Shown here: in pieces, positions 1 to 64,000 of the stretch
How the letters are laid out: the number at the start of each line of letters is the position of its first letter
Numbering within the stretch: position 1 is the stretch's first letter
NCBI GenBank assembly: GCA_012976225.1
Contig: JAAVVG010000027.1
Location: forward strand, 186,001-250,000
DNA: 64,000 nt
Direction: 5' to 3'
Source of the DNA: Golubevia sp. BC0850
Taxonomy: Eukaryota > Basidiomycota > Exobasidiomycetes > Golubeviales > Golubeviaceae
Notes under the pieces: generated by a model
The model's input: the letters and a program-made list of their open reading frames with translations, nothing else
Database searches by the model: none
What the model was told of the DNA's origin: nothing
Made by a program: the position numbers and the translations under genes

Positions 1-1159
1 CAGGAGTTCCGCCTTTGTTAATAGAAGCAGTTTGCCTTTGATGGTAAGCATTTATCAAAGCATCTGTCAAAGTCTTGTTGAATAACCCATTAGATTCATT
101 CGTGGTTTCCACTTGAATCGAAACTTCAACCAATCTCTTCAAAGATCTCAGTTGTTCTACACCTCTGCTTTGTATTAAACCGAGTTGACCGATAACTTGA
201 TTTTGCCATTGAGCACCTCCCAGAAGATTAGTAATGAAATCAGCTTGCTTCTTTGCTTCAGGATTGAGACGTTGGAAAGGTGATGGGTTTGAATCTGACG
301 TAAAAGTCGATGTTCCCACCTTTTTCCCATCATTTACCTCGAAATCGTCCGAATCTACAGACGGTCTAGCAATAGGACCTTCGTCTTCGTTCTCCCATAG
401 CGATCTCCTCTTTCCCATTTGATTCCTACTCAACATCGACTCGTCACCGATATCTTGATCTATCCCTAGATTTCTTGAAGTTGATGGTCTCTTGATTTTA
501 ATCTTTTTTGACCCACTTCCTTGATCAAAAGTTGGAGAACCCGACCTCTTCAAACTAGTTCTTGAAGCATTCCCGGCAGAATTCCCCTTTTTGTTCTCTC
601 TTAGCTCTTTCAACTTCTCCTTTAAAATCTCCAAAGTTCTAGGAACACAAACGTGTTCACTCCACCACCCCATTTCTTTTCCCTTTCCAATCCTAAATCT
701 AACTTTCGGATTCCAATGATCTTTACTTTCCTGAATAGCTTCAACTAAACTTTCTAAAACAACATCTGGCATTCCATTTGAAGTGTCTCCTTCTTCGACT
801 GGAGATAGAAACGCAATATCTCTTAGAGTCGAATTGACAAATGAGTTTCGACAAGTGATAGGTGGGAGATTAAAACTTGGAATTGGAGATTGAGATAACC
901 AATCTTCGTTTTTCCACAGAGAAGTAATCCGAGAAGCTGCTGCTAGGTGATTTGAATTAAAAAGTGGAGGACGAGAGGCTAAGAATGAGGAGATTGCTTC
1001 TTGATTTGCTGCAGATGGGACTGATGGAATTGGAACAAAAATCTCGGATTTGTAGGATGAAGTTTTGGTTCTGATAGGTTTAGAATGAGAGAATGAGGGT
1101 TCTGTGTGAAGAAAGAAGAGTTTGGTAAGTTGAGTCATTTTCGAATACTGGAACCTCAT
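1..1159 (-). CDS. Hypothetical protein A, 3' truncated by the window edge
   Basis: An uninterrupted minus-strand frame starts at the ATG at 1159 (an in-frame second ATG follows seven codons later) and runs off the left edge, about 386 codons. I do not recognise the family. The N-terminal third is neutral, the middle is basic and low-complexity (Lys/Ser-rich, residues about 200-300). The visible C-terminal part carries a motif of the form LLGG-x-QW, then SRGVEQLRSLKRLVEVS. The same motif recurs in the neighbouring gene ending at 1180, so the two are tandem paralogs in the same orientation, 20 bp apart. The Lys-rich stretch (SGSKKIKIKRPS) could be a nuclear localisation signal; that is inference. 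No signal peptide or membrane segment is seen. The reading frame is convincing; the function is unknown. Confidence 0.7.
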   Translation of the reverse strand, partial: MRFQYSKMTQLTKLFFLHTEPSFSHSKPIRTKTSSYKSEIFVPIPSVPSAANQEAISSFLASRPPLFNSNHLAAASRITSLWKNEDWLSQSPIPSFNLPPITCRNSFVNSTLRDIAFLSPVEEGDTSNGMPDVVLESLVEAIQESKDHWNPKVRFRIGKGKEMGWWSEHVCVPRTLEILKEKLKELRENKKGNSAGNASRTSLKRSGSPTFDQGSGSKKIKIKRPSTSRNLGIDQDIGDESMLSRNQMGKRRSLWENEDEGPIARPSVDSDDFEVNDGKKVGTSTFTSDSNPSPFQRLNPEAKKQADFITNLLGGAQWQNQVIGQLGLIQSRGVEQLRSLKRLVEVSIQVETTNESNGLFNKTLTDALINAYHQRQTASINKGGTP

Positions 1160-1179
1160 TTTCGATTACAATCTTCCAT

Positions 1180-2469
1180 TCACGACTCACCCTCATCTTC
1201 ATCTCCTTCCTTCTCTGCCCTTAAAATCTCGCCAGCTCTATCGTAATCCACTCTACCCAAGCTACGAGGTATTTCATTAGCTCCTCTGCTTCTAGCCTTC
1301 GCCTCTCTCTCATCAAAAGCTGCAAGTAAAGATCTCACAACTTTCTCATTGAAACGACCATTCTTCTTTTCCTTTCCTTTTCCTTTCCCATTACCGTTCC
1401 CGTTCCCCTTACCATGATCTTTGATTCGATTCTTATTCATTGATCTATCCATCTTCTCACTTTCATCTCCTTCAGAAGAAAGAGTGATAATTTCATTGAC
1501 AGGCAAATCCAAACTGATTCTAACCAATCTTCTCAAACTTCTTAGTTGTTCTTTTCCTCTAGTTTTGATATTCTCTAAATCTCCAAAGGTTTGTAACTTC
1601 CATTGATCCCCTCCTAAGAGACTTGAGATGTCTTTTGAGGCTTTCGCAGCCGCTTGTTCCAGGTTGTCTAGCTGGTTGAGCAAAGGACGAGGCTCAAAGG
1701 CTTCAGGTTGACGCTTGATAGATGATGAGGATCTGGCTAGGGTGTGTGCGAGACAGGAGATAGACGAGTCATTCCCTGTCCCCTTTGAGTTCACGATAAA
1801 GAGGCAACAAGGAGGAAGAGTGGTGAAGTCGAAGGACAGATGGAAACGCAGGACGAGCCCTCCTTCGTGTCATTCCTGGTCTAGATATTTTCAAGAAATT
1901 CCGGCTCATATCGCGGAGCTAGACATGTTCAGTTCGCTCACACCAGACCCATCTGGTTCCAGCAGGCTGGCATGTGTCAGGTGCTCGGAACCTAGAAGTC
2001 ATCGATCCCTGGAGTTCAGTCATCTTCCTGAATTTGCTTTGATCAATGAGCCACTTGAGTGAGAGTGTCAAAGCAGCTAGAGAGTCTAGAGCTGAAGCCA
2101 CGGATGGGTGAAGAAGGAAGAAGAGGAGGTGGTGCAACCCATCTCTCCCTCTTCGACTCTCCACTCACTCAGCAGGTGAGGCTCTTTCAAGCATACAGAT
2201 CAGACCTTTTCAGTCTATCAATCCATTATCGACCGCGATTGAACTGATAAGAACTCACCTGGTTTGAGAATCTTCTGGTCGCCCTCATCTTGCAATCCAC
2301 CTAACTCCCTCAAAACAGCTTCCTCCTCATCATCATCCTCCTCCTCGTCCATTCCGTTTCTATCGACTGTCTCGAATGAGGCTGTAATTATTCTATTCGA
2401 AGCTGGATTGTATCTACTTGAAGGGCTGCTTGTTAGACCGTTTGTGATTGCATTAGGTTTGGATGCCAT
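1180..2469 (-). CDS. Hypothetical protein B, tandem paralog of protein A
   Basis: The last exon is clear: acceptor at 1738-1737, coding 1736-1180, ending in GDEDEGES. It contains LLGGDQW followed by TRGKEQLRSLRRLVRIS, matching the motif in protein A, then a Gly/Lys/Asn-rich basic linker and an acidic tail. The frame has no ATG upstream, so a 5' exon is needed. The best candidate starts at ATG 2469 and ends at donor 2258 (CCAG|GTGAGT); it has an acidic run (DEEEDDDEEE) and leaves phase 1, compatible with the 1736 acceptor. That implies a 522-bp intron, long for this genome, so a small middle exon between 2164 and 1900 is possible. Function unknown. Confidence 0.5.
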
Positions 2470-3657
2470 GCTGCTACGCTTGCGAGCTGGAGTTGCTATT
2501 TGACTTAATTGATTGGTTTGGAGAGTGTAGATGTTTGGTAGTGAGGTTACTGATTGATTGGATTGGTCTTGAAGAAAGAACAGAAATGAAAAGTGAGTTA
2601 AAAGAGATTGACCTTGATCTGAGTTGAAGAAGAGGGAAATAAGTGGAAGAACTCAAGATTCACTGAAGTCTTCTCCGCATTTTCGTTCTTGACCCTTCTC
2701 TCAGTCCTCTTTCAGTACCTCAAAGAAGATCCAGATAAGAAAAGGAAGGAAAGAAGACACCAGAGATGCACTGAAACCACTTCAAAGATCGGAAACCATT
2801 CGGCAGCTTCCACTTCCTCCTCTTGTCTAGAGCGGCGAGAAGAATCGAACCCTTCCAGACCGATCTTCGCGAGGCTTGAATCTTTTTGAAGTCATTCAAT
2901 TCCATAGTGAGCTACAAAGCCAAGCAGCCTATCTGCTCTAGGAGAAGTAAAGAAATTTGGGGTTTAAACACAAGGACTTTCTCTTCTCTGATAGAAGCCA
3001 ACAATCTCCACTTTCGACTCAACTCCTAACTCTCCATCTCTGCTTCAACCATTTGACTCTTGCTTCCGTCACTCTGTCTCAGAAAGAGAAGAGTCTCCTT
3101 TTGCCTCATCTGATTGTGTTCACCATCCAATCTAGTACCCTCACCACTTCCAACGAGAAATAAGAATGGGACCCAAAGTAGAGAACCTCACCAGCAACTT
3201 CGAAAATCTCAACGCTGCTGTTTGTGATATACCAAAAAATTAAGGAAAGGTGACAGCTTTAAGGACCTAGCGCGAAGCCTGACGACCCGTACGACCCGTG
3301 ACGTTGGGGAGACGTGACCAAAAAGAAAGGGGTAGGACAACAAAGAACTGCTGATATCTTCCTAACCACAACATCCTTTCCACCTCTCTTTCTCTCTTCT
3401 TCCCATAACCGTAGCTAGTCAAATATAATGTTCAAGATCAAGTGATCCTGAACTTCTCAAGCAATTACATTAAGCAAGCAGCATCAGATCTTTGTAAGAT
3501 TCACTTTTACCTCATTCTTCTGTCCTGCTTGAGATGCTACATTCTAGGCTCTGTGTTGCATAACAAATGGCAACCATTCTGTTTGCATCAAAAGCTTGAT
3601 GCACTCACTCTAGAATCATCTTCATTAAATCATCCTACAGCTCCAACCTTTTCTTGA
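2470..3657. other. Intergenic region, no gene supported
   Basis: About 1.2 kb between protein B and the first F-box-like locus. Only short overlapping frames without coding character are present. It holds a GC-rich patch at 3270-3320 with a perfect 9-bp tandem repeat (ACGACCCGT at 3282-3290 and 3291-3299) followed by two ACGT-core elements, which could be promoter elements for either flanking gene. A GGTTCGATTC-like string near 2850 (minus) resembles a tRNA B box, but no cloverleaf can be built. Confidence 0.5.
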
Positions 3658-4994
3658 GTCACAACTCCAATCCAACCTCCCTCACTGTCTTCTCTCTCGC
3701 AAGTAAAGGCTTTCATCTTCGATCTGTTTTCCTCAAATCTCTTCTCACGTTATTCTAGTCAGAACCAAAGTATCGCAACTCAAACAGGACCAACTTCATC
3801 TCTTCTCCCTGTCCCAACAGAGATACTTCTGGAAATGATGGATTACCTAACCTTAGAAGAGAAATCAGTCATCGGTACAATAGACAAGCATGGTCTGAGG
3901 ATATCGGAAATTCAAAGTGTGTGGACGATTCTGGTGGAGGTGGAAGGAACTCGAAAAGAGAATGGATACCCTGCTTTAGATCTAAGCAGTCGGAAGAGTT
4001 AAAACACCATGAAAAATGCTGTCATTGTATTAAATTCTTCAAACAATTTGCTTGACCACTTAATGCTCACTCTCGAGAGATCCAGTCTCCATCTCCGCAC
4101 TCTTCACCTACAAGCAGCCAGAAAGAAGGTCCCTCTGCTGTTGATCGCGTTGCTTTACGACTTAGAAAAGCTGAAAGATGTCAGATTGACTCACGAAGAG
4201 GGAGCTAAAGACAATCATGTTCGTCTTTTGAACAAGGATCAAGGTCAAGAGGCGGGTTACCTGAAAGTCCTATGGATTTGGAAACTCTGCTGTAGAATTC
4301 CATTCTTAAAGTTCGTCACCGATAAAGGAATATACATTGATAGATTCAGCTATAAAGGAATATCCATTGATGGACTGAGCTCCCTTTCAATCAAGATGGA
4401 GGGAGAATCTGAGGAATGGAGACGCAAGCTAGAACGTTGCAGCAAGACTTTGAAACATCTAAGCTGTTCAATCTCTAGCTCTCCAGAAGCCGAAGAAACT
4501 CCAGATGTCAACTTTCCTCAATTTCAAGTTCTAGAAATAGTTTTCTCAGTCAACTTCCCCTACTGGATGAAGAACCTGCATCCACCACTTTAATAGTCAA
4601 ATTTGAATCTGAGCTACGCAATTTACCTTCAATTACAAAGCTTCACGTTTACGAGACAAGTAATTTAAACAACATAGGGGATAGCTGTCCTTTTCTGAAA
4701 GAGATCAAGCTACTACCTGATGATTGCTGCCACGAGGAACTTGTTCTTACGATACTGAAGATCGGAGCGATAGAGATACTCATCATGATTAAGCAGAGGC
4801 GGATCAAGTGGTCGAAAGCCTTGGAGACCTTGGAGAGAACACCTCAAGTTGACCTTATCGAGGCTGTTGTTCTGTCGCTCGGAAGGGGCGGGGTAAAAGA
4901 AGAGATTGAGGACCGATTCGAGCTGATCAGAAAGCAAGGAGTGTCGGTGGTGGATTCAGATCTTGTGTCAGAGCTCATCGAGATTGAGATCTAG
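3658..4994 (+). pseudogene. F-box/LRR-like protein gene, disrupted
   Basis: An F-box-like helix segment lies at 3808-3960 (LLPVPTEILLEMMDYLTLEE, then a conserved Trp about 25 residues later). The same frame meets a TAA at 4000-4002 and continues without further stops to 4593 with leucine-rich text typical of the LRR half of fungal F-box proteins. The remaining C-terminal region (about 4555-4994, ending in SELIEIEI) is in another frame. No canonical introns explain either break, so I read this as a host gene with one nonsense change and one frameshift. Short unrecognised introns remain possible. No ATG precedes the F-box in its frame until MMDYL. It is a different subfamily from the four similar copies at 6.2, 20.3, 28.8 and 29.7 kb. 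The family's usual role is substrate recognition in SCF ubiquitin ligases. Confidence 0.55.
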
Positions 4995-6236
4995 CCCATA
5001 CTCAAAAAGATTGGCTTTGGTTAGTGTTACTTTTATCTCTCAGGATAATTCCTCAACGCTCTTCTATACGTCCGTACGCCTTCAAAATTTGAGCAATTTG
5101 CTTAGATGTGGTCGCTCTCAACTTCTACTCCAGTCTTGAGGGACCTCAAATCTCAAGCTTCCCGTTTCAAACCTTCTTTCAACAACCCGAATCTCAATTT
5201 CTTTCCTTTAAACTCTTCTTCACTTCAACAACTTCTTCATCAACTTCTTCTCTTTACGCTTTCCCTCGTTTCGGAACCCCCTTTTCCCAGTTCAAGTTTC
5301 ATTTCAGTCTTCCATAAAACGAATAATTTCAAGCGAGCAGTCCTGTACTACATCCTCATAATCATTTACTAGATTCTCTAATTCGTTCAGTCTCCTTCCA
5401 ATCCTAAATGTCCATGTTGTGGTGTCAACCAATCCAACGCGCAGGTTTCAACCCTTTAAATCGTCACTGTAGACTCGCAACTTTCTCTTTCACTTCCAAT
5501 CTCTCTTCGAAAGCTTCCAATTTTACAACTAGATGAAGTAGAGTCAGTCAAGTTTTCAAATCAACAGAGCAAGCAGATTCTAAACTCAACGCTCGCACAA
5601 ATTCGTAGGATTTATCTTTAGTCGACGTCATATCCACCATTGTTTCTCAATGATCTCATCTATCGAAACTTGCTTCTATACACCATTCTAGCTGCAGCAA
5701 GTTTTTAACCCCTTCATTTCGTGAGAATCCTTCCATTCTTCCACCCCTCTTCATGATTCATTTGAACTCTGTCTCTAGTATCTCCTTCTTCTTCTCTCAA
5801 ATTCTATCACTATTTTTACCGAATTTCACTCCCTTCTGTTTGATTGTTCGTGAGTTCTGATCTTTCCGTCGTGAGCTTCGTGGAAGTGCTACTTTGATCC
5901 CAACAACGTCAGCCATGTTCTTCTGGAAATTCTTCTGGAATAGAGTTCGTTGTGACCGATTTCTGGACGAGTTTAATTGTTTCTTTCGATTGGATGTTGG
6001 ATGTAAAGTTTTTTGATTTCTCGAATAAGCGGAAGATACTTTGAGGTAATTGAAAGACTCGCTGCATCGATTGAATGAAGGTCAAAGAACCTCGCTGCGA
6101 GCCGCGAGCGTATTACATTTTCCCCCAGGTCCATACCTTCGTTTCGGTAAGTTTTGAGAATTTGAATAAGCTTCAACTGAAAGGAAGAATGAAGTTAGTG
6201 AGCGAGAATCCCTATTCAAGGTTGTGAGCCGCTAAG
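4995..6236. other. Intergenic region, no gene supported
   Basis: A 1.24-kb T/C-rich stretch between two F-box-like loci. Frames at 5106-5372 and 5973-6176 are short, overlapping and of low coding quality. Nothing recognisable is seen; it may contain the unfound 5' exon of the 6.2-kb copy. Confidence 0.4.
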
Positions 6237-7733
6237 TTGGGCTTCAAGAAGAGGATTCGAGAGGGCTCGAGTTGTTCCCTTCTTCCTTTCCGAACTATCA
6301 CCACTTTTCCTCAAATCTCTACCTCAAAAGATGGAATCAGCAGAAAACAAGTCAAAGTCAGCATCAACTCTCTTCCAGAAGATGCCATCCATCCAATCGT
6401 CGAACGCATTCGAGCTTGGACAGATTTGAAGAGAAAGGCTACCTCCAAAGAGCAGAGGTTGCAAGCGAGAAAGTAAGTACTCGTTGTCAAAGTGTAGAAT
6501 GGAACGACCAGAGAGTCTTCACTCATCAACTCATCGCGTACTCATCTATCAGGTCGTCTTCTTCTCTCCCGTTCCACTCTCATCTTCCAGGTTCAGAGAC
6601 TCGGCTCTCAGAGGAATCGCCCTAGCAAGCAGTGCATCCTACAATCTCTGGTACGGATTTCTTCTTCAAACCGTCACCTTCGAGCCAAAGAACGTAAAAG
6701 ATCTTCTCTTTTTACTAGGCAGAGATCCAACCCTTGGTCATCAAGCGCGTTCGCTCATTCAAGCTGGAACCGAAGGCGAAGAGGAGCTGGACGGAACCTC
6801 ATTCTCTCGACTACTAAGCAAGACTCCGATTTAGAATCTTTGGTTCTCCCAGATGAATTGGCTTATCTCTCCAAAAACATAGTCTCTCTACAACTGTTTC
6901 AATCTCTCAAGAGAATCTTCCTACCAGTTCCTCCAGAGTCCTATCCTCTACTTTCGGTTGAAGATGTCCTTTCGCTTCTTGCCTCCTCTCCTCATCTTTG
7001 TCAGATCATCGTGGGACTCTCCTTTGGTGTTGAGGACGTCTGTTTTATGCAAGACCACGGAGGTAGGCTCGAAGGGGTGTCCAAGGTCAAGCAGCTCGCC
7101 GTTCATCCGATCTTCTGGTGGAAAGACGACGAGGAGGGAACTTGGTGGGGAGCACCAGAAGACAGCCAGAAGAGTCGGATAGGAGGAAGCAAGAAAACAT
7201 AGGGGGTTCATCGGTTCCTTCTATTCACGCGTAAGCTCATATCGATCGAGCTGCTGTTCTCAATAACTGATCCATATCGACATGGAGACATCACAGTTAC
7301 AGATGTCCGTATGCTTTCGGGCCTCAAAGAATCCTTCAGTACTTTAAAGCATCTCAGAACAATCTGTGTCTCGAGTGATTACAATCCAGTGACAGTCCTC
7401 GTTCCCAGCTATTCTTTACTCAAGTCTCTAAAGATCTGATCAGTCGACGTCCCAAATTGATTGGACAGAATCTCATCTCGGGAGATGGGAAGAAGCAAGA
7501 AGCAAGCTCGAGAGCTTCGAAGTTTTCACTAGCGGTAGAATGAGGCTGACTCTTTTGGAACCTGGAACAATAGGTGAGTAGATTAGCAGCGGATAGTGGG
7601 AGTAAATGGTATTCATTCTTGCTTTCGTCATGTTCTAAGCTTGCTTGCTTCTTCTCTTCTCCCAGTCGGCGATCCTTCCAAAAGAGAAGACTGTCCTTCA
7701 AACTCGGAGTTACTCGTGCCTTTCCCTCTTTAG
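6237..7733 (+). pseudogene. F-box-like family copy 1, frame-disrupted
   Basis: Exon 1 ends at 6472 (AA|GTAAGT) and encodes the F-box-like core INSLPEDAIHPIVERIRAW. A 119-bp intron follows, exon 2 begins at 6592 (KFRDSALRGIALASSASYNL), and a last exon is 7666-7733 (donor 7574), ending in LVPFPL. The open frame of exon 1 begins at a TTG, not an ATG. Exon 2 loses frame at about 6829, where one base is missing relative to the copy at 20.9 kb, and the frame changes again near 7195. All parts align collinearly with the 20.3-22.0 kb copy, including both splice sites. The 309 bp at 6521-6829 are identical to 20567-20875. Host gene, not mobile. Likely a decaying paralog, or a functional gene with assembly indels. 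Confidence 0.65.
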
Positions 7734-8408
7734 CTGATTCTTGATGGAACAAGACTGAAGAAAATGTTTGAAGAGAAAAAAAGCAGTCAGCCACAAGTCT
7801 GAGGGGATGGTGTACTAGAGGCGGAGGGTAAAAAAGGGATAGTAGTTTCGGGGCAGATCGACATGTTTCCAAGCAGCAAACGAGGCACCATCGCTTCCAA
7901 GTTGTTACATATCAGATATCCAGAGATCAACTCATTTGGGTCTTTCTTTACTATTCTCAGAGTGAAAGCGCGCTTGAGGGGTGCTTGATGATCTCAGTTG
8001 ACGACAAGCCAAAGTGAAACCAAATTTTCAACAACGAATCTCTCGAAAATTGACTTGCTGAAGTTCGTCTCTAGCCCAGCCTTGCTTTGAGAGTGAGGTC
8101 GAACCAAGCTCCTGCAGAACGATCTCGAGACGTGAGATCTGAGCTGATTAAGAAATCGTCACTCGCGGAAACACAGAAGCCAACAATTCCAGATGGTAAA
8201 GAGGGTGATTGATAAAGAGAATGTGGTAAGATTCGTGCAGAGATGGGAAAGGTGACAAAATAAAAGGCAAAGGTGAAGGAATATATCTCAAAAGTGTCCA
8301 TGAGTCTGATAACAGAGTAGAAAAGTAGCCAAAAAGCAGGCCTCTAAGAGTGGGAATAGAAAGCGAGAAGGGTATTGTCCGTGCTGGTTGTTGAATAGCT
8401 CAAGATGT
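7734..8408. other. Intergenic region between convergent loci, no gene supported
   Basis: About 675 bp between the end of F-box-like copy 1 and the 3' end of the glycoprotein gene. Minus-strand frames at 7420-7872 and 8071-8301 are shadows or noise with no family resemblance. Confidence 0.5.
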
Positions 8409-10124
8409 CTAAGTTAGGAAAGCAACAGCTGCGATAGCTGCGACGAAGATAGAGGAGATTGAAGTGGCAGTGAGAGAACCAGCGGAAGATTTGTCGGTGT
8501 TTTGTTGGCTACTTGGGGTAGTTGGAGAGACTGTAGATTTGGTGCTGGTAGTAGAGGAAGATAGAGTTGAAGTTACGATGGCAGTTGAAGTGGAAGTGCT
8601 TGAGGACATGGTAGAGCTAGAGGACATGGTGGACGAGCTTGATGCTGAAGAAGTTGAAGAAGCTCCGTTTCCGGTCTGAGCTGCAGCTCCGTACTTGAGA
8701 GTCTTCTCTTTGCAGTTGTAGGTGTTTCCTGGAGCTGGAGCTGGAGGTGGGTCACCTCCATCGTTCTGGTACCAGACAGAGCCATCATCTCGGTGTCCGA
8801 CAAAGCTAGATGGATCGTCTCCATCGCAAGACTCGAAGGCGGGTCCACCATTGGCTTCGTAACGGTAGTTCTCGTTATAACGACATCCTTGTTCATCGTA
8901 GACGTGAGGACACATTTGCTGGAAGAAGAGAAACAGGAAGCAAAGGTGAGAACAAGAGCGAGCTCGGCTTGGAGACTTGAAGTCAACACTCACTTGGTTG
9001 TAGTAATCTCTTCCTCTACAGGCTCTCATACAGGTCTCTCCGACAGAGATGAATGACTGCCACTCGTGACTTTGTTCGTAGTCTCCGCTCCAAGCGTTGG
9101 AGAACAGCAGACCTCCAATTGGGTTTCCATTTCCGTCAGCTCCATGAGGGTCGAGCTCTCCACCAGCATCACCAGCTGGGACGTTGATCTTTGTGAAGTC
9201 ACCAACAGCGGTGAATTGGACGAAGGTGTTGGTCTTGACGAATTGAGCGGCGGTGAAGGTACCCTGGAGAGTGAGTGAAAAGTGAAAAAGAGTGTAAGAG
9301 GAGTGTTCCACTTCTCCTCTCCCTTTCAAGCCACCGAAAAGTTTGTCTACTGTTCTCTGGATGCTGGGGGCTGATGTTGGAACTCACCTCTGGGATCAAT
9401 CTGGAACCGTATCCGTCCTTCATACACCAAGCGACCTCGATTCTTTCGGTGTTTCCGATGACAGAGTCAGGACCAGGTTGAGGAGGTGCCCAGAGACAGA
9501 TATCATCTACACCGTTGACTGTTGGGTGAAGGAAGAAGATGTACATCATGTTGGTTGAGTGAAAATCTTTTCCTTACTTGCATGACCAAACAGAGTGGCG
9601 GGAGAGGAACTCACTGACGGCAGTTTGACACATAGAATCTGGGCTAGATTTTCCCCATTTCTTGTTACAGTCGTTAGATCCTAGAAAAGAGAGGGACGAC
9701 AAGGGAAGGCGAGGCAAAGAATCAGCTTATCAGAGGGGTGTGTTTGTTCGAAGACCACCAACAGCACCTTCGAGCCCCAAACTTTCAGCCACAAAGACCC
9801 AATTTGACAGATCGTGGTTATTCTCGACATCTCCAAACGAGAATCAAGCCATCAAGAGACGCTCATCAAGACGCTGCCCCTGTCTACGAGCTCCATGTTT
9901 GAATCCTGCAGAAGCTTCCAATCTGGACCATTTCAAACTCGCCCTCATTCTAGCCCAAAATCCTCATTTACTGCTATTTACTCACCAGTTTGTCCATCTT
10001 GCCATGTATCAGGAAGATTTCCCCAAGTGAAATCTCTGTCACTGGCATCAGCGATAACAGAAGGTAAGAGAGAAGACCCGAGAAGAGCAACAGTGGCGAG
10101 AGTGAGACGGATGGTGGAAGGCAT
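8409..10124 (-). CDS. Secreted macrophage-activating-glycoprotein-like protein, probable GPI anchor
   Basis: Five exons (10124-9986, 9680-9615, 9518-9388, 9263-8994, 8918-8409) join in phase into 371 residues. The start gives a signal peptide (MPSTIRLTLATVALLGSSLL, cleavage after IADA). The core carries the conserved basidiomycete MAG text: DDICLWAPPQPGPDSVIGNT, a Cys-rich region, GGELDPHGADGNGNPIGG and the HEWQSF segment. A roughly 80-residue Ser/Thr-rich stalk and a hydrophobic C-terminus (IFVAAIAAVAFLT) fit GPI anchoring and heavy O-glycosylation at the cell wall. Intron 1 (305 bp) is the longest. The gene diverges from the NADH dehydrogenase gene at 10627, sharing a 500-bp promoter region. 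The biochemical role is unknown; the family is named from immunological studies of fungal glycoproteins. Identification is from recalled family motifs. Confidence 0.85.
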
Positions 10125-10626
10125 GCTGAAGAGCAGAGTGGTGTAGAGAGTAAGGGGAAGAGAAACGGAAGGAGAGAAAGATAGAGGGGATGGGGAAAGG
10201 AGAGGAGATGAGATATTTAGAAGAAGAGAGGGAAAAGAGAAGGAAAAGAGCTGAGTGATCTGAGTGCGGCACGCAGCTCCGTGAGCGAACCGGCGGGGTC
10301 GAAATGGTTCGGTCTGTTGAAACGAGGATGACCGAACAGTCCAGGAGAAAAGGAGAAAGGAGGAGATAGAGAACGTAGGTGCGCCATGCGCGTGAATTTT
10401 CCCAGTGTGTAGCCCTTTTGATGTTGAATTGGAAACGGGCTGTTGACTGTTGTGATAGCTATTACGTATGTATTACTAATTTTGGGATGTTCTGATTAAA
10501 AGGAATGACGATCAGCGCGCGTCTTGACGCAGAGATAAGAAGCACGGGTGCACGGGCAAGCTCATGGAAGGAATCGGAGTCGCCTTTCTTCTTCCTCTCC
10601 ACTCCATCTCCTGAAGTTTACACTAG
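10125..10626. promoter_or_regulatory. Shared divergent promoter region of the glycoprotein and NADH dehydrogenase genes
   Basis: About 500 bp separate the two start codons. The half next to the glycoprotein is strongly purine-rich on the plus strand (10145-10250). The middle is GC-rich with repeated CCGAAC/GTTCGG-like words at about 10285-10350. No unambiguous TATA box is seen. Confidence 0.4.
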
Positions 10627-12831
10627 ATGAAAAGGTTTAATCTCTCATCTTTGCCTAGCCAAGCTGCTTTCCAACCTCGGAGAAGCGTCTTCAATGGCTC
10701 TCGCAAGTTTCACGCTTCTACTTCCGTCCTGGCGAAGGCTGCCTCGAACATTCCAGCTCCTGGTCACAAAGAGAAGCTCGTCGTGTTAGGATCAGGTTGG
10801 GGTGGTTATTCTTTTTTGAAAGATCTAGACAAAGTGAGCTTCTAGACAGATCAGTCTCTTCAAGATGAGACACTCATCCAAGACGAAGGACGAAAGAATT
10901 GAACTTTGACCTACCTCCTTTCTGTCTGCAGTCGAGATATGATGTCTATTTGGTTTCCCCGAACACTTATATGGTAAACCATCCATTCTGAGTCTCCGTT
11001 AGACCAGTTTGAGGTCTTCTTCTGACTTCTTCTCTTCTTTTGTTCAGGCCTTCACTCCACTTCTGGCCCAATGCGCTGTTGGAACTTTGGACTTCAGGGC
11101 AGCCATGGAGCCAGTGAGGAGTACTCCAGATGTACACTTTCATCATGCTTGGTGCGATGAGATCGATCTAGAGAACAAGACTCTCACTCTGATGCCGTCC
11201 TATCCTCCTTCGTTCAGAGAATGCGATCCTCTCTTGAAAAACGAAGATCAACAACAAGGATCCGATACTTCTCATCACTCTCAATCTAGCAGCTATCCCA
11301 ACGCCAGAGGTGGACATTCTTCTTCAATTGTTAGAGCTCCTCACAGAAGAGCCATCGAAAGTTCAGAGGAAGATCAACCCCGACCAGTCGCAGAAGGAGA
11401 AGCCGCTTCCACTGAGGTCTCCACTTCACAGAGCCAGCTCGTTGCTTGGAAGTCTCAAGAAGTTGGGAGAGAATACAAGTTGGATTTCGATAAGCTTGTC
11501 GTTGCAGTGGGGAGCTACAATCGTACTTTCTCGACGAAAGGAGTCAAAGAGAACGCTTGGTGAGTCTTCGCTCTTGAGGGATCTACTCCTTGGATTTCTC
11601 TGTCCAATCCTTTCTTCACTCAACGTCTCATGATTTCGCTCTAACTCGACAGGTTCTTGAAGGACGTCCAGAATGCTAGAGCTATCAGATGGAGGATTCT
11701 CGAGTGTCTTGAACAAGCGTCTCATCCAGCTTTAACCGATGTTCAAAGAAGAGCTCTATTGACCTTCATTGTAGTAGGAGGTGGTCCTACTGGAACTGAA
11801 GTAAGTCTCAAAAAATAGTCAGGCTATTCATTTCGACTTCTGAAGGTCTCTCCCTGACCTGTCCCTCTTCTCTCTTACTCTCAGTTCTCTGCAGAGCTAC
11901 ACGATCTAGTGACTTCGGACGTCAAGAGACTATTTCCTCAACTTGCTCCTATGATCAGTATCTATCTCATCGACGCAGCCCCTGGTATTCTCGGATCTTT
12001 CGATGCTAAGCTCGCTGAGTACGCAGCAAAGAAGTTCCAAAGAGACGGAATTCGAGTCTTGAACAACAGACAAGTGAAGGCCGTTGAGCGTGGTAGACTG
12101 GTGTTGGAACCTGACGGAGAGATCGCTTTCGGATTGGTGAGTCGAGATTTGACGTCTTCCGGTGCTGTGATTCTTTTTTTTTGGCTAACCTTCTTTGGAC
12201 TTCTTTCAGCTTGTTTGGTCAACCGGTGTCTGCGCTTCTCCGCTAGTCAAGAGACTCTCTTCTGTTCAAAAAGATGAGAAAACCAATGTCATCCTCACAG
12301 ACGACGAGCTTCGAGCATACAAGGCCTCTGGATCTTCAACCCCTACCGGTGTCTGGGAAAATGTCTGGGCTGTTGGAGATAACTCTCAGATGCTTTCAAC
12401 CTATCTCCCAGCAACTGCTCAGGTAGCTGCTCAGAAAGCCAAGCATCTTGCCAGAATCATGAATGGAGAAATGGAAAATGAGGAAGAAAGGAGATTTAGA
12501 CACAAGAACATGGGATCTATGGCTTCCATTGGAGGAGGTAAAGCTATTGTGAGTCTCTCTTTTTCTCGTCTGATTCCGCCAGATTACCTCAAATCCAACA
12601 GAGCTCTGAATTATCAGCCCAAGGGAAGCCCCGTCTTAGCAGTCTTTGACTGACGCTCTCCCCTTGCTTCTACAGATCGACACGCCAAAAGGTTCGATGA
12701 GTGGAAGAGCAGCATATGCAGCCTGGCGTGGTGCTTACACCATGATGGCTATGAGTTGGAGAAACAGATTTCTGTTACCTATCAACTGGACTTTAGGTTG
12801 GATGTTTGGTAGAGATTTGACTCGGTTTTAA
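10627..12831 (+). CDS. Mitochondrial type II NADH:ubiquinone oxidoreductase
   Basis: Seven exons (10627-10833, 10932-10973, 11048-11559, 11653-11800, 11885-12136, 12210-12548, 12676-12831) give 551 residues. The N-terminus is a mitochondrial presequence (Arg/Ser-rich, FHASTS at about residue 30). A first Rossmann motif [10 protein letters not shown] binds FAD and a second, [10 protein letters not shown], binds NADH. The C-terminus ([18 protein letters not shown]) is the membrane-anchoring tail typical of fungal NDE/NDI enzymes. The enzyme oxidises NADH and reduces ubiquinone without pumping protons, at the inner membrane; external versus internal orientation cannot be read off. A hydrophilic Ser/Glu/Gln-rich insertion of roughly 80 residues (about 11215-11455) interrupts the FAD domain. 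It has no EF-hand loop. All phases match and the frame is intact. Confidence 0.93.
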
Positions 12832-13416
12832 AAAGGTTGGTGAAGTGTTACGTCTCAAATCAAAGCTGTAAATGTTCGTTCGCTGCAATCATCAAGAAAG
12901 TCTCGCTAACAGAAATCGCAATGAAATTCAAATTTGAAGCTCAAGCGCTCAAGACTCAATCTTTGAGGAATGAGATCCTAATCTCTTGACTGCCATCGAA
13001 CTGTCGGTCCTCCCTCGACAAGCACTCCCTCTGCCTCTCAGAGGCAGACTTGAAGCTCGACTTAATCCCGCTCCTTCTGTCCTGAAGTCAATCTTGCCTT
13101 GCATTATGTTGCTCAAGTCCCTTGCTGAAGGAAACTGGAGGTTTCGAACTTTGTCAGTCCAATCACAAACTCGTCAAACCCAAAAAAGAATCAAAGAGAG
13201 AGAAATTAAGACAAAGGTGCCTAAATACTATTGCCACTTCAATCAGATTCTATTCATGGTAAGTAATTGTCTAATGAGGCTTTTGTCACCTAGAATTAAC
13301 TGAAAAGGAATGTTCCAGGATTTTGATACATTTTGAGGGTTGAGTGAAGAATGAGAAGTGTTGCGAAGATTAAAGTTACACTAAAAAGAGACTTGATCTG
13401 AAAAAACTTAAAAAGT
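12832..13416. other. Intergenic region, convergent 3' ends
   Basis: 585 bp between the stop codons of the NADH dehydrogenase and RPL12 genes. Only a Lys/Arg-biased chance frame (12986-13303) is present. Nothing recognisable; it should contain both 3' UTRs. Confidence 0.5.
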
Positions 13417-14876
13417 TTACTCAGATGGGATCTATGAAACCAAGTAAGAATAAATTAAGAGGGAAGCGTCAGTTCCTTCAAGATCTAGACTTTCGAAACC
13501 TCTCCAGACTCCTTTACATTCTAACAAGTATGAAAGCGTAAGAACTCACCTCAACTTCACCACTGTCAATTCCCTCAATGATCTCATGAGGATCCTGTCC
13601 CTCAACGGTGCAACCAACAGATTGAGCAGTTCCCAAGATTTCCTTGACGGTTCCAGAGAGTTCCTTAGCTAGAGACTTGAATCTCATGGTTCTGGCAATG
13701 TCAACGATTTGATCTAGAGGAATGTTACCTGAGTGCTTGATGTTCTTCTCCTTCTTACGATCTCTGGGTGGTTCTGTAGGACGATTTGAGGATATTAGAA
13801 AATCAGAGGTTAGCTGATTGGAGATGGGGAGGCTGGATCTCTTGCTTCCTTTATGGATTATATTTGAAGTGATTCAAGATGAATCTATGATGACCTTTGA
13901 ATTTCTGACAGATTCATTCCCTCGCATTGATGGTGCATGAGAGATGGTTTCCTAGCCTTCCTTCCGGCTTCTAGACTCCCAACCTCTCGATCCCACCTTC
14001 CAGCACCTCTCCCTGATCATCTCCCACTGATTCGACTCTCATCTTCCATAGCGCTCGTCTCCCGTCACTCACCCTTAAGAGCCCTGATGACGAGGGAGGA
14101 AGCAGATGGGACGACCGAGACGGCAGCTTGACGGTTCTGGACGGTCAATTGGACAGTGACACGTAGACCCTTCCATTCACCAGTTGCCTTGGCGATATCT
14201 TCTCCGACCTTCTTTGGGGACTGAGGAAACAAGAGGGATGAGATCGAGATTAGAGGGACTCTTGACTGCTGGGTCTTTCTCAGATCGACTGCTGTCTTCC
14301 CACTTCCGCCTGCCTGTAGTTCATTGTTGGCTGGTAGTCTTTCGAAAAGGAAGGTTGGAAAGATTTGGAGGCAGCTGGATACTAACTAGACCGAGAGGAC
14401 CAATCTTTGGAGCGAGAGCAGAGGAAGCTCCTACTTCACCTCCAGTGGCACGGAGGTAGATGATCTTGATCTCATTTGGGTCGATTTTTGGGGCCCTAAG
14501 AAAATGGGAAAGAGATTTAAAAGGAGGAAAGGGAATGAGTGCCGAGGTGAGGGAAAGAGGATGGGTAGTTGGAATCTGACTGGAGAAAGGTTCGAGGTCT
14601 AGCTTCTGACAGCTAATTGCGACTCATTCAAAGCCCAATTGATCTTGAAGCAATGCTGAAATGATATGAGTTCACTTCAAGAGCCATTGGGGTGGGGTAA
14701 CGTTGAATTTGAATGTTTGAAGTCTGTTGAAGATTTCTTCACTTTCTTCCTAACCCTACCCTGACCCTACCCTACCCTACCTCGCATCTTCCATCTGGTT
14801 TCCTGGCTTCCTTCTTGAACGTATGCTTGTAGAAGATTGCTATGTCGAATTTTGACTGAACTGAGTAGACTCACAT
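13417..14876 (-). CDS. RPL12: 60S ribosomal protein uL11 (RPL12)
   Basis: Exons 14876-14875 (only the A and T of the start codon), 14495-14387, 14220-14073, 13773-13550 and 13431-13417 encode 165 residues, the usual length. The sequence starts [20 protein letters not shown] and ends [27 protein letters not shown] and [12 protein letters not shown] are diagnostic of eukaryotic uL11. The protein sits at the P-stalk base of the large subunit. The A-T|G split is required because exon 2 opens with G-GCC-CCA in phase and no other upstream start fits; the donor is AAAAAT|GTGAGT. Intron 1 is 379 bp and holds a telomere-like repeat. The last exon codes for four residues. The gene diverges from RACK1, with start codons 154 bp apart. 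Confidence 0.93.
14751..14782 (-). repeat. Interstitial telomere-like tract inside RPL12 intron 1
   Basis: On the minus strand the tract reads as runs of TAGGG separated by one or two bases, with one TTAGGG unit at the 3' end. Interruptions (GGGTCAGGG) mean it is not a perfect telomeric array. Similar TAGGGTT boxes bind Tbf1-type factors at ribosomal-protein and snoRNA genes in some fungi (established knowledge). Function here is inference from location. Confidence 0.6.
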
Positions 14877-15030
14877 TTTTGCAGTTTGAGGATGGGATGC
14901 GGGTCGAGAAGAAGGAAGTTACCACTGACAACCTGCTGGGCTTGCGAAATTGGCGCGCCGTAGCAAATCTCCTCCAAGCAAAGAAGAAAATTCAACCTTG
15001 TCTGGTTTCTAATCCACCATCCATCACACA
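14877..15030. promoter_or_regulatory. Bidirectional RPL12/RACK1 promoter and 5' UTR region
   Basis: Only 154 bp lie between the two split start codons, so both 5' UTRs and the core promoters must share or overlap this space, or extend into the opposite gene's first intron. It contains a GCGCGCC palindrome-like word near 14951. No TATA box is evident. Confidence 0.6.
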
Positions 15031-16992
15031 ATGTGAGTTGTTGTTGATTCCATTTCAGCAAATTTGAATCTTCAAATTATTCAACATACATCCAGGATGA
15101 ATCACACTTGAAGGGCACTCAAGACTGACTCGATTTTCCATTTCTTCCTCCTTCTCACCTTTGCCTGTTAGGTCTGAATCACTTCAATACAAAGGATCCC
15201 TAGCTGGACACAAAGGATGGGTCACCGCTATTGCTACTACTAGCGAGAACCCAGATATGCTTCTCACCGCCTCTCGTGGTAAGTGTTGAGAACTGGTGCT
15301 AGCAGCCATATCTCCTCCTGTTGTCCCTCCAACTAATTCCTCCTTCCTCTCCCGCTATTCCCCCAACAGACAAGACCATCATCGTCTGGTCTCTATCCCG
15401 TGATGATTCCAACTACGGTTACCCGAAGAGGATTCTACATGGACACAACCATTTCGTTTCCGACATTGTCATCTCCTCCGATGGTCAATTCGCTCTCTCT
15501 TCTTCTTGGGACAAGACTTTACGTCTTTGGGATTTGGCTTCAGGTACCACTACCAGAAGATTCGTAGGACATACCGCTGATGTTCTTTCAGTCTCTTTCT
15601 CTGCTGATAACCGTCAAATCGTCTCTGGTTCAAGAGACAGAACCATCAAGCTTTGGAACACTTTGGGAGAATGCAAATTCGACATTAAGGAAGATGGTCA
15701 CTCTGAATGGGTCTCTTGTGTTAGATTCAGTCCAAACCCTTCTAATCCTTTGATTATTTCTGCTGGTTGGGATAAGGTTGTTAAGGTGAGTTGGATTGAG
15801 GTAGACCTGGAGGTAGAGGTAGAGCTAGCTGTGTGGGAAGAAGGACTGAGAGGACAGGGCGAGAAGTGAAGGGCAAGGCAAAAGGGCAGGGAAGAGCTGG
15901 AAGAAAGTATGGAATGTAATTGAAACATCTGGTCGAAAAGCGGTGGTAGGTCAAAGAGGAAGGTTCTCTGTCAAGAGACGATGAGAGACAGCCTCTACAG
16001 AAGATGGGGAAACAAGGTTCGCGCGATGACGAGTAACGTTAATATTTGCTACTCAGGAGAGCCAATCTAGCTCGATGATAACAATTTATAACCACCAAGA
16101 TCACTGAGCGCTCGAACTTTGGCGGAATATGGAAGGTGACGAATAGAAAGGAATGGAGAAGGAAAGAGTTAGAAGAAAGGTTAATCCTAGGATTAGGGCC
16201 TCTTTCTTATCCCCAACCAAAATGGCGTCAAAGCGGTTCTGAATCCAGAATCTCAGTCAATTCCCTCGAAATCTCTCTGACTGGATTCTAACTCTCCCCT
16301 TGCCCCTCTCCCATCTCTCTAGGTCTGGGAACTAAACAAGTGTAAACTAAAGACCAACCACTACGGACACACTGGATACATCAACACAGTTACTGTTTCT
16401 CCAGATGGATCTCTATGTGCCTCTGGAGGTAAAGACGGTATCACCATGCTTTGGGAATTGACCGATGGAAAGAACCTCTACTCTTTGGAAGCTGGTGACA
16501 CCGTTAATGCTCTTGCTTTCTCTCCTTCAAGATATTGGTTGTGCGCTGCTACTAGTTCTTGTATCAAGAGTGAGTTCTTCGAAAGAGAGTTGGGAGATAA
16601 GGGGGGAGGAAAGGGGTTGGGAAGTTGGCAGATGGATTCAGAGGGGCTTTGGAGATCTTGTGCCTCAGTGTCATCTCGAATTCTGGTTTCTTACTATGGG
16701 AGGGAGGAATTGTTGAAACCAAGCTTGTGAAAGGAGAAATCGCGCATTCTCATCTTGTCTCACCTTCAACTGACTCTCATCTCCTCACCCTTTCTTCTCT
16801 CTCTTCTCCTAACTACTTCCAGTCTTCGACCTTGAATCCAAGTCCATTGTCGATGAGCTCAAGCCAGAATTCACCGGAGTTGGAAAGAACTCTGCTGACC
16901 CAGAATGTCTATCTCTAGCTTGGTCAGCCGATGGATCCACTCTCTTCGGAGGTTACTCTGACAACATCGTCAGAGTCTACTCTGTCTTATAA
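15031..16992 (+). CDS. RACK1/Cpc2, seven-WD40 ribosome-associated scaffold
   Basis: Exons 15031-15032 (AT of the start codon), 15172-15278, 15370-15785, 16323-16569 and 16823-16992 encode 313 residues, the standard length. The start reads [22 protein letters not shown] repeats include [36 protein letters not shown] and [12 protein letters not shown]. The end is [18 protein letters not shown]1 binds the 40S head and links translation to kinase signalling. The start codon is split by a 139-bp intron (CACAAT|GTGAGT; acceptor TTAG at 15171). The third intron (15786-16322, 537 bp) is unusually long and contains the U24 snoRNA. All phases close and the frame is intact. Confidence 0.96.
16017..16117 (+). 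ncRNA. snR24: Box C/D snoRNA U24 (snR24/SNORD24), intronic in RACK1
   Basis: The region has a terminal stem (GTTCG at 16017-16021 pairing with CGAAC at 16113-16117, extended by GCGC pairs), box C CGATGA (16024-16029), guide 1 AATATTTGCTA (16041-16051), D' CTCA (16052-16055), C' CGATGA (16073-16078), guide 2 ACCACCAAGATCA (16091-16103) and box D CTGA (16104-16107). Both guides match the U24 guides I recall from yeast and human. In yeast U24 directs 2'-O-methylation at neighbouring 25S rRNA sites and also lies in the intron of the RACK1 homolog ASC1. It is probably released by intron debranching and exonuclease trimming. Box C starts with C and D' is CTCA rather than CTGA, mild departures. Confidence 0.92.
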
Positions 16993-17499
16993 ATCTGATC
17001 CTCAGACTGTTGTTTTCACCTCTTTATTTCAGTTCGATCACAGTTCATTAAGTCACTATCCTCCCGTTGTACTTCTTTACTCTTTCCTTCAAAATTCAAA
17101 AGACTAGTCGTCAATTCATTCTGCCAAATGATCACCTGGTCTTGTGCGTGTTCAGTATCCTTTTTGGTCTATGTTGAGGGTGCTCAAATGCAGTTCTATC
17201 ACTCTGTCGACCTTTCGAAGAATAAGACGGAGAATGTAGATGTCGATAGAAGCTTCTCCAGCTCTCATTACGCCCCTCAATTCACTTTCAAAGCCACACC
17301 AATCTACTCGAAAATGATTGAATGAAGTTAACAAAACAACAGGATAGACCATAAAGAAAAGAAAAACCTCGAGAGGTGGAAAGAGAGGATGGCAAAGAAA
17401 AACAGAGCGATAGGTTCAAAGTAAGTATAGGCAGAGAAAAGACGGGGGTAAGAGTACAACAGAATCAGAGAGAGAAGGGAAAGTTGAGAGGATTTTGAA
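16993..17499. other. Intergenic region, convergent 3' ends
   Basis: 507 bp between the RACK1 and PNGase A stop codons. Opposing short frames at 17128-17352 are mutual shadows. A purine-rich block at 17340-17480 lies just beyond the PNGase A stop. No gene supported. Confidence 0.5.
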
Positions 17500-19800
17500 C
17501 TATTTGACGAAGTGTGATTTCTTATGAGTTTGACGCTTCAAGCTCAGATCTGACTTAAGGGCTCTTCGCTTGTTTTGATGTTTTGGAACAGAGACTCCAG
17601 CTTCGATATCAGAATAACTAATTGGAGCTGCATATTCTTTTAGGTTCCCTGTGACCCTGTCAGAGACAATAGTGTTATTCGAGACCTTTGTTTCTCTTCC
17701 GAAGTCGTAGCCATTGGAATCCTTGTAAGAGTACTTTTGAGATGTGGTTCCGACCCCAGAAGCGATCTGACCTTGAGAATTGATCTTGGAAAGAGCTTGA
17801 CCGGTTTGATGAGTTGAGATCAATTGAGTCTTGGGTTGAGAGAAACGTGGTTCACTGAATTTGAAGGTTTGGTGGTGCGCATGGTCGACTGTGGCGTTGA
17901 GAGTGGTGGAATCCGATTCCAGGTCGACACTGAGGGGGAAAGAAAACTGAGAGGAGAAAAACTCTTTGCCATCGTGACGAGATTTGTACGTTCCAGAAGC
18001 TGACTGATCGACGGTCTGGAGAAGAAAAGCGGAAAGTGGTGGAGAGGTAAGTGGAAGGTAACGTCAGCCCGAGAACTGAGTAAATAGGGGCTTCTGTCCA
18101 CTCTTCTCTCAACCCAACTCTTCTCTAATCGCATACACTCACTTGACCAGTCTCTGAAATAGCCTGAGAGTTGGAGTACTCGTGACTTTGTTCCCAGACC
18201 ACTTTTTTCGCACGTTTGCTACTTCCAGTCTTGACGGTTCCTTCGATCCTAAGAGTCCTTGGCTTCTTTGTCTTTACAGCGAATTTGTCAGAAGTTCCAA
18301 TAGTAGAGAAAGATCCATAATCAGGACCTATATGAGCGATTATCTCTCCAGTAGTTCTCTCGTTGGAGCTATCCAAAATGACTTGAACATTACCGCTGAT
18401 AAACCAACTAGCGTCGATAGTGTGATTCTTCTCAGCAGAAGAGACTTGAAGTTTGAAAGAATGGGCCTTTTCGTCAGTTAAGGTTCCGACGAAAGGAGTG
18501 ATATCGATGTAGTAATTAGGTTGATTGTAAGCTCCGAAAGAAGATTCGGGTCGATGCAAAAGTGGGTTGATTCCTCCAGTAAAGATGACTGGGAAAGGCA
18601 AGGCTACTCCAGCCAGTTGATCGTCGATGAGAAGCTGGATCTCTCTGAATGGACCTCGTGGATAGTAACCTTGACTTGAAGCGTTTACGATTTGATTGTA
18701 GATCGAGTCTGGAATGTTTGTGTACCAGAATTCATCCGTCGCAGTTCCTATAAGGATATTAAAGATTGAAAGGGGGGAGTTCTGAGTCAGGATGCAATAG
18801 GTAGTCATCTGGGGGCATATGATACGTACCTGAAGCGAATATTTCGACAAGAGCGCTTTCAGCGTTCTTCGGAATCGTTACTTGAGTGACACCGGAATCG
18901 CCATTGTCTCCTCCTACGGCGAACAGAGAGCTTGAATTTAAGCTGAGCTTTGATAAAGGAAAGAGCAAAGGAGAGTTTAGATGGAGTGGAGTGTCCTTGG
19001 AATGCTTCTTCTCCGAGGTCAGGTAGGTCGTCAAAGATAGCGTGACGTTGAGAGCTCCAGTGTAGGTGTCGTCGACGACATTTGGATAGTCAAATAAAAG
19101 CTGATATTCAAAGAGAATGGAAGGTAGTAAGGAGAAGGTTACATCAGACATTGGAAGCCTTGAGAGAGTCGGAAATCAGGGAGAGGTCTTCAAGCTCAAG
19201 ACTCACTGTTCCATCCTTTGAAAAGAAGTCGTAGTACTGATCAATTTGTTTCTCAGTGGTCCAAATCACTCCACCAGTTGTATTGACCGGCTCAGCATTA
19301 TCGGTCCTCCACGCTTCCAAACCATTCAAAAAGACAGTTCCGAGTCTATCGAATTGCCTTCCTCTTGAAGTTCCGTATTGACTTAACACCAAATGAGACC
19401 ATTTTTCCGGATCTTGACATTTAGTTGGAAGCAGCTTCGAAGGCGAATAAGTCAATACGCTAGGAGAATAATTCGTAAAACTTCTTTCGACCAACGTAAT
19501 CGTACAGCTCTCCATTCCTTCCTCTTTGGAGAAGATTCTTGGTGGAACGTTGACCTCGAAGTTGACTAGAGGATCTCTGACTGGAAGACCATCTTGAATG
19601 GCTTGAGATTGTGGAAGATTAGAAGAATGATGATCGACGGTGACTTGTGATAAAGGCGATAAGTGCGCCGAGTTCGGTTTGAATCTGCTTAATGGATCAT
19701 GTTCAGATTTGAGATGAACTAGGTTGAATGATCTTTGAGCAGCTTGAACTGAAGTAAAGAAGATAAGAAGAGTTGAAAGGAAAGTAGTTGGAGCTAGCAT
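17500..19800 (-). CDS. Peptide-N4-(N-acetyl-beta-glucosaminyl)asparagine amidase A (PNGase A family)
   Basis: Four exons (19800-19207, 19100-18830, 18747-18143, 18015-17500) give 661 residues. A signal peptide (LSTLLIFFTSVQA) opens the protein. Diagnostic family text includes GLEAWRTDNAEP, the FWYTNIPD segment, GPFREIQLLIDDQLAGVALP and PFPVIFTGGINPLLHRP. PNGase A enzymes hydrolyse the N-glycan-asparagine bond of glycopeptides, releasing the glycan and leaving Asp, in the secretory pathway or outside the cell. A long, less conserved beta-rich C-terminal half ends in a basic tail. The last exon opens directly with TVDQSAS after a 127-bp intron. The gene diverges from the F-box-like copy 2 locus. 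Confidence 0.9.
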
Positions 19801-20304
19801 GGCCAATGAGTGGGTGGAATCGAAGATAAAAGAGTGTCGTGGGGGTCGCAGCGATTCTTCAAGATAATGAGTGGAAACCAAATGAAAGGGTTGAAAATGA
19901 GCAGAAGATGAAGAGGGAAGGGAAGGAAGAAGAAAAAGAAAAGAGAATATCACCCCAACAACCTCGGCTGGAATTCCAGGGCCCCTATAATCGCAATTCG
20001 AAAGAAGTTCCTTCGATAAGAACATCGTTGACTCTTTTCGCGTTTCTGTTTTTGGAAAGAGATTCATTGCTGTCGACCATTTTCAGAGTCCGAGTTTATG
20101 GCTCTGGAAATGTGGCCAATGGGAATCCACCACTAACAAAACAAGTACTAATACTAGTATTGAACGATCCTCAAGAGGGATTTTTTGCCTGTTCTCCAGG
20201 GATCTCAAGCTCCCAAGGCCGCGAAGCTTGAGAAGTCTTCGGAGTTTCAGAGAGCAAGATCTTTGTTCAGAGAAACCTCGCTCGAACCGCTAGACTTTCT
20301 TCAA
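19801..20304. other. Intergenic region upstream of PNGase A and F-box-like copy 2
   Basis: About 500 bp. The part next to PNGase A is purine-rich on the plus strand and would be its promoter. The right part (20180-20304) is open in the frame of the F-box-like exon back to a TGA near 20229 but has no ATG in that frame. Confidence 0.4.
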
Positions 20305-22022
20305 GAGCAGATTCGAGTTGTTCCCTTCTTCCATCCCAAACTATCACCACTTTTTCTCAAATCTCTACCTCAAAAGATGGAATCAGCAGACAACAAGTCA
20401 AAGTCAGCATCAACTCTCTTCCAGAAGATGCCATCCATCCAATCGTCGAACGCATTCGAGCTTGGACAGATTTGAAGGCAAAGGCTATCTCCAAAGAGCA
20501 GAGGGTGCAAGCGAGAAAGTAAGTACTCGTTGTCAAAGTGTAGAATGGAACGATCAGAGAGTTTTTACTCATCAACTCATCGCGTACTCATCTATCAGGT
20601 CGTCTTCTTCTCTCCCGTTCCACTCTCATCTTCCAGGTTCAGAGACTCGGCTCTCAGAGGAATCGCCCTAGCAAGCAGTGCATCCTACAATCTCTGGTAC
20701 GGATTTCTTCTTCAAACCGTCACCTTCGAGCCAAAGAACGTAAAAGATCTTCTCTTTTTACTAGGCAGAGATCCAACCCTTGGTCATCAAGCGCGTTCGC
20801 TCATTCAAGCTGGAACCGAAGGCGAAGAGGAGCTGGACGGAACCTCATTCTCTCGACTACTAAGCAAGACTCCGAATCTAGAAATCCTGGTCCTTAGAGA
20901 TATACTGGTTTCATTTTCGTTTGTAGAAATAATCAGCGAGAAAACGGTTCCGCTTCAATTCCTGAGTCAATCTCTCAAGAGGATCTTCCTTCCAGCCTCT
21001 CCGGAAGGAGATCCCTTCCCTCTAATCTCGCTTAAGAACATCGTCTGGCTTCTAGTCTTCTGCTCTGGGCTTTATCAAGCAGCTTCAAGTTTTTCAATCG
21101 ACGTTCAGGATATCAAGTTCCTTCAAAACCACGAAGCCACTCTGGAAGGAACCTCGAGGGTCAAACAGCTCTCCATCCAGCCGATCTTCAGGTGGAAAAA
21201 GTACCATCAGCGACTTTGGTGGGGAGGGCCTGGAGAGAATAGGAGCAATTGGAAGGGAGGAAACGGAAAAAACGAGGCGATTCATCGACTCCTCCAAACT
21301 ACGAGACAGCTCATATCTTTTGAGCTGATTTTAACGGTCACCGATCCGATTCGAGATGAAGACGACACACAAGTCCCGGCGTTCGTGCTATTCTCGGTCT
21401 CAACGCCCCCTTCGGATCTTCGAAGCATCTCAGGATAGCCATTACCGCACGTAGCGTGGATCCCTCATCGGTCTTTAGCCCCAGTCTCTCCCTGTTTCAC
21501 TCTCTCAAGATCCTAGCAGGCGATATCGCTACACTCATCCTGGCCTTACGTGACAACGGTCGCTCAGCAATCCCGTCAGCTCTAGAGATCTTACATCTCC
21601 ACTCATATACCTCATCTGATGGTACAGACGACGATCTAGCCTTCCAAGAAGAACGCATGATGTTCATGCTGCTTTCGGACAACATGATACCAACACTGAT
21701 TGAGGTGATCGTGCCATCAAGCCGAATTGCACTAGATCCTCATCCTGGTTGGAATCAAATGCATTTCAAGAGATGGACAGATTTGAGAATCAAGAGCTTC
21801 GAAGGTTTCACTAGCCGTAGAATGAAGTTGACTCTTCTGGAGCCTGGAATGATCGGTGAGTAGATAAGCAGTAACGGACAAGTAGTAGGCAAAGAGTGCG
21901 AATTATTTCACTTGTTCTTTTCTAACTTTCCTCCCTACTTCCCTTTCATTCCAGTCGGTGATCCTTCCAAAGGAGAAGACTGTCCTTCAACATCGGAAGA
22001 GCTGGTGCCTTTTCCTCTGTGA
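20305..22022 (+). pseudogene. F-box-like family copy 2, nearly intact but frame-disrupted
   Basis: Exon 1 (ending at 20518 with GAGAAA... donor GTAAGT) carries INSLPEDAIHPIVERIRAW. Exon 2 begins at 20638 with KFRDSALRGIALASS and stays open through an LRR-like region to 21438. One base is missing relative to copy 1 near 21395 (TCGGTCTC where TCGGGTCTC would keep frame). The continuation to 21855 ends LLEPGMI, and the last exon 21955-22022 ends LVPFPL. No ATG precedes the F-box in its own frame; the ATG at 20378 (MESADNKSKS) is in another frame. Splice sites are intact. Role unknown; the F-box-like N-terminus plus leucine-rich body suggests SCF substrate recognition. Confidence 0.65.
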
Positions 22023-22667
22023 TTGGAACCTCAGCAAGAGAACACAAGAATCTGATCTCAAGCGAAAAGAAATCAAGACGAAGCCTGGATTGGTAGGGTC
22101 GGAGGAGTTGGAAGAGGACATGGGAACAGTCGGTTGACGAGAAGCTTGTCAAGATCCTAGGAATGAGTGGAAGCTGTGTCCATCCCGAAGGATTCTTAAA
22201 CCAAGTCGCTGATACATCCCTATACTCTTTCTCGAACGAATCGTGTCTGAGTGCTGAATCTGTTGGCTGGAAAATGGGATCTCGTGATGACTTCTTACTT
22301 TTGCCACCAACGAGATGGAAGAGACGTCGAGTCTCCCAATAGGTCTCTCCTCACCATTATGATGATCTGAATAAGTTTGCAAAACATCAATGGATTCTGA
22401 GAAAAAGTGGGCTTTTGGGGAGGGAGAGGGGAGGGAACAGCGGAGTGAAATTCCACACTCCCTTCTCGCAGCTTGCAGACTTTCAATTGTTTTGCAAGGA
22501 ACAACATAATGTATGACAGAAGGGACAGTAACGTTCGAAGGAAAGTAAGGAAAGGAGGAAGGAGAGAAAAAAGGTTCGATCGGATATATGGAAGGCCACG
22601 AGTATAGAGAAGTTGCCTTGACATCCTCAACGTATCTTCTTGACTCATCGCACCGTTTCTTAAGTAA
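22023..22667. other. Intergenic region, promoter of TPP2
   Basis: 645 bp. No credible coding sequence; the minus frames at 22149-22708 overlap the TPP2 start and have no family signal. A G-rich patch at 22415-22440 is followed by the probable TPP2 5' UTR. Confidence 0.45.
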
Positions 22668-25600
22668 ATGAGATTTGGATTGTCAAGCAGTAAAAGCTTC
22701 AGATTCAATCAATTCAACTCGTTAAACAAAGGATCAACTCTAAAGAGCAATTCCATAAGGACAATCTCTACCACCTCTCCTATCAGCCCCCTTCTTCGCA
22801 CTCTTCCTCACTCCCTTTCTACTACCCGCCACTACTCCACTACTTCTATTCAAGAACCTTCCATCAATTCAAATCTTAACGAGATGCCAAACAATCGAAC
22901 TTCAAATCCACCTTCAACTCCGTTCCCAGTGGAAGGTCTCTTACCAAAGGAATCTACTCAATCTCTATCTTTCAGACGCAAGTATCCTTCCTATGATGGT
23001 AGAAAGGTTACCATAGCAATCTTGGATACAGGCTGTGATCCAGCTGCAGCAGGTTTAAACTCTCCTGGGAAGATGGTAGACGTCATAGACTGTACAGGTA
23101 GCGGAGACGTTATGCTACAAGAAGTTCCAAAGGACAATGTCTCTAAAGAAGGTCCCTCAATCTCTATCAAAGCTCCTTTCACTGGAAGATCTATTCTAGT
23201 ATCAAATGAATTGAAGAACCCAACCGGAGAATGGAACTATGGGTACGTAGCTGCTTACGATCTTTGGCCAAAGGATCTTATCGCTAGACGGAAGAAGGAA
23301 AGATTGGAGAATTGGACTGTCGAACATCAGAGATTGGTCGCTTCTGCTCAACAGGAATTGATCAAGCTGGGAGTATCTCCTAAAGAAGTGGAAGAGGAGA
23401 TTGAAGGATCAAAGGGGAAGGATGACAGTTCAGCTAGGACCGAGGAAGGTGGTCAAAGAGTCTCTGAGCTCAAAGCTAGATTAGCAGTCCTCAAAGATCT
23501 AATGAGCAGTTATTCAGACATTGGTCCAACCTTAGAATTGATTACTTTCCACGATGGTCAAAACTGGAGAATGGTAGTCGGTGGAGCTGAAGGAGAGGTT
23601 AGAGATCCTTCCTTGGGTTTATCTTCCTCTCAATTATCCCCACTCTCAAGTAAAGAAGCAACTTTAGATTTAACCAAAGTTAAAGCCATTACAGACTTCA
23701 AACTCTTTGGAGAACATGATCAATTTGGAGAAATGGATCTTTTAACCTATTCTGTCAATTTCCTTTCTTCAAATCAAGGTCCTGAGAGTAAACCAGATAG
23801 AGTCTCTTTAGTAGTAGTAGCTGGTTCTCACGGTACTCATGTAGCTGGAATCGCTTCTGCAAAACATGATCCAACTCAAGGAACCTCTACTTCTCTTTCA
23901 GATGACGCTTCTGCCGAAGCTCAAAGTGGGCTAGCTCCAAATGCCTCTGTTGTTTCTTTGAAGATTGGGGATAGTAGATTAGGTTCTATGGAACAAGGTC
24001 AAGCGCTACTGAGAGCTGCTCAAGCTCTTATTACTACTAAGGCTGACATCGCTAATTTGAGTTATGGAGAAGACGGTGCCTTCGGAGTGGAAAACAAGGG
24101 AGCTTTTGCGGAGAGCTTAAGGGATTATGTTATTAGAAAGAGGGATATTCTGTTCATATCTAGTGCTGGAAACAATGGTGATTAGACGATAAAAAGCATC
24201 GTCTAGGATTGATGATCAGTTGGTTGTCGGACCTGACGTTTCTTCTGTCTTCTCCTCTTGCCTCTCAGGACCTGCTCTAACGACTGTCGGTCACCCTGGA
24301 GGAGTCACTAGTGGTGTACTATCGGTAGGAGCTTACGTCACTGCTGGCAGTATGCAGAAGAGTGAATACGCTCTAGTCGAAGACGCCAAAGGTGAATTGT
24401 TACCCCTCCTTTCCCGTCGCACTCACAAGTTTGAATCCACAGACTTGTGGCAATTCTCCCTATAGATATAGATATTCCTTCAAAGAATGGCCAAGGTGAT
24501 GTCAGAGAAAGACCCGCTGACACCTTTCCCGCTCATCTCTTCTCGGTCATCTTCCCTAGATTCTCCCACTACTTGGTGCAGTCGTGGACCTACCTTCGAC
24601 GGTGAGAAGGGCGTTGGGATCTACGCTCCCGGGGCTGCCATCACTTCAATTCCCAAATACTGTCTTTCAACTACTCAGTTGATGAATGGAACTTCGATGT
24701 CCTCTCCAAGTGCTTGTGGTTCTATCGCCCTCCTGCTCTCGGCAATGAAGCAGGAGAACATTCCCATCACTGCTGCTAGAGTCATCAAGGCAGTTCAAGC
24801 TACCGGAAAGGATGTCTCTGACGATCTTGGAGTTGGATACTTGCAAGTGGTAAGTTTTTGAGTACAGATCGGACGAAGCAGAAGCGAAAGGAGTGTCGAC
24901 CACTCTCTGACCTAGATTGATTTAAATAATATTTTGCTATATTCTATAATCCACCTCTTCTTCCTCTCACTTCCAGGACGCTGCTTGGGACTATCTGGTA
25001 GCAAACAAGGATAGAGCTGACGCTGATGCCGAGTTCCGCGTCGCTGTCACTCCAGCTGGAAAGGCTGTAGGAAACCCTTCTACCGACAAGAGAGGAATAT
25101 ACCTTCGCGAAGCTTTGGAAACTCAAAGAGTCAATCAGTACAACGTCTCCGTCAAGCCTACTTTCCATCAAGGAGAGACTGAGAAAGCTTACGGTTTACA
25201 ACTTCAATGTGCTATCACTACAACTGCTTCTTGGGTAAAAGCTGGAGAATTTGTTCTTCTCGGCTCTCAAGGGAGAACCTTCGAAGTCAGAGTCGATAGC
25301 ACTGGCCTCGAGGCTGGAAAGTTACACACTGCCCTAATCGAGGTCTACGACTCTCAAACTCCAGGTTTCAAACTCTTCGACATCCCAGTCACGGTCGCCA
25401 AACCTCTCGTCTCTTCCGATAAGGGAACCGTTCGCTACTCCAACCTCTCTTTCTCAAACGGAAAGGTCAATAGGAACTTTCTTCATGTTCCAGAAGGAGC
25501 CCAATGGGCCGAAGCCAGAATTCGCTCCTCAAACCACGCAGCTGTCGGAACCGCAGCCAGACTTTGGATACATCTAGTTCAATTGGAACCTCACCAGAGG

Positions 25601-27243
25601 CTTCACAGCGTAGAGAAAGCTTATGTGTTGAATCTCTTGGAAGGTGAACCTGTCAACAAGAAGTTCAGCGTGAAGGGTGGAATGACAATGGAAATTTGCT
25701 TGGCTCAATTCTGGGCTCAGAACTCTGCTTTCAATCTAGACATCGAATTCGAGTTCCATGGTGAGTCATGACTCCAATCGATGCTGCTGCGAGCGAGGTA
25801 ATTCTGACTTCGAACTTCTCTTTCTCTAATTGTTCCCAGGAATCCAAGCCTCCAGAATTGTTACAGGACGTGACGATCTAACTCTCATCGGAGGTGAAGG
25901 TTACGCCAGAATTGAATGCGTTTCCCTTATACGTCCAGAAGAGTTCAAGCCAACCGTTTCGTTTGAGACTCGTCGAAATTACATCAGACCAACTGAGTCC
26001 TCTATCCAGCCTTTGAACACTCCTCGAGACGTCCAACCTTCAGGAAAGCAACTCTTCGAGTTGGTCTCAACTTACAACTTCAAGCTGAGCGAAGCTAGCA
26101 ACTCTATTCAATACGCTCTTCCTCTCTCCAACAACCTCTACGACTCTGCTGTTCCTATGCTTTGTCAACTCTTCGATGTCAGGAAGAAGAGAGTGGACTT
26201 TGGTGATGTGTATCCCAAGAACATCGATCTACCAAAGGGTGATTATATTCTGAAGGTTCAGATGCTGCACGACAGCATGGCAGTTCTTGAAAAGTGAGTG
26301 GAGCTGAGGTCTCAAAGGAGAGAAAAGCCTGACTCCTCAACTAATCATTGTTTCTCCTTTCTGATTTGCCGTTGTTCTTCTTGATCCACCTCAGACTGAA
26401 GAACTCCACCTTACGCCTCGACCAGAAGCTTTCCAAAGCCAAAGATGTCAAGTTAGATCTCTACGAGGATCACGTAGATCTCTTCGGATCAGCCAAGCCT
26501 TCTACTTACAAAGGCTCCTTGAAGCTCTTCCCTGGAGAGAGAAAGGTTCTCGTCATGGATGCCAACCTCGAAGGAGATGCTGTTCCCAAGGAAGCTCAAC
26601 CTGGAGATGTTCTAATCGGAAGCTTCTCTTTCGCAGCAGAAGGGAAGAATCAACTTCGTTACATCGTCCCCCCTTCCATCAAGAAAGAGAAGGAACCAAG
26701 CGGAGCACCTGCCAACCAAAAGGAAACGACTTTGGAACTGATGACTGCCTTGACCGAGAAGATCTCCGATGAAGCAGAGAAGAAGGAGTTCATCGAGAAA
26801 CTCTTGAAGGAGAATCCAAAGGATCTTGGACTTTTGGTCGCCAAGTTGGAGAGTTTGAAGGTTGAAAATGCTGAAAATCAAGAGCAAATCTCGAAGACTG
26901 TCAAGGAAATCTTGGATCTATGTGATGAGCAAGAGATCTTCAATTGGATGGGAACCAACAAAGTTCCGGTCTCTGAACAGAGCAACGAATTCAAGATCAA
27001 GAATAAACTGATCGAGAAGAAAAAGTCTGCAATCACTTTGGCTTTGAACAGGAAATGTAGAAGTCTCTTGACCAGCAAGGGTGACAAAGGCTCGCCAGAG
27101 TTTGAAGAGACGTTCTCTAGGTACAGAAAGTTCTTCGCTGACAGCTCGAACGATAAGGACTTCGTCAATGTCTATGTTCAATGGACTATGATCCATTCTC
27201 AGTGAGTATTTGAGAAAGTGGAGGATCCAAGACTCCGATCTGA

Positions 27244-27283
<40 letters not shown>

Positions 27284-27485
27284 TCACAGATTCGGAACTG
27301 CTCTTCAATCGGTCAGAAAGCTCATCAAAGATCTTGGAAATGGAAGTTCGGAGAATTTAGGAGAATACAAAAAGGCTAAGGATTTAGAGCTCAAACTTCT
27401 GGGAGAGCTAAGATGGAAAGTCTGGGAGTCTTTGGCTGATAGACAGAGAGTTCTCAACGAACCAAAAGACTATGCTCCATTTTAG
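22668..27485 (+). CDS. TPP2: Tripeptidyl peptidase II (subtilisin-type giant serine peptidase)
   Basis: Seven exons (22668-24177, 24269-24391, 24560-24849, 24977-25760, 25840-26293, 26395-27201, 27290-27485) encode 1,387 residues, close to the family norm. Catalytic triad: Asp in AILDTGCD (about residue 120), His in [10 protein letters not shown] (about 391), Ser in [10 protein letters not shown] (about 589). The long Asp-His spacer is characteristic of TPP II. The enzyme removes tripeptides from free N-termini downstream of the proteasome. The N-terminus (residues 1-60: [23 protein letters not shown]) looks like a mitochondrial presequence, whereas family members are usually cytosolic. A second in-frame Met at residue 73 would start a leaderless form. 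Intron 6 is largely a CT microsatellite. Confidence 0.95.
27247..27281 (+). repeat. (CT)n microsatellite in TPP2 intron 6
   Basis: A run of CT dinucleotides forms most of the polypyrimidine tract immediately before the CTCACAG acceptor at 27289. Length variation here would alter the polypyrimidine tract. Confidence 0.9.
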
Positions 27486-27855
27486 TTGGGCAAGAAGCGG
27501 TGGAAAGAGAGGAATGGGGTAGATAAGAAAATGTAATTATCGTCTGAATGTTGAAAAGAACGAAGTTTCTGGGATTCGCTGTTCCTTCAAAAGTCGATGA
27601 CTTGAGCCTGAGGGGGAGATGCTTCTAAGGAATGGAATTAGTAGTCGCCTCGTTCTCAAAGGTGTACAAAAGAGGCTTGAGAAGTCAGAATGAAAGAACT
27701 CGAGATCCTGAACGTCGATTGAGAATGCTCCAACTGCACTGGCTAGGTCTCCAGAGCCTCTTCACATTCCAGGCACATAATGCGAAAAATTCGATCCATC
27801 TGAAAACATGTAGCATTTAAATAAGCAGGCAGAAGAATACAAAGAAGGACTTTTC
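27486..27855. other. Intergenic region, convergent 3' ends
   Basis: 370 bp between the TPP2 and CAP-protein stop codons. The chance frame 27632-27820 has no family signal. Nothing else seen. Confidence 0.45.
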
Positions 27856-28546
27856 CTAGCAATCAGATTGTTCAACTTAGGCGGCTGAGAGAGGATGGAA
27901 AATTGCGAGCCGAGGCTGTCAGATTCTTTGAAATGCATCGAATGAGACTTTGTGAGGCACTTACGAAGAACATTGTCTCTAAAGTACTGGCCATTGGATC
28001 CAACGATGTTTCCTGCTGGGCTGTATTCGCAAACAATGAAGTAACCAAGGTTATCACATTGTTGTCTAGCACATCCCAGTTCGGTTGAACCTTTCCAAAC
28101 AACTTGAGTGAAATGTCCGGTGTTCTCGCCAAATCCTGGGTTGTTGTAGTCATACTGGGAGCCCTCGGAGTACCATCCATCAATAGCCTGTTGATCAGTT
28201 AGATCAGTACCGGCAAATAAGTTTTCTCCGTATGGACCTCCACTGTGTTGAAAGTTACAGGTAGCAGCAACTCCAGCAGCGTAGTTGGCTCTAGATACAG
28301 TGAAATGAGAGGGAAGAGAAGGGGATTAGCCTTTGCAGAAGAAGTCAAGAACACATTTCAACCACACAATAAACAACTCCAATCAACTCACAGATCGTTG
28401 TTCCAGGTCATGGCTGGAGCGTGATGAATGGCACGATAGTTGTTATGACTTGATAGCTGAGCATTCTGATCTTCTTGTCTTTTGATAGGGTTAGACAAGG
28501 CGAGAGAAGCGAAGGCTAGAGTGAGTAGAGCAGCTGAGAATTGCAT
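27856..28546 (-). CDS. Secreted CAP/PR-1 (SCP-TAPS) protein
   Basis: Exons 28546-28392, 28290-27965 and probably 27875-27856 give about 166 residues. A signal peptide (MQFSAALLTLAFASLALS) is followed by a Kex2-like KR site. CAP-domain hallmarks are in order: HNNYRAIH, MTWNNDLA, CNFQHSGG, YGENLFAG, GHFTQVVWKGSTELGCA and YFIVCEYSPAGN. Fungal CAP proteins are secreted, with lipid-binding roles shown for some members. The last exon is ambiguous. Acceptors lie at CTCAG (27885) and, nine bases later, at CTAAG (27876). Only the second gives a short ending (LEQSDC then TAG at 27858-27856); the first reads on for many codons. Confidence 0.88.
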
Positions 28547-28784
28547 CTTGATTTCGAGATTTGAGTTGAGAGAGAAGAGAAGAAAGAGGTTTTGTATGTG
28601 TTAAAATTGAGCCTTTTTATAGACGAAATACCTGCATAAACTCATGCCTTCAATTTATGCTCTGGCAGGAATGAAGACTTCATTCCTGCAGTTAGAGTTA
28701 TGCTGGAGCAGAGCAGACTAAATCACGTACGTATAGCTAATTACTTTTCTTGTCATGATTTCCAGTTTCCTACTTCAGAAATTA
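28547..28784. other. Intergenic region
   Basis: About 240 bp upstream of the CAP gene, ending at the decayed 3' end of F-box-like copy 4. A TTTTTAT box at about 28613-28619, some 67 bp before the CAP start on the minus strand (ATAAAAA), could be a TATA element. Confidence 0.4.
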
Positions 28785-29480
28785 AGTTGAGGAAGCTTCA
28801 AGCTAAACCAGAATTGCATGAACGGAATTAGGCGCGCGGCTGTGATGAACCTCAACGCCTCGACGCCGGAGAGATCGTATTGAATTTGATGGATCTGGAA
28901 GATGAAAGATAAATTCAGAATCGAAACTGGAAGGAAGAGTCTCTTGAGAGAGTGACTCCCAAATTGAAGGAGAACCATTTTCTCGTTGATCCTTCAGAGT
29001 TGGAGTCTCGAGATCTGGAGTCTTGCTTAGAACTTAGAAGTCGAGAGAATGAGGTTCCGTCCTCCAGCTCCTCTTCGCCTTCAGTTCCTGCTTGAAGTGC
29101 TGAACGCACTTGATGACCAAGACTTGACTCTCTGTCTAGTGGTGATAGAAGATCTCCTACGTTCTCCGAAATTGATGGCTCGAAGAAGAGATCCGCACCA
29201 GAGATTGTAGGATGCTCTGCTTGCTAGGGCGATTCTCTGAGAGTCGAGTCTCTGAACCTGGGAGAGGGTGGAAAGCGTAGAAGACAAATGAATTAGCAGC
29301 TTGATGGCTAACTTAATCAGCTCGTATATTGAAGAAGAACTTACTTCTTCGCATTGATCCATTCGAATCTGCCCAACTTCTAATGCGATCGATTGGATGG
29401 ATTACATATTCTGGAAGAGTGTTAATGTCGAGTTGGGTCTTTGTAGAAGTTTTCCTTGTGATCGCTTGACTTTCACTCAT
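28785..29480 (-). pseudogene. F-box-like family copy 4, 3'-truncated and decayed
   Basis: Exon 1 (29480-29345) starts at an ATG and reads MSESQAITRKTSTKTQLDIN then TLPEYVIHPIDRIRSW, the F-box-like core. An 87-bp intron follows at the family's conserved position (GTAAGT; acceptor CTCCCAG). Exon 2 from 29257 starts KFRDSTLR, but one G is missing compared with copies 1 and 2 (AGAGAATC instead of AGAGGAATC), so it shifts frame almost at once. Recognisable pieces (QAGTEGEEEL, SFSRLLS, HSLKRLFLPVS) persist in scattered frames to about 28860, after which similarity ends. This is a host-gene relic. It lies head-to-head with copy 3, 247 bp between starts. Exon 1 is useful because it shows where the family's true ATG should be. 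Confidence 0.7.
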
Positions 29481-29727
29481 GATAGGCAGGAAGTTTGAAA
29501 AACTAGTGATGGATCGAAAGAAAGAAGAAAGAGTTGGTCCACTGAGTCCACTCTTTCCACCATCGTTGATCTCTTTTGGTTTCCATCCCAGCACTTTAAC
29601 AATCGCAAATCTAAAGCTGGTCACATCTTCTGGAAGAACACTTCCACTGACAGTAGAAAGAGATTCACTCAATCCAAGTTCCGAGGTCACCCAGCACCTT
29701 CAATCGGAAAAGGCATTATCCAACAAG

Positions 29728-31621
29728 ATGAAACAAACTCCAGCAGTCAAAGTCGTTCCTAGGAATCTTCATACGATCCCAGATGATGTGTCCGCATTAA
29801 GTGTGAAAGAGATTAGGGAGTGGGCAATGATTAGACAGAATGGGAACGGCAATGAGTTGTTGGACTCCAATTCCAGAGCCAGGTGAGTGCCTTCTGATTC
29901 TTCTCCTCTCTTTTCCTCCTTCCTAGCTACGTCTTTAACATTGTTCCTTTTCGCTTCTACTTTCTAAACTAGGTTGAGAGATTCAACGTTGCGAGCTGTC
30001 GCTTTCGCCTGCACTTCCACCTACGAACGCTGGTCCGACTTCGCCCTTCAAAACACGAGGCTGCACCTCGTGCACCTTCCCTCTATCTGTTTCCTTCTGA
30101 AAAGAAGACCAAATAGTGGACAGAACATAAAGCGTCTGACGCTGTCAGGACGGCCATACTCCAGTCGCAAAATGAGGCAAGCCAACGATTCCTTCCCCTC
30201 ATTTAGAGCAGTGGTTGAAGAGAAAGAGATCCAACTCTCGAAAGCTCACGGAAAAACTAGTCAAATATCAGGAATAGAGGTGCTATATACTCCTCTCTTG
30301 AACTTCTTACTAAGCAACTCTGAAACTTGGAATCTCTCGTTCTCGAATTGAGTCCGATCCCACTACCTCTGAGAGAGTGCATCAATGGCAAACAAGTACC
30401 ATTTTCATTCTTGAAAGATTCATTAAAAAGGATTTTTTTGGGAGGAATCTCTCAGGAAAACGCCTTTCAAGCCAGATATATTATCTTTCTACTTCTATAC
30501 TGCAAGTCTCTTCTTCAAGCTGTCGTCTCTTTTGACGTTACAATTCTAGATAATAGGTATTTATCGGAGCATGGACATGTCATCAAAGGTTTATCTTCAG
30601 TCAAACAGCTTTCAATTACACCTAATTTTATCAGCAATCCATCTACAACTATAACTCGGTGGGCTTCAATAGCATGCGGACGGAAGTTTGAAGGGGGTAG
30701 CCAGAAGACAGGAGTACTTATGAAGTTTCTTACAGTCACTAGTGAATTAACTTCTTTCGAATTACAAGTTCAAGACACAGGATCGAGTCCGGGCGTGGAT
30801 CCTTTAGCGTATCCAGATTTACTTGACGGGCTCGACGGATCTCATTCAACGCTCAAACACTTAAGAATCTTATTCTGCATCCCAAATTACGATGAAGCAA
30901 TGTTTCCTGATCTTTCAAGATTCAAGGTTCTTAAGATTCTCGGAATTCAATTTCAGACCTTAGCTTTTTATAAGATGCATCTGATGACTCACTCCTCTAC
31001 CTTCAGCTCTCGAATCTATCCAACTACTCTTTTAGTGCGCAGCGGATACAACTGCCACATCAAATTTTGATGAGGACCAAGACTTGTCTGTAATCATTCA
31101 TTCAAAACGATTCGACCTTCGGAAGTTGAGAGAAGCCCTTGTGCCTCACAGAGCTATCGACCACCAGGGAAGGCTGTTGAAATCTCCCAAGCACTTGCAA
31201 AAATGGGCTGCGGCCAGAAAAATCTTCAAAAAGATAGAGAGCATTGTTCGGGAAGGGTCGAACTTCGAACGTTTGAACCTGGTGAAATCAGTGAGTAGTC
31301 GAGTCAATTCAGATCTTCAGATTTCACATTGCTTCAGCCTCATTCTGGATTTCCCTCTACCTCTTTGCTTCCTCTCTTCGGTTGGAGATCGGTCCAAAGG
31401 AGAGGTCTGTCTTTCAATATTTCCATGGATATGTCCCTTCGGAGAGATGTGTGAGTCTATTTTGAAGGTCGATTTGTCGCAAGAGAGTAATCAGAGCTTT
31501 GACTGACTGAACACTCTATCATGTATTCTTCTTCTTCTTCTCTTTTTCTCAGGAAGTGAAGGTGGATTTTGACAACGCCGGAAAGTTGACATTTCAAGAG
31601 GACCGACTGCTCAGGGAATGA
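29728..31621 (+). pseudogene. F-box-like family copy 3, divergent, two frame breaks
   Basis: Exon 1 (29728-29882) has a clean ATG and reads MKQTPAVKVVPRNLHTIPDD. A 90-bp intron follows; exon 2 starts at 29973 (LRDSTLRAVAFACTSTYERW). Frame is lost near 30340, where one A is missing from an A-run at the same point as the break in copy 1. It resumes as NLESLVLEL and SLKRIFLGG, then shifts again near 31050. The body continues to 31290, and a last exon 31553-31621 follows a canonical GTGAGT intron. Length and exon pattern match copies 1 and 2, but the protein text is much more divergent. Everything else is intact, so this is either a recent pseudogene or a working gene carrying sequence errors. 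Confidence 0.65.
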
Positions 31622-31633
31622 GGGAAAGGACGA

Positions 31634-31840
31634 CTACTTGGGAGCTTGCTTTTGTGCTTTAGATATCTGGAATTGTGAGGCATGGAGAGCTCGTAGACTG
31701 CTTCTTGTACTCGACAACGATTTCAATCGTGCTGCCGTTGGAGGGGGAAACGTGTCGACAAGAGGAGTCGGAGGGGGAAGGGCTGGTCGCCCCTTAAATT
31801 TCGTTTCCTTGTCATCTAGAAATCTTCTGAGCCAATCCAT
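31634..31840 (-). CDS. Possible small hypothetical protein
   Basis: A 68-codon minus-strand frame starts at an ATG (MDWLRRFLDDKETKFKGRPA) and ends KAQKQAPK. It is basic with a proline-rich centre (PALPPPTPLVDTFPPP). It could be the last exon of a longer gene, since the upstream minus strand has a TTGCAG acceptor-like site near 31940. No family is recognised and it lies between two other genes; it may be chance. Confidence 0.25.
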   Translation of the reverse strand: MDWLRRFLDDKETKFKGRPALPPPTPLVDTFPPPTAARLKSLSSTRSSLRALHASQFQISKAQKQAPK

Positions 31841-32029
31841 TAGATCTGAAATCTTTGAAATCAGGAAACCATCTTTGACATTCGAGGTAATGTTCGAGAG
31901 AAACTGTTCGGAATTGTGGCGCAGAGCTGGGCGTCCTGCAAGATCAGCTCCACCAAGATTTTCTATCTTCGAACCCTAGCTTTCCTCTCTAATCTTCATC
32001 CATTTTCTCAATCATACAAGTGTCTTAGG

Positions 32030-33885
32030 ATGGCCAATTATTCTCTCAAGTCACCTAGGCTCTCGATTCGATTGGTAGTGGCGCTGCTGCTATCAATTTG
32101 CCTACTCTACTACACCATCTCAAATCTCTACTCTCTTCGGAATACACTCTCATACGCAACACGGCCTTTATGGGATTCAGACAATTCTTCTCCTCACAAC
32201 TATCTCACTCAACTATACGCAGATGGTCTACCCCCGGACGATGAAGCAGCTTGTAGTAGACATGGCTGGAACAGGCGGACAGCTACTCCAAAAGTCATCG
32301 ATGCAACCATCTTCAGTACGGAGATCGAGCTTATGGAGATAAGATTGATAGAACTTTGGGAGGTAGTAGATCAGTTCGTGGTGCTGGAGAGTGGACATAC
32401 GTTCACTGGGAAGGAGAAGGTGAGTACGAGGACAAGCAGAGCATGATAGAGCACGATAGGAGAGATAGTAGCACAAGCTCAATGGGAGCTGCGATCTGTA
32501 CTGATCGGGATGTAGCTCATCAGCGGAAACGCAATCAAAAGCTGCACAAAGGCGAGGATAGTGCCTCCTCGACTTGAGAGCTCTTCAGTTCCACGTTGCC
32601 TTGGAAGAACAGCTTCCGTGATCCTTATCTGCTCTTCCCTCGCCAGCTGGACCTACTTGGCAGCAAATTCAGACTCTCTAGTAGCCTTTAGTCATGTTTC
32701 AGACCCTTTATAAATTTCTCGGCCTGGTCCTAACCCTCGCAACTCTTCCAATCTCTACCCTCCCTCTCAAGAACCTAACATTCGCTCAGAATCGAGCTCG
32801 ATTCGCTCCCTACGAGTCGAAACTATCATATGCTTCTATTCCAGGTCGATCTTTACTTCCAGGGGAAGATGAGTTCAAGATCGAGGCAGAGATGAGAACA
32901 GAAGTCAAAAGCCACATGTGATTATCTTCCAGCTCATCGCTTTCTCGCCATCCTTTATCTTCCATCACGAGCACCAGCTCTTTGAGAATACGGATTTGTC
33001 ATTCCCTGCTCCGGAGACGGCTTTGGCAGCTGACTTCAAGCTCCCTTCCCCTTCCCTTCCAATCTCTCGCAGCAAACACGTCGTGAAACCTCCAGCAGGT
33101 TCTCTAATCCTAGAATCAGATGTAGATGAGATTCCGGCAAAACATACGATAGCCTTGCTCAAGGCTTGTCAGTCACCTCTACCTCTGCATCTTCAACTTC
33201 GGAATTACGTCTATTCCTTCGAGTTCCCAACTGACATGAGAAGTTGGAGAGCTCAAGTTCATGAATGGAGGCTAGATGGAACCACTCCTTATCAGCATGG
33301 ACCTGCTAGTCCGTATGTTTTAACAGATTCGGGTTGGCATTGCAGGTGAGTGTGTGAGAAATCGAAGGGGGGGGGGTCTCTACTGCGGCGAGAATTCGAC
33401 TTCGTTGGCCCGATCCCTTTCCTTACGCTATCCTATCTTGGACTATTCTAATTTCTCTCCATTCTCTACCATTCCTCAATTTGGGCTTTCAAGTTTCTGC
33501 TTCCCGCGGATTTCAGACTTTGCTTTCAAGATGAAGTCCTATTCTCACTCTGATAGATTGTTTGGAAATGCGAATTGGAAGTCTTTCTTAGATCCAGCAA
33601 GGATTCAAAAGCTGATATGCGAAGGAAAGGATCTCTTCGAAATGGTGAGTAGCCATTCTCCAACATCATGAGCAGAAGGTGGAAGGCGAAAGCTGAGCTC
33701 TCCGTCGTTTCTTCCCTTCCATCGTCTTGCCGCAGCTCCCTGAAGTCTACACCTGGTCAGAACTCCTTGGAAGATGGAGTGGAGCTCAAAGGACGGCTTC
33801 TGCGGTTTACCTTCCGAGAGCAGTAGTAGCTAATCCGATGCGATACAAATATCTGCTCCCAGGAGGTTGCATTAGAGATTCGTAG
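32030..33885 (+). CDS. GT17-family glycosyltransferase (beta-1,4-mannosyl-glycoprotein GlcNAc-transferase-like)
   Basis: A type II membrane protein: a short cytoplasmic tail, a transmembrane segment (LVVALLLSICLLYYTI), then a lumenal domain. Exons 32030-32419, 32772-about 32903, about 32978-33345, 33494-33644 and 33736-33885 encode about 396 residues. GT17 text includes VVDQFVVLESGHTFTGKEK, LILESDVDEIPAK (the DxD-like motif), HLQLRNYVYSFEF, DSGWHCSFCF, FAFKMKSYSHSDR and KYLLPGGCI. The enzyme probably works in the Golgi. The exon 2/3 junction is uncertain: the frame must change between 32900 and 32980 without a GTGAGT donor. A GTCAAA donor at 32904 with acceptor CACCAG at 32977 keeps phase. 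Intron 1 is 352 bp. Confidence 0.85.
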
Positions 33886-34122
33886 AAGGGGTCAACCTTA
33901 AGCTTTTGAGGTATAGATTCATGCCTTTGTCTTCCAATTTGTTTTTGTACAGGTAATATCCGTGTTTGATTTGTTTAAATGCAATCAGACCCTGTGAATT
34001 GTTCATTCACCGTTTCGCGCTCACACAAATAGAAAAAGAATTGAGTTCACTGATATAATCTAGAAACAATTGAAAGGTAACTTTTCTCTCCTCCTTTTCA
34101 TCACATCTGATTCTCTCTTCAT

Positions 34123-35526
34123 CTAAATAGTTCCGAACCAAGCCATGACGACATTAGCAGCGTCCTTCGCAGCTCGATCAGCGTAAAGATCACCTGGATC
34201 TGATCTGACAGACCACCCGTGAGATACTTTTGGGTAGTAGACCCATTTGCTGAAGACCCCTCTCTCATTGGAGTTCTTCTCAGTGATGGCAATTGCTTTC
34301 TGACGTTTCTCGGTAGTGAGTTGTTGATCGATTTCGCAGGCGAGGAAACAGCCTGGAACGTCTAGGTTTTCGCTGAGAGAGAGAGAAAAGGAGAGAGAAG
34401 TAAAAAGATGAGAAAAGAAGAGATGCAAGGAGGAACGGAGGTAGAGCTTCCTCTAGTGGACGGACGGGATAAAAGGGGCCGACAGCTCGACTTTGAAGAG
34501 TTGATCCTGAGATTCTCCTCAGTTTGTCTCTCTTTCCTCCCAAATTACCCTACCCGACTCTCAATCACCATTCTCAAAATCAAACATCAACTCATTCACT
34601 CACAAATCCTGGTCAACAGTGACGCTAGGGTGGCAGAAAGCAACAGCATCAGCCTTCCATTTAGGATCAGCGCTCTTACTTCCTAGATGAAGAGTACCAG
34701 GAGCTCCCCAACAGAAACCAATAACTCCTAGTTTCTCATGCTTCTCCTTAAGAGCAGCAGCGAAGGATTCAGCAGCTGGGAAAGAAGGATCTCTTGGTGG
34801 GTATTTGGCCAGGAAATCAGGGACTGAGATGTTGGCTAGTTTGGAGAGGTCTCCACCACACTGAGTGTTTAGATCTTCTCCAGAGAAAAAGTCTGGGAGG
34901 TAGACACTGGGGTAGAAAGAGGAAGGAAGGGGAAAGGGTGAGGACAAGAGGCGGTCGGGAGAGGGCAATTGGGTCACTCACCGAGCTCCAGTTCCTTTAG
35001 CGTACTTGTCAGCTAGGATACGAGCATTGTTGAAAGAATATCCAAAGACATCGTGGATCATGCTGGATACATAGGGGGCGAAAGATTTGAAAGAAGGCAT
35101 GAGCTAGATTGCCTTTACTTCCGAGAAGATTCTGGAAAACCCACAAGATAGCTGTCTTTGCTCCTTCGGGGCCAGCAACGTAAGTTGGCAGACCATTGAA
35201 TTTGGTTTCTTGTCCAGTAGGAGTACCTTGGTGGAAGGTTCCCTGAGAGAGGGAGGGGGAGTGAGGTGGTGAGAAGGAGGAAAGATGGTTAGCTTCGAGC
35301 CTCTCCCTCTGCTAATTCCTGATAGCTAGACTTGCATTTGATATGAAATTGCGTTACGTAGCTTTACTAAGAGCTGAAGTGGGTGTACGAGTTCCTCTGT
35401 ATTTCCCATCTTGACTTGATTCGAAATTTCCACATGGCCATCCTTCCTCTTCCGCTTTTGTCGAGTCTATCCAAATCAAGCGGACCTGTTTGTACTCACA
35501 GCTTTGCAACAATCAAATGAAGACAT
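34123..35526 (-). CDS. Dienelactone hydrolase family protein
   Basis: Exons 35526-35500, 35242-35145, 35062-34982, 34906-34604 and 34372-34123 give 252 residues, standard for the family. Start is MSSFDCCKA. The fold is marked by FMIHDVFGYSF, VYLPDFFSGEDL, the nucleophile elbow GFCWGAPG (catalytic Cys) and the His in KVSHGWSVRSDP; the end is NVVMAWFGTI. Such alpha/beta hydrolases act on dienelactones or other small esters in the cytosol; the physiological substrate is not predictable. Exon 2 must end at GCTATCTT|GTGGGT for a proper FMIHD junction, a donor slightly off consensus. The gene converges on GT17 and its 5' side faces the DCAF7 3' end. Confidence 0.9.
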
Positions 35527-35965
35527 TATGGATAGAGCTTGAATGAGGTTGGTATTCAGAGGAAGAAGTAAAGATCGTTTTTAGGGACACCTCATCAGCC
35601 ACATCGGTCCATTTCTCCGGACATCAGGTGGAGGGAGAGAGAGAAAAGTTTGGACAACGTTTTCGCTTGTCTATTCAGAACTTCCTGTGCCATTTTTGTG
35701 AAGCTTTCTCATTCATTCTCTGGGAAGAAGACAAGATTCAACTTTGGAGAACTTTAAACAGGGGTATTGAGATCAGATTCGAAAAGAAAAAAAGTTTGTT
35801 GCAGCGTATTTACATGTAGTGTTGTTTGGTTGAGGTATTGCAGGAAATCAGATGTGATCTAAGAGAAAGAGCAGAAAAGAAGCACCCAGGAAAGAAGCCA
35901 GGAGGAACGAGTAGGAAAGTAGGGGAGAGAGAGAGAGATTGAAGGAACCCCCTCTTTTCTCTTCA
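35527..35965. other. Intergenic region
   Basis: About 440 bp with no coding signal; a GA-rich patch near 35920-35945 immediately precedes the DCAF7 stop. The plus-strand frame 35628-35819 is judged chance. Confidence 0.45.
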
Positions 35966-38130
35966 CTAAACCCTCATAGCTCTAACCAAACTACCACTAA
36001 CCATAGCCAACCAATCTCTTTCCTCATCTTTATTTCCATTGCCACCACCATTATATTCATCCCATTCCTGAACTACAGAATTCCTTTCTCTAGAATCTCT
36101 TCTTTCACCATAAGAACCACTTCCATTATGATTTCCATGTGCACTTCCACTTCCATTTCCATCTTTATTTAATCTCAACCAAGAGACATTGTTAACCATA
36201 TCAGGTAAGCTAGCGCTGAGGATAGGATTTTCAACTCCAATTCTACTATTCCCCATAGAATTAGGATTGGGAGAAGTAGTATTAGTGGAATAATTAGAAC
36301 TTGGAGCAGGACTTGGATTAGTAGAATTGGAAGTTGAATCTCTTCCACCATTGTGATTTGAGTTTCTAGATCTTCTACCTTGAGCACTTGCAGTTCTCAA
36401 AGTACTAGTTGCAAGATCATAAACCAAACATTGATTATCATCACCACCGGTTGCAACCATTCCTTTTGAAGGTCCACCACCACCACCATTACTAAAACCA
36501 GATCCACCATTACTCCCAGGTGGACCCCAAGCAACAGCGTTTACAGCACCTTCATGACCTTTCAATTCTAAAATCGGAGCTCCAGGAGCTCTAACATCTA
36601 AAATTTGAATGGCTTGACTTTCTAAATGAAAAGTTGCTAAATAATTTGCATCCCATGGATTGAAAGCGATTCTTAAAAGTGGAATCGCAAGTCCACCACT
36701 TGCTGTTGAAGAACTTTGACCTGCATATTCTGCTCCTCCATTTCCTCCAGATGAGGTTGATGCCATCTCATAAATGATTGTTGAATGTTCTAAACTTCGA
36801 AGATCGAAAACTCTGACTGATCCATCAGCTCCTACAGAAGCGAAAACGTCGGATGAACCTGGACACCAATCTACGTCATAGACTTCTCTATCGTGAGCTA
36901 TTAGTTGAGTTAAGGCTGTTCGGGTTGGTAAATCCCAGATAGTACACGTTGTATCGATTGAAGCTGTTACGATTAGATTCGGTGAAGGTGCATTCCACGA
37001 GAAGGAAGTCAAAGGAGCTGGAGGTGAGGCACTTGATTTCGACTGAGAGGAGGTGGAACGAGAATTGGATCAGCAAAAGGAGCATGGCGAGGATAAAACA
37101 TCATCAACAAATCAGCTTGTTTGACACTTGGAAGTCGAAAGGAAAGGTAAGGACCCTATCGAGAAGCTTGAGTATATGCTACCATTTCCAGCTTCCCTTC
37201 TTTGAATCTTTCCCTCTCAGCCCTTCCACCTCCTACCGCTGAATCGGAATCACTTCCCTCAAACTCACATGAGCTAGAACACTTTTCTCTCTCAAAGCAA
37301 AAGGCAATCCATCAGCCTTGGATTTCCCCACATAAGTCGAATTCCTATCTTTACCTTCTCCTTCTTCTGAGTTGTGATCTTGTCTATGGATTTCCCAGAT
37401 TCTAAGACAATCAGCTGTACTAGCCAACAACTCTCTATCAGGATAATAATCTACTTCTTCACTACTCAAGTTGATAGGATTAACATTAGGACTAACCCCA
37501 CCACCACCTCCAGAAGCTCCAACTCCCCAACTAGTTCTCTTTGCGAATTTTGAAGTTGGAGAAACGTAATTTCTACCACCAGTAGAGTTTGAATGACTCA
37601 ATCCACCACTACCCCCACTGGTCGTATTAGAATCTGATAAAGTAGAAGGTTGAAATGCAAGTTTAGTAGCTGGATAAGGATGATCTGCGTTTGCTAATAA
37701 TTTTAGTTCATGAGATTTATTTCCATTCTTATCTAAATAAGTAGATGGACCTATGATTTGAATTCGATTTGAATATTCTTCTAAGAAGGAGCCTATGGCT
37801 AATCTAGAGGAAGAAGGTAAACCAGTTGGAGTTGAGAGTGATGATGAATCAGATCTACGAGGTGGACCTGATGAAGGTGATGATGGTGGTAAATATCTTT
37901 GAGATGGATCTTGATTTGATAGTGAAGTGGGAGTAGAAGATGAAATTGAATTGCGTGAAGTTAAGGAGGAAGTTGAAGTTGGAGAGGGTGAAGAGTTGGA
38001 CCAAGCTAGAGCGTACACTGGCCCTATTGGAGTTGAACGATAAGATCAGTTGTTAGTAAATAGTTGATCAATCTTATCTAGACAATCTAAAGGACTTACA
38101 GGGAGCATTGTAGTCGAGAGAGGACACCAT
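35966..38130 (-). CDS. DCAF7/HAN11/TTG1-type WD40 repeat protein
   Basis: Exons 38130-38100, 38023-37269 and 37042-35966 encode 620 residues. The start is MVSSLDYNAPWPVYALAWS, matching the APWxVYAxxW opening of DCAF7. Conserved features follow: RLAIGSFLEEY, HPYPATKLAF, SIDTTCTIWDLPT, TQLIAHDREVYDVDWCPG, SVGADGSVRVFDLRSLEHST and NYLATFHLES. DCAF7-like proteins are WD40 scaffolds for DYRK-type kinases and CUL4-DDB1 ligases. At 620 residues it is almost twice the animal length. The extra residues are Ser/Asn/Gly-rich linkers between blades (e.g. 37990-37800 and 36550-36200), coded by AT-rich, repetitive sequence. It diverges from the PMP3-type gene, 246 bp apart. Confidence 0.9.
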
Positions 38131-38376
38131 TCAGTGCAGTGCAGTACAGTGCTAACGACTAAGGAGCAGCTAGCTGCCAAGAGAGAGGGAGACCTCGTCT
38201 TTGCCACGCCTTTGAGGATCGATTGCACCTTTGGGTTTGAAGTGAAAGTGGAAGTGGGACTAAGAAGTAGAACCCAAGAGGAGGTGAGGTGGTGCGAGTT
38301 TGGGAAGCGCAGCGAGGCTTTGATATTCTTGCCTCAAACACCATCATCATCCAACCAACGTCCAATACAATAACTC

Positions 38377-40073
38377 ATGGCTGGAAGAAAGAGGCCAAAA
38401 GGATTGGTTCAACGACATCATGGTTTCTCTGTTCTGATCATGGTCCTGTGAGTTTCAGTTTCAGTAGTCAACTGCCCAACTGAACTGAAGCAAAGCCTTG
38501 AGTCTGTCTATCATCCAATCATCATCTCCCTCCTCTCTAAATGGATCCTTTTCATTTCGGGATTGAACTCACCTTATGATTCTGCCAAAACGGTCTACTC
38601 ATCCTGGCCTCAACCTCCTCCATCTCTCTTTCTCTTTCCCCCTCCCCCTTCTATCTTTGTCTATTCTCAGAGGTTGGCTACTTCCACCTCTAGCAGTCTT
38701 GATCAGATTCGGAGTCGGTCTCGATTTCTTCCTCAACATCATTCTAACAATCTGTGGATACATTCCGTTAGTACAATCAATCTTTCAGAAGCCGATAAGG
38801 GTTGAAGGATAGGACAGGGCTGTTCAGTCTCTTTTGACACTCTCTCTCTCTCCCCACACAAATATCTGACTTCTCGCTTTTCATTCCTGGTATTCTTGTG
38901 ACTTATTTCTTCATCTACTATGTCGTTTCCAGAGGACATGGTCATAATTTCTATCTGCAGAGTGAGTACTTTCTTTCAAGTCTCTTTTCCACGTCTCTAC
39001 CACTTCCTCTCCTTAGCCGGCATGCTTGCGTGTAGCTGTTGCAGTGAACAGACAGAGTCACGAGCTGTAGCAGAGATCAAGTTTCTAGCTCAAGGTCTGT
39101 TCAGAAGGGAACTCAAAGTGGAAGGACGAAGTTGTGGGGGTTCTTTGACCTTCCACCTTCAATTCCGTCTCCCCAAACCTCAACCGAATCGCTAATCTAT
39201 GGATACCAACTTCGATTTCATTCTCTTTAAACCATCGTTCCAAATCAAATGAAGAGGGAGACAGTCTGACTTTCTCTCTACAACTCTTTCTCCCCAACAG
39301 ACATTCGAAACAACAAAAACGCAAAACACTCTCCCCGTTGGGCGATCCGAGCTGGTCTAGTAAAAGACTACAAGAAGAAACCTTCCAATGGTTGGGAAGA
39401 TCGATACGGAGAAGGAGCCGAAGCTTATGATCGACAAGAAATCACAGTGGATCCTTTAACTGGAGAAACTCGAATGGATGAAGATGCCGGAAAAAGACTT
39501 GGTGGTAGGAAAGCAGTTAAGAAATCTAAATTCCCAAGTCCTTGGGGAGATAATCCTGAAGGAGAAGATTGGGCTGAAAGACATGAGAGAAGTGAAAGGA
39601 GAGGAGATAGAGAAAGTCAAGGTGAAGATGAAGGGGAGAGAGATGAGGTTACTGGTGCTATCATTGGTGACAGAAGAGGGAATGGTAATAATAAGGGAGG
39701 TCTGAAAAGGACTGAAAGTAGAGGTTCAGTTAGATCTACTGCTTCTAGATACAATTATGCTGATAGGTATGGGTTGGGTAGGAATGGTAATTCTTCAGGA
39801 TCGAGTTTTACTAATTCTACTAATCATGAAAGTCCAGATGGTTCTTCTAGTAAATTGAAAAATAAGAAAGAGAAGAAAGTTAAGAAGGGAAAGAAAGATA
39901 GATGGGAAAGAGAAGATGAAAATGGTTATGGAAATGGAGGGGGTGATAACTCTAATGCTTGGCAGGAAGAGGAAAGGAATTATAATGGAGGAAGTGGAAA
40001 TCGAAATGATGGAGAAGGTCAAAAGAAAAATCATAAGTCTAACGACCCTTTGAATGATGGATTTCAGTTTTAG
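38377..40073 (+). CDS. PMP3/UPF0057-type membrane protein with long hydrophilic tail
   Basis: Four exons (38377-38447, 38671-38766, 38933-38961, 39301-40073) join in phase into 322 residues. The core is the two-helix PMP3 fold: helix 1 FSVLIMVLGWLLPPLAVLIR, then FGVGLDFFLNIILTICGYIP and GHGHNFYL. Small PMP3/SNA proteins modulate membrane potential and salt tolerance in yeast. Here the core (about residues 14-70) is followed by a 250-residue tail that begins SPRWAIRAGLVKDYKKKP, becomes strongly charged (Glu/Arg/Lys), then Asn/Gly/Lys-rich, and ends NDPLNDGFQF. Such tails in SNA-type homologs carry trafficking motifs. The 29-nt exon 3 codes only the end of helix 2. Confidence 0.88.
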
Positions 40074-41022
40074 AAGTTTCAAGGTTTCAACTTGCGAAGT
40101 GCAAAGATTACTTTCTCAGGCCCTTTTTTAATCGACAAGGCTTCATTGATATCTTCACTTCTTGATCAATCACTTAGTACGACCAGTCTTAATCTTCAAC
40201 CCTCTATAGTCAACTCCAACGTTCACGTCTCTGCCATCTCTACCTTCCTCAGCTTCCAGCAATCCTCAATTCCACTCCTTCTGATCAAAACCTTGCAGAA
40301 CAAAGAAAAAGTCACCTCAACTATTCAGATCCTCTAATTTTGAAACCTCATCTTCAATCCATCTCAGCTTCCAGAAGCTCGAATCGAACCCGCCAACCTC
40401 AAACTTTGACCTTGGGCCTCTCTCAGTCATTATGAATCTCCCCTTCGTTCTTTTCCTCTGCTCTTTCTGTGCTTACTCCTTAGAGCATCTCGTTTCTTCT
40501 CTTCAACCCCCTTTTCTGTGTCAGATAGTTTTTGTTCCCCCCCCCCCTTTTTCTTTTTTTCCTTTCTTTCTAGTTTCTGACCGAACTCTCATTTCTAGTG
40601 AATGTATATACGTAAGGCTTTACTTTTCAATTGAGATCAGATCCTGTGCCACTAGAGCTCTCTGACATAAGGGACATCAACTTGATCTGATAGTGTCAAC
40701 TTCGATGGTGGGGTGCGGTGGTGGAGCTCGCAAGAAAGCACTCTCTCTTATCTCCACTCATCGAAGCATCTTGGGATTAGGTGAAAGTGAGCATATTCTA
40801 TCTTCAAGATAGCGTCGAAGTACTTTGACTTGGAAAAATTGGCAGGAGTTAGGGTAGCGAGTGACTAGATTAAAGCGTACCAAAGAAGAGGTTCGACCAT
40901 GTGTTTTCTTCTTCCTTTCAAACCATCACTCTTTTTGAACTCATAGAAACAAAACAACTTCAGAAGAATGTAACAACCATCGACAATCTCTCAAATCGAA
41001 TGCCCATCTTCTTCAATGAAGA
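40074..41022. other. Intergenic region with homopolymer
   Basis: About 950 bp. An 11-C run at 40537-40547 is followed by a T-rich block. No gene is supported; the frames at 40092-40665 are chance. Confidence 0.45.
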
Positions 41023-41472
41023 ATGGACTTTCAATCAAAACCTTTTTCAAAGATCGGGTTCCCAATTTTAGAAGTGTTGGAGTCACGAGCGGTCTCAAAT
41101 GACGTTTTAAGATTCTTCTCAAACATTGAATGTCCCAAGCTTGCAGTTCTCACATTTTCATCAAATTCCTTTCGAGAAATGGTTATTCAGAAGTCTACGC
41201 AGGAAGCGGTGGCATGTATGATGGGTCTGTTGAAGAGTTGTAGGTTAAGTTTGGAAGTTTTTGAGACTGCATTTATCCTGAAAAAAGAAAACACCTTGTT
41301 AACTTGGAAAGAAGAGCTATGTTTCCCGAAGCTGGGGGAACTCATCTTAGATCGTGCGGGTCAGATTCCAGAGAATTGGTTCTTACACTTTGATTTGCCA
41401 CAATTGGGATCTATCGATGTGTCGCCGGAATCTGAAGAGTTGTTCTATGCTAAGTTTACAAAGACCGACTGA
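41023..41472 (+). pseudogene. F-box/LRR-like C-terminal fragment
   Basis: A 149-codon frame reads as the leucine-rich C-terminal half of the F-box-like proteins (FPILEVLESRAVSND, CPKLAVLTFSSNSF, FPKLGELILDRAG), ending in SEELFYAKFTKTD. No F-box segment is found upstream within 400 bp. It may be a 5'-truncated relic or the last exon of a gene whose start is not recognised. Confidence 0.4.
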
Positions 41473-41679
41473 GTTGAATAAAGGACATTCAGATAATTTA
41501 AGGCGACGAAACAAGTAATAGATTTAAGGACTGGTGGGATTCAGAGCGGAAGTTTGATTCGATGGGTAGAGAAGAAAACATGAACTCATCATCCAACGTT
41601 TTGAAATCCCAACACCTCAAAACTTGTACAAGTTATGTCAAATTCGATTGCGATCTATGTTCGAGTAACTACAAAGCTT

Positions 41680-42190
41680 TCAAAGAGGACCGAAGATTGA
41701 CCTAAGACTGACAAATTGCAATGCTTTGTTGAGAAGATCAACCAACCGAGTCAGATTTTCGATTCGATAAACCTTGACAGCTGCAGACTGAAAAGTTGTT
41801 GCTGAAAAGAGTCTTCGATTGACTTGATGGGAGAAACCTTGAAAGGAGATGTAGGTGCTTGACTTCTCGACTGCGAGCTTAAACTGAAAGGCGAGAAGCA
41901 AAGCAAGTCAGCGAAGAGATGAGTCGAATGCGAATCCGAAACCGAGCTGACTGTGCTCTAATTTTTCCTCACCAATAGAAAGTCACTGCTTCAAATTTCG
42001 ACTTCCCATATTTCTGGCACTGAACCCAGGCCCACCTCTTCCACCAAGTCTCTGCACCGCCTCAAAGCCTGACGAACGACCCCATCGAAGGACACGACGA
42101 GTCTTCTCAGAGATTTCATGTTAATCTCATTCACTTCTAATTCCTCCTCGACGTTGTTCTCTCTGGCATGAAGCAGAGGCAAGAGATGAT
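41680..42190 (-). other. Weak minus-strand coding-like fragments
   Basis: Two short frames (about 42190-41991: LLHARENNVEEELEVNEINM; 41901-41680: AVEKSSTYISFQGFSHQVNR) lie in order on the minus strand. A possible intron between them starts at a GTGAGG near 41973. Text such as MKSLRRLVVSFDGVVRQALR resembles the end of F-box-like proteins. No start or F-box is visible. Likely a relic. Confidence 0.25.
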
Positions 42191-42416
42191 TTCCTGCAAA
42201 ATCTGAACCATCAAACGTTAGTTATATCGCTGCTAACTCTTCAAAGGCCAGGGCGATGTAAACGACACTGAATTCCGATATTGAAGGTAAGTCCCAATGT
42301 AGCCAGGTGCTGGAAAGCTTACAAAGGATCCCGAAGGGTCTGAGTTTGGAATTGATCGGACAAGGTTGACTGTCTCGCTGTTTCAACCCAACCTTGAAAC
42401 TCTATTGAACTAGTCT

Positions 42417-42436
42417 GGGGGGGGGGGGGGGGGGGA
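42417..42436 (+). repeat. Poly(G) run of 20
   Basis: Twenty consecutive G residues in an intergenic region. Runs of this length are prone to replication slippage and to sequencing length error, and can form G-quadruplexes. Confidence 0.9.
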
Positions 42437-42594
42437 AAGGTGTTACCTCAGTGCCTGTGTAGGTATTGCCTTATCAAGCACAAAGATTGAGAAATCATCT
42501 TTCATCGTCACTTCTGAAAAAAGAGAGCCTTCAAATAAATGTCTTGCGCAAAAGATATCTAGTCTAGTTACAAGTCCTCGACCCTCCATAATCT

Positions 42595-44163
42595 TCAAAA
42601 GTCCCCAATCCAATCCACAATCCTTTGAACAGTCCTCACACTCTCCTCATGATTTCCAAAAGGGAAGATCATCCAGTCATGAGTTGCCAATTCTTCTTCA
42701 TAAAGTGTCGCTCTCTCCTCATCGCTATTATACCATCTAACGGCATCTCTAACTTCATCTCTGAATTTCTCTAATCCACCAACGAAGAAAAGAGCCTTCG
42801 GAAAATCTCCAAACAAGTCATTGTCTATAGAATGACCTAGACTAATGGGAGATAAATAAGGAGAGAACCTTGCATCTCTAGGCATTCCAAGTAACGTGCA
42901 AGTAGAAGCTGCAATGATTGATTCGTCATAAAGGATATCGGTTGAGGAGTTGATGTTGGTTGAAGAGCTTGGACTTCCTTTATATGAGAAAGAGACGTCC
43001 ATCCATGGCTTGAGGGAGAGAGTGTGAAAAATCGGAGAGTTCAGTCGACAGACATCCAAGGGGGTCGCAGAGAGAGAAAGAAGGATACTTACACTCAAAC
43101 CTATTAAACCTCCCATCATTTCTAAGACTTTCTCATCTCTTAGATATCTAGCTAGACTTAGAGATAGCAAGCCGCCTGCAGAATCACCCATTACGAAAAT
43201 GTTTTTGGCTTGAAATCCACATTCGTTTAAGAGATAGTTATATCCTGCTAGAGCATCAAGGAGGACTCCTGGAAACGTAACGTATTGAACTAGACGATAC
43301 TCTAAAGATAAAGCTCTTGACGGTAAAGAAGAAGAAGACTTTGATTGGTGACAAGCCTTTAGAGTTTGACCGACTACTCGGTTGGTTAGATCTGAAGGAT
43401 GGGCTGAACTTGAGCATAGACCTCCACTTTGAGTCAAAGGGAAGGAGTCGAGTAAGAAATGTAGATCAGGAGAACACGAATCAGAAAGAATCAGGGCGGT
43501 AAGTGGTCAGCAATGAGTGCGAAGAGCGGTCAAAATCCACTGAACTCACCCGTGTAAAAAGTAAATGACTTTCTCATCCTTCCCAGCTCTGATCATTTCT
43601 TGCTCGAGATTGTTTCCACGCCAATAGCCTGGGATTCTCTCTCTAGTAGCTTCAGTATCTTTAATCCATCTCTCCAGTTGACCTTTAATCAAAGTATCTC
43701 CAGAAATCGGCTGAACCCAAACAGCTCTACTCTTGATTTTTTCCAAACTCAAGCTCCGTTTCTTCTCATCTATGACTAGTGGATTCAATCGAGTATGATC
43801 TCTAGCTCCAACTGGAATTCCACAAACTGTGTGGATGTGAAGACCAATTTTGATGATTGAAAAGAGTAAAGCTCTTTGAAAAGTCCATTTACTTGAAGGT
43901 CTGAGATATGGGATCGTGTAGGTTAAGATCCAAAACGGGAGTCGAATTGAGAGTAAGATGATCATTGCGAGGGCGTAGTAAACTGCTTTGAAGGGGTGAT
44001 AAGAAAGTAGAGGTCGAGCTACTTTGGGTCGAGGTACTGGCGAAGAATCTGTTGAGGTTGGGATTTGAGTCAGGTGTTTGTATCCAGTTAATGAAAACGA
44101 AAACATGATGGAAGTTGGCACGATTCGGAGCAGAGAGTAGAGAAGAAGAAAGAAAGGGATCAT
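42595..44163 (-). CDS. Membrane-anchored HSL-type alpha/beta hydrolase (esterase/lipase)
   Basis: Exons 44163-43550, 43426-43093 and 43008-42595 give 453 residues (a start at the second ATG near 44106 would remove about 19). The N-terminal 120 residues contain hydrophobic segments (FFLLLYSLLRIVP; VYYALAMIILLSIRLPFWIL), suggesting membrane anchoring. The HSL oxyanion motif HGGG spans exons 1 and 2. The nucleophile elbow is GDSAGG, and a C-terminal TLYEEELATHDWMIFPF segment supplies the catalytic His region. The preceding SSAHPSDLTNRVVGQTLK is typical of fungal steryl-acetyl hydrolase-like proteins (Say1 group). Natural substrate unknown; sterol or lipid ester deacetylation is possible. Confidence 0.85.
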
Positions 44164-44487
44164 GTTGTCTGGGGTATAGCTCGCCGCTTAGCGATTTGTC
44201 TGGATCCGGATGCCAGAAGAAGCAGAGTGGTTTGGTGTGGAGAGAGGAGAGAGAAGTGTAAAAAAGAGAAATCACAAACATGTTTTGAAGTTAGTCTACT
44301 TAATCCAGAAGAGAAGAGTTCGTTTCTTTCATCAAAGAGTTGTTGGGGAGCCCATTTTCGGAATATAGATGCCGTGAGAACGACGAGAAGGACAGCACAA
44401 CTCTAGCGCTGTCACTCTCTTTCTATCCATCTTTCTCTCTTCAAGACCCATTCTCCATCAATCCCAAAGGAAAGCTTGTTGAAAATC

Positions 44488-46411
44488 ATGAGCAAGTTCG
44501 CTTCTCTTGGATTCACGGGAAGTAGCAGCTCAATTCTATCTCGATCTGCATCTCGCTCAACGAGGCAGCAGCGAATGCCAATTCGAACTCTATCGACCTC
44601 AACGTCCACCTCAACTTCTTCATCCCATACATTATCTAATTATGCAGCAGGTGCAACAGCAACTCTACTCACTTTCGCTGGGTTGGGTTACCTATTCAAT
44701 CCGAATAAGGAAGAAATCAGCTTACAATCAGCTACTCAGATTCAGAAGGTTAGTAATTACTTCGGAGCCCTGCATTCTAGCTTCTTAGCTCTTCTGAAAG
44801 AGTCAAATTGGGACAGATTCCTAAGCGAGAATTCAGGATAGGGCAGAGTGGGAACGTAGAGGGAAGGATTGAGGCAAAGGTCACAGCGTCTTGAAGATCT
44901 GCTTCTAAGCAGTTACCCCTCCATCCTAGAGAGAGACAGAGGCAGACAGATTTCCGATTCTAAGTCCGTCTATTACTTTCCATGTCTCAGTGGAAGGGCG
45001 GAAGTTGACTCGCTTCTCTCCGACTCTTGCTTCTTCTAACATCCAACCCCGCATTCTTCCCTTCACTTAGAGAATTACTGATGATGAACCATCTCGCCCT
45101 TCTTTCCTACCCCCTACTCCGAATCAGTCGAATCTACCTAACATCAGTCATCTCAATCCATCCTCTCTAACCGACTCTTCCCTGCCCATGAGACAACGAA
45201 TGGAAATCTACATCAAACTTCTTCAACATTCAATCGTTTCAAAACTTTCCTTAGAAGAACCATCCCCTTCATCTGGAGGAGGTGAATTTTTCATAGACAG
45301 TTGGATTCGATCTCAAGGAGGAGAAGGTATTTCCTGCGTTCTCCAAAATGGTCAAACTTTCGACAAGGCAGGAGTTAACATTTCAATCGTTCATGGAAAT
45401 TTACCTGGAAATGCGATTAGACAAATGTCAGCAGACCATGATGGTTTGATGGGTAGAACTGGTTATAAGTTAGGGATCAAAGGAACAGTGAAGAGTGGAG
45501 ATGAAGATTCAGTTGAAAGTTTACCTTTCTATGCTGCAGGCCTGAGTTTAGTAGTTCATCCTAAAAACCCTTTCGTTCCAACAGTCCATTTCAATTATCG
45601 ATACTTTGAATTAAATCATCCTAAGACTTTAAATGATGGAAGTGAGAATCCTAAATACCTTCAGGCTTTAGAAGAAGCTAAAAAGAAAGGATTGAAAGAA
45701 CCTGAACCTATCACTTGGTGGTTTGGTGGTGGAACAGATTTAACTCCTATCTATTTGAATCTAAACGATGCAAGACATTTCCATCAAACTTTGAAGAACA
45801 GTGCAGATTTGAATGATTCAGCATTTTATCCAGCATGGAAAAGTTGGTGTGATTCTTATTTCTGGATCCCTCACAGAGCTGAATCTAGAGGAATCGGTGG
45901 AATCTTTTTCGATGATTTATTCATTCCTAAAAATCAGTTAGGAATCTCAGATGATGGTGAATTTTCAAAGAAATATGGTTCTTTCATTCCTTTATCAGAT
46001 GGAACCAAATCCTCAATTTTATCTTCAAATAGACCTCATACTCCAGAAACTCTTTTCAAAACCATTCAATCTATGGGTAATTCTTTCGTTCCAGCTTATC
46101 TTCCATTAGTTCAATCTCATAAGAATGATGTCTATAATCAGGAAAATCAGAGATGGCAGGAAATTAGAAGAGGTAGATATGTTGAATTCAATCTGGTTTA
46201 TGATAGAGGTACGAAATTCGGTTTACAAACTCCTGGTGCTAGAATTGAAAGTATTTTGATGAGCTTACCACTTAAAGCTAGATGGGAATATATGGAAAGG
46301 TTTAGTGGAGGTGGGGTTGATCCTTTAACTGGTCAGGGAAATAAGAAAGAAGGTGGGAAGGAAAGTGAATTGATGAAGGTTTTGAGGAAACCGGTGAATT
46401 GGGCTACTTGA
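44488..46411 (+). CDS. HEM13: Coproporphyrinogen III oxidase (oxygen-dependent)
   Basis: Two exons (44488-44748 and 45071-46411) encode 533 residues. Exon 2 carries the enzyme: GNLPGNAIRQMSADHDG, PFVPTVHFNYRYFEL, ITWWFGGGTDLTPIYLN, HRAESRGIGGIFFDDLF, RRGRYVEFNLVYDRGTKFGL and SLPLKARWEY. It converts coproporphyrinogen III to protoporphyrinogen IX by two oxidative decarboxylations in haem synthesis. Exon 1 encodes a targeting sequence: an Arg/Ser-rich amphipathic part (SILSRSASRSTRQQRM), a Ser/Thr linker, then a hydrophobic segment (YAAGATATLLTFAGLGYLF). This is a bipartite signal of the intermembrane-space type, as in animals; the budding-yeast enzyme lacks it. The 322-bp intron separates targeting from catalytic exon. 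Confidence 0.95.
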
Positions 46412-46880
46412 TGGAGAGTCTATGATGAGGAAGACCATATTCTAGAGGGTAAATAGCCTGGCGACTTTATGGGAAGAGAAGAGTGGATCGAGGAAGTCAG
46501 ATTGTCAGGCGGGAAACAATTGGGTCCAGAACCTCTTCTTGTCAATTCTTAACTTACACTGCAGATCTATAATCTATCGCGCGTGACGAGCCCTTATTCC
46601 ATCAACGTCTCCTCCTGCCCTTTTCTTGGATAACTCTTTCTTCGTCTCGACCAACTCCCATGATTCTTTGAGCTTGACTCCTTTTTCTCATTCGCAAGCC
46701 TTCTTTTGTTTGCGAGCCTCCGACTTCTTCCAATAAGGTGGATCCACCAAGTTTCAAATTCAAACAGAAAACGTTCATCATTAGAAAGACTTAAGATATA
46801 TTGAGGACTTATCGACTGCCTGGAATTAAACAAAAAGAGACCAACACTGACATTCACTCCACCCTCCAACCCACCATCCT
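46412..46880. other. Intergenic region, convergent 3' ends
   Basis: 470 bp between the coproporphyrinogen oxidase and homoserine acetyltransferase stop codons. The frames present (46594-46887) are chance. No gene supported. Confidence 0.45.
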
Positions 46881-49170
46881 CTACCATCTCGTGACGTCTT
46901 CCACCTCTCCGAAGACGCTCTCCTTCACTGGCATGGCCACTCCACCGGTCTTGATACCATTACTTGCATCGACCTTGCCCCAATCCTTCCAATCTTCCCA
47001 TCCAATTCCATCTCCTTCATAGATTCCACCCCCTTTTAAAACTTCTCTCAAGAAGGTTTGAACCATTCCATTGATTTGTTCAAACTCTAGCAAGAACCCA
47101 TCATGACCATCAGGAGAGACTACGTGATTGAGAATCGAACCTGGAATCAAATTGTGAATAAGGATTTGCTCTGGAGGCGCGAATAAACCATCCGATTCGA
47201 TTGAGATGATCAAGACTTTAGGTGGAGGTGGAAGTTTGCTGTGAAATCCTTCGGATGGACTTCCTAAAGAATTGAGAACTCTGGCTAAGGCACTTTCGTC
47301 TTCGTCTAGATCCAATTCCTCTTCTCTTTCTAGTATCTCTCTTCTTGTCTCTCCATGACCATCAGTTCCCCAATGAGCTCTGCCTCTTGCTACATCGTGA
47401 AAATCCATTTTCCTAGTGAGATGAATGTAACAATTTGCGTCGAACCTCTGAACGAATTTGTCCCCTTGATAACGTAAGTAAGATTGAGCGGAAAAGATCT
47501 TGGCTGGAGGTTGCTGAGATTGATGAGAAGTGGAAGAAGTTGAGGATAGAGAAGTGACCGAATTAGAGAGGTCGACCTTCTCCAAAGCAGGACCTAGAGC
47601 ATCGATCATTTCAACCGCTCCAGGAGAGACTGGAGGAGTCGTTCCTGTAGGTCTGATAAGGTTTCCAGTCTCAGCTCCCGTAGCTTCTCCCTCGCCTCTG
47701 TTCTGCTCCACTGCGGTTCCGGAGAAGTGGCTGCCATTACTCGTGTAAATTCCGTTCTTCGAGATTGGTCCTCCTGGAGTGAGCTGAGGTACCGGACTTC
47801 TGTTCCCTTCGTTGTGAGCTTCAGCAGCAGAGGCTCTTCTACCATCATGAGAGTCTCCATTTGTTTGAACTTGATCTTGAGAATGAGATCCATTGACCTG
47901 TTCCTTCTTGACACCTCCTTTCTTCGATTTTCCGGTCCTTCTTCCAAATCGACTTTCGAAGCTGTCTCTACTTCTGTAAGTCAGCAATGCCGCCATTCTA
48001 GCAGCAGCTAATCCACCTCTGGGAGGCTCCTTTGGATCGTAATACCCATGACTGAAAGAAGGATCCGAATAGATTGATTGACGTTGAGCTTCGGCCCAAG
48101 AGATTCCCCAGGCTGAATGTCTTGCGCAGGTGGCTATCGGTACTATCGCTTTGATGTAAGGTTTCTGCTGCTGTTCATTTGAGGAGCTGGAAGAGCTCGA
48201 CTCAGAGGAAGAGGAGGGGAATCTGACTGGGAAGAGTAGTGGCCACTCGAGAACTGCCATCCCTCCCATGGAGCCTCCTACGACCGCAGCAATCTGTTCA
48301 ACCCCTAGATGATCTAAAAGAACTTTCTGGATTCTGTGTCGGTGAAGAGAAGAGAAGGGGAGAGTAGAGAAGGAGTGGCGGGAAGGGTGTCGAGTCAATT
48401 TAGCAGAGAATTCAACTCTCATCTGTAGCTCTTTTGATTCGAGAAGAAGAGGCTCATATGACAGCAAGAAGGACTCGTAGACTCTATGTCGAATGGACCA
48501 CCTTGCAGATGGGTCCTGCTCAAGGTCCTCAATTGGATAGACGGAGATAGCTCAAGGTCCTCAATTGGATAGACGGAGATAAGATAGAAGCAAGAGCTTC
48601 ACTTGGAGTCATCCTTCAGCCTCCCCTTCCTACAAATCAGGAATGCCCTCAGCCGCTAGAGAAGTGAATGACTCACCTGACATCATCTCTGACTATTGTC
48701 TGAGGGAATTCAGGTCCCCACCAACCTTTGCCATCCCAATCTTGATTTGCTTCTCCCAGCATCTCTCCACCCTTCCTTGTACAAGGACCAGCGCTACCGT
48801 AAGGACTTCCGAGTACATTGGCGCATACGATGAAGAACCTTGTAGGATCGAACAATTTTCCATTACCTAGTAGAGGTCCCCACCAATCCTCTACATCGGC
48901 ACTTCCAGTTAGAGCGTGAGAAACCAAGAGAGCATTGTCCTTGGATTTTGGATTGAGTTTCCCCCAAGTCTTGTAAGCTAGAGGAACGTTTGTAAGAACT
49001 TGTCCGGATGATAGAGTGAAGGTTGGTAACAGGAGATAAGATTGACCTGAAGCTAGTAGAGAGGATTGAGGCGAGGTTGGACCAGTTATAGAAATTGAAG
49101 TGGAAGAAGTTGAGTCGATACTACAACTGCTGCTGCTGTGTCCATTGGTTCCACTGAGATGCTTCGTCAT
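46881..49170 (-). CDS. MET2: Homoserine O-acetyltransferase
   Basis: Exons 49170-48677 and 48333-46881 encode 648 residues. Family text includes LPTFTLSSGQVLTNVPLAYKT, NALLVSHALTGSADVEDWWG, ANVLGSPYGSAGPC, the nucleophile elbow VVGGSMGGM (Ser), IPIATCARHSAWGISWAEAQ, RMAALLTYRS, the Asp in ISIESDGLFAPPEQ, and the catalytic His in SPDGHDGFLLE. It acetylates homoserine with acetyl-CoA, the committed step toward methionine in fungi. The protein is longer than most homologs because of a roughly 120-residue low-complexity insertion (about 47960-47560, Ser/Thr/Gly/Asn-rich) between the cap region and the last third. The 343-bp intron contains a perfect 32-bp tandem duplication. Confidence 0.93.
48518..48581 (+). 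repeat. Perfect 32-bp tandem duplication in the MET2 intron
   Basis: Two identical adjacent units (48518-48549 and 48550-48581), each beginning GCTCAAGGTCCTC, lie mid-intron. Perfect identity suggests a recent duplication. They do not overlap the splice sites. Confidence 0.9.
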
Positions 49171-49868
49171 CTTGATGGAAGGAATTTCAAACTATGATCC
49201 CAAATCAATAGAAGTTATGAGTGGTCTGGTGGTTTGGAAGAGGAGAGAAGAACGTTCTAACTGCTATCTCCAACTTGAAATTGGAAAAGCTCGCCAGACC
49301 GGTACACGATGTCATCATTTTCCCTCAATACCATCTGAACGAGGAATGATTGCTGTTTTCCTGAATAATGGTACATGCTACAAATTGAGAGAGATCCGAA
49401 TCGAACCAACCAACCTAAAAAGACGGAAGAGAGAGGCGAGGGAATATAGATGAGGAGAACAGTTTTTTTTTTTTTTTTTAACCGAGAAGAGCACTGAACT
49501 CAAAGAGTGGGCGTGATTTAAATGAAAAGGCGAGATTGGAATTGGGTCTTTTAGATGAGATAGATTTCGAACTTGAAGAAGCTGAAACGAACTGAATGGG
49601 GAGGAAACGAGGGGGCGGAGAGGGAGAGAAGGAAGGGAAGGGTTGAAGAAGCGTTCCGATGAGAGAATGAGGTATGAAATAACAAGGCTAGAGTTGAGGG
49701 AGGCTATGGAATTTATTCCGTTGATGTCGGTGTTTGAGATTGACCGACTTTGAGGAAACCTCCGAAAGCAGAGACGGGGATTTGATCCGATGAGGGTATC
49801 TTCGAGTTGGGGGAAGAGGGATTTGACAAGTTGAAGGGAGAGAAAAAAGCTAGAAGACCGCTTGAACA
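49171..49868. other. Region between MET2 start and receptor stop
   Basis: About 700 bp: the MET2 promoter and the receptor's 3' UTR. A poly(T) run occupies 49463-49479. The minus-strand open frame across 49378-50127 has no conserved text beyond the receptor's last exon and is treated as UTR/shadow. Confidence 0.45.
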
Positions 49869-52800
49869 TCAATGATGAAGTGGTGATGATCCAGAAAAGA
49901 GTCTTGTGATTCGTTCCTTGGACCAGACGTAAATTCTGACATGCCACGTCTCTTTGTAGGCCTCTCCTAGAGCTTTTCTTCTTCTTCTCTTTAGCCGCTG
50001 TCGGAAATCTGCAGGGCTCAAAAGGCAGGGTGAAACAGATGGAGGTCAGAACCCTGGAGACGAACGTTTGCTTTCTTTTTCTTGCTTTACTACTCACGAC
50101 GTTCGATGAATTGGAAAATGATAGCATCTAAAGCTCCTTGAGCGAAGATGAACCATCGAGCTACTGAATGCAAGGCATCGTCCTGGTGGTTCGTCGAAGT
50201 TTTCCTGGAAGCCAGATCATCGATAATTCTGATGATAGACACAGAAAACAGTAGACAGTAGGCGGCTGGATAGAGCAGCATCAGAAGACTCGCTTGTCTG
50301 TTCAAAGTAGAACCCAGACTTTCCACTCCATGAGGATCGTCCGAGCCATAAGAACTCGTTCCGTAAGTTCCAGCTTGATTACTAGCAGTGATTGCACTTC
50401 TCTGAGTTTGAGTTTGAGCTCCCTGAGATTGAGTCTGAAGGTTGCTTCCTCGATGATGTCTCGATTGCGATCTTGTGGGCGGATTTGCACTGAGGGCGAA
50501 AGTCGTAGCGCTACCTCTTCTACTCCCGTCAACGATGACAGGAGGAGAGTACCTTTCGGTGCCGAGCTTGCTTTCGTCGATGTCTACGTCCACTCCACCT
50601 TCTCCAATCTTTGAGCCCCAGACGAAGTCATCTCCCAAACCTCTTTCGAAGTCATGATCCGCTTCCGAGAGATTGGAAGGTTTCAAAGTCAATGAAATGA
50701 CTTCATTCTCTCCCTCGAGTAATTGAGGATCTTCTTTGGATAGCGTAGCTCCGACGCTAGCAGGTAGGCCAGGGTTGGTTGGATTGACCTCTGTCGAACT
50801 CTTCTGAGATTCCACAAGCCTCCTCAAAGAGATTTCAGAAGTAGCGTTGTTGAGATTGGAAGTCTTGCCTGAAGCACTAGGTCTCCTGCTTCCACCAGCG
50901 CTCGCCATGTATCCGTCCTTCGAAGCTGGACGAGAGAGTGTCTTGAAGTGTTTCTTCCTCGGAGATGTGTTTGTCAAGAAGTGATTGAGGTGCTCTTGAG
51001 GAGGACTAGTCATGTTGAAGTCTCTCGTATCGGTTCTTGGGCTCATCGCCAGAGAGGTGTGTCTCCGAGTAGTGGTCATTTGAGAAGGGGAGGAGGGGCT
51101 AGAGGGTGCGACCCCATCTTCTCCGCCTCGTAGTTCCAACTCTTGAGCAGGAAACCTTTTCCCATCTTCGTCCTCTTCGTCTTCGAGACCTAATCGCACT
51201 GGATCGACAGCGTCGAACCAATCTATCGGTCCTCTCCAGGTCCTTCCACTTCCTGTCGTCATCGATCCGTTTCCGCTAGTGTTGAGAATTCCACCTTCGC
51301 TGGCACCTTCTCTTTTCACCTGAGATTCACTGAAGATCCTAGGGTGAGCGGTAGCAGGTCCTCGCGAAGAAGAGAGCCTGGCAGAGGATTTCCTACCTGG
51401 GGAGCCCGGAGCAGAATCGGAGCCTCCTCGTCCTATCCTTTCGATGGGAGAAGCGAATGAGGTGGTAGGTCCAGAGGTAGCTCCTCCACTGACAGTATGA
51501 GGTCTCTTGATCTTGAGCGGAACTGGGAACTTGCCCCGCCTGGAAGAAATCTGCTGAGACCCTGAAGTCACTTCTGAGTTTCCTTCTCCGAAAGAAATGT
51601 AGGTTCCATCAGCTGTGCTCAGCCTCGATGTGGTTCTCTTTGCCTGAACAGAAAGAGAATGAGATCTTCCTGTTCCACTTCCACTTGCGTTGCCACCGCT
51701 TCGGTCGTGAGCCTTGACGAGGTCTGAGCTGGCGGGGGAGTCGCTGGATCGACGATGCTTCGAATCGGGCTCGTGAGGAGAGATCTCATCGTCATGCTTG
51801 AGATTCGGAAATTCGTGCATCTCCATATCCTTCTGCGTACCATCTGAAGCAGAGATCCTTGCGAAAGGCTGAGTGAAGAGGGGCTTCAATCCGCTGTAGG
51901 GCTTCCTGGCAGAGCTTCTCTGACCTGCAGCCAAAGACTCATCCTCGGTTCCAATCCTGATCTTGGTGTCTTGGCTATCCCAATGCTCCTCTGTATCGCT
52001 CACTGTCCGGCTATGGAAGCTATGGCCAGATCTCCACTGCACCAAGCTGGGAGGCATGGTCGAAGATGGGTCGTCCATTTCCATCCCTGGATGAGAAGCC
52101 ATCGTCACAGCTGTGATGGGAGGGTGTAAAGCTTGGTCTTGATCTGAAAGCGGATGAGTTCGAGGTTGGCAGATACAAGAGCAATCGCTCTGCGAATCGT
52201 GACTGGAAGGAGGTTGGTTCGAAAACGTGTTGAGAAGTTTGTACGGTAGAGCTTTGACAGTTGAGAAGGAAGATTTCCGCCTTCCTTTAGCTGCTGCTAC
52301 TGCCGCTGCAGTTCCTGAGTCAACGCAGTTGAAACATCCACAGCCGCAGGCTCTAGCGACGACTGATCTTGAACGACTCTGAGCTCGTCTCTGAACCAAA
52401 GTAGAATCTCCGTCTTCAAGCGGTGGCAGTTCGTCGACCTTTGCCATCGATTGGAGGTTGCCATTCAGATCTTCCTTCTGGTCGTCTAGAGTTCCGCCCT
52501 GTTTGGAGTGAGATCCTTGACTGTACGGGCTGTCGTGAGAGGTCCCACTGCCGCCTCCTCTGCCGCCGTTCCCTGCGGTTGCTGTCTTGCTCGTGACTGC
52601 AGAGAATAGGTTCGTCCGCCGTAAGAAGAAGAACAGATGGGTGTAGAGGATGATGATGACCACCACCACTATTCCTCTTGGTACGAATTGAATCAGCGGC
52701 GAGAAGAGGTTGTTTCCGAAAGGAGTGAAAGAGCAGTATCCTCCAACGTTCGTGAATCCGACGAAGGCGAATGCCACGCCGTTGACGATGAGAGCGAAGA

Positions 52801-54025
52801 TCCAGAACAGAGGCCACAGAAGCGGAAGTCTTCTCTCTGTTGTCAGAGTGAAGGTGGACTGAGATGAGATCGAGAGAAGGAAGCAATGGAAAAGGTCAGA
52901 TGAATCGAACTAATGGAGTTCTTTAGGGAGCCCCAGCCAAAATCTGGAAGAGGTCTAAAAAGAGCTTCTTACTCACTAGAGGATGGACTAATAGCATGTA
53001 AGTGACCAGAGCAATTCTGAAGAGGAGGGAAAGGCAGAAAAGAGAGGTTTCTATTTGAGTTGCTCTTGAGCCTTCTAGGATGTTCCCTGGACTCACCCTA
53101 GATTCCAAAGATGCTGAGTGAAAATAGAAGAAGCCAAACTATATCCCAAGAAGTTGCAGAAATGGACAGAGCTCGAGAGATCACCACCATCGATGAGAAA
53201 TGAGGAGGAGGCAACGATGATCAAGCTGAATCGAGAAGGGAAAGGGCAGTCAATCAGTCAATCAGTCGATTGCTTTTGCACAAAGGAAGCAGCCTCAGTG
53301 AGAATCAGCAGAGAAGGTAACTCAAGTGACGAGACTTGACCAGAGACAAGCCAGGAATGCTTGCGAGTGAAGGTGACCTTCTCTATCTCTTCCCCTCTAC
53401 TCCTGCTATGAATCACATCTCTGTTGAGCTTTGGTGAAGATTCCCACTCTGCTGAAAGTATGTAGTCATCCGCATGCCCATCAAGTCCCACCCATCGGTA
53501 AAGTCCTTCCTCCCTTGCTGCAGACCCTGGACTCTGTTCATGGAAATCATCATAGTGAACTCACCTGGCCACCAAATCACTCGTAGCCAACCCAACAATC
53601 AAAGCATGCCTCAGTTTCCTTCCACGCTTGTTGACGATGAAAGGATAGATGATGGTCAAAGCACCTATGATCGACAAGATGCAGATCGTTAGATCCACAA
53701 TGTTTCCAACCCTTCCAACTGAACCTGCTTGGACTTGCTCGGCAGCTGTATCGTTGCCCTGCCTTTTGAACACATCTGGAATGGTTGATTTTGAGTCTAG
53801 AAGTTGAAGAGGTGTGATTGGGAGATTGGCTGAGATGGCAGGGGATTGATCTTGATTGATGGAGGAAGATGGTATCGAATTCTGCTCAAATCCTCCTCTT
53901 GTTATGGAGCTTGCATGAGCATATGTTGAATTGAAAAGGAGTAGAGAAAGCTTTAAGAGGAAGGGAGTAGTGATAGCAGCAGAAGAAGAGTTCCTCCTTC
54001 TGTGAATGCTGAATCGCACCACCAT
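49869..54025 (-). CDS. Seven-transmembrane (Git3/cAMP-receptor-like) G-protein-coupled receptor with giant third cytoplasmic loop
   Basis: Exons 54025-53565, 53225-53097, 53016-52977, 52858-50098 and 50008-49869 join in phase into about 1,176 residues. Seven hydrophobic helices can be placed: IVDLTICILSIIGALTIIYP; HALIVGLATSDLVASLIIVA; FLGYSLASSIFTQHLW with IALVTYMLLVHPL; LWPLFWIFALIVNGVAF; RGIVVVVIIILYTHLFFF; MLLYPAAYCLLFSVSIIRII; RWFIFAQGALDAIIFQF. An N-terminal extension of about 110 residues precedes TM1, which is exon 1. Between TM5 and TM6 lies a cytoplasmic loop of about 700 residues, Ser/Gly/Arg-rich. The last exon gives a basic juxtamembrane tail (RHFRQRLKRRRRKALGEA). Fungal receptors of this type sense nutrients through G-alpha/cAMP; the ligand is unknown. 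Confidence 0.83.
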
Positions 54026-55139
54026 CTCTCTGCTCTCCTTGGATGGATTTGACTCCTCTTGGAGGAGAGGGTAGGAATTGAACCTCTACTAGACTTGAAG
54101 AAGGTTAAGGGAATAGACTGCAATTATCCGAGAGGGTATGAAGGTGGCGGTAGCTTGGAAATTCAGTTGTTGCAAGTTTGACTCTTCGCTACGTCGCTGA
54201 TGGAAGCTTGAAGGGTATCGGTCCTGATTGAATTGTTGAAGGGAGCGAGAGAATGGAAAGGAGAGGAAGATATAGTTCTGACCCAAAAGCAACGCAGGAT
54301 TAAGTTGAAGGGAAAACAGAAAGAGGAAAGAGTGGAGTGGTAGGAAAACAAGGAGGGTGGGACCTCGAATGAAAGATGGTTGGGAAAAATGAAAGACTGC
54401 GTGGTTGACTTCCAAATTCAAACTCATTCTCTCTTTCTCTACATATTTTTTCCCCTTTCTCTTTCTTGGTTCAGAAACCCAAAACAAAGGATCAGGGATT
54501 TGATGCATTGATGAATGAGGCAATCAGTTAGAAGACATCTTTCTGGACAAAGAGCTCGCCTCGACCAATCTCTCTCGATCCAGCCACCTTTGTTTCTCTA
54601 CCCCTCCTCTCCAAAGCTCCAACGCTTCAAGTCTTCACTCCCCGGGCCCACAGTACATATGTAGGGTGAAGGAAACTCTAACACTTGCTTGCAGACTTCG
54701 ACCGAGTCTATCATTTCTCTCCCCTTCTCCCTTCACGGATAGACCTCGGCCTTTAGTGATCATCCCTTGTTCTCAATTTCAACTCAGCCCGCCCTTATTA
54801 AGATCAACCAGCAGGCGGGGAATTGTTTTCGAACTTTAAATGCTTTCGATACGGTAAATGCATCCGCGGAAGGGAAGGAGAGAAGGATCGTCACAAGGTT
54901 GAGATCTTGAGAGGTAATCCTTCTCGAGGCAAAGTTGGATCAGAGAACGAGATGAACATCCTGATCTCGAGATTTATGTTACCAGACTAGAGAAAGTTAA
55001 GTAGTACATGATGACGAAGCCTCTAGAAAGAAAGAAAAACGAGCAAAAAGGAAGGGACAGGAGATAAAAGGAGCGTGTTGGGATTCGGGACTTCAAGGGA
55101 CCATTCCTTTTTGTTCTTGGTTATGTAGTTCGTATTCGG
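54026..55139. other. Intergenic region, receptor promoter and formin 3' UTR
   Basis: 1.1 kb without supported genes. The minus-strand frame 54089-54523 is chance. A GGTTCAATTCC string near 54075 (minus) resembles a tRNA B box but no acceptor stem pairs. Confidence 0.45.
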
Positions 55140-58100
55140 CTAGTTATCTCCAGTCATGAAGATCCTGCTCAGAGGTCGGTGAGTAGAGTTCCTATCTCCA
55201 GAAGCACCCATTCTCAAGCTTTTCCTTCCAGATCCAAAGTTGTTGTTATTTCCGAATTGAACCCTGACTCCACTCCTGAGATCCTTGATGGCCTCATCGA
55301 ATTGACCTCTACCTCTTCCATAACTTCGACGCATCGCATCATTGGAAGAAGCAGTAGCTGAGTTCGGAGCTGCACTAGCAGGGTTGAGGTTGCTTGCGTC
55401 GTTTCCATTCGAAGTTCCTCGACCAACTGAGGCTGCAGCCGCTGCTCCCCATGATCTGAACTTGGACAGGTTTCCAGTAGGAGTCAAGTCCGATACCGGA
55501 GACAGCTGATCCGTAGCTTCTTCTGCTTCTTCTGCGTTGGCTGGAGAGACAGTGTTGTTGTTGGAAGAAGTGGTCTCGACCTCGAGTCTAGCTCGAGCTT
55601 GAGCTCTGGCTTTGGCTTCCTCTTCTTCTTTGGCCGCTAGAGGACCTCTGACTTCTGGTCCCACATGCTGTACTTTGAGACCCAGCTTCTTGAGACCGGC
55701 ACCGAAGGAAGCCTTCTGAGCTTTCTGGGCCTCCCTCTCGGCTCTTCTGTCTGCTTCCAAGACTTCCACTTCCGCTCGCATCAGAGCTTGACCGAAGCTG
55801 GCCACAGTGGAGAAGAAGTCTTCAGGTTTCGTTTGGGAGGCGTCTTCCCCGTAGTAAGAAAGCAATCCTATGAGATCTTGGTTGATCTTTGATCCTGTCG
55901 ATTGGAGAGCTTTGAGTTGGGAGGCGCTTTGAGAGACGAACTCATCCGCTACCTGTAAGAATCTATCGTCCGCAGAAGAGATTCGGATCTTTCTCAAGAC
56001 CTTCATCTCCTCCTTCAGAGCTTCGTTTCCAGAGATCATGAGATTGACTGTGGCCATGACCGACTGAGTAGAGACCCTTGCTGCTGCCTCGACATGAGCA
56101 CAGTCGTCTAGGAATCCGACCAAGGTCTTGTCCGACTTGTTGAGAACTCTAACGATGTAATGAAGAAGGGTAGGAGTTCCAGCCGAGGCGCTGGTCGGCT
56201 TGGTATCCCTGAGCTTGAGTAGATCTCCGAGTTGGAAACCGGAAGCGCCTCCTCTGTATGTTGAAGCGTTGAGCATGTTTCCGACCATCAGAACTGTTTG
56301 GAGAACCTTCTTGAATTTGATGCTGGCATTCATCTCTTCGACGGCATCTCGAAGGACCTTCAGATCAGGTTTGAGCTCCTCCAAATCCATCTCGAAACGA
56401 CGCATGTAGAGCATCGAAGCTAGACGTTCATTGAGCTTTGGGATTCCCATGATCTCCTTGAAGAATCGATCTGCTGGACTTAGAGAGCTGATTTCTCCAT
56501 TGAACTCTCGAACCAACTCCATTTCATCTGCAGAAGGAAGGCAACTCTTGAGAGCCTTGAGGTGGTCCAGCGTCAGCAGTCCATCATCAACCGCTAACAG
56601 AGATGCTCGGATCTGTGGGAATGGGAGCTTGATTCTCTGAAGCATGATACTGATGTTCTGAGCTCTTTGAAGAGAGATGAGGGTGGTAGGAGCTTGCTTT
56701 TTCCCAGAGATTGGAGTTGCGACGGCTTGAGATGGAGGAGCAGCACCGAGAGCGAAGAGCTGATCGAGATCGTCGATGGGTAGATCCAAAGCGGCTCCAA
56801 GTTGAGGGAGCTCCCCCCAGACCGTTCGAGCGAGAGAATGGGTAGGAAGCTTGGTCCAGAAGAGCGGCTGAGAGGTTGATAAGAGAGAAGAAGCAGCTTG
56901 TGTCAGTTGCTAAGACGAAGCCGAGAAGAGATGAAAAGTTACTCACGCGTCGCTTCTTCTGCGGAATCTTGGGCATTGGAGGCGGAAAGACCGCCATTCC
57001 TGGAGGCGGTGGAGGAGGGGGGCCGCTCATTCCAGGAGGAGGGGGTGGTGGAGGAGCACCCGGAGCTGAAGGGATTCCAAGAGGAGCTGGAGGCGGTGGC
57101 TGCGATAGAGACAAGTCGATCGGTCGGGAAAAAGGGTAAGCTAGAAAGTCCCTTGAAGTGCGTCTGAGATAAGTTTTACTTACCGGCGGCGGAGGAGGAC
57201 CTCCCATCGAAGAAGCCATCATTGGGGGCGGAGGAGGCTGGAAATAGGACGAGAAAGAATCAAATCAGTAAAGCAGAAGAACAGGATTTCTTTCAGTCGC
57301 AAGTAATCAGATACTGACTGGTGGGGGTGGAGGACCGAGATCCGAGTTGGCAGCTGCACTCGGAGGTGGCTGATAGATACGGGAGAAGTTGATACGATGT
57401 CAGAACGTAGCCGCAGAAGAAGGGGTTGAGACTGAGAAGAACTCACTGGAGGGGGAGGAGGCGGCGGAGGTGACTGGAGGAGATTAAAGAGAAAGAGAAG
57501 ATGAGAAAGTCGGAAACATAGAATGTATGCAAACGAGTCTTCAGCGACTGATGACTCACCGGGCCATCTTGTTGAAATGAACGTTCCGGAGCATTTGATT
57601 CAAAGGAAGGCGGTGGTGGCGGTGGGAGAGGAGGCGCGAAAAGAGTTTGCTGATCCGCTTCGTTGATGACTGCAAGTGAAGGAGGCGATTTGGTCTCGAC
57701 GATAGCTGGAGTCATTGGAACTTCGGAAAGGTTTGACGAAGCAGTTCCACTGCTGTTCATGCTTGTATTATGACTTGGTAGAGACTGAGCATTTCCAGTG
57801 ACTTGAGGTGAGACGATTGGTGAATTCGGGTTGCTAGCAGTTCCAAAGCTTCCACCACTGGTGACTCTCTGAGCACCGGGATTTGAATTGCTACTTTTCC
57901 GCCTATTTGAAGGTGGAGGGGGTGGAGGAGGGGCGACGCTTCTCTTGTAATCCATTTCGGTCATTACTTTCCTCGAGTTGGGAGTCGAAAAGCTAGGATC
58001 TGTCGACGGATTCGAAATGGATCTACCATTAGTAGGAGGAGGTCCAGGAGGAGTAGGAGCCGCTCGGTGAGCTTGAGCAGAAGAGTTTGAACTGGAAGAA

Positions 58101-61100
58101 TCCGGTAGAGGCTGAGTCTGGAGTTGCAAAAGTAGAGCTTGAAGTTTCGATACTTCTCCTCGAAGCTTCTTGACTTCAGTCTCTTTGTTTCCTAAAGCAA
58201 GTTGATGAGCTTGATTGACAGCGTTTTCAGTAGAGTTCTGAGCCTCCATAGCTCTCAAAGCTTCCACCTGGAGCTTGGCAACATCAGCTCTGAGATGAGA
58301 GATTTGATTGTCCTTTTCTCCCAAAGCTTCGATGGTCTTCTCTGCCATCATCTGAGCATCGAGACTTGCATCCGGATGGGTCAAGTTGTCACCAGCCAGT
58401 TCTCTTTCCCTCTCTTTCTCTCTTTCAGCTTCTATCTCAGCAGCTGCGTCTTGAGTGGAAGAAATGTTGCCGGGAGATGAGGAGAAAGGGACTGAAGCTG
58501 AACCCAAGACTCCACTTTGAAATCTTGCGTAAACGGCTTCGAGAGCTCTCTTGAGGTACTTGATTTCACGATCCTTGGACTCTGCTTGACCTTCGATGTC
58601 GGCTATCTGGGCCTTGTGTCTTGCGATTTCGTCCATCAGATTGGTCCACTGCCGATTCCTTTCCAACCTTTCCATCTTTGCATGAGGTCCGTCTGCTGCA
58701 TCCCCTCTGTCAGTAGGTCTTGCAACAGATGAAAGCCTTTCCACCTCAGCTTGGAGTTGATTCACCTGCTTCTCTTTTTGAATCAATCTCTGAATGACCC
58801 CAGCAAAGTTCTCCTTCTCTCCTCCTCCTTTCGATACCGAGGCTTGCGAAGCGGTTGCCGAAGAGTTGGAAGAGTCGGCATGATCTCTCAGAGCTGCAGG
58901 TAGACTTCGGAGGGTGTTGAATTCCGCTACCCTTTCATCCAACTCGGCTCTGAGTTTACTCTTGTCATCACTGAGCTCTTCAACTCTGGATCGAAGACCT
59001 TCGAGTTCCTCAACGAAACTGCTTGGAACAGTGCTTGTATCGCTGAGTCTATTGGCTTTGATCATAGCCTGCTTCCCGACTAAATGTTGGATACTCGCTA
59101 GGTACTTTCTCATGAAAGATTTCCAGCCATCATCAAAATCTGGAAGATCGACGGAATTTTCGAGAAACCTCTCTAGAATGAAGAGAACGTCAACTTTGAG
59201 CTGATGATCTATGTCTCTGTCAAAGATCTGAGTGATGTACTTGATCATCTCAGCTAGCATCGGATAGAGGTCTGAGTGGTTTTCTTGCGCTGAGATCAAG
59301 AGATCTCCGGCCTCTCCGACTTCGGACAATGCGAACGAGACGTCACTCGAATCCATTTGACGGGATCGAATGTTGCGATCTAGCATCTCGTCCTGATCCT
59401 CTTGCTTCTCTTCTAAATAGACTTGCAGTTGCGTGAGCAGGCCGTCCGGAGGATCGACGTATCGAAGAGCCTGATAGAGATGAGTGGAGAGAAGGTGAGT
59501 CTTGAAGCTGATCAATTTCGGCACAAACTCTCAAAGCTACTCACCACCATCGCTTCGTTCAGCCCTCTTCGACTGAACTCCTCTCTAAGAGCCAATCTCT
59601 CCTCGACATCTTCCGGACTGTTAGTCAAAGCGTTGACTAAGACCATGACCGAAGTTCGATATTCCCAGACAGCAGCTTCATCTCCAGCATTCTGCTCCAT
59701 TGAGATCACTTCTTTAGATTCATCATTTGGACCTGAGGAATCTTCGGAGTGTTCTGGTAAACGCAAACTATCTACCAAAAAAGCAAACCTGAACTTCTCC
59801 CCAGCGGCGACTCTGAGTTCTGAGAGGGCAGAGCAAACGTGTCGATGTCCATCTTGATAGCTCAGAACGCAAAGAGCTGCTAGAACGTCTGCGACTTGAG
59901 ATCGAAGTTTTGGAGAAGGAGATCGTAGACTGTAGGCGATGTAAGTGATTAGTTCCGGTCGATGGAGAACTTTCTCGAATCCAAGCTGTGTTCATCAAGG
60001 AAGAGAGAAGAGAAAGTGTCAGCGAAAAGGGGAGAAAGATGAAGATCTGAATTCTTCCATTGATCTCACCTCAGTATTCATCAATGTTCTCAAGCACTTG
60101 ATACATTCTCCCATGACGATATCACTCATTTCCTTTCTTTCTTTCTTCCCATCTCTGTTCGAGCTCAAGAGACCTTCAGTCTCCTCCCTCAAGGTAGTTT
60201 CAAAGGCTTGTAAACCTTTTTGATCTAAGAAACTTGAGATCCAAATCAATTTAGCACTTGAAAGAGTGACTCTCAAAGAGATCAAATGTTTGACTAGATC
60301 TTTTCGATTCTTAGAAAAGCGACCATCTAGAAGAGACGAGGAATAGAAGAGTGAGGATTCTCTGTCTTTGTCTGAAGTTGAAGTTGAAGCTACATTTGTA
60401 ATTCCAGGTGTAGGTTGGGAATTCGGATTGGACGAAGAAGCGGCCCCAGCTCCACTACCCCACCAACTCGACCAGAGACTAGCTTGATTGTTGGTTCCAG
60501 AACTGCTTCCAGTGTTTTGATTCCTTAATTCACCGACAGGCAATCCAACACTTCCAGTTTTCTGATTAATTAATGGCAGAGGAACGTTCGAATAGCTTTC
60601 TTTAAGGTGATCATTCTCTTCCGAACTCATCATTGTAGTGGGTCTTGAACTACCATTCAAAGCTGAGAACCCAGCTTCATCATTCAATTGAGTATTTCCA
60701 TCGCTTTCGACAGTGTCCGTAGTTCCCCAACTAGTGATACTAGCCATTGAGAATCGATTCGTCCATCCTCCAGCCATGGCGCTTGTCGCTCTGCTGATTG
60801 TGTCTGTGATCCCTCCTCCAGCTTCAGGTTGAGCAGAAGAGAATCGATGGTTTTGTATCGGAGAGCCAGAAGCAGAAGCGTTGGAATTTGAAGCTATGGA
60901 ACCCGTAATTGAGTTAATACCTTTGGCAACTTGATTTTGAGAGATGAGAAACTTCTTCCGGTCTTCAGGGAGATTCAACATCGCAGCTCTAGATTGGCCT
61001 TTGATGCCCAGATCAGTCATTAGGATCTCGAAGCTTTTCTCTAAGACTTCTGGATCATCCAATTCTCTAGAGATCAAGTTTGAAGGATTTGACTTTTCAT

Positions 61101-62640
61101 CTTCAGATAAAGCAGAAGCTATCGACATCGGCCTGTTCATCATGTTCCCGCCACTTATCACCCTCTTACTTCCATTCTTCAACATAGCCGAAGTCAAAGA
61201 GTTAGTAGAATCGCTTCTACCCATACCCATTCCAGTCGGAGATCCAATCTCCAATTCCAAAGGACCTGAAACTGAAAGAATCTTTCCAGATCTACCCATC
61301 GTACCTTGCTGTCTCTCACGATTGACAACGGGACTTGGAGTGAATGGAAGATTTGACGTTCCAGCTCTAGGAGATATCGGAGAAGTTATTGAAGGCGAAG
61401 TTGAACCCATTTCAGGGGACGTCGGATCATTTGAATTTCCTCCCATCCAACCTTCGAACATTTTACTCAATCTAGCAGTGGCAGTTGGAGCTTGATTCTT
61501 GGTTCCTCTTCGATTTGGAGTTGGAGACGTGATTCCAGAACTGCCTCCTTCTTCGTCGCCTTCCATGATCTCCTGGCTTAGTTTGGATCGTATATCGTGA
61601 GATTGAAGAGTTCTTGATCCATCATCTGATGGATAAAGAGCATTAGAGTTTGAGGATCTACCTTTCAAAGTCCCGCCACCTCCTCCTTCCTCTTCGTCTT
61701 CTTCTGAAACTTCTGAAGGTAGCGAGGCTGAATTCAGAGAGTCTAGCTCTGGATCTCCAGAAGGTTGTTGGCCCCATAAGTTCATTACTCCTCCGCTACT
61801 GGTAGTTGTCGTAGAATTTGAAGTTGGCAATCCTCTCATAGATCTTTGATTGACAGCGGCAGCTTTCACTCTGACTGAACCAGATCCACTTCCAGCAGCG
61901 TAGTTGTGACTTGAAGAATCTCCGGATCTATTCTTGCCTTGAGGAGAGTTTGATGGTTTGTGTTTTGCGAATCCTTGAGCTACAGTTCCCAATCGAGATA
62001 ACCAAGTTGCATCGATAGTGAATAACAGCGTCACTTCTCCATCTCCTTTCTTCGATGACTCCTCTAAATGATCTCTTAAATCCATACTTCCAGCTAAAGG
62101 TTTAGGGGGCTCTTGAGGAACCACTCTGCCTCCCAACGTTTTCCTATCGAAGTCAGCTAGAGAATATTCAACTCTAGCACTCTTACTACCCTTCAGAACA
62201 GTTCTTCTAAGACCCATTTCATTGCATATGAGTTCTACTATCTCGCTTGATTTCCTTCCACCAATCGAATCGCTTGAAGATGGTAGAAACCAAGTCAGAG
62301 AACAACCATCTTCTACTTCTGGAACGTGAGCGAATAGAAGGGAGAGTTTGAGGGATGGAGAACCATTGACCAGACGCAAACGGGGTATATGTAGATGTGA
62401 GGATAGAAGGAAATCTGAAAATCCGGGTGAAGGGAGAGTTAGATCTGGAGAAGCTGAAGTTGGAGTCGAGGAGGGGTTGGATAGAGATGAGAGATGGGAC
62501 AGAAGTGGGAGGGAGAGATCCAGTAGTCCTAAAGGCGGGTTGATAGAGTGAAAGGGGGAGAGCGTTAGTTGCTGGAAAGGGGAGGCTGTGCGGATGATAG
62601 GGAGTAGTAGTGCAGCCTCCCATCTCTCATCTATTTCCAT
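55140..62640 (-). CDS. Diaphanous-related formin (RA/GBD-FH3-FH1-FH2-DAD)
   Basis: Eight exons, all phase 0 (62640-60070, 59985-59545, 59470-57560, 57474-57448, 57369-57319, 57237-57184, 57099-56947, 56867-55140), encode about 2,311 residues. Order: a probable Ras-association-like region (LSLLFAHVPEVEDGCSLTWF; residues about 100-200); a 350-residue Ser-rich linker; GBD/FH3 armadillo region (LEKSFEILMTDLGIKGQSRA through exon 2); coiled coil (EELEGLRSRVEELSDDKSK on); FH1 proline tracks spread over exons 3-7; FH2 in exon 8 (PLFWTKLPTHSLA, VLMVGNMLNASTYRGGASGF); and a DAD-like end (FDEAIKDLRSG with a basic RKSLR). Formins nucleate and elongate unbranched actin for cables and cytokinetic rings, released by Rho GTPases. 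The start at 62640 is the first ATG; coding-like sequence upstream could not be joined in phase. Confidence 0.9.
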
Positions 62641-62758
62641 CTTGATGTCAAGCACAGCGAGCTGCGCCCTTACGAATCAGATTATAGGTTGCATCTATTC
62701 GAATTGATTCCTGAAGGCTGATCCAATACCTCTATCCCGAGTACCCCATGAGTCTGAC

Positions 62759-63330
62759 TCAATACAACTCACCATCCTTATCTCCCTGCATCTCGCCCAC
62801 TCGCCACTCTCTACTCTGTTCAGAAAGATTGACAGCTTGAACAGCCCACCTGGAACCATTGGTGTCTGTAAACCATTTCTGATTCTCCCCTTGCCATCTA
62901 TCCCTATCCCCTTGGTCTAATCGATGAGCACTTTCAGGGTTCAAGACCTCCTTCCCAAAGACGTTCTCTAGAGTCTTGTGATTGGATGAATCATTCAGAA
63001 GAGCTTGGATGAGAGTCAAGACAGTAGGTTGATCTGTCTGTTGTTGAGTGGTCGGGATATCAGCCGATAGAAGGGATTGATTGTCTGGAAGTAAAACTTG
63101 AAGTAAGGAGAGTGAGAAGGAGGTCATGATCCACCCTTGGTGCCGATAGGTGCCCTATCAATGATTGAATTCCAGGATGAAGTTGAATAGAAGTAGTGGA
63201 GTGATAGAAAGGAGAGAGAGAGAAGAGTTGGAAGGTGTTGTTGTTGTTGCAGGCAAGGGAGGAGAGAAGTTGCAAGAGAGATTGTCCTTGCTCCAATATT
63301 TGAGTTTCGTTAAGGATTGAAGATGCTGAG
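62759..63330 (-). CDS. Unassigned coding-like segment upstream of the formin
   Basis: Two overlapping minus-strand frames carry protein-like text in order: about 63330-63140 (ILEQGQSLLQLLSSLACNNN; LFSLSPFYHSTTSIQLHPGI) and 63120-62759 (LLPDNQSLLSADIPTTQQQT; QKWFTDTNGSRWAVQAVNLS; ending GDKDGELY). No canonical intron makes the junction between them in phase, nor a junction from a GTGAGT near 62769 into the formin frame. It could be the N-terminal part of the formin, a separate small gene, or a region with an indel error. Family not recognised. Confidence 0.4.
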
Positions 63331-63367
63331 GTCGACAGTAAGACTAGCTGGAAAAGAGAGCCAAATG

Positions 63368-63370
<3 letters not shown>

Positions 63371-63416
<46 letters not shown>
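63371..63416 (+). repeat. (GA)n microsatellite
   Basis: About 23 GA units, followed by a short G run. It lies upstream of the unassigned segment and reads as CT repeats on the coding strand, so it could be an intronic polypyrimidine tract or promoter CT block. Confidence 0.9.
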
Positions 63417-63423
<7 letters not shown>

Positions 63424-63619
63424 AAAGGTTTCGATAATCGATAATCGAGAAAGGGGCATCGCGTCAACCCACGAAATCAAGCGGGTGGTTGAGAAAACGA
63501 CTCGTCAAAAGATAGGATGGCTCATTCAATTTGGAGCTCACAAGTTTAGTATACAGGAAATTGGAGGTGATGAAACAACAAGGGAAGGGGAAAGTGGGAA
63601 AGATTATACAGAATCGGTC

Positions 63620-63906
63620 TCAGGCTTCAGTAGTTCCTGCATCCTCAGCAGCCTCTTGGGCTCTTTGATAGGCTTCTCTGAGGTCCTTGCGATGACGAGC
63701 TGAAATGGTAGAAAGAAACGAAGGGTCGAACGAGAAGAGAAGGAAAAAAAAAAAAAAAAAAAAAAAAAGGAGGATGTCAGCGATCTGGAGCTGCGACGCA
63801 ACGAGTCAGACCCAACTTGAACTGACCCTCTTTAGGCTGAAGCATCTTCTGATCCTGTTTGTCGTCTTCGAACATAAATCGAAGATTTCTGGTGGGAAGC
63901 CACACC
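63620..63906 (-). CDS. 3' end of an unrecognised gene, truncated by the window edge
   Basis: Two terminal exons fit in phase: 63906-63827 (VWLPTRNLRFMFEDDKQDQK, ending QPKE before a GTCAGT donor) and 63699-63620 (RHRKDLREAYQRAQEAAEDA, ending GTTEA and TGA). The 127-bp intron contains a 25-base poly(A) on the plus strand (poly(T) on the coding strand). The upstream exon would begin after GGCAG at 63907; the rest of the gene lies beyond the window. The charged helical C-terminus does not identify a family to me. Confidence 0.5.
63744..63768 (+). repeat. Poly(A) run of about 25
   Basis: A homopolymer in the last intron of the edge gene; as poly(T) on the minus strand it may serve as polypyrimidine tract. 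Its length should be treated as uncertain. Confidence 0.85.
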
Positions 63907-64000
63907 CTGCCGAAGTCGAAAGCAAGGGGGAATGAGGAGACGCGAGAGTGGTGATGGTCAGTCTTGAGTGATCGAATTGCTTCCTGACCTCCTCTTTCCC

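Follow-up and report, generated by a model that had tools for sequence, protein, structure and literature searches.

Introns at the start codon have been surveyed by Nielsen and Wernersson. That survey, which quotes Yoshihama et al., reports that introns are in excess immediately downstream of the ATG in vertebrates, arthropods, fungi and plants, finds ribosomal proteins over-represented among the genes with such "start codon introns" (4/45 in fungi), and terms introns that disrupt the start codon itself "relatively rare" (PMC1626468). Fungal introns lie nearer the initiation codon than null distributions (PMC8476143), and in Yarrowia lipolytica the first coding exon of 47 genes is only the A of the ATG, so that split start codons are already known in fungi; the same report describes how GTGAGT gives an in-frame stop in phase-2 introns (209/1,083 introns; PMC2911113). 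In Saccharomyces, ten protointrons have a 5′ splice site that contains the AUG start codon, and the authors of that work suggest that start-codon surroundings readily drift to donor sequence (PMC6726248).

Stops that follow an AUG at once are described as AUG-stop, start-stop or minimum uORF elements in mature 5′ UTRs, where they are reported to stall plant ribosomes (PMC11062462) and are believed to make ribosomes pause in human 5′ UTRs (PMC11057154). Splicing is itself a described control point for ribosomal-protein genes: RPL12 appears in a list of proteins reported from various organisms to inhibit splicing of the pre-mRNAs that encode them (PMC8623629, citing Mitrovich and Anderson 2000), and three yeast ribosomal-protein genes are reported to be autoregulated by splicing inhibition (PMC13232506). 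Within the openly licensed literature, we found no paper on AT/G introns in ribosomal-protein genes, and among the papers listed by searches of that literature for split or interrupted start codons and for AUG-stop elements in Cryptococcus none was relevant by its title.

Here we analyze a divergent gene pair in a 64,000-nucleotide stretch of the Golubevia sp. BC0850 genome (the window). The initial annotation had proposed that the two genes, RPL12 and RACK1, each have a start codon split AT/G by the first intron, that the resulting AUG-UGA of unspliced RNA is a selected element, and that the identical geometry reflects co-regulation through splicing.

Results

Both start codons of a divergent gene pair are split by the first intron

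In a window of intron-rich genes, RPL12 (minus strand) and RACK1 (plus strand) are arranged head to head, their start codons 154 bp apart, and have the following structures.

14875-14876, minus strand: coding exon 1 of RPL12 (uL11), the AT of the ATG, the rest of the exon being 5′ UTR; GCAAAAAT stands directly before the donor GTGAGT, and the assignment is backed by homologue alignment
14496-14874, minus strand: RPL12 intron 1, 379 nt, donor GTGAGT, acceptor TTCTTAG; AUG-UGA if retained
14387-14495, minus strand: RPL12 exon 2, from translation
14073-14220, minus strand: RPL12 exon 3, from translation
13550-13773, minus strand: RPL12 exon 4, from translation
13417-13431, minus strand: RPL12 exon 5 including the stop codon, from translation
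14877-15030, no strand: interval between the start codons, 154 bp, presumably a shared promoter and both 5′ UTRs
15031-15032, plus strand: coding exon 1 of RACK1 (Gib2/Asc1 type), the AT of the ATG
15033-15171, plus strand: RACK1 intron 1, 139 nt, donor GTGAGT, acceptor CTGTTAG; AUG-UGA if retained
15172-15278, plus strand: RACK1 exon 2
15370-15785, plus strand: RACK1 exon 3
16323-16569, plus strand: RACK1 exon 4
16823-16992, plus strand: RACK1 exon 5, with the TAA stop at 16990-16992

In RPL12, reading of the sequence at 13600-17200 and hand splicing place A14876 and T14875 before the intronic G14874, and exon 2 opens with G14495; in RACK1, hand splicing places A15031 and T15032 before G15033, and exon 2 opens with G15172. 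The G of exon 2 completes the ATG in both genes, both first introns run from GTGAGT to TTAG, and both start codons stand in a good context, with an A at −1 and −3. The spliced products, 165 aa for RPL12 and 313 aa for RACK1, are complete and each is closed by a stop. They align in register, residue 1 to residue 1, with the uL11 chain 28ln_Bt (1-164) and with Gib2 4d6v (1-312), respectively, the latter being the best solved relative of the RACK1 protein (577 bits) and a Cryptococcus protein. These residue-1 alignments show that the split ATG gives the expected N-terminus in both cases, and because the proteins are full length with N-termini in register with those of their homologues, an alternative first exon is unlikely. 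The split of both start codons is confirmed as a real feature predicted from the genomic sequence, and the initial annotation was right in its anatomy, in the N-termini restored by splicing, and in its reading of the unspliced RNA of both genes as M-stop (AUG-UGA), which cannot yield protein from the split AUG.

The interval between the two start codons has no symmetry, with a self-complementarity score of 16 against a null mean of 18.5. Near its centre, at 14952-14959, lies a palindrome, GGCGCGCC, that occurs as a single copy in the window and is a possible shared promoter site.

The stop after the AUG follows from the splice donor

When a GTGAGT donor follows AT, the reading is ATG-TGA, and when GTAAGT does so it is ATG-TAA; a stop always results. 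These are also the commonest donors predicted in the window by the second of two gene models described below (GTGAGT 44/97, GTAAGT next at 12/97). Across the three start priors of this model, donors that would give a stop after AT make up 67/97, 69/99 and 69/101 of the total, compared with 69/120 in a cruder set and with 7 of 8 among hand-placed introns, a sample that includes the RPL12 and RACK1 first introns themselves. Two AT/G introns would thus both read AUG-stop without selection with a probability of about 0.48 (from 67/97) or about 0.33 (from 69/120). Since most predicted donors give a stop after AT, finding AUG-stop in both genes adds no further coincidence to the split itself. The AUG-UGA is explained by the splice donor itself, and the claim that it is a selected element is not supported; the effect is already published for phase-2 introns of Yarrowia (PMC2911113).

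The two first introns share no element above chance

Local alignment of the first introns of RPL12 and RACK1 gave a score of 20 against a null mean of 18.8, and 103/300 shuffles scored as high. Neither intron folds unusually well, with z-scores of −1.26 for RPL12, where 10/100 shuffles fold as well, and 0.20 for RACK1, and Rfam reports no family within RPL12 intron 1 (14496-14874). With the alignment at chance level and the folds ordinary, a shared element of the two first introns was rejected, and the earlier step from identical geometry to co-regulation is not supported. Splicing may still control RPL12 and RACK1 together, but the geometry that they share is the sole positive evidence for it.

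G-quadruplex-type motifs occur on the RNA strand of both genes, as a telomere-like TAGGG repeat run in RPL12 intron 1 (14777-14759, minus strand) and in RACK1 intron 4 (16592-16621, plus strand). The window has four such motifs in all, and of the pair outside these two introns one is a plain G run; a first-order Markov null gave a mean of 0.26 and a maximum of 4 in 100 sequences. The RPL12 and RACK1 motifs each lie at most about 120 nt from a donor, a proximity observed post hoc.

Split start codons are rare among the predicted genes of the window

For the bare word ATGTRAG, shuffles predict 14.0 occurrences in the window and 9 are present, and its enrichment was rejected as a candidate signal. 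At the level of whole genes, two rough gene models were written to permit an intron inside the ATG. The first, cruder model placed one split start among 36 genes, in RACK1, and missed that of RPL12; it attached false exons to both genes and gave RPL12 other upstream exons. The second model, in which predicted coding sequences of at least 300 nt were counted, placed split starts in RPL12 and RACK1 only, at 2/25, 2/24 and 2/22 genes under three start priors, the last of which was flat. These counts are a rough base rate. The model was trained on 63 introns of the first model selected for a GT(A/G/T)AG donor, a choice that biases the donor counts of the model in favour of the consensus, and it leans to the signals of RPL12 and RACK1 because the very first training set included their 8 introns. 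It still misjoins genes, reporting 46881-54508 as a single gene under the flat prior, and the 3′ ends that it gives for RPL12 and RACK1 are both wrong.

RPL12 and RACK1 are the only translation genes recognised in the window, and a Pfam search of 20 of its long ORFs found no translation family at the threshold used. With 2 split starts among 22-25 genes, they would fall in just the ribosomal pair with a probability of 0.003-0.004 and in neighbouring genes with one of 0.08-0.09, both figures being post hoc. The first of these suggests that the ribosomal link may be real; coming from post hoc figures and a rough model, it is a hint and no proof that the ribosomal gene class matters.

A variant position of a known intron class

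In both genes, the first intron falls inside the ATG, splitting the start codon, rather than between codons 1 and 2 as a phase-0 start codon intron does. The host genes resemble the short, conserved and often ribosomal proteins of that class, uL11 having 165 aa and RACK1, a 40S-bound protein, 313 aa. A stop directly follows the AUG, as in AUG-stop elements, in unspliced RNA only, and RPL12 intron 1 lacks an unusually stable or known RNA structure, a feature that autoregulation of this gene does not require in every case. We rate the arrangement as a rare variant of the start-codon intron already described: the AT/G split is a real, locally rare gene structure at a variant position of that class.

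Discussion

Using gene structures spliced by hand, comparisons with shuffled sequence and published precedents, our work places the split start codons of RPL12 and RACK1 next to several described systems, each of which they resemble in part. Like the start codon introns of PMC1626468, they combine a first intron at the start codon with a gene class in which ribosomal proteins are over-represented, whereas the reported peak is of phase 0, after the ATG, and the introns here are of phase 2, inside it; by that pattern, the AT/G split lies one nucleotide upstream of the known position, in a favoured gene class. With Yarrowia they share intron-split start codons and GTGAGT stops in phase-2 introns, but Yarrowia is an ascomycete yeast with an A/TG rather than an AT/G split, and the main text of that report is without the term "ribosomal protein" (PMC2911113). 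As in Saccharomyces protointrons, start codon and 5′ splice site overlap here, with the difference that splicing removes the AUG there (PMC6726248) and completes it here. The AUG-stop elements of mature 5′ UTRs (PMC11062462, PMC11057154) likewise have a stop at once after the AUG, while the element predicted in RPL12 and RACK1 would exist before splicing only. Finally, splicing autoregulation of ribosomal-protein genes (PMC8623629, PMC13232506) shares with this locus the RPL12 gene and splicing as a candidate control point; RACK1 is absent from the list given in the former source. The statement that no system of this kind had been described is not supported: start-codon introns are on record as enriched in ribosomal-protein genes (PMC1626468), and the RPL12 protein of other organisms as an inhibitor of the splicing of its own transcript (PMC8623629). 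A new control system in RPL12 and RACK1 is not supported.

We consider it highly probable that RPL12 and RACK1 carry two ordinary spliceosomal first introns that lie inside the ATG, and that the AUG-UGA is a by-product of their donor. As phase-2 introns placed one nucleotide upstream of the "start codon intron" position, they leave exon 1 of each gene as practically nothing but 5′ UTR. The donor begins with a G that takes the place of the G of the ATG, so that GTGAGT after AT reads UGA, and protein requires prior splicing, as it does with most introns whose retention makes an early stop. Regarding the behaviour of the unspliced RNA, we infer that transcripts with the intron retained would be non-productive and would be cleared either inside the nucleus or through nonsense-mediated decay. 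The shared geometry, similarly, probably stems from the 5′ intron bias of ribosomal-protein-type genes and not from selection for joint control. Counting against a by-product are the splitting of two neighbours and of no other predicted gene in the window, the post hoc chance of 0.003-0.004, and the description of start-disrupting introns as "relatively rare" (PMC1626468).

Splicing-licensed translation is the proposal that the AT/G split with its AUG-UGA was selected so that the unspliced RNA of the two genes would stall or use up initiating ribosomes, making their output depend on splicing efficiency. In its favour, RPL12 and RACK1 form a divergent, ribosome-related pair in which both are split while no other predicted gene in the window is, the A at −1 and −3 is like the A-rich surroundings of start codons in fungal ribosomal-protein genes (PMC7049704), and AUG-stop elements have been linked to stalling reported in plants (PMC11062462) and to pausing proposed for human 5′ UTRs (PMC11057154). 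However, the stop already follows from the donor, and the first introns have neither common sequence above chance nor an unusual fold. Furthermore, incompletely spliced mRNA in Cryptococcus is reported to be kept and degraded in the nucleus, and not by cytoplasmic nonsense-mediated decay, and poorly spliced introns are reported to lower expression in general (PMC5851062). Should the same be true of this fungus, ribosomes would rarely encounter the unspliced AUG-UGA, and a special geometry would be unnecessary. We therefore regard selection for licensed translation as very improbable. In its most developed form, the AT/G split would be maintained by selection in ribosome-related genes of this lineage as a fail-safe, in which unspliced RNA that escapes the nucleus would offer AUG-UGA alone and make no truncated peptide, and the start-stop would lower or report ribosome supply, coupling a large-subunit protein and RACK1 to splicing efficiency; this, too, we think has very little chance of being correct.

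Control confined to RPL12, in which excess protein would repress splicing of its own intron 1 and the RACK1 intron would be unrelated, draws on the precedents for self-suppression of RPL12 splicing (PMC8623629) and for the three autoregulated yeast genes (PMC13232506), as well as on the length of intron 1 (379 nt) and its G-quadruplex-type motif on the RNA strand. By analogy with the listed self-suppressors, splicing control of RPL12 is plausible with no role for the start-stop (PMC8623629), but the ordinary fold of intron 1 (z −1.26) and the lack of an Rfam family inside it speak against such autoregulation, which we judge unlikely. It is hardly credible, in turn, that the gene models are wrong and that the true transcripts use another first exon with an intact ATG. 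The first gene model did give RPL12 different upstream exons, yet both spliced proteins align to their homologues from residue 1, the GTGAGT donors are the commonest of the window, and with each of its three priors the second model settled on the split start.

If the two introns are indeed ordinary by-products of position and donor, they are a reminder for annotation that the start codons of intron-rich fungi can be split, and that ORF finders requiring an intact ATG misplace the starts of such genes. Should the AT/G split prove conserved across the ribosomal-protein genes of relatives, it would offer a clean test of splicing as a translation gate.

Searches for relatives of RPL12 and of RACK1 in viral contigs gave no match, and a search of genome contigs for RACK1 relatives gave one bacterial locus at 30% identity and no fungal locus. 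Within RACK1 intron 3, at 16021-16111 (plus strand), Rfam places a C/D-box snoRNA belonging to SNORD24 (U24), with 42.2 bits against a gathering threshold of 41. The snR24 of budding yeast is the U24 homologue. ASC1, the RACK1 gene of that yeast, has snR24 in its intron (PMC4848094), so that the RACK1 host and its U24 guest appear to have been kept together across distant fungi. Elsewhere in the window, ORF translations at 6236-7199 and 20294-21435 (plus strand), 14 kb apart, are nearly identical by eye, with a similar translation perhaps also at 28915-31067; they belong either to a dispersed paralogous gene family or to a repeated element.
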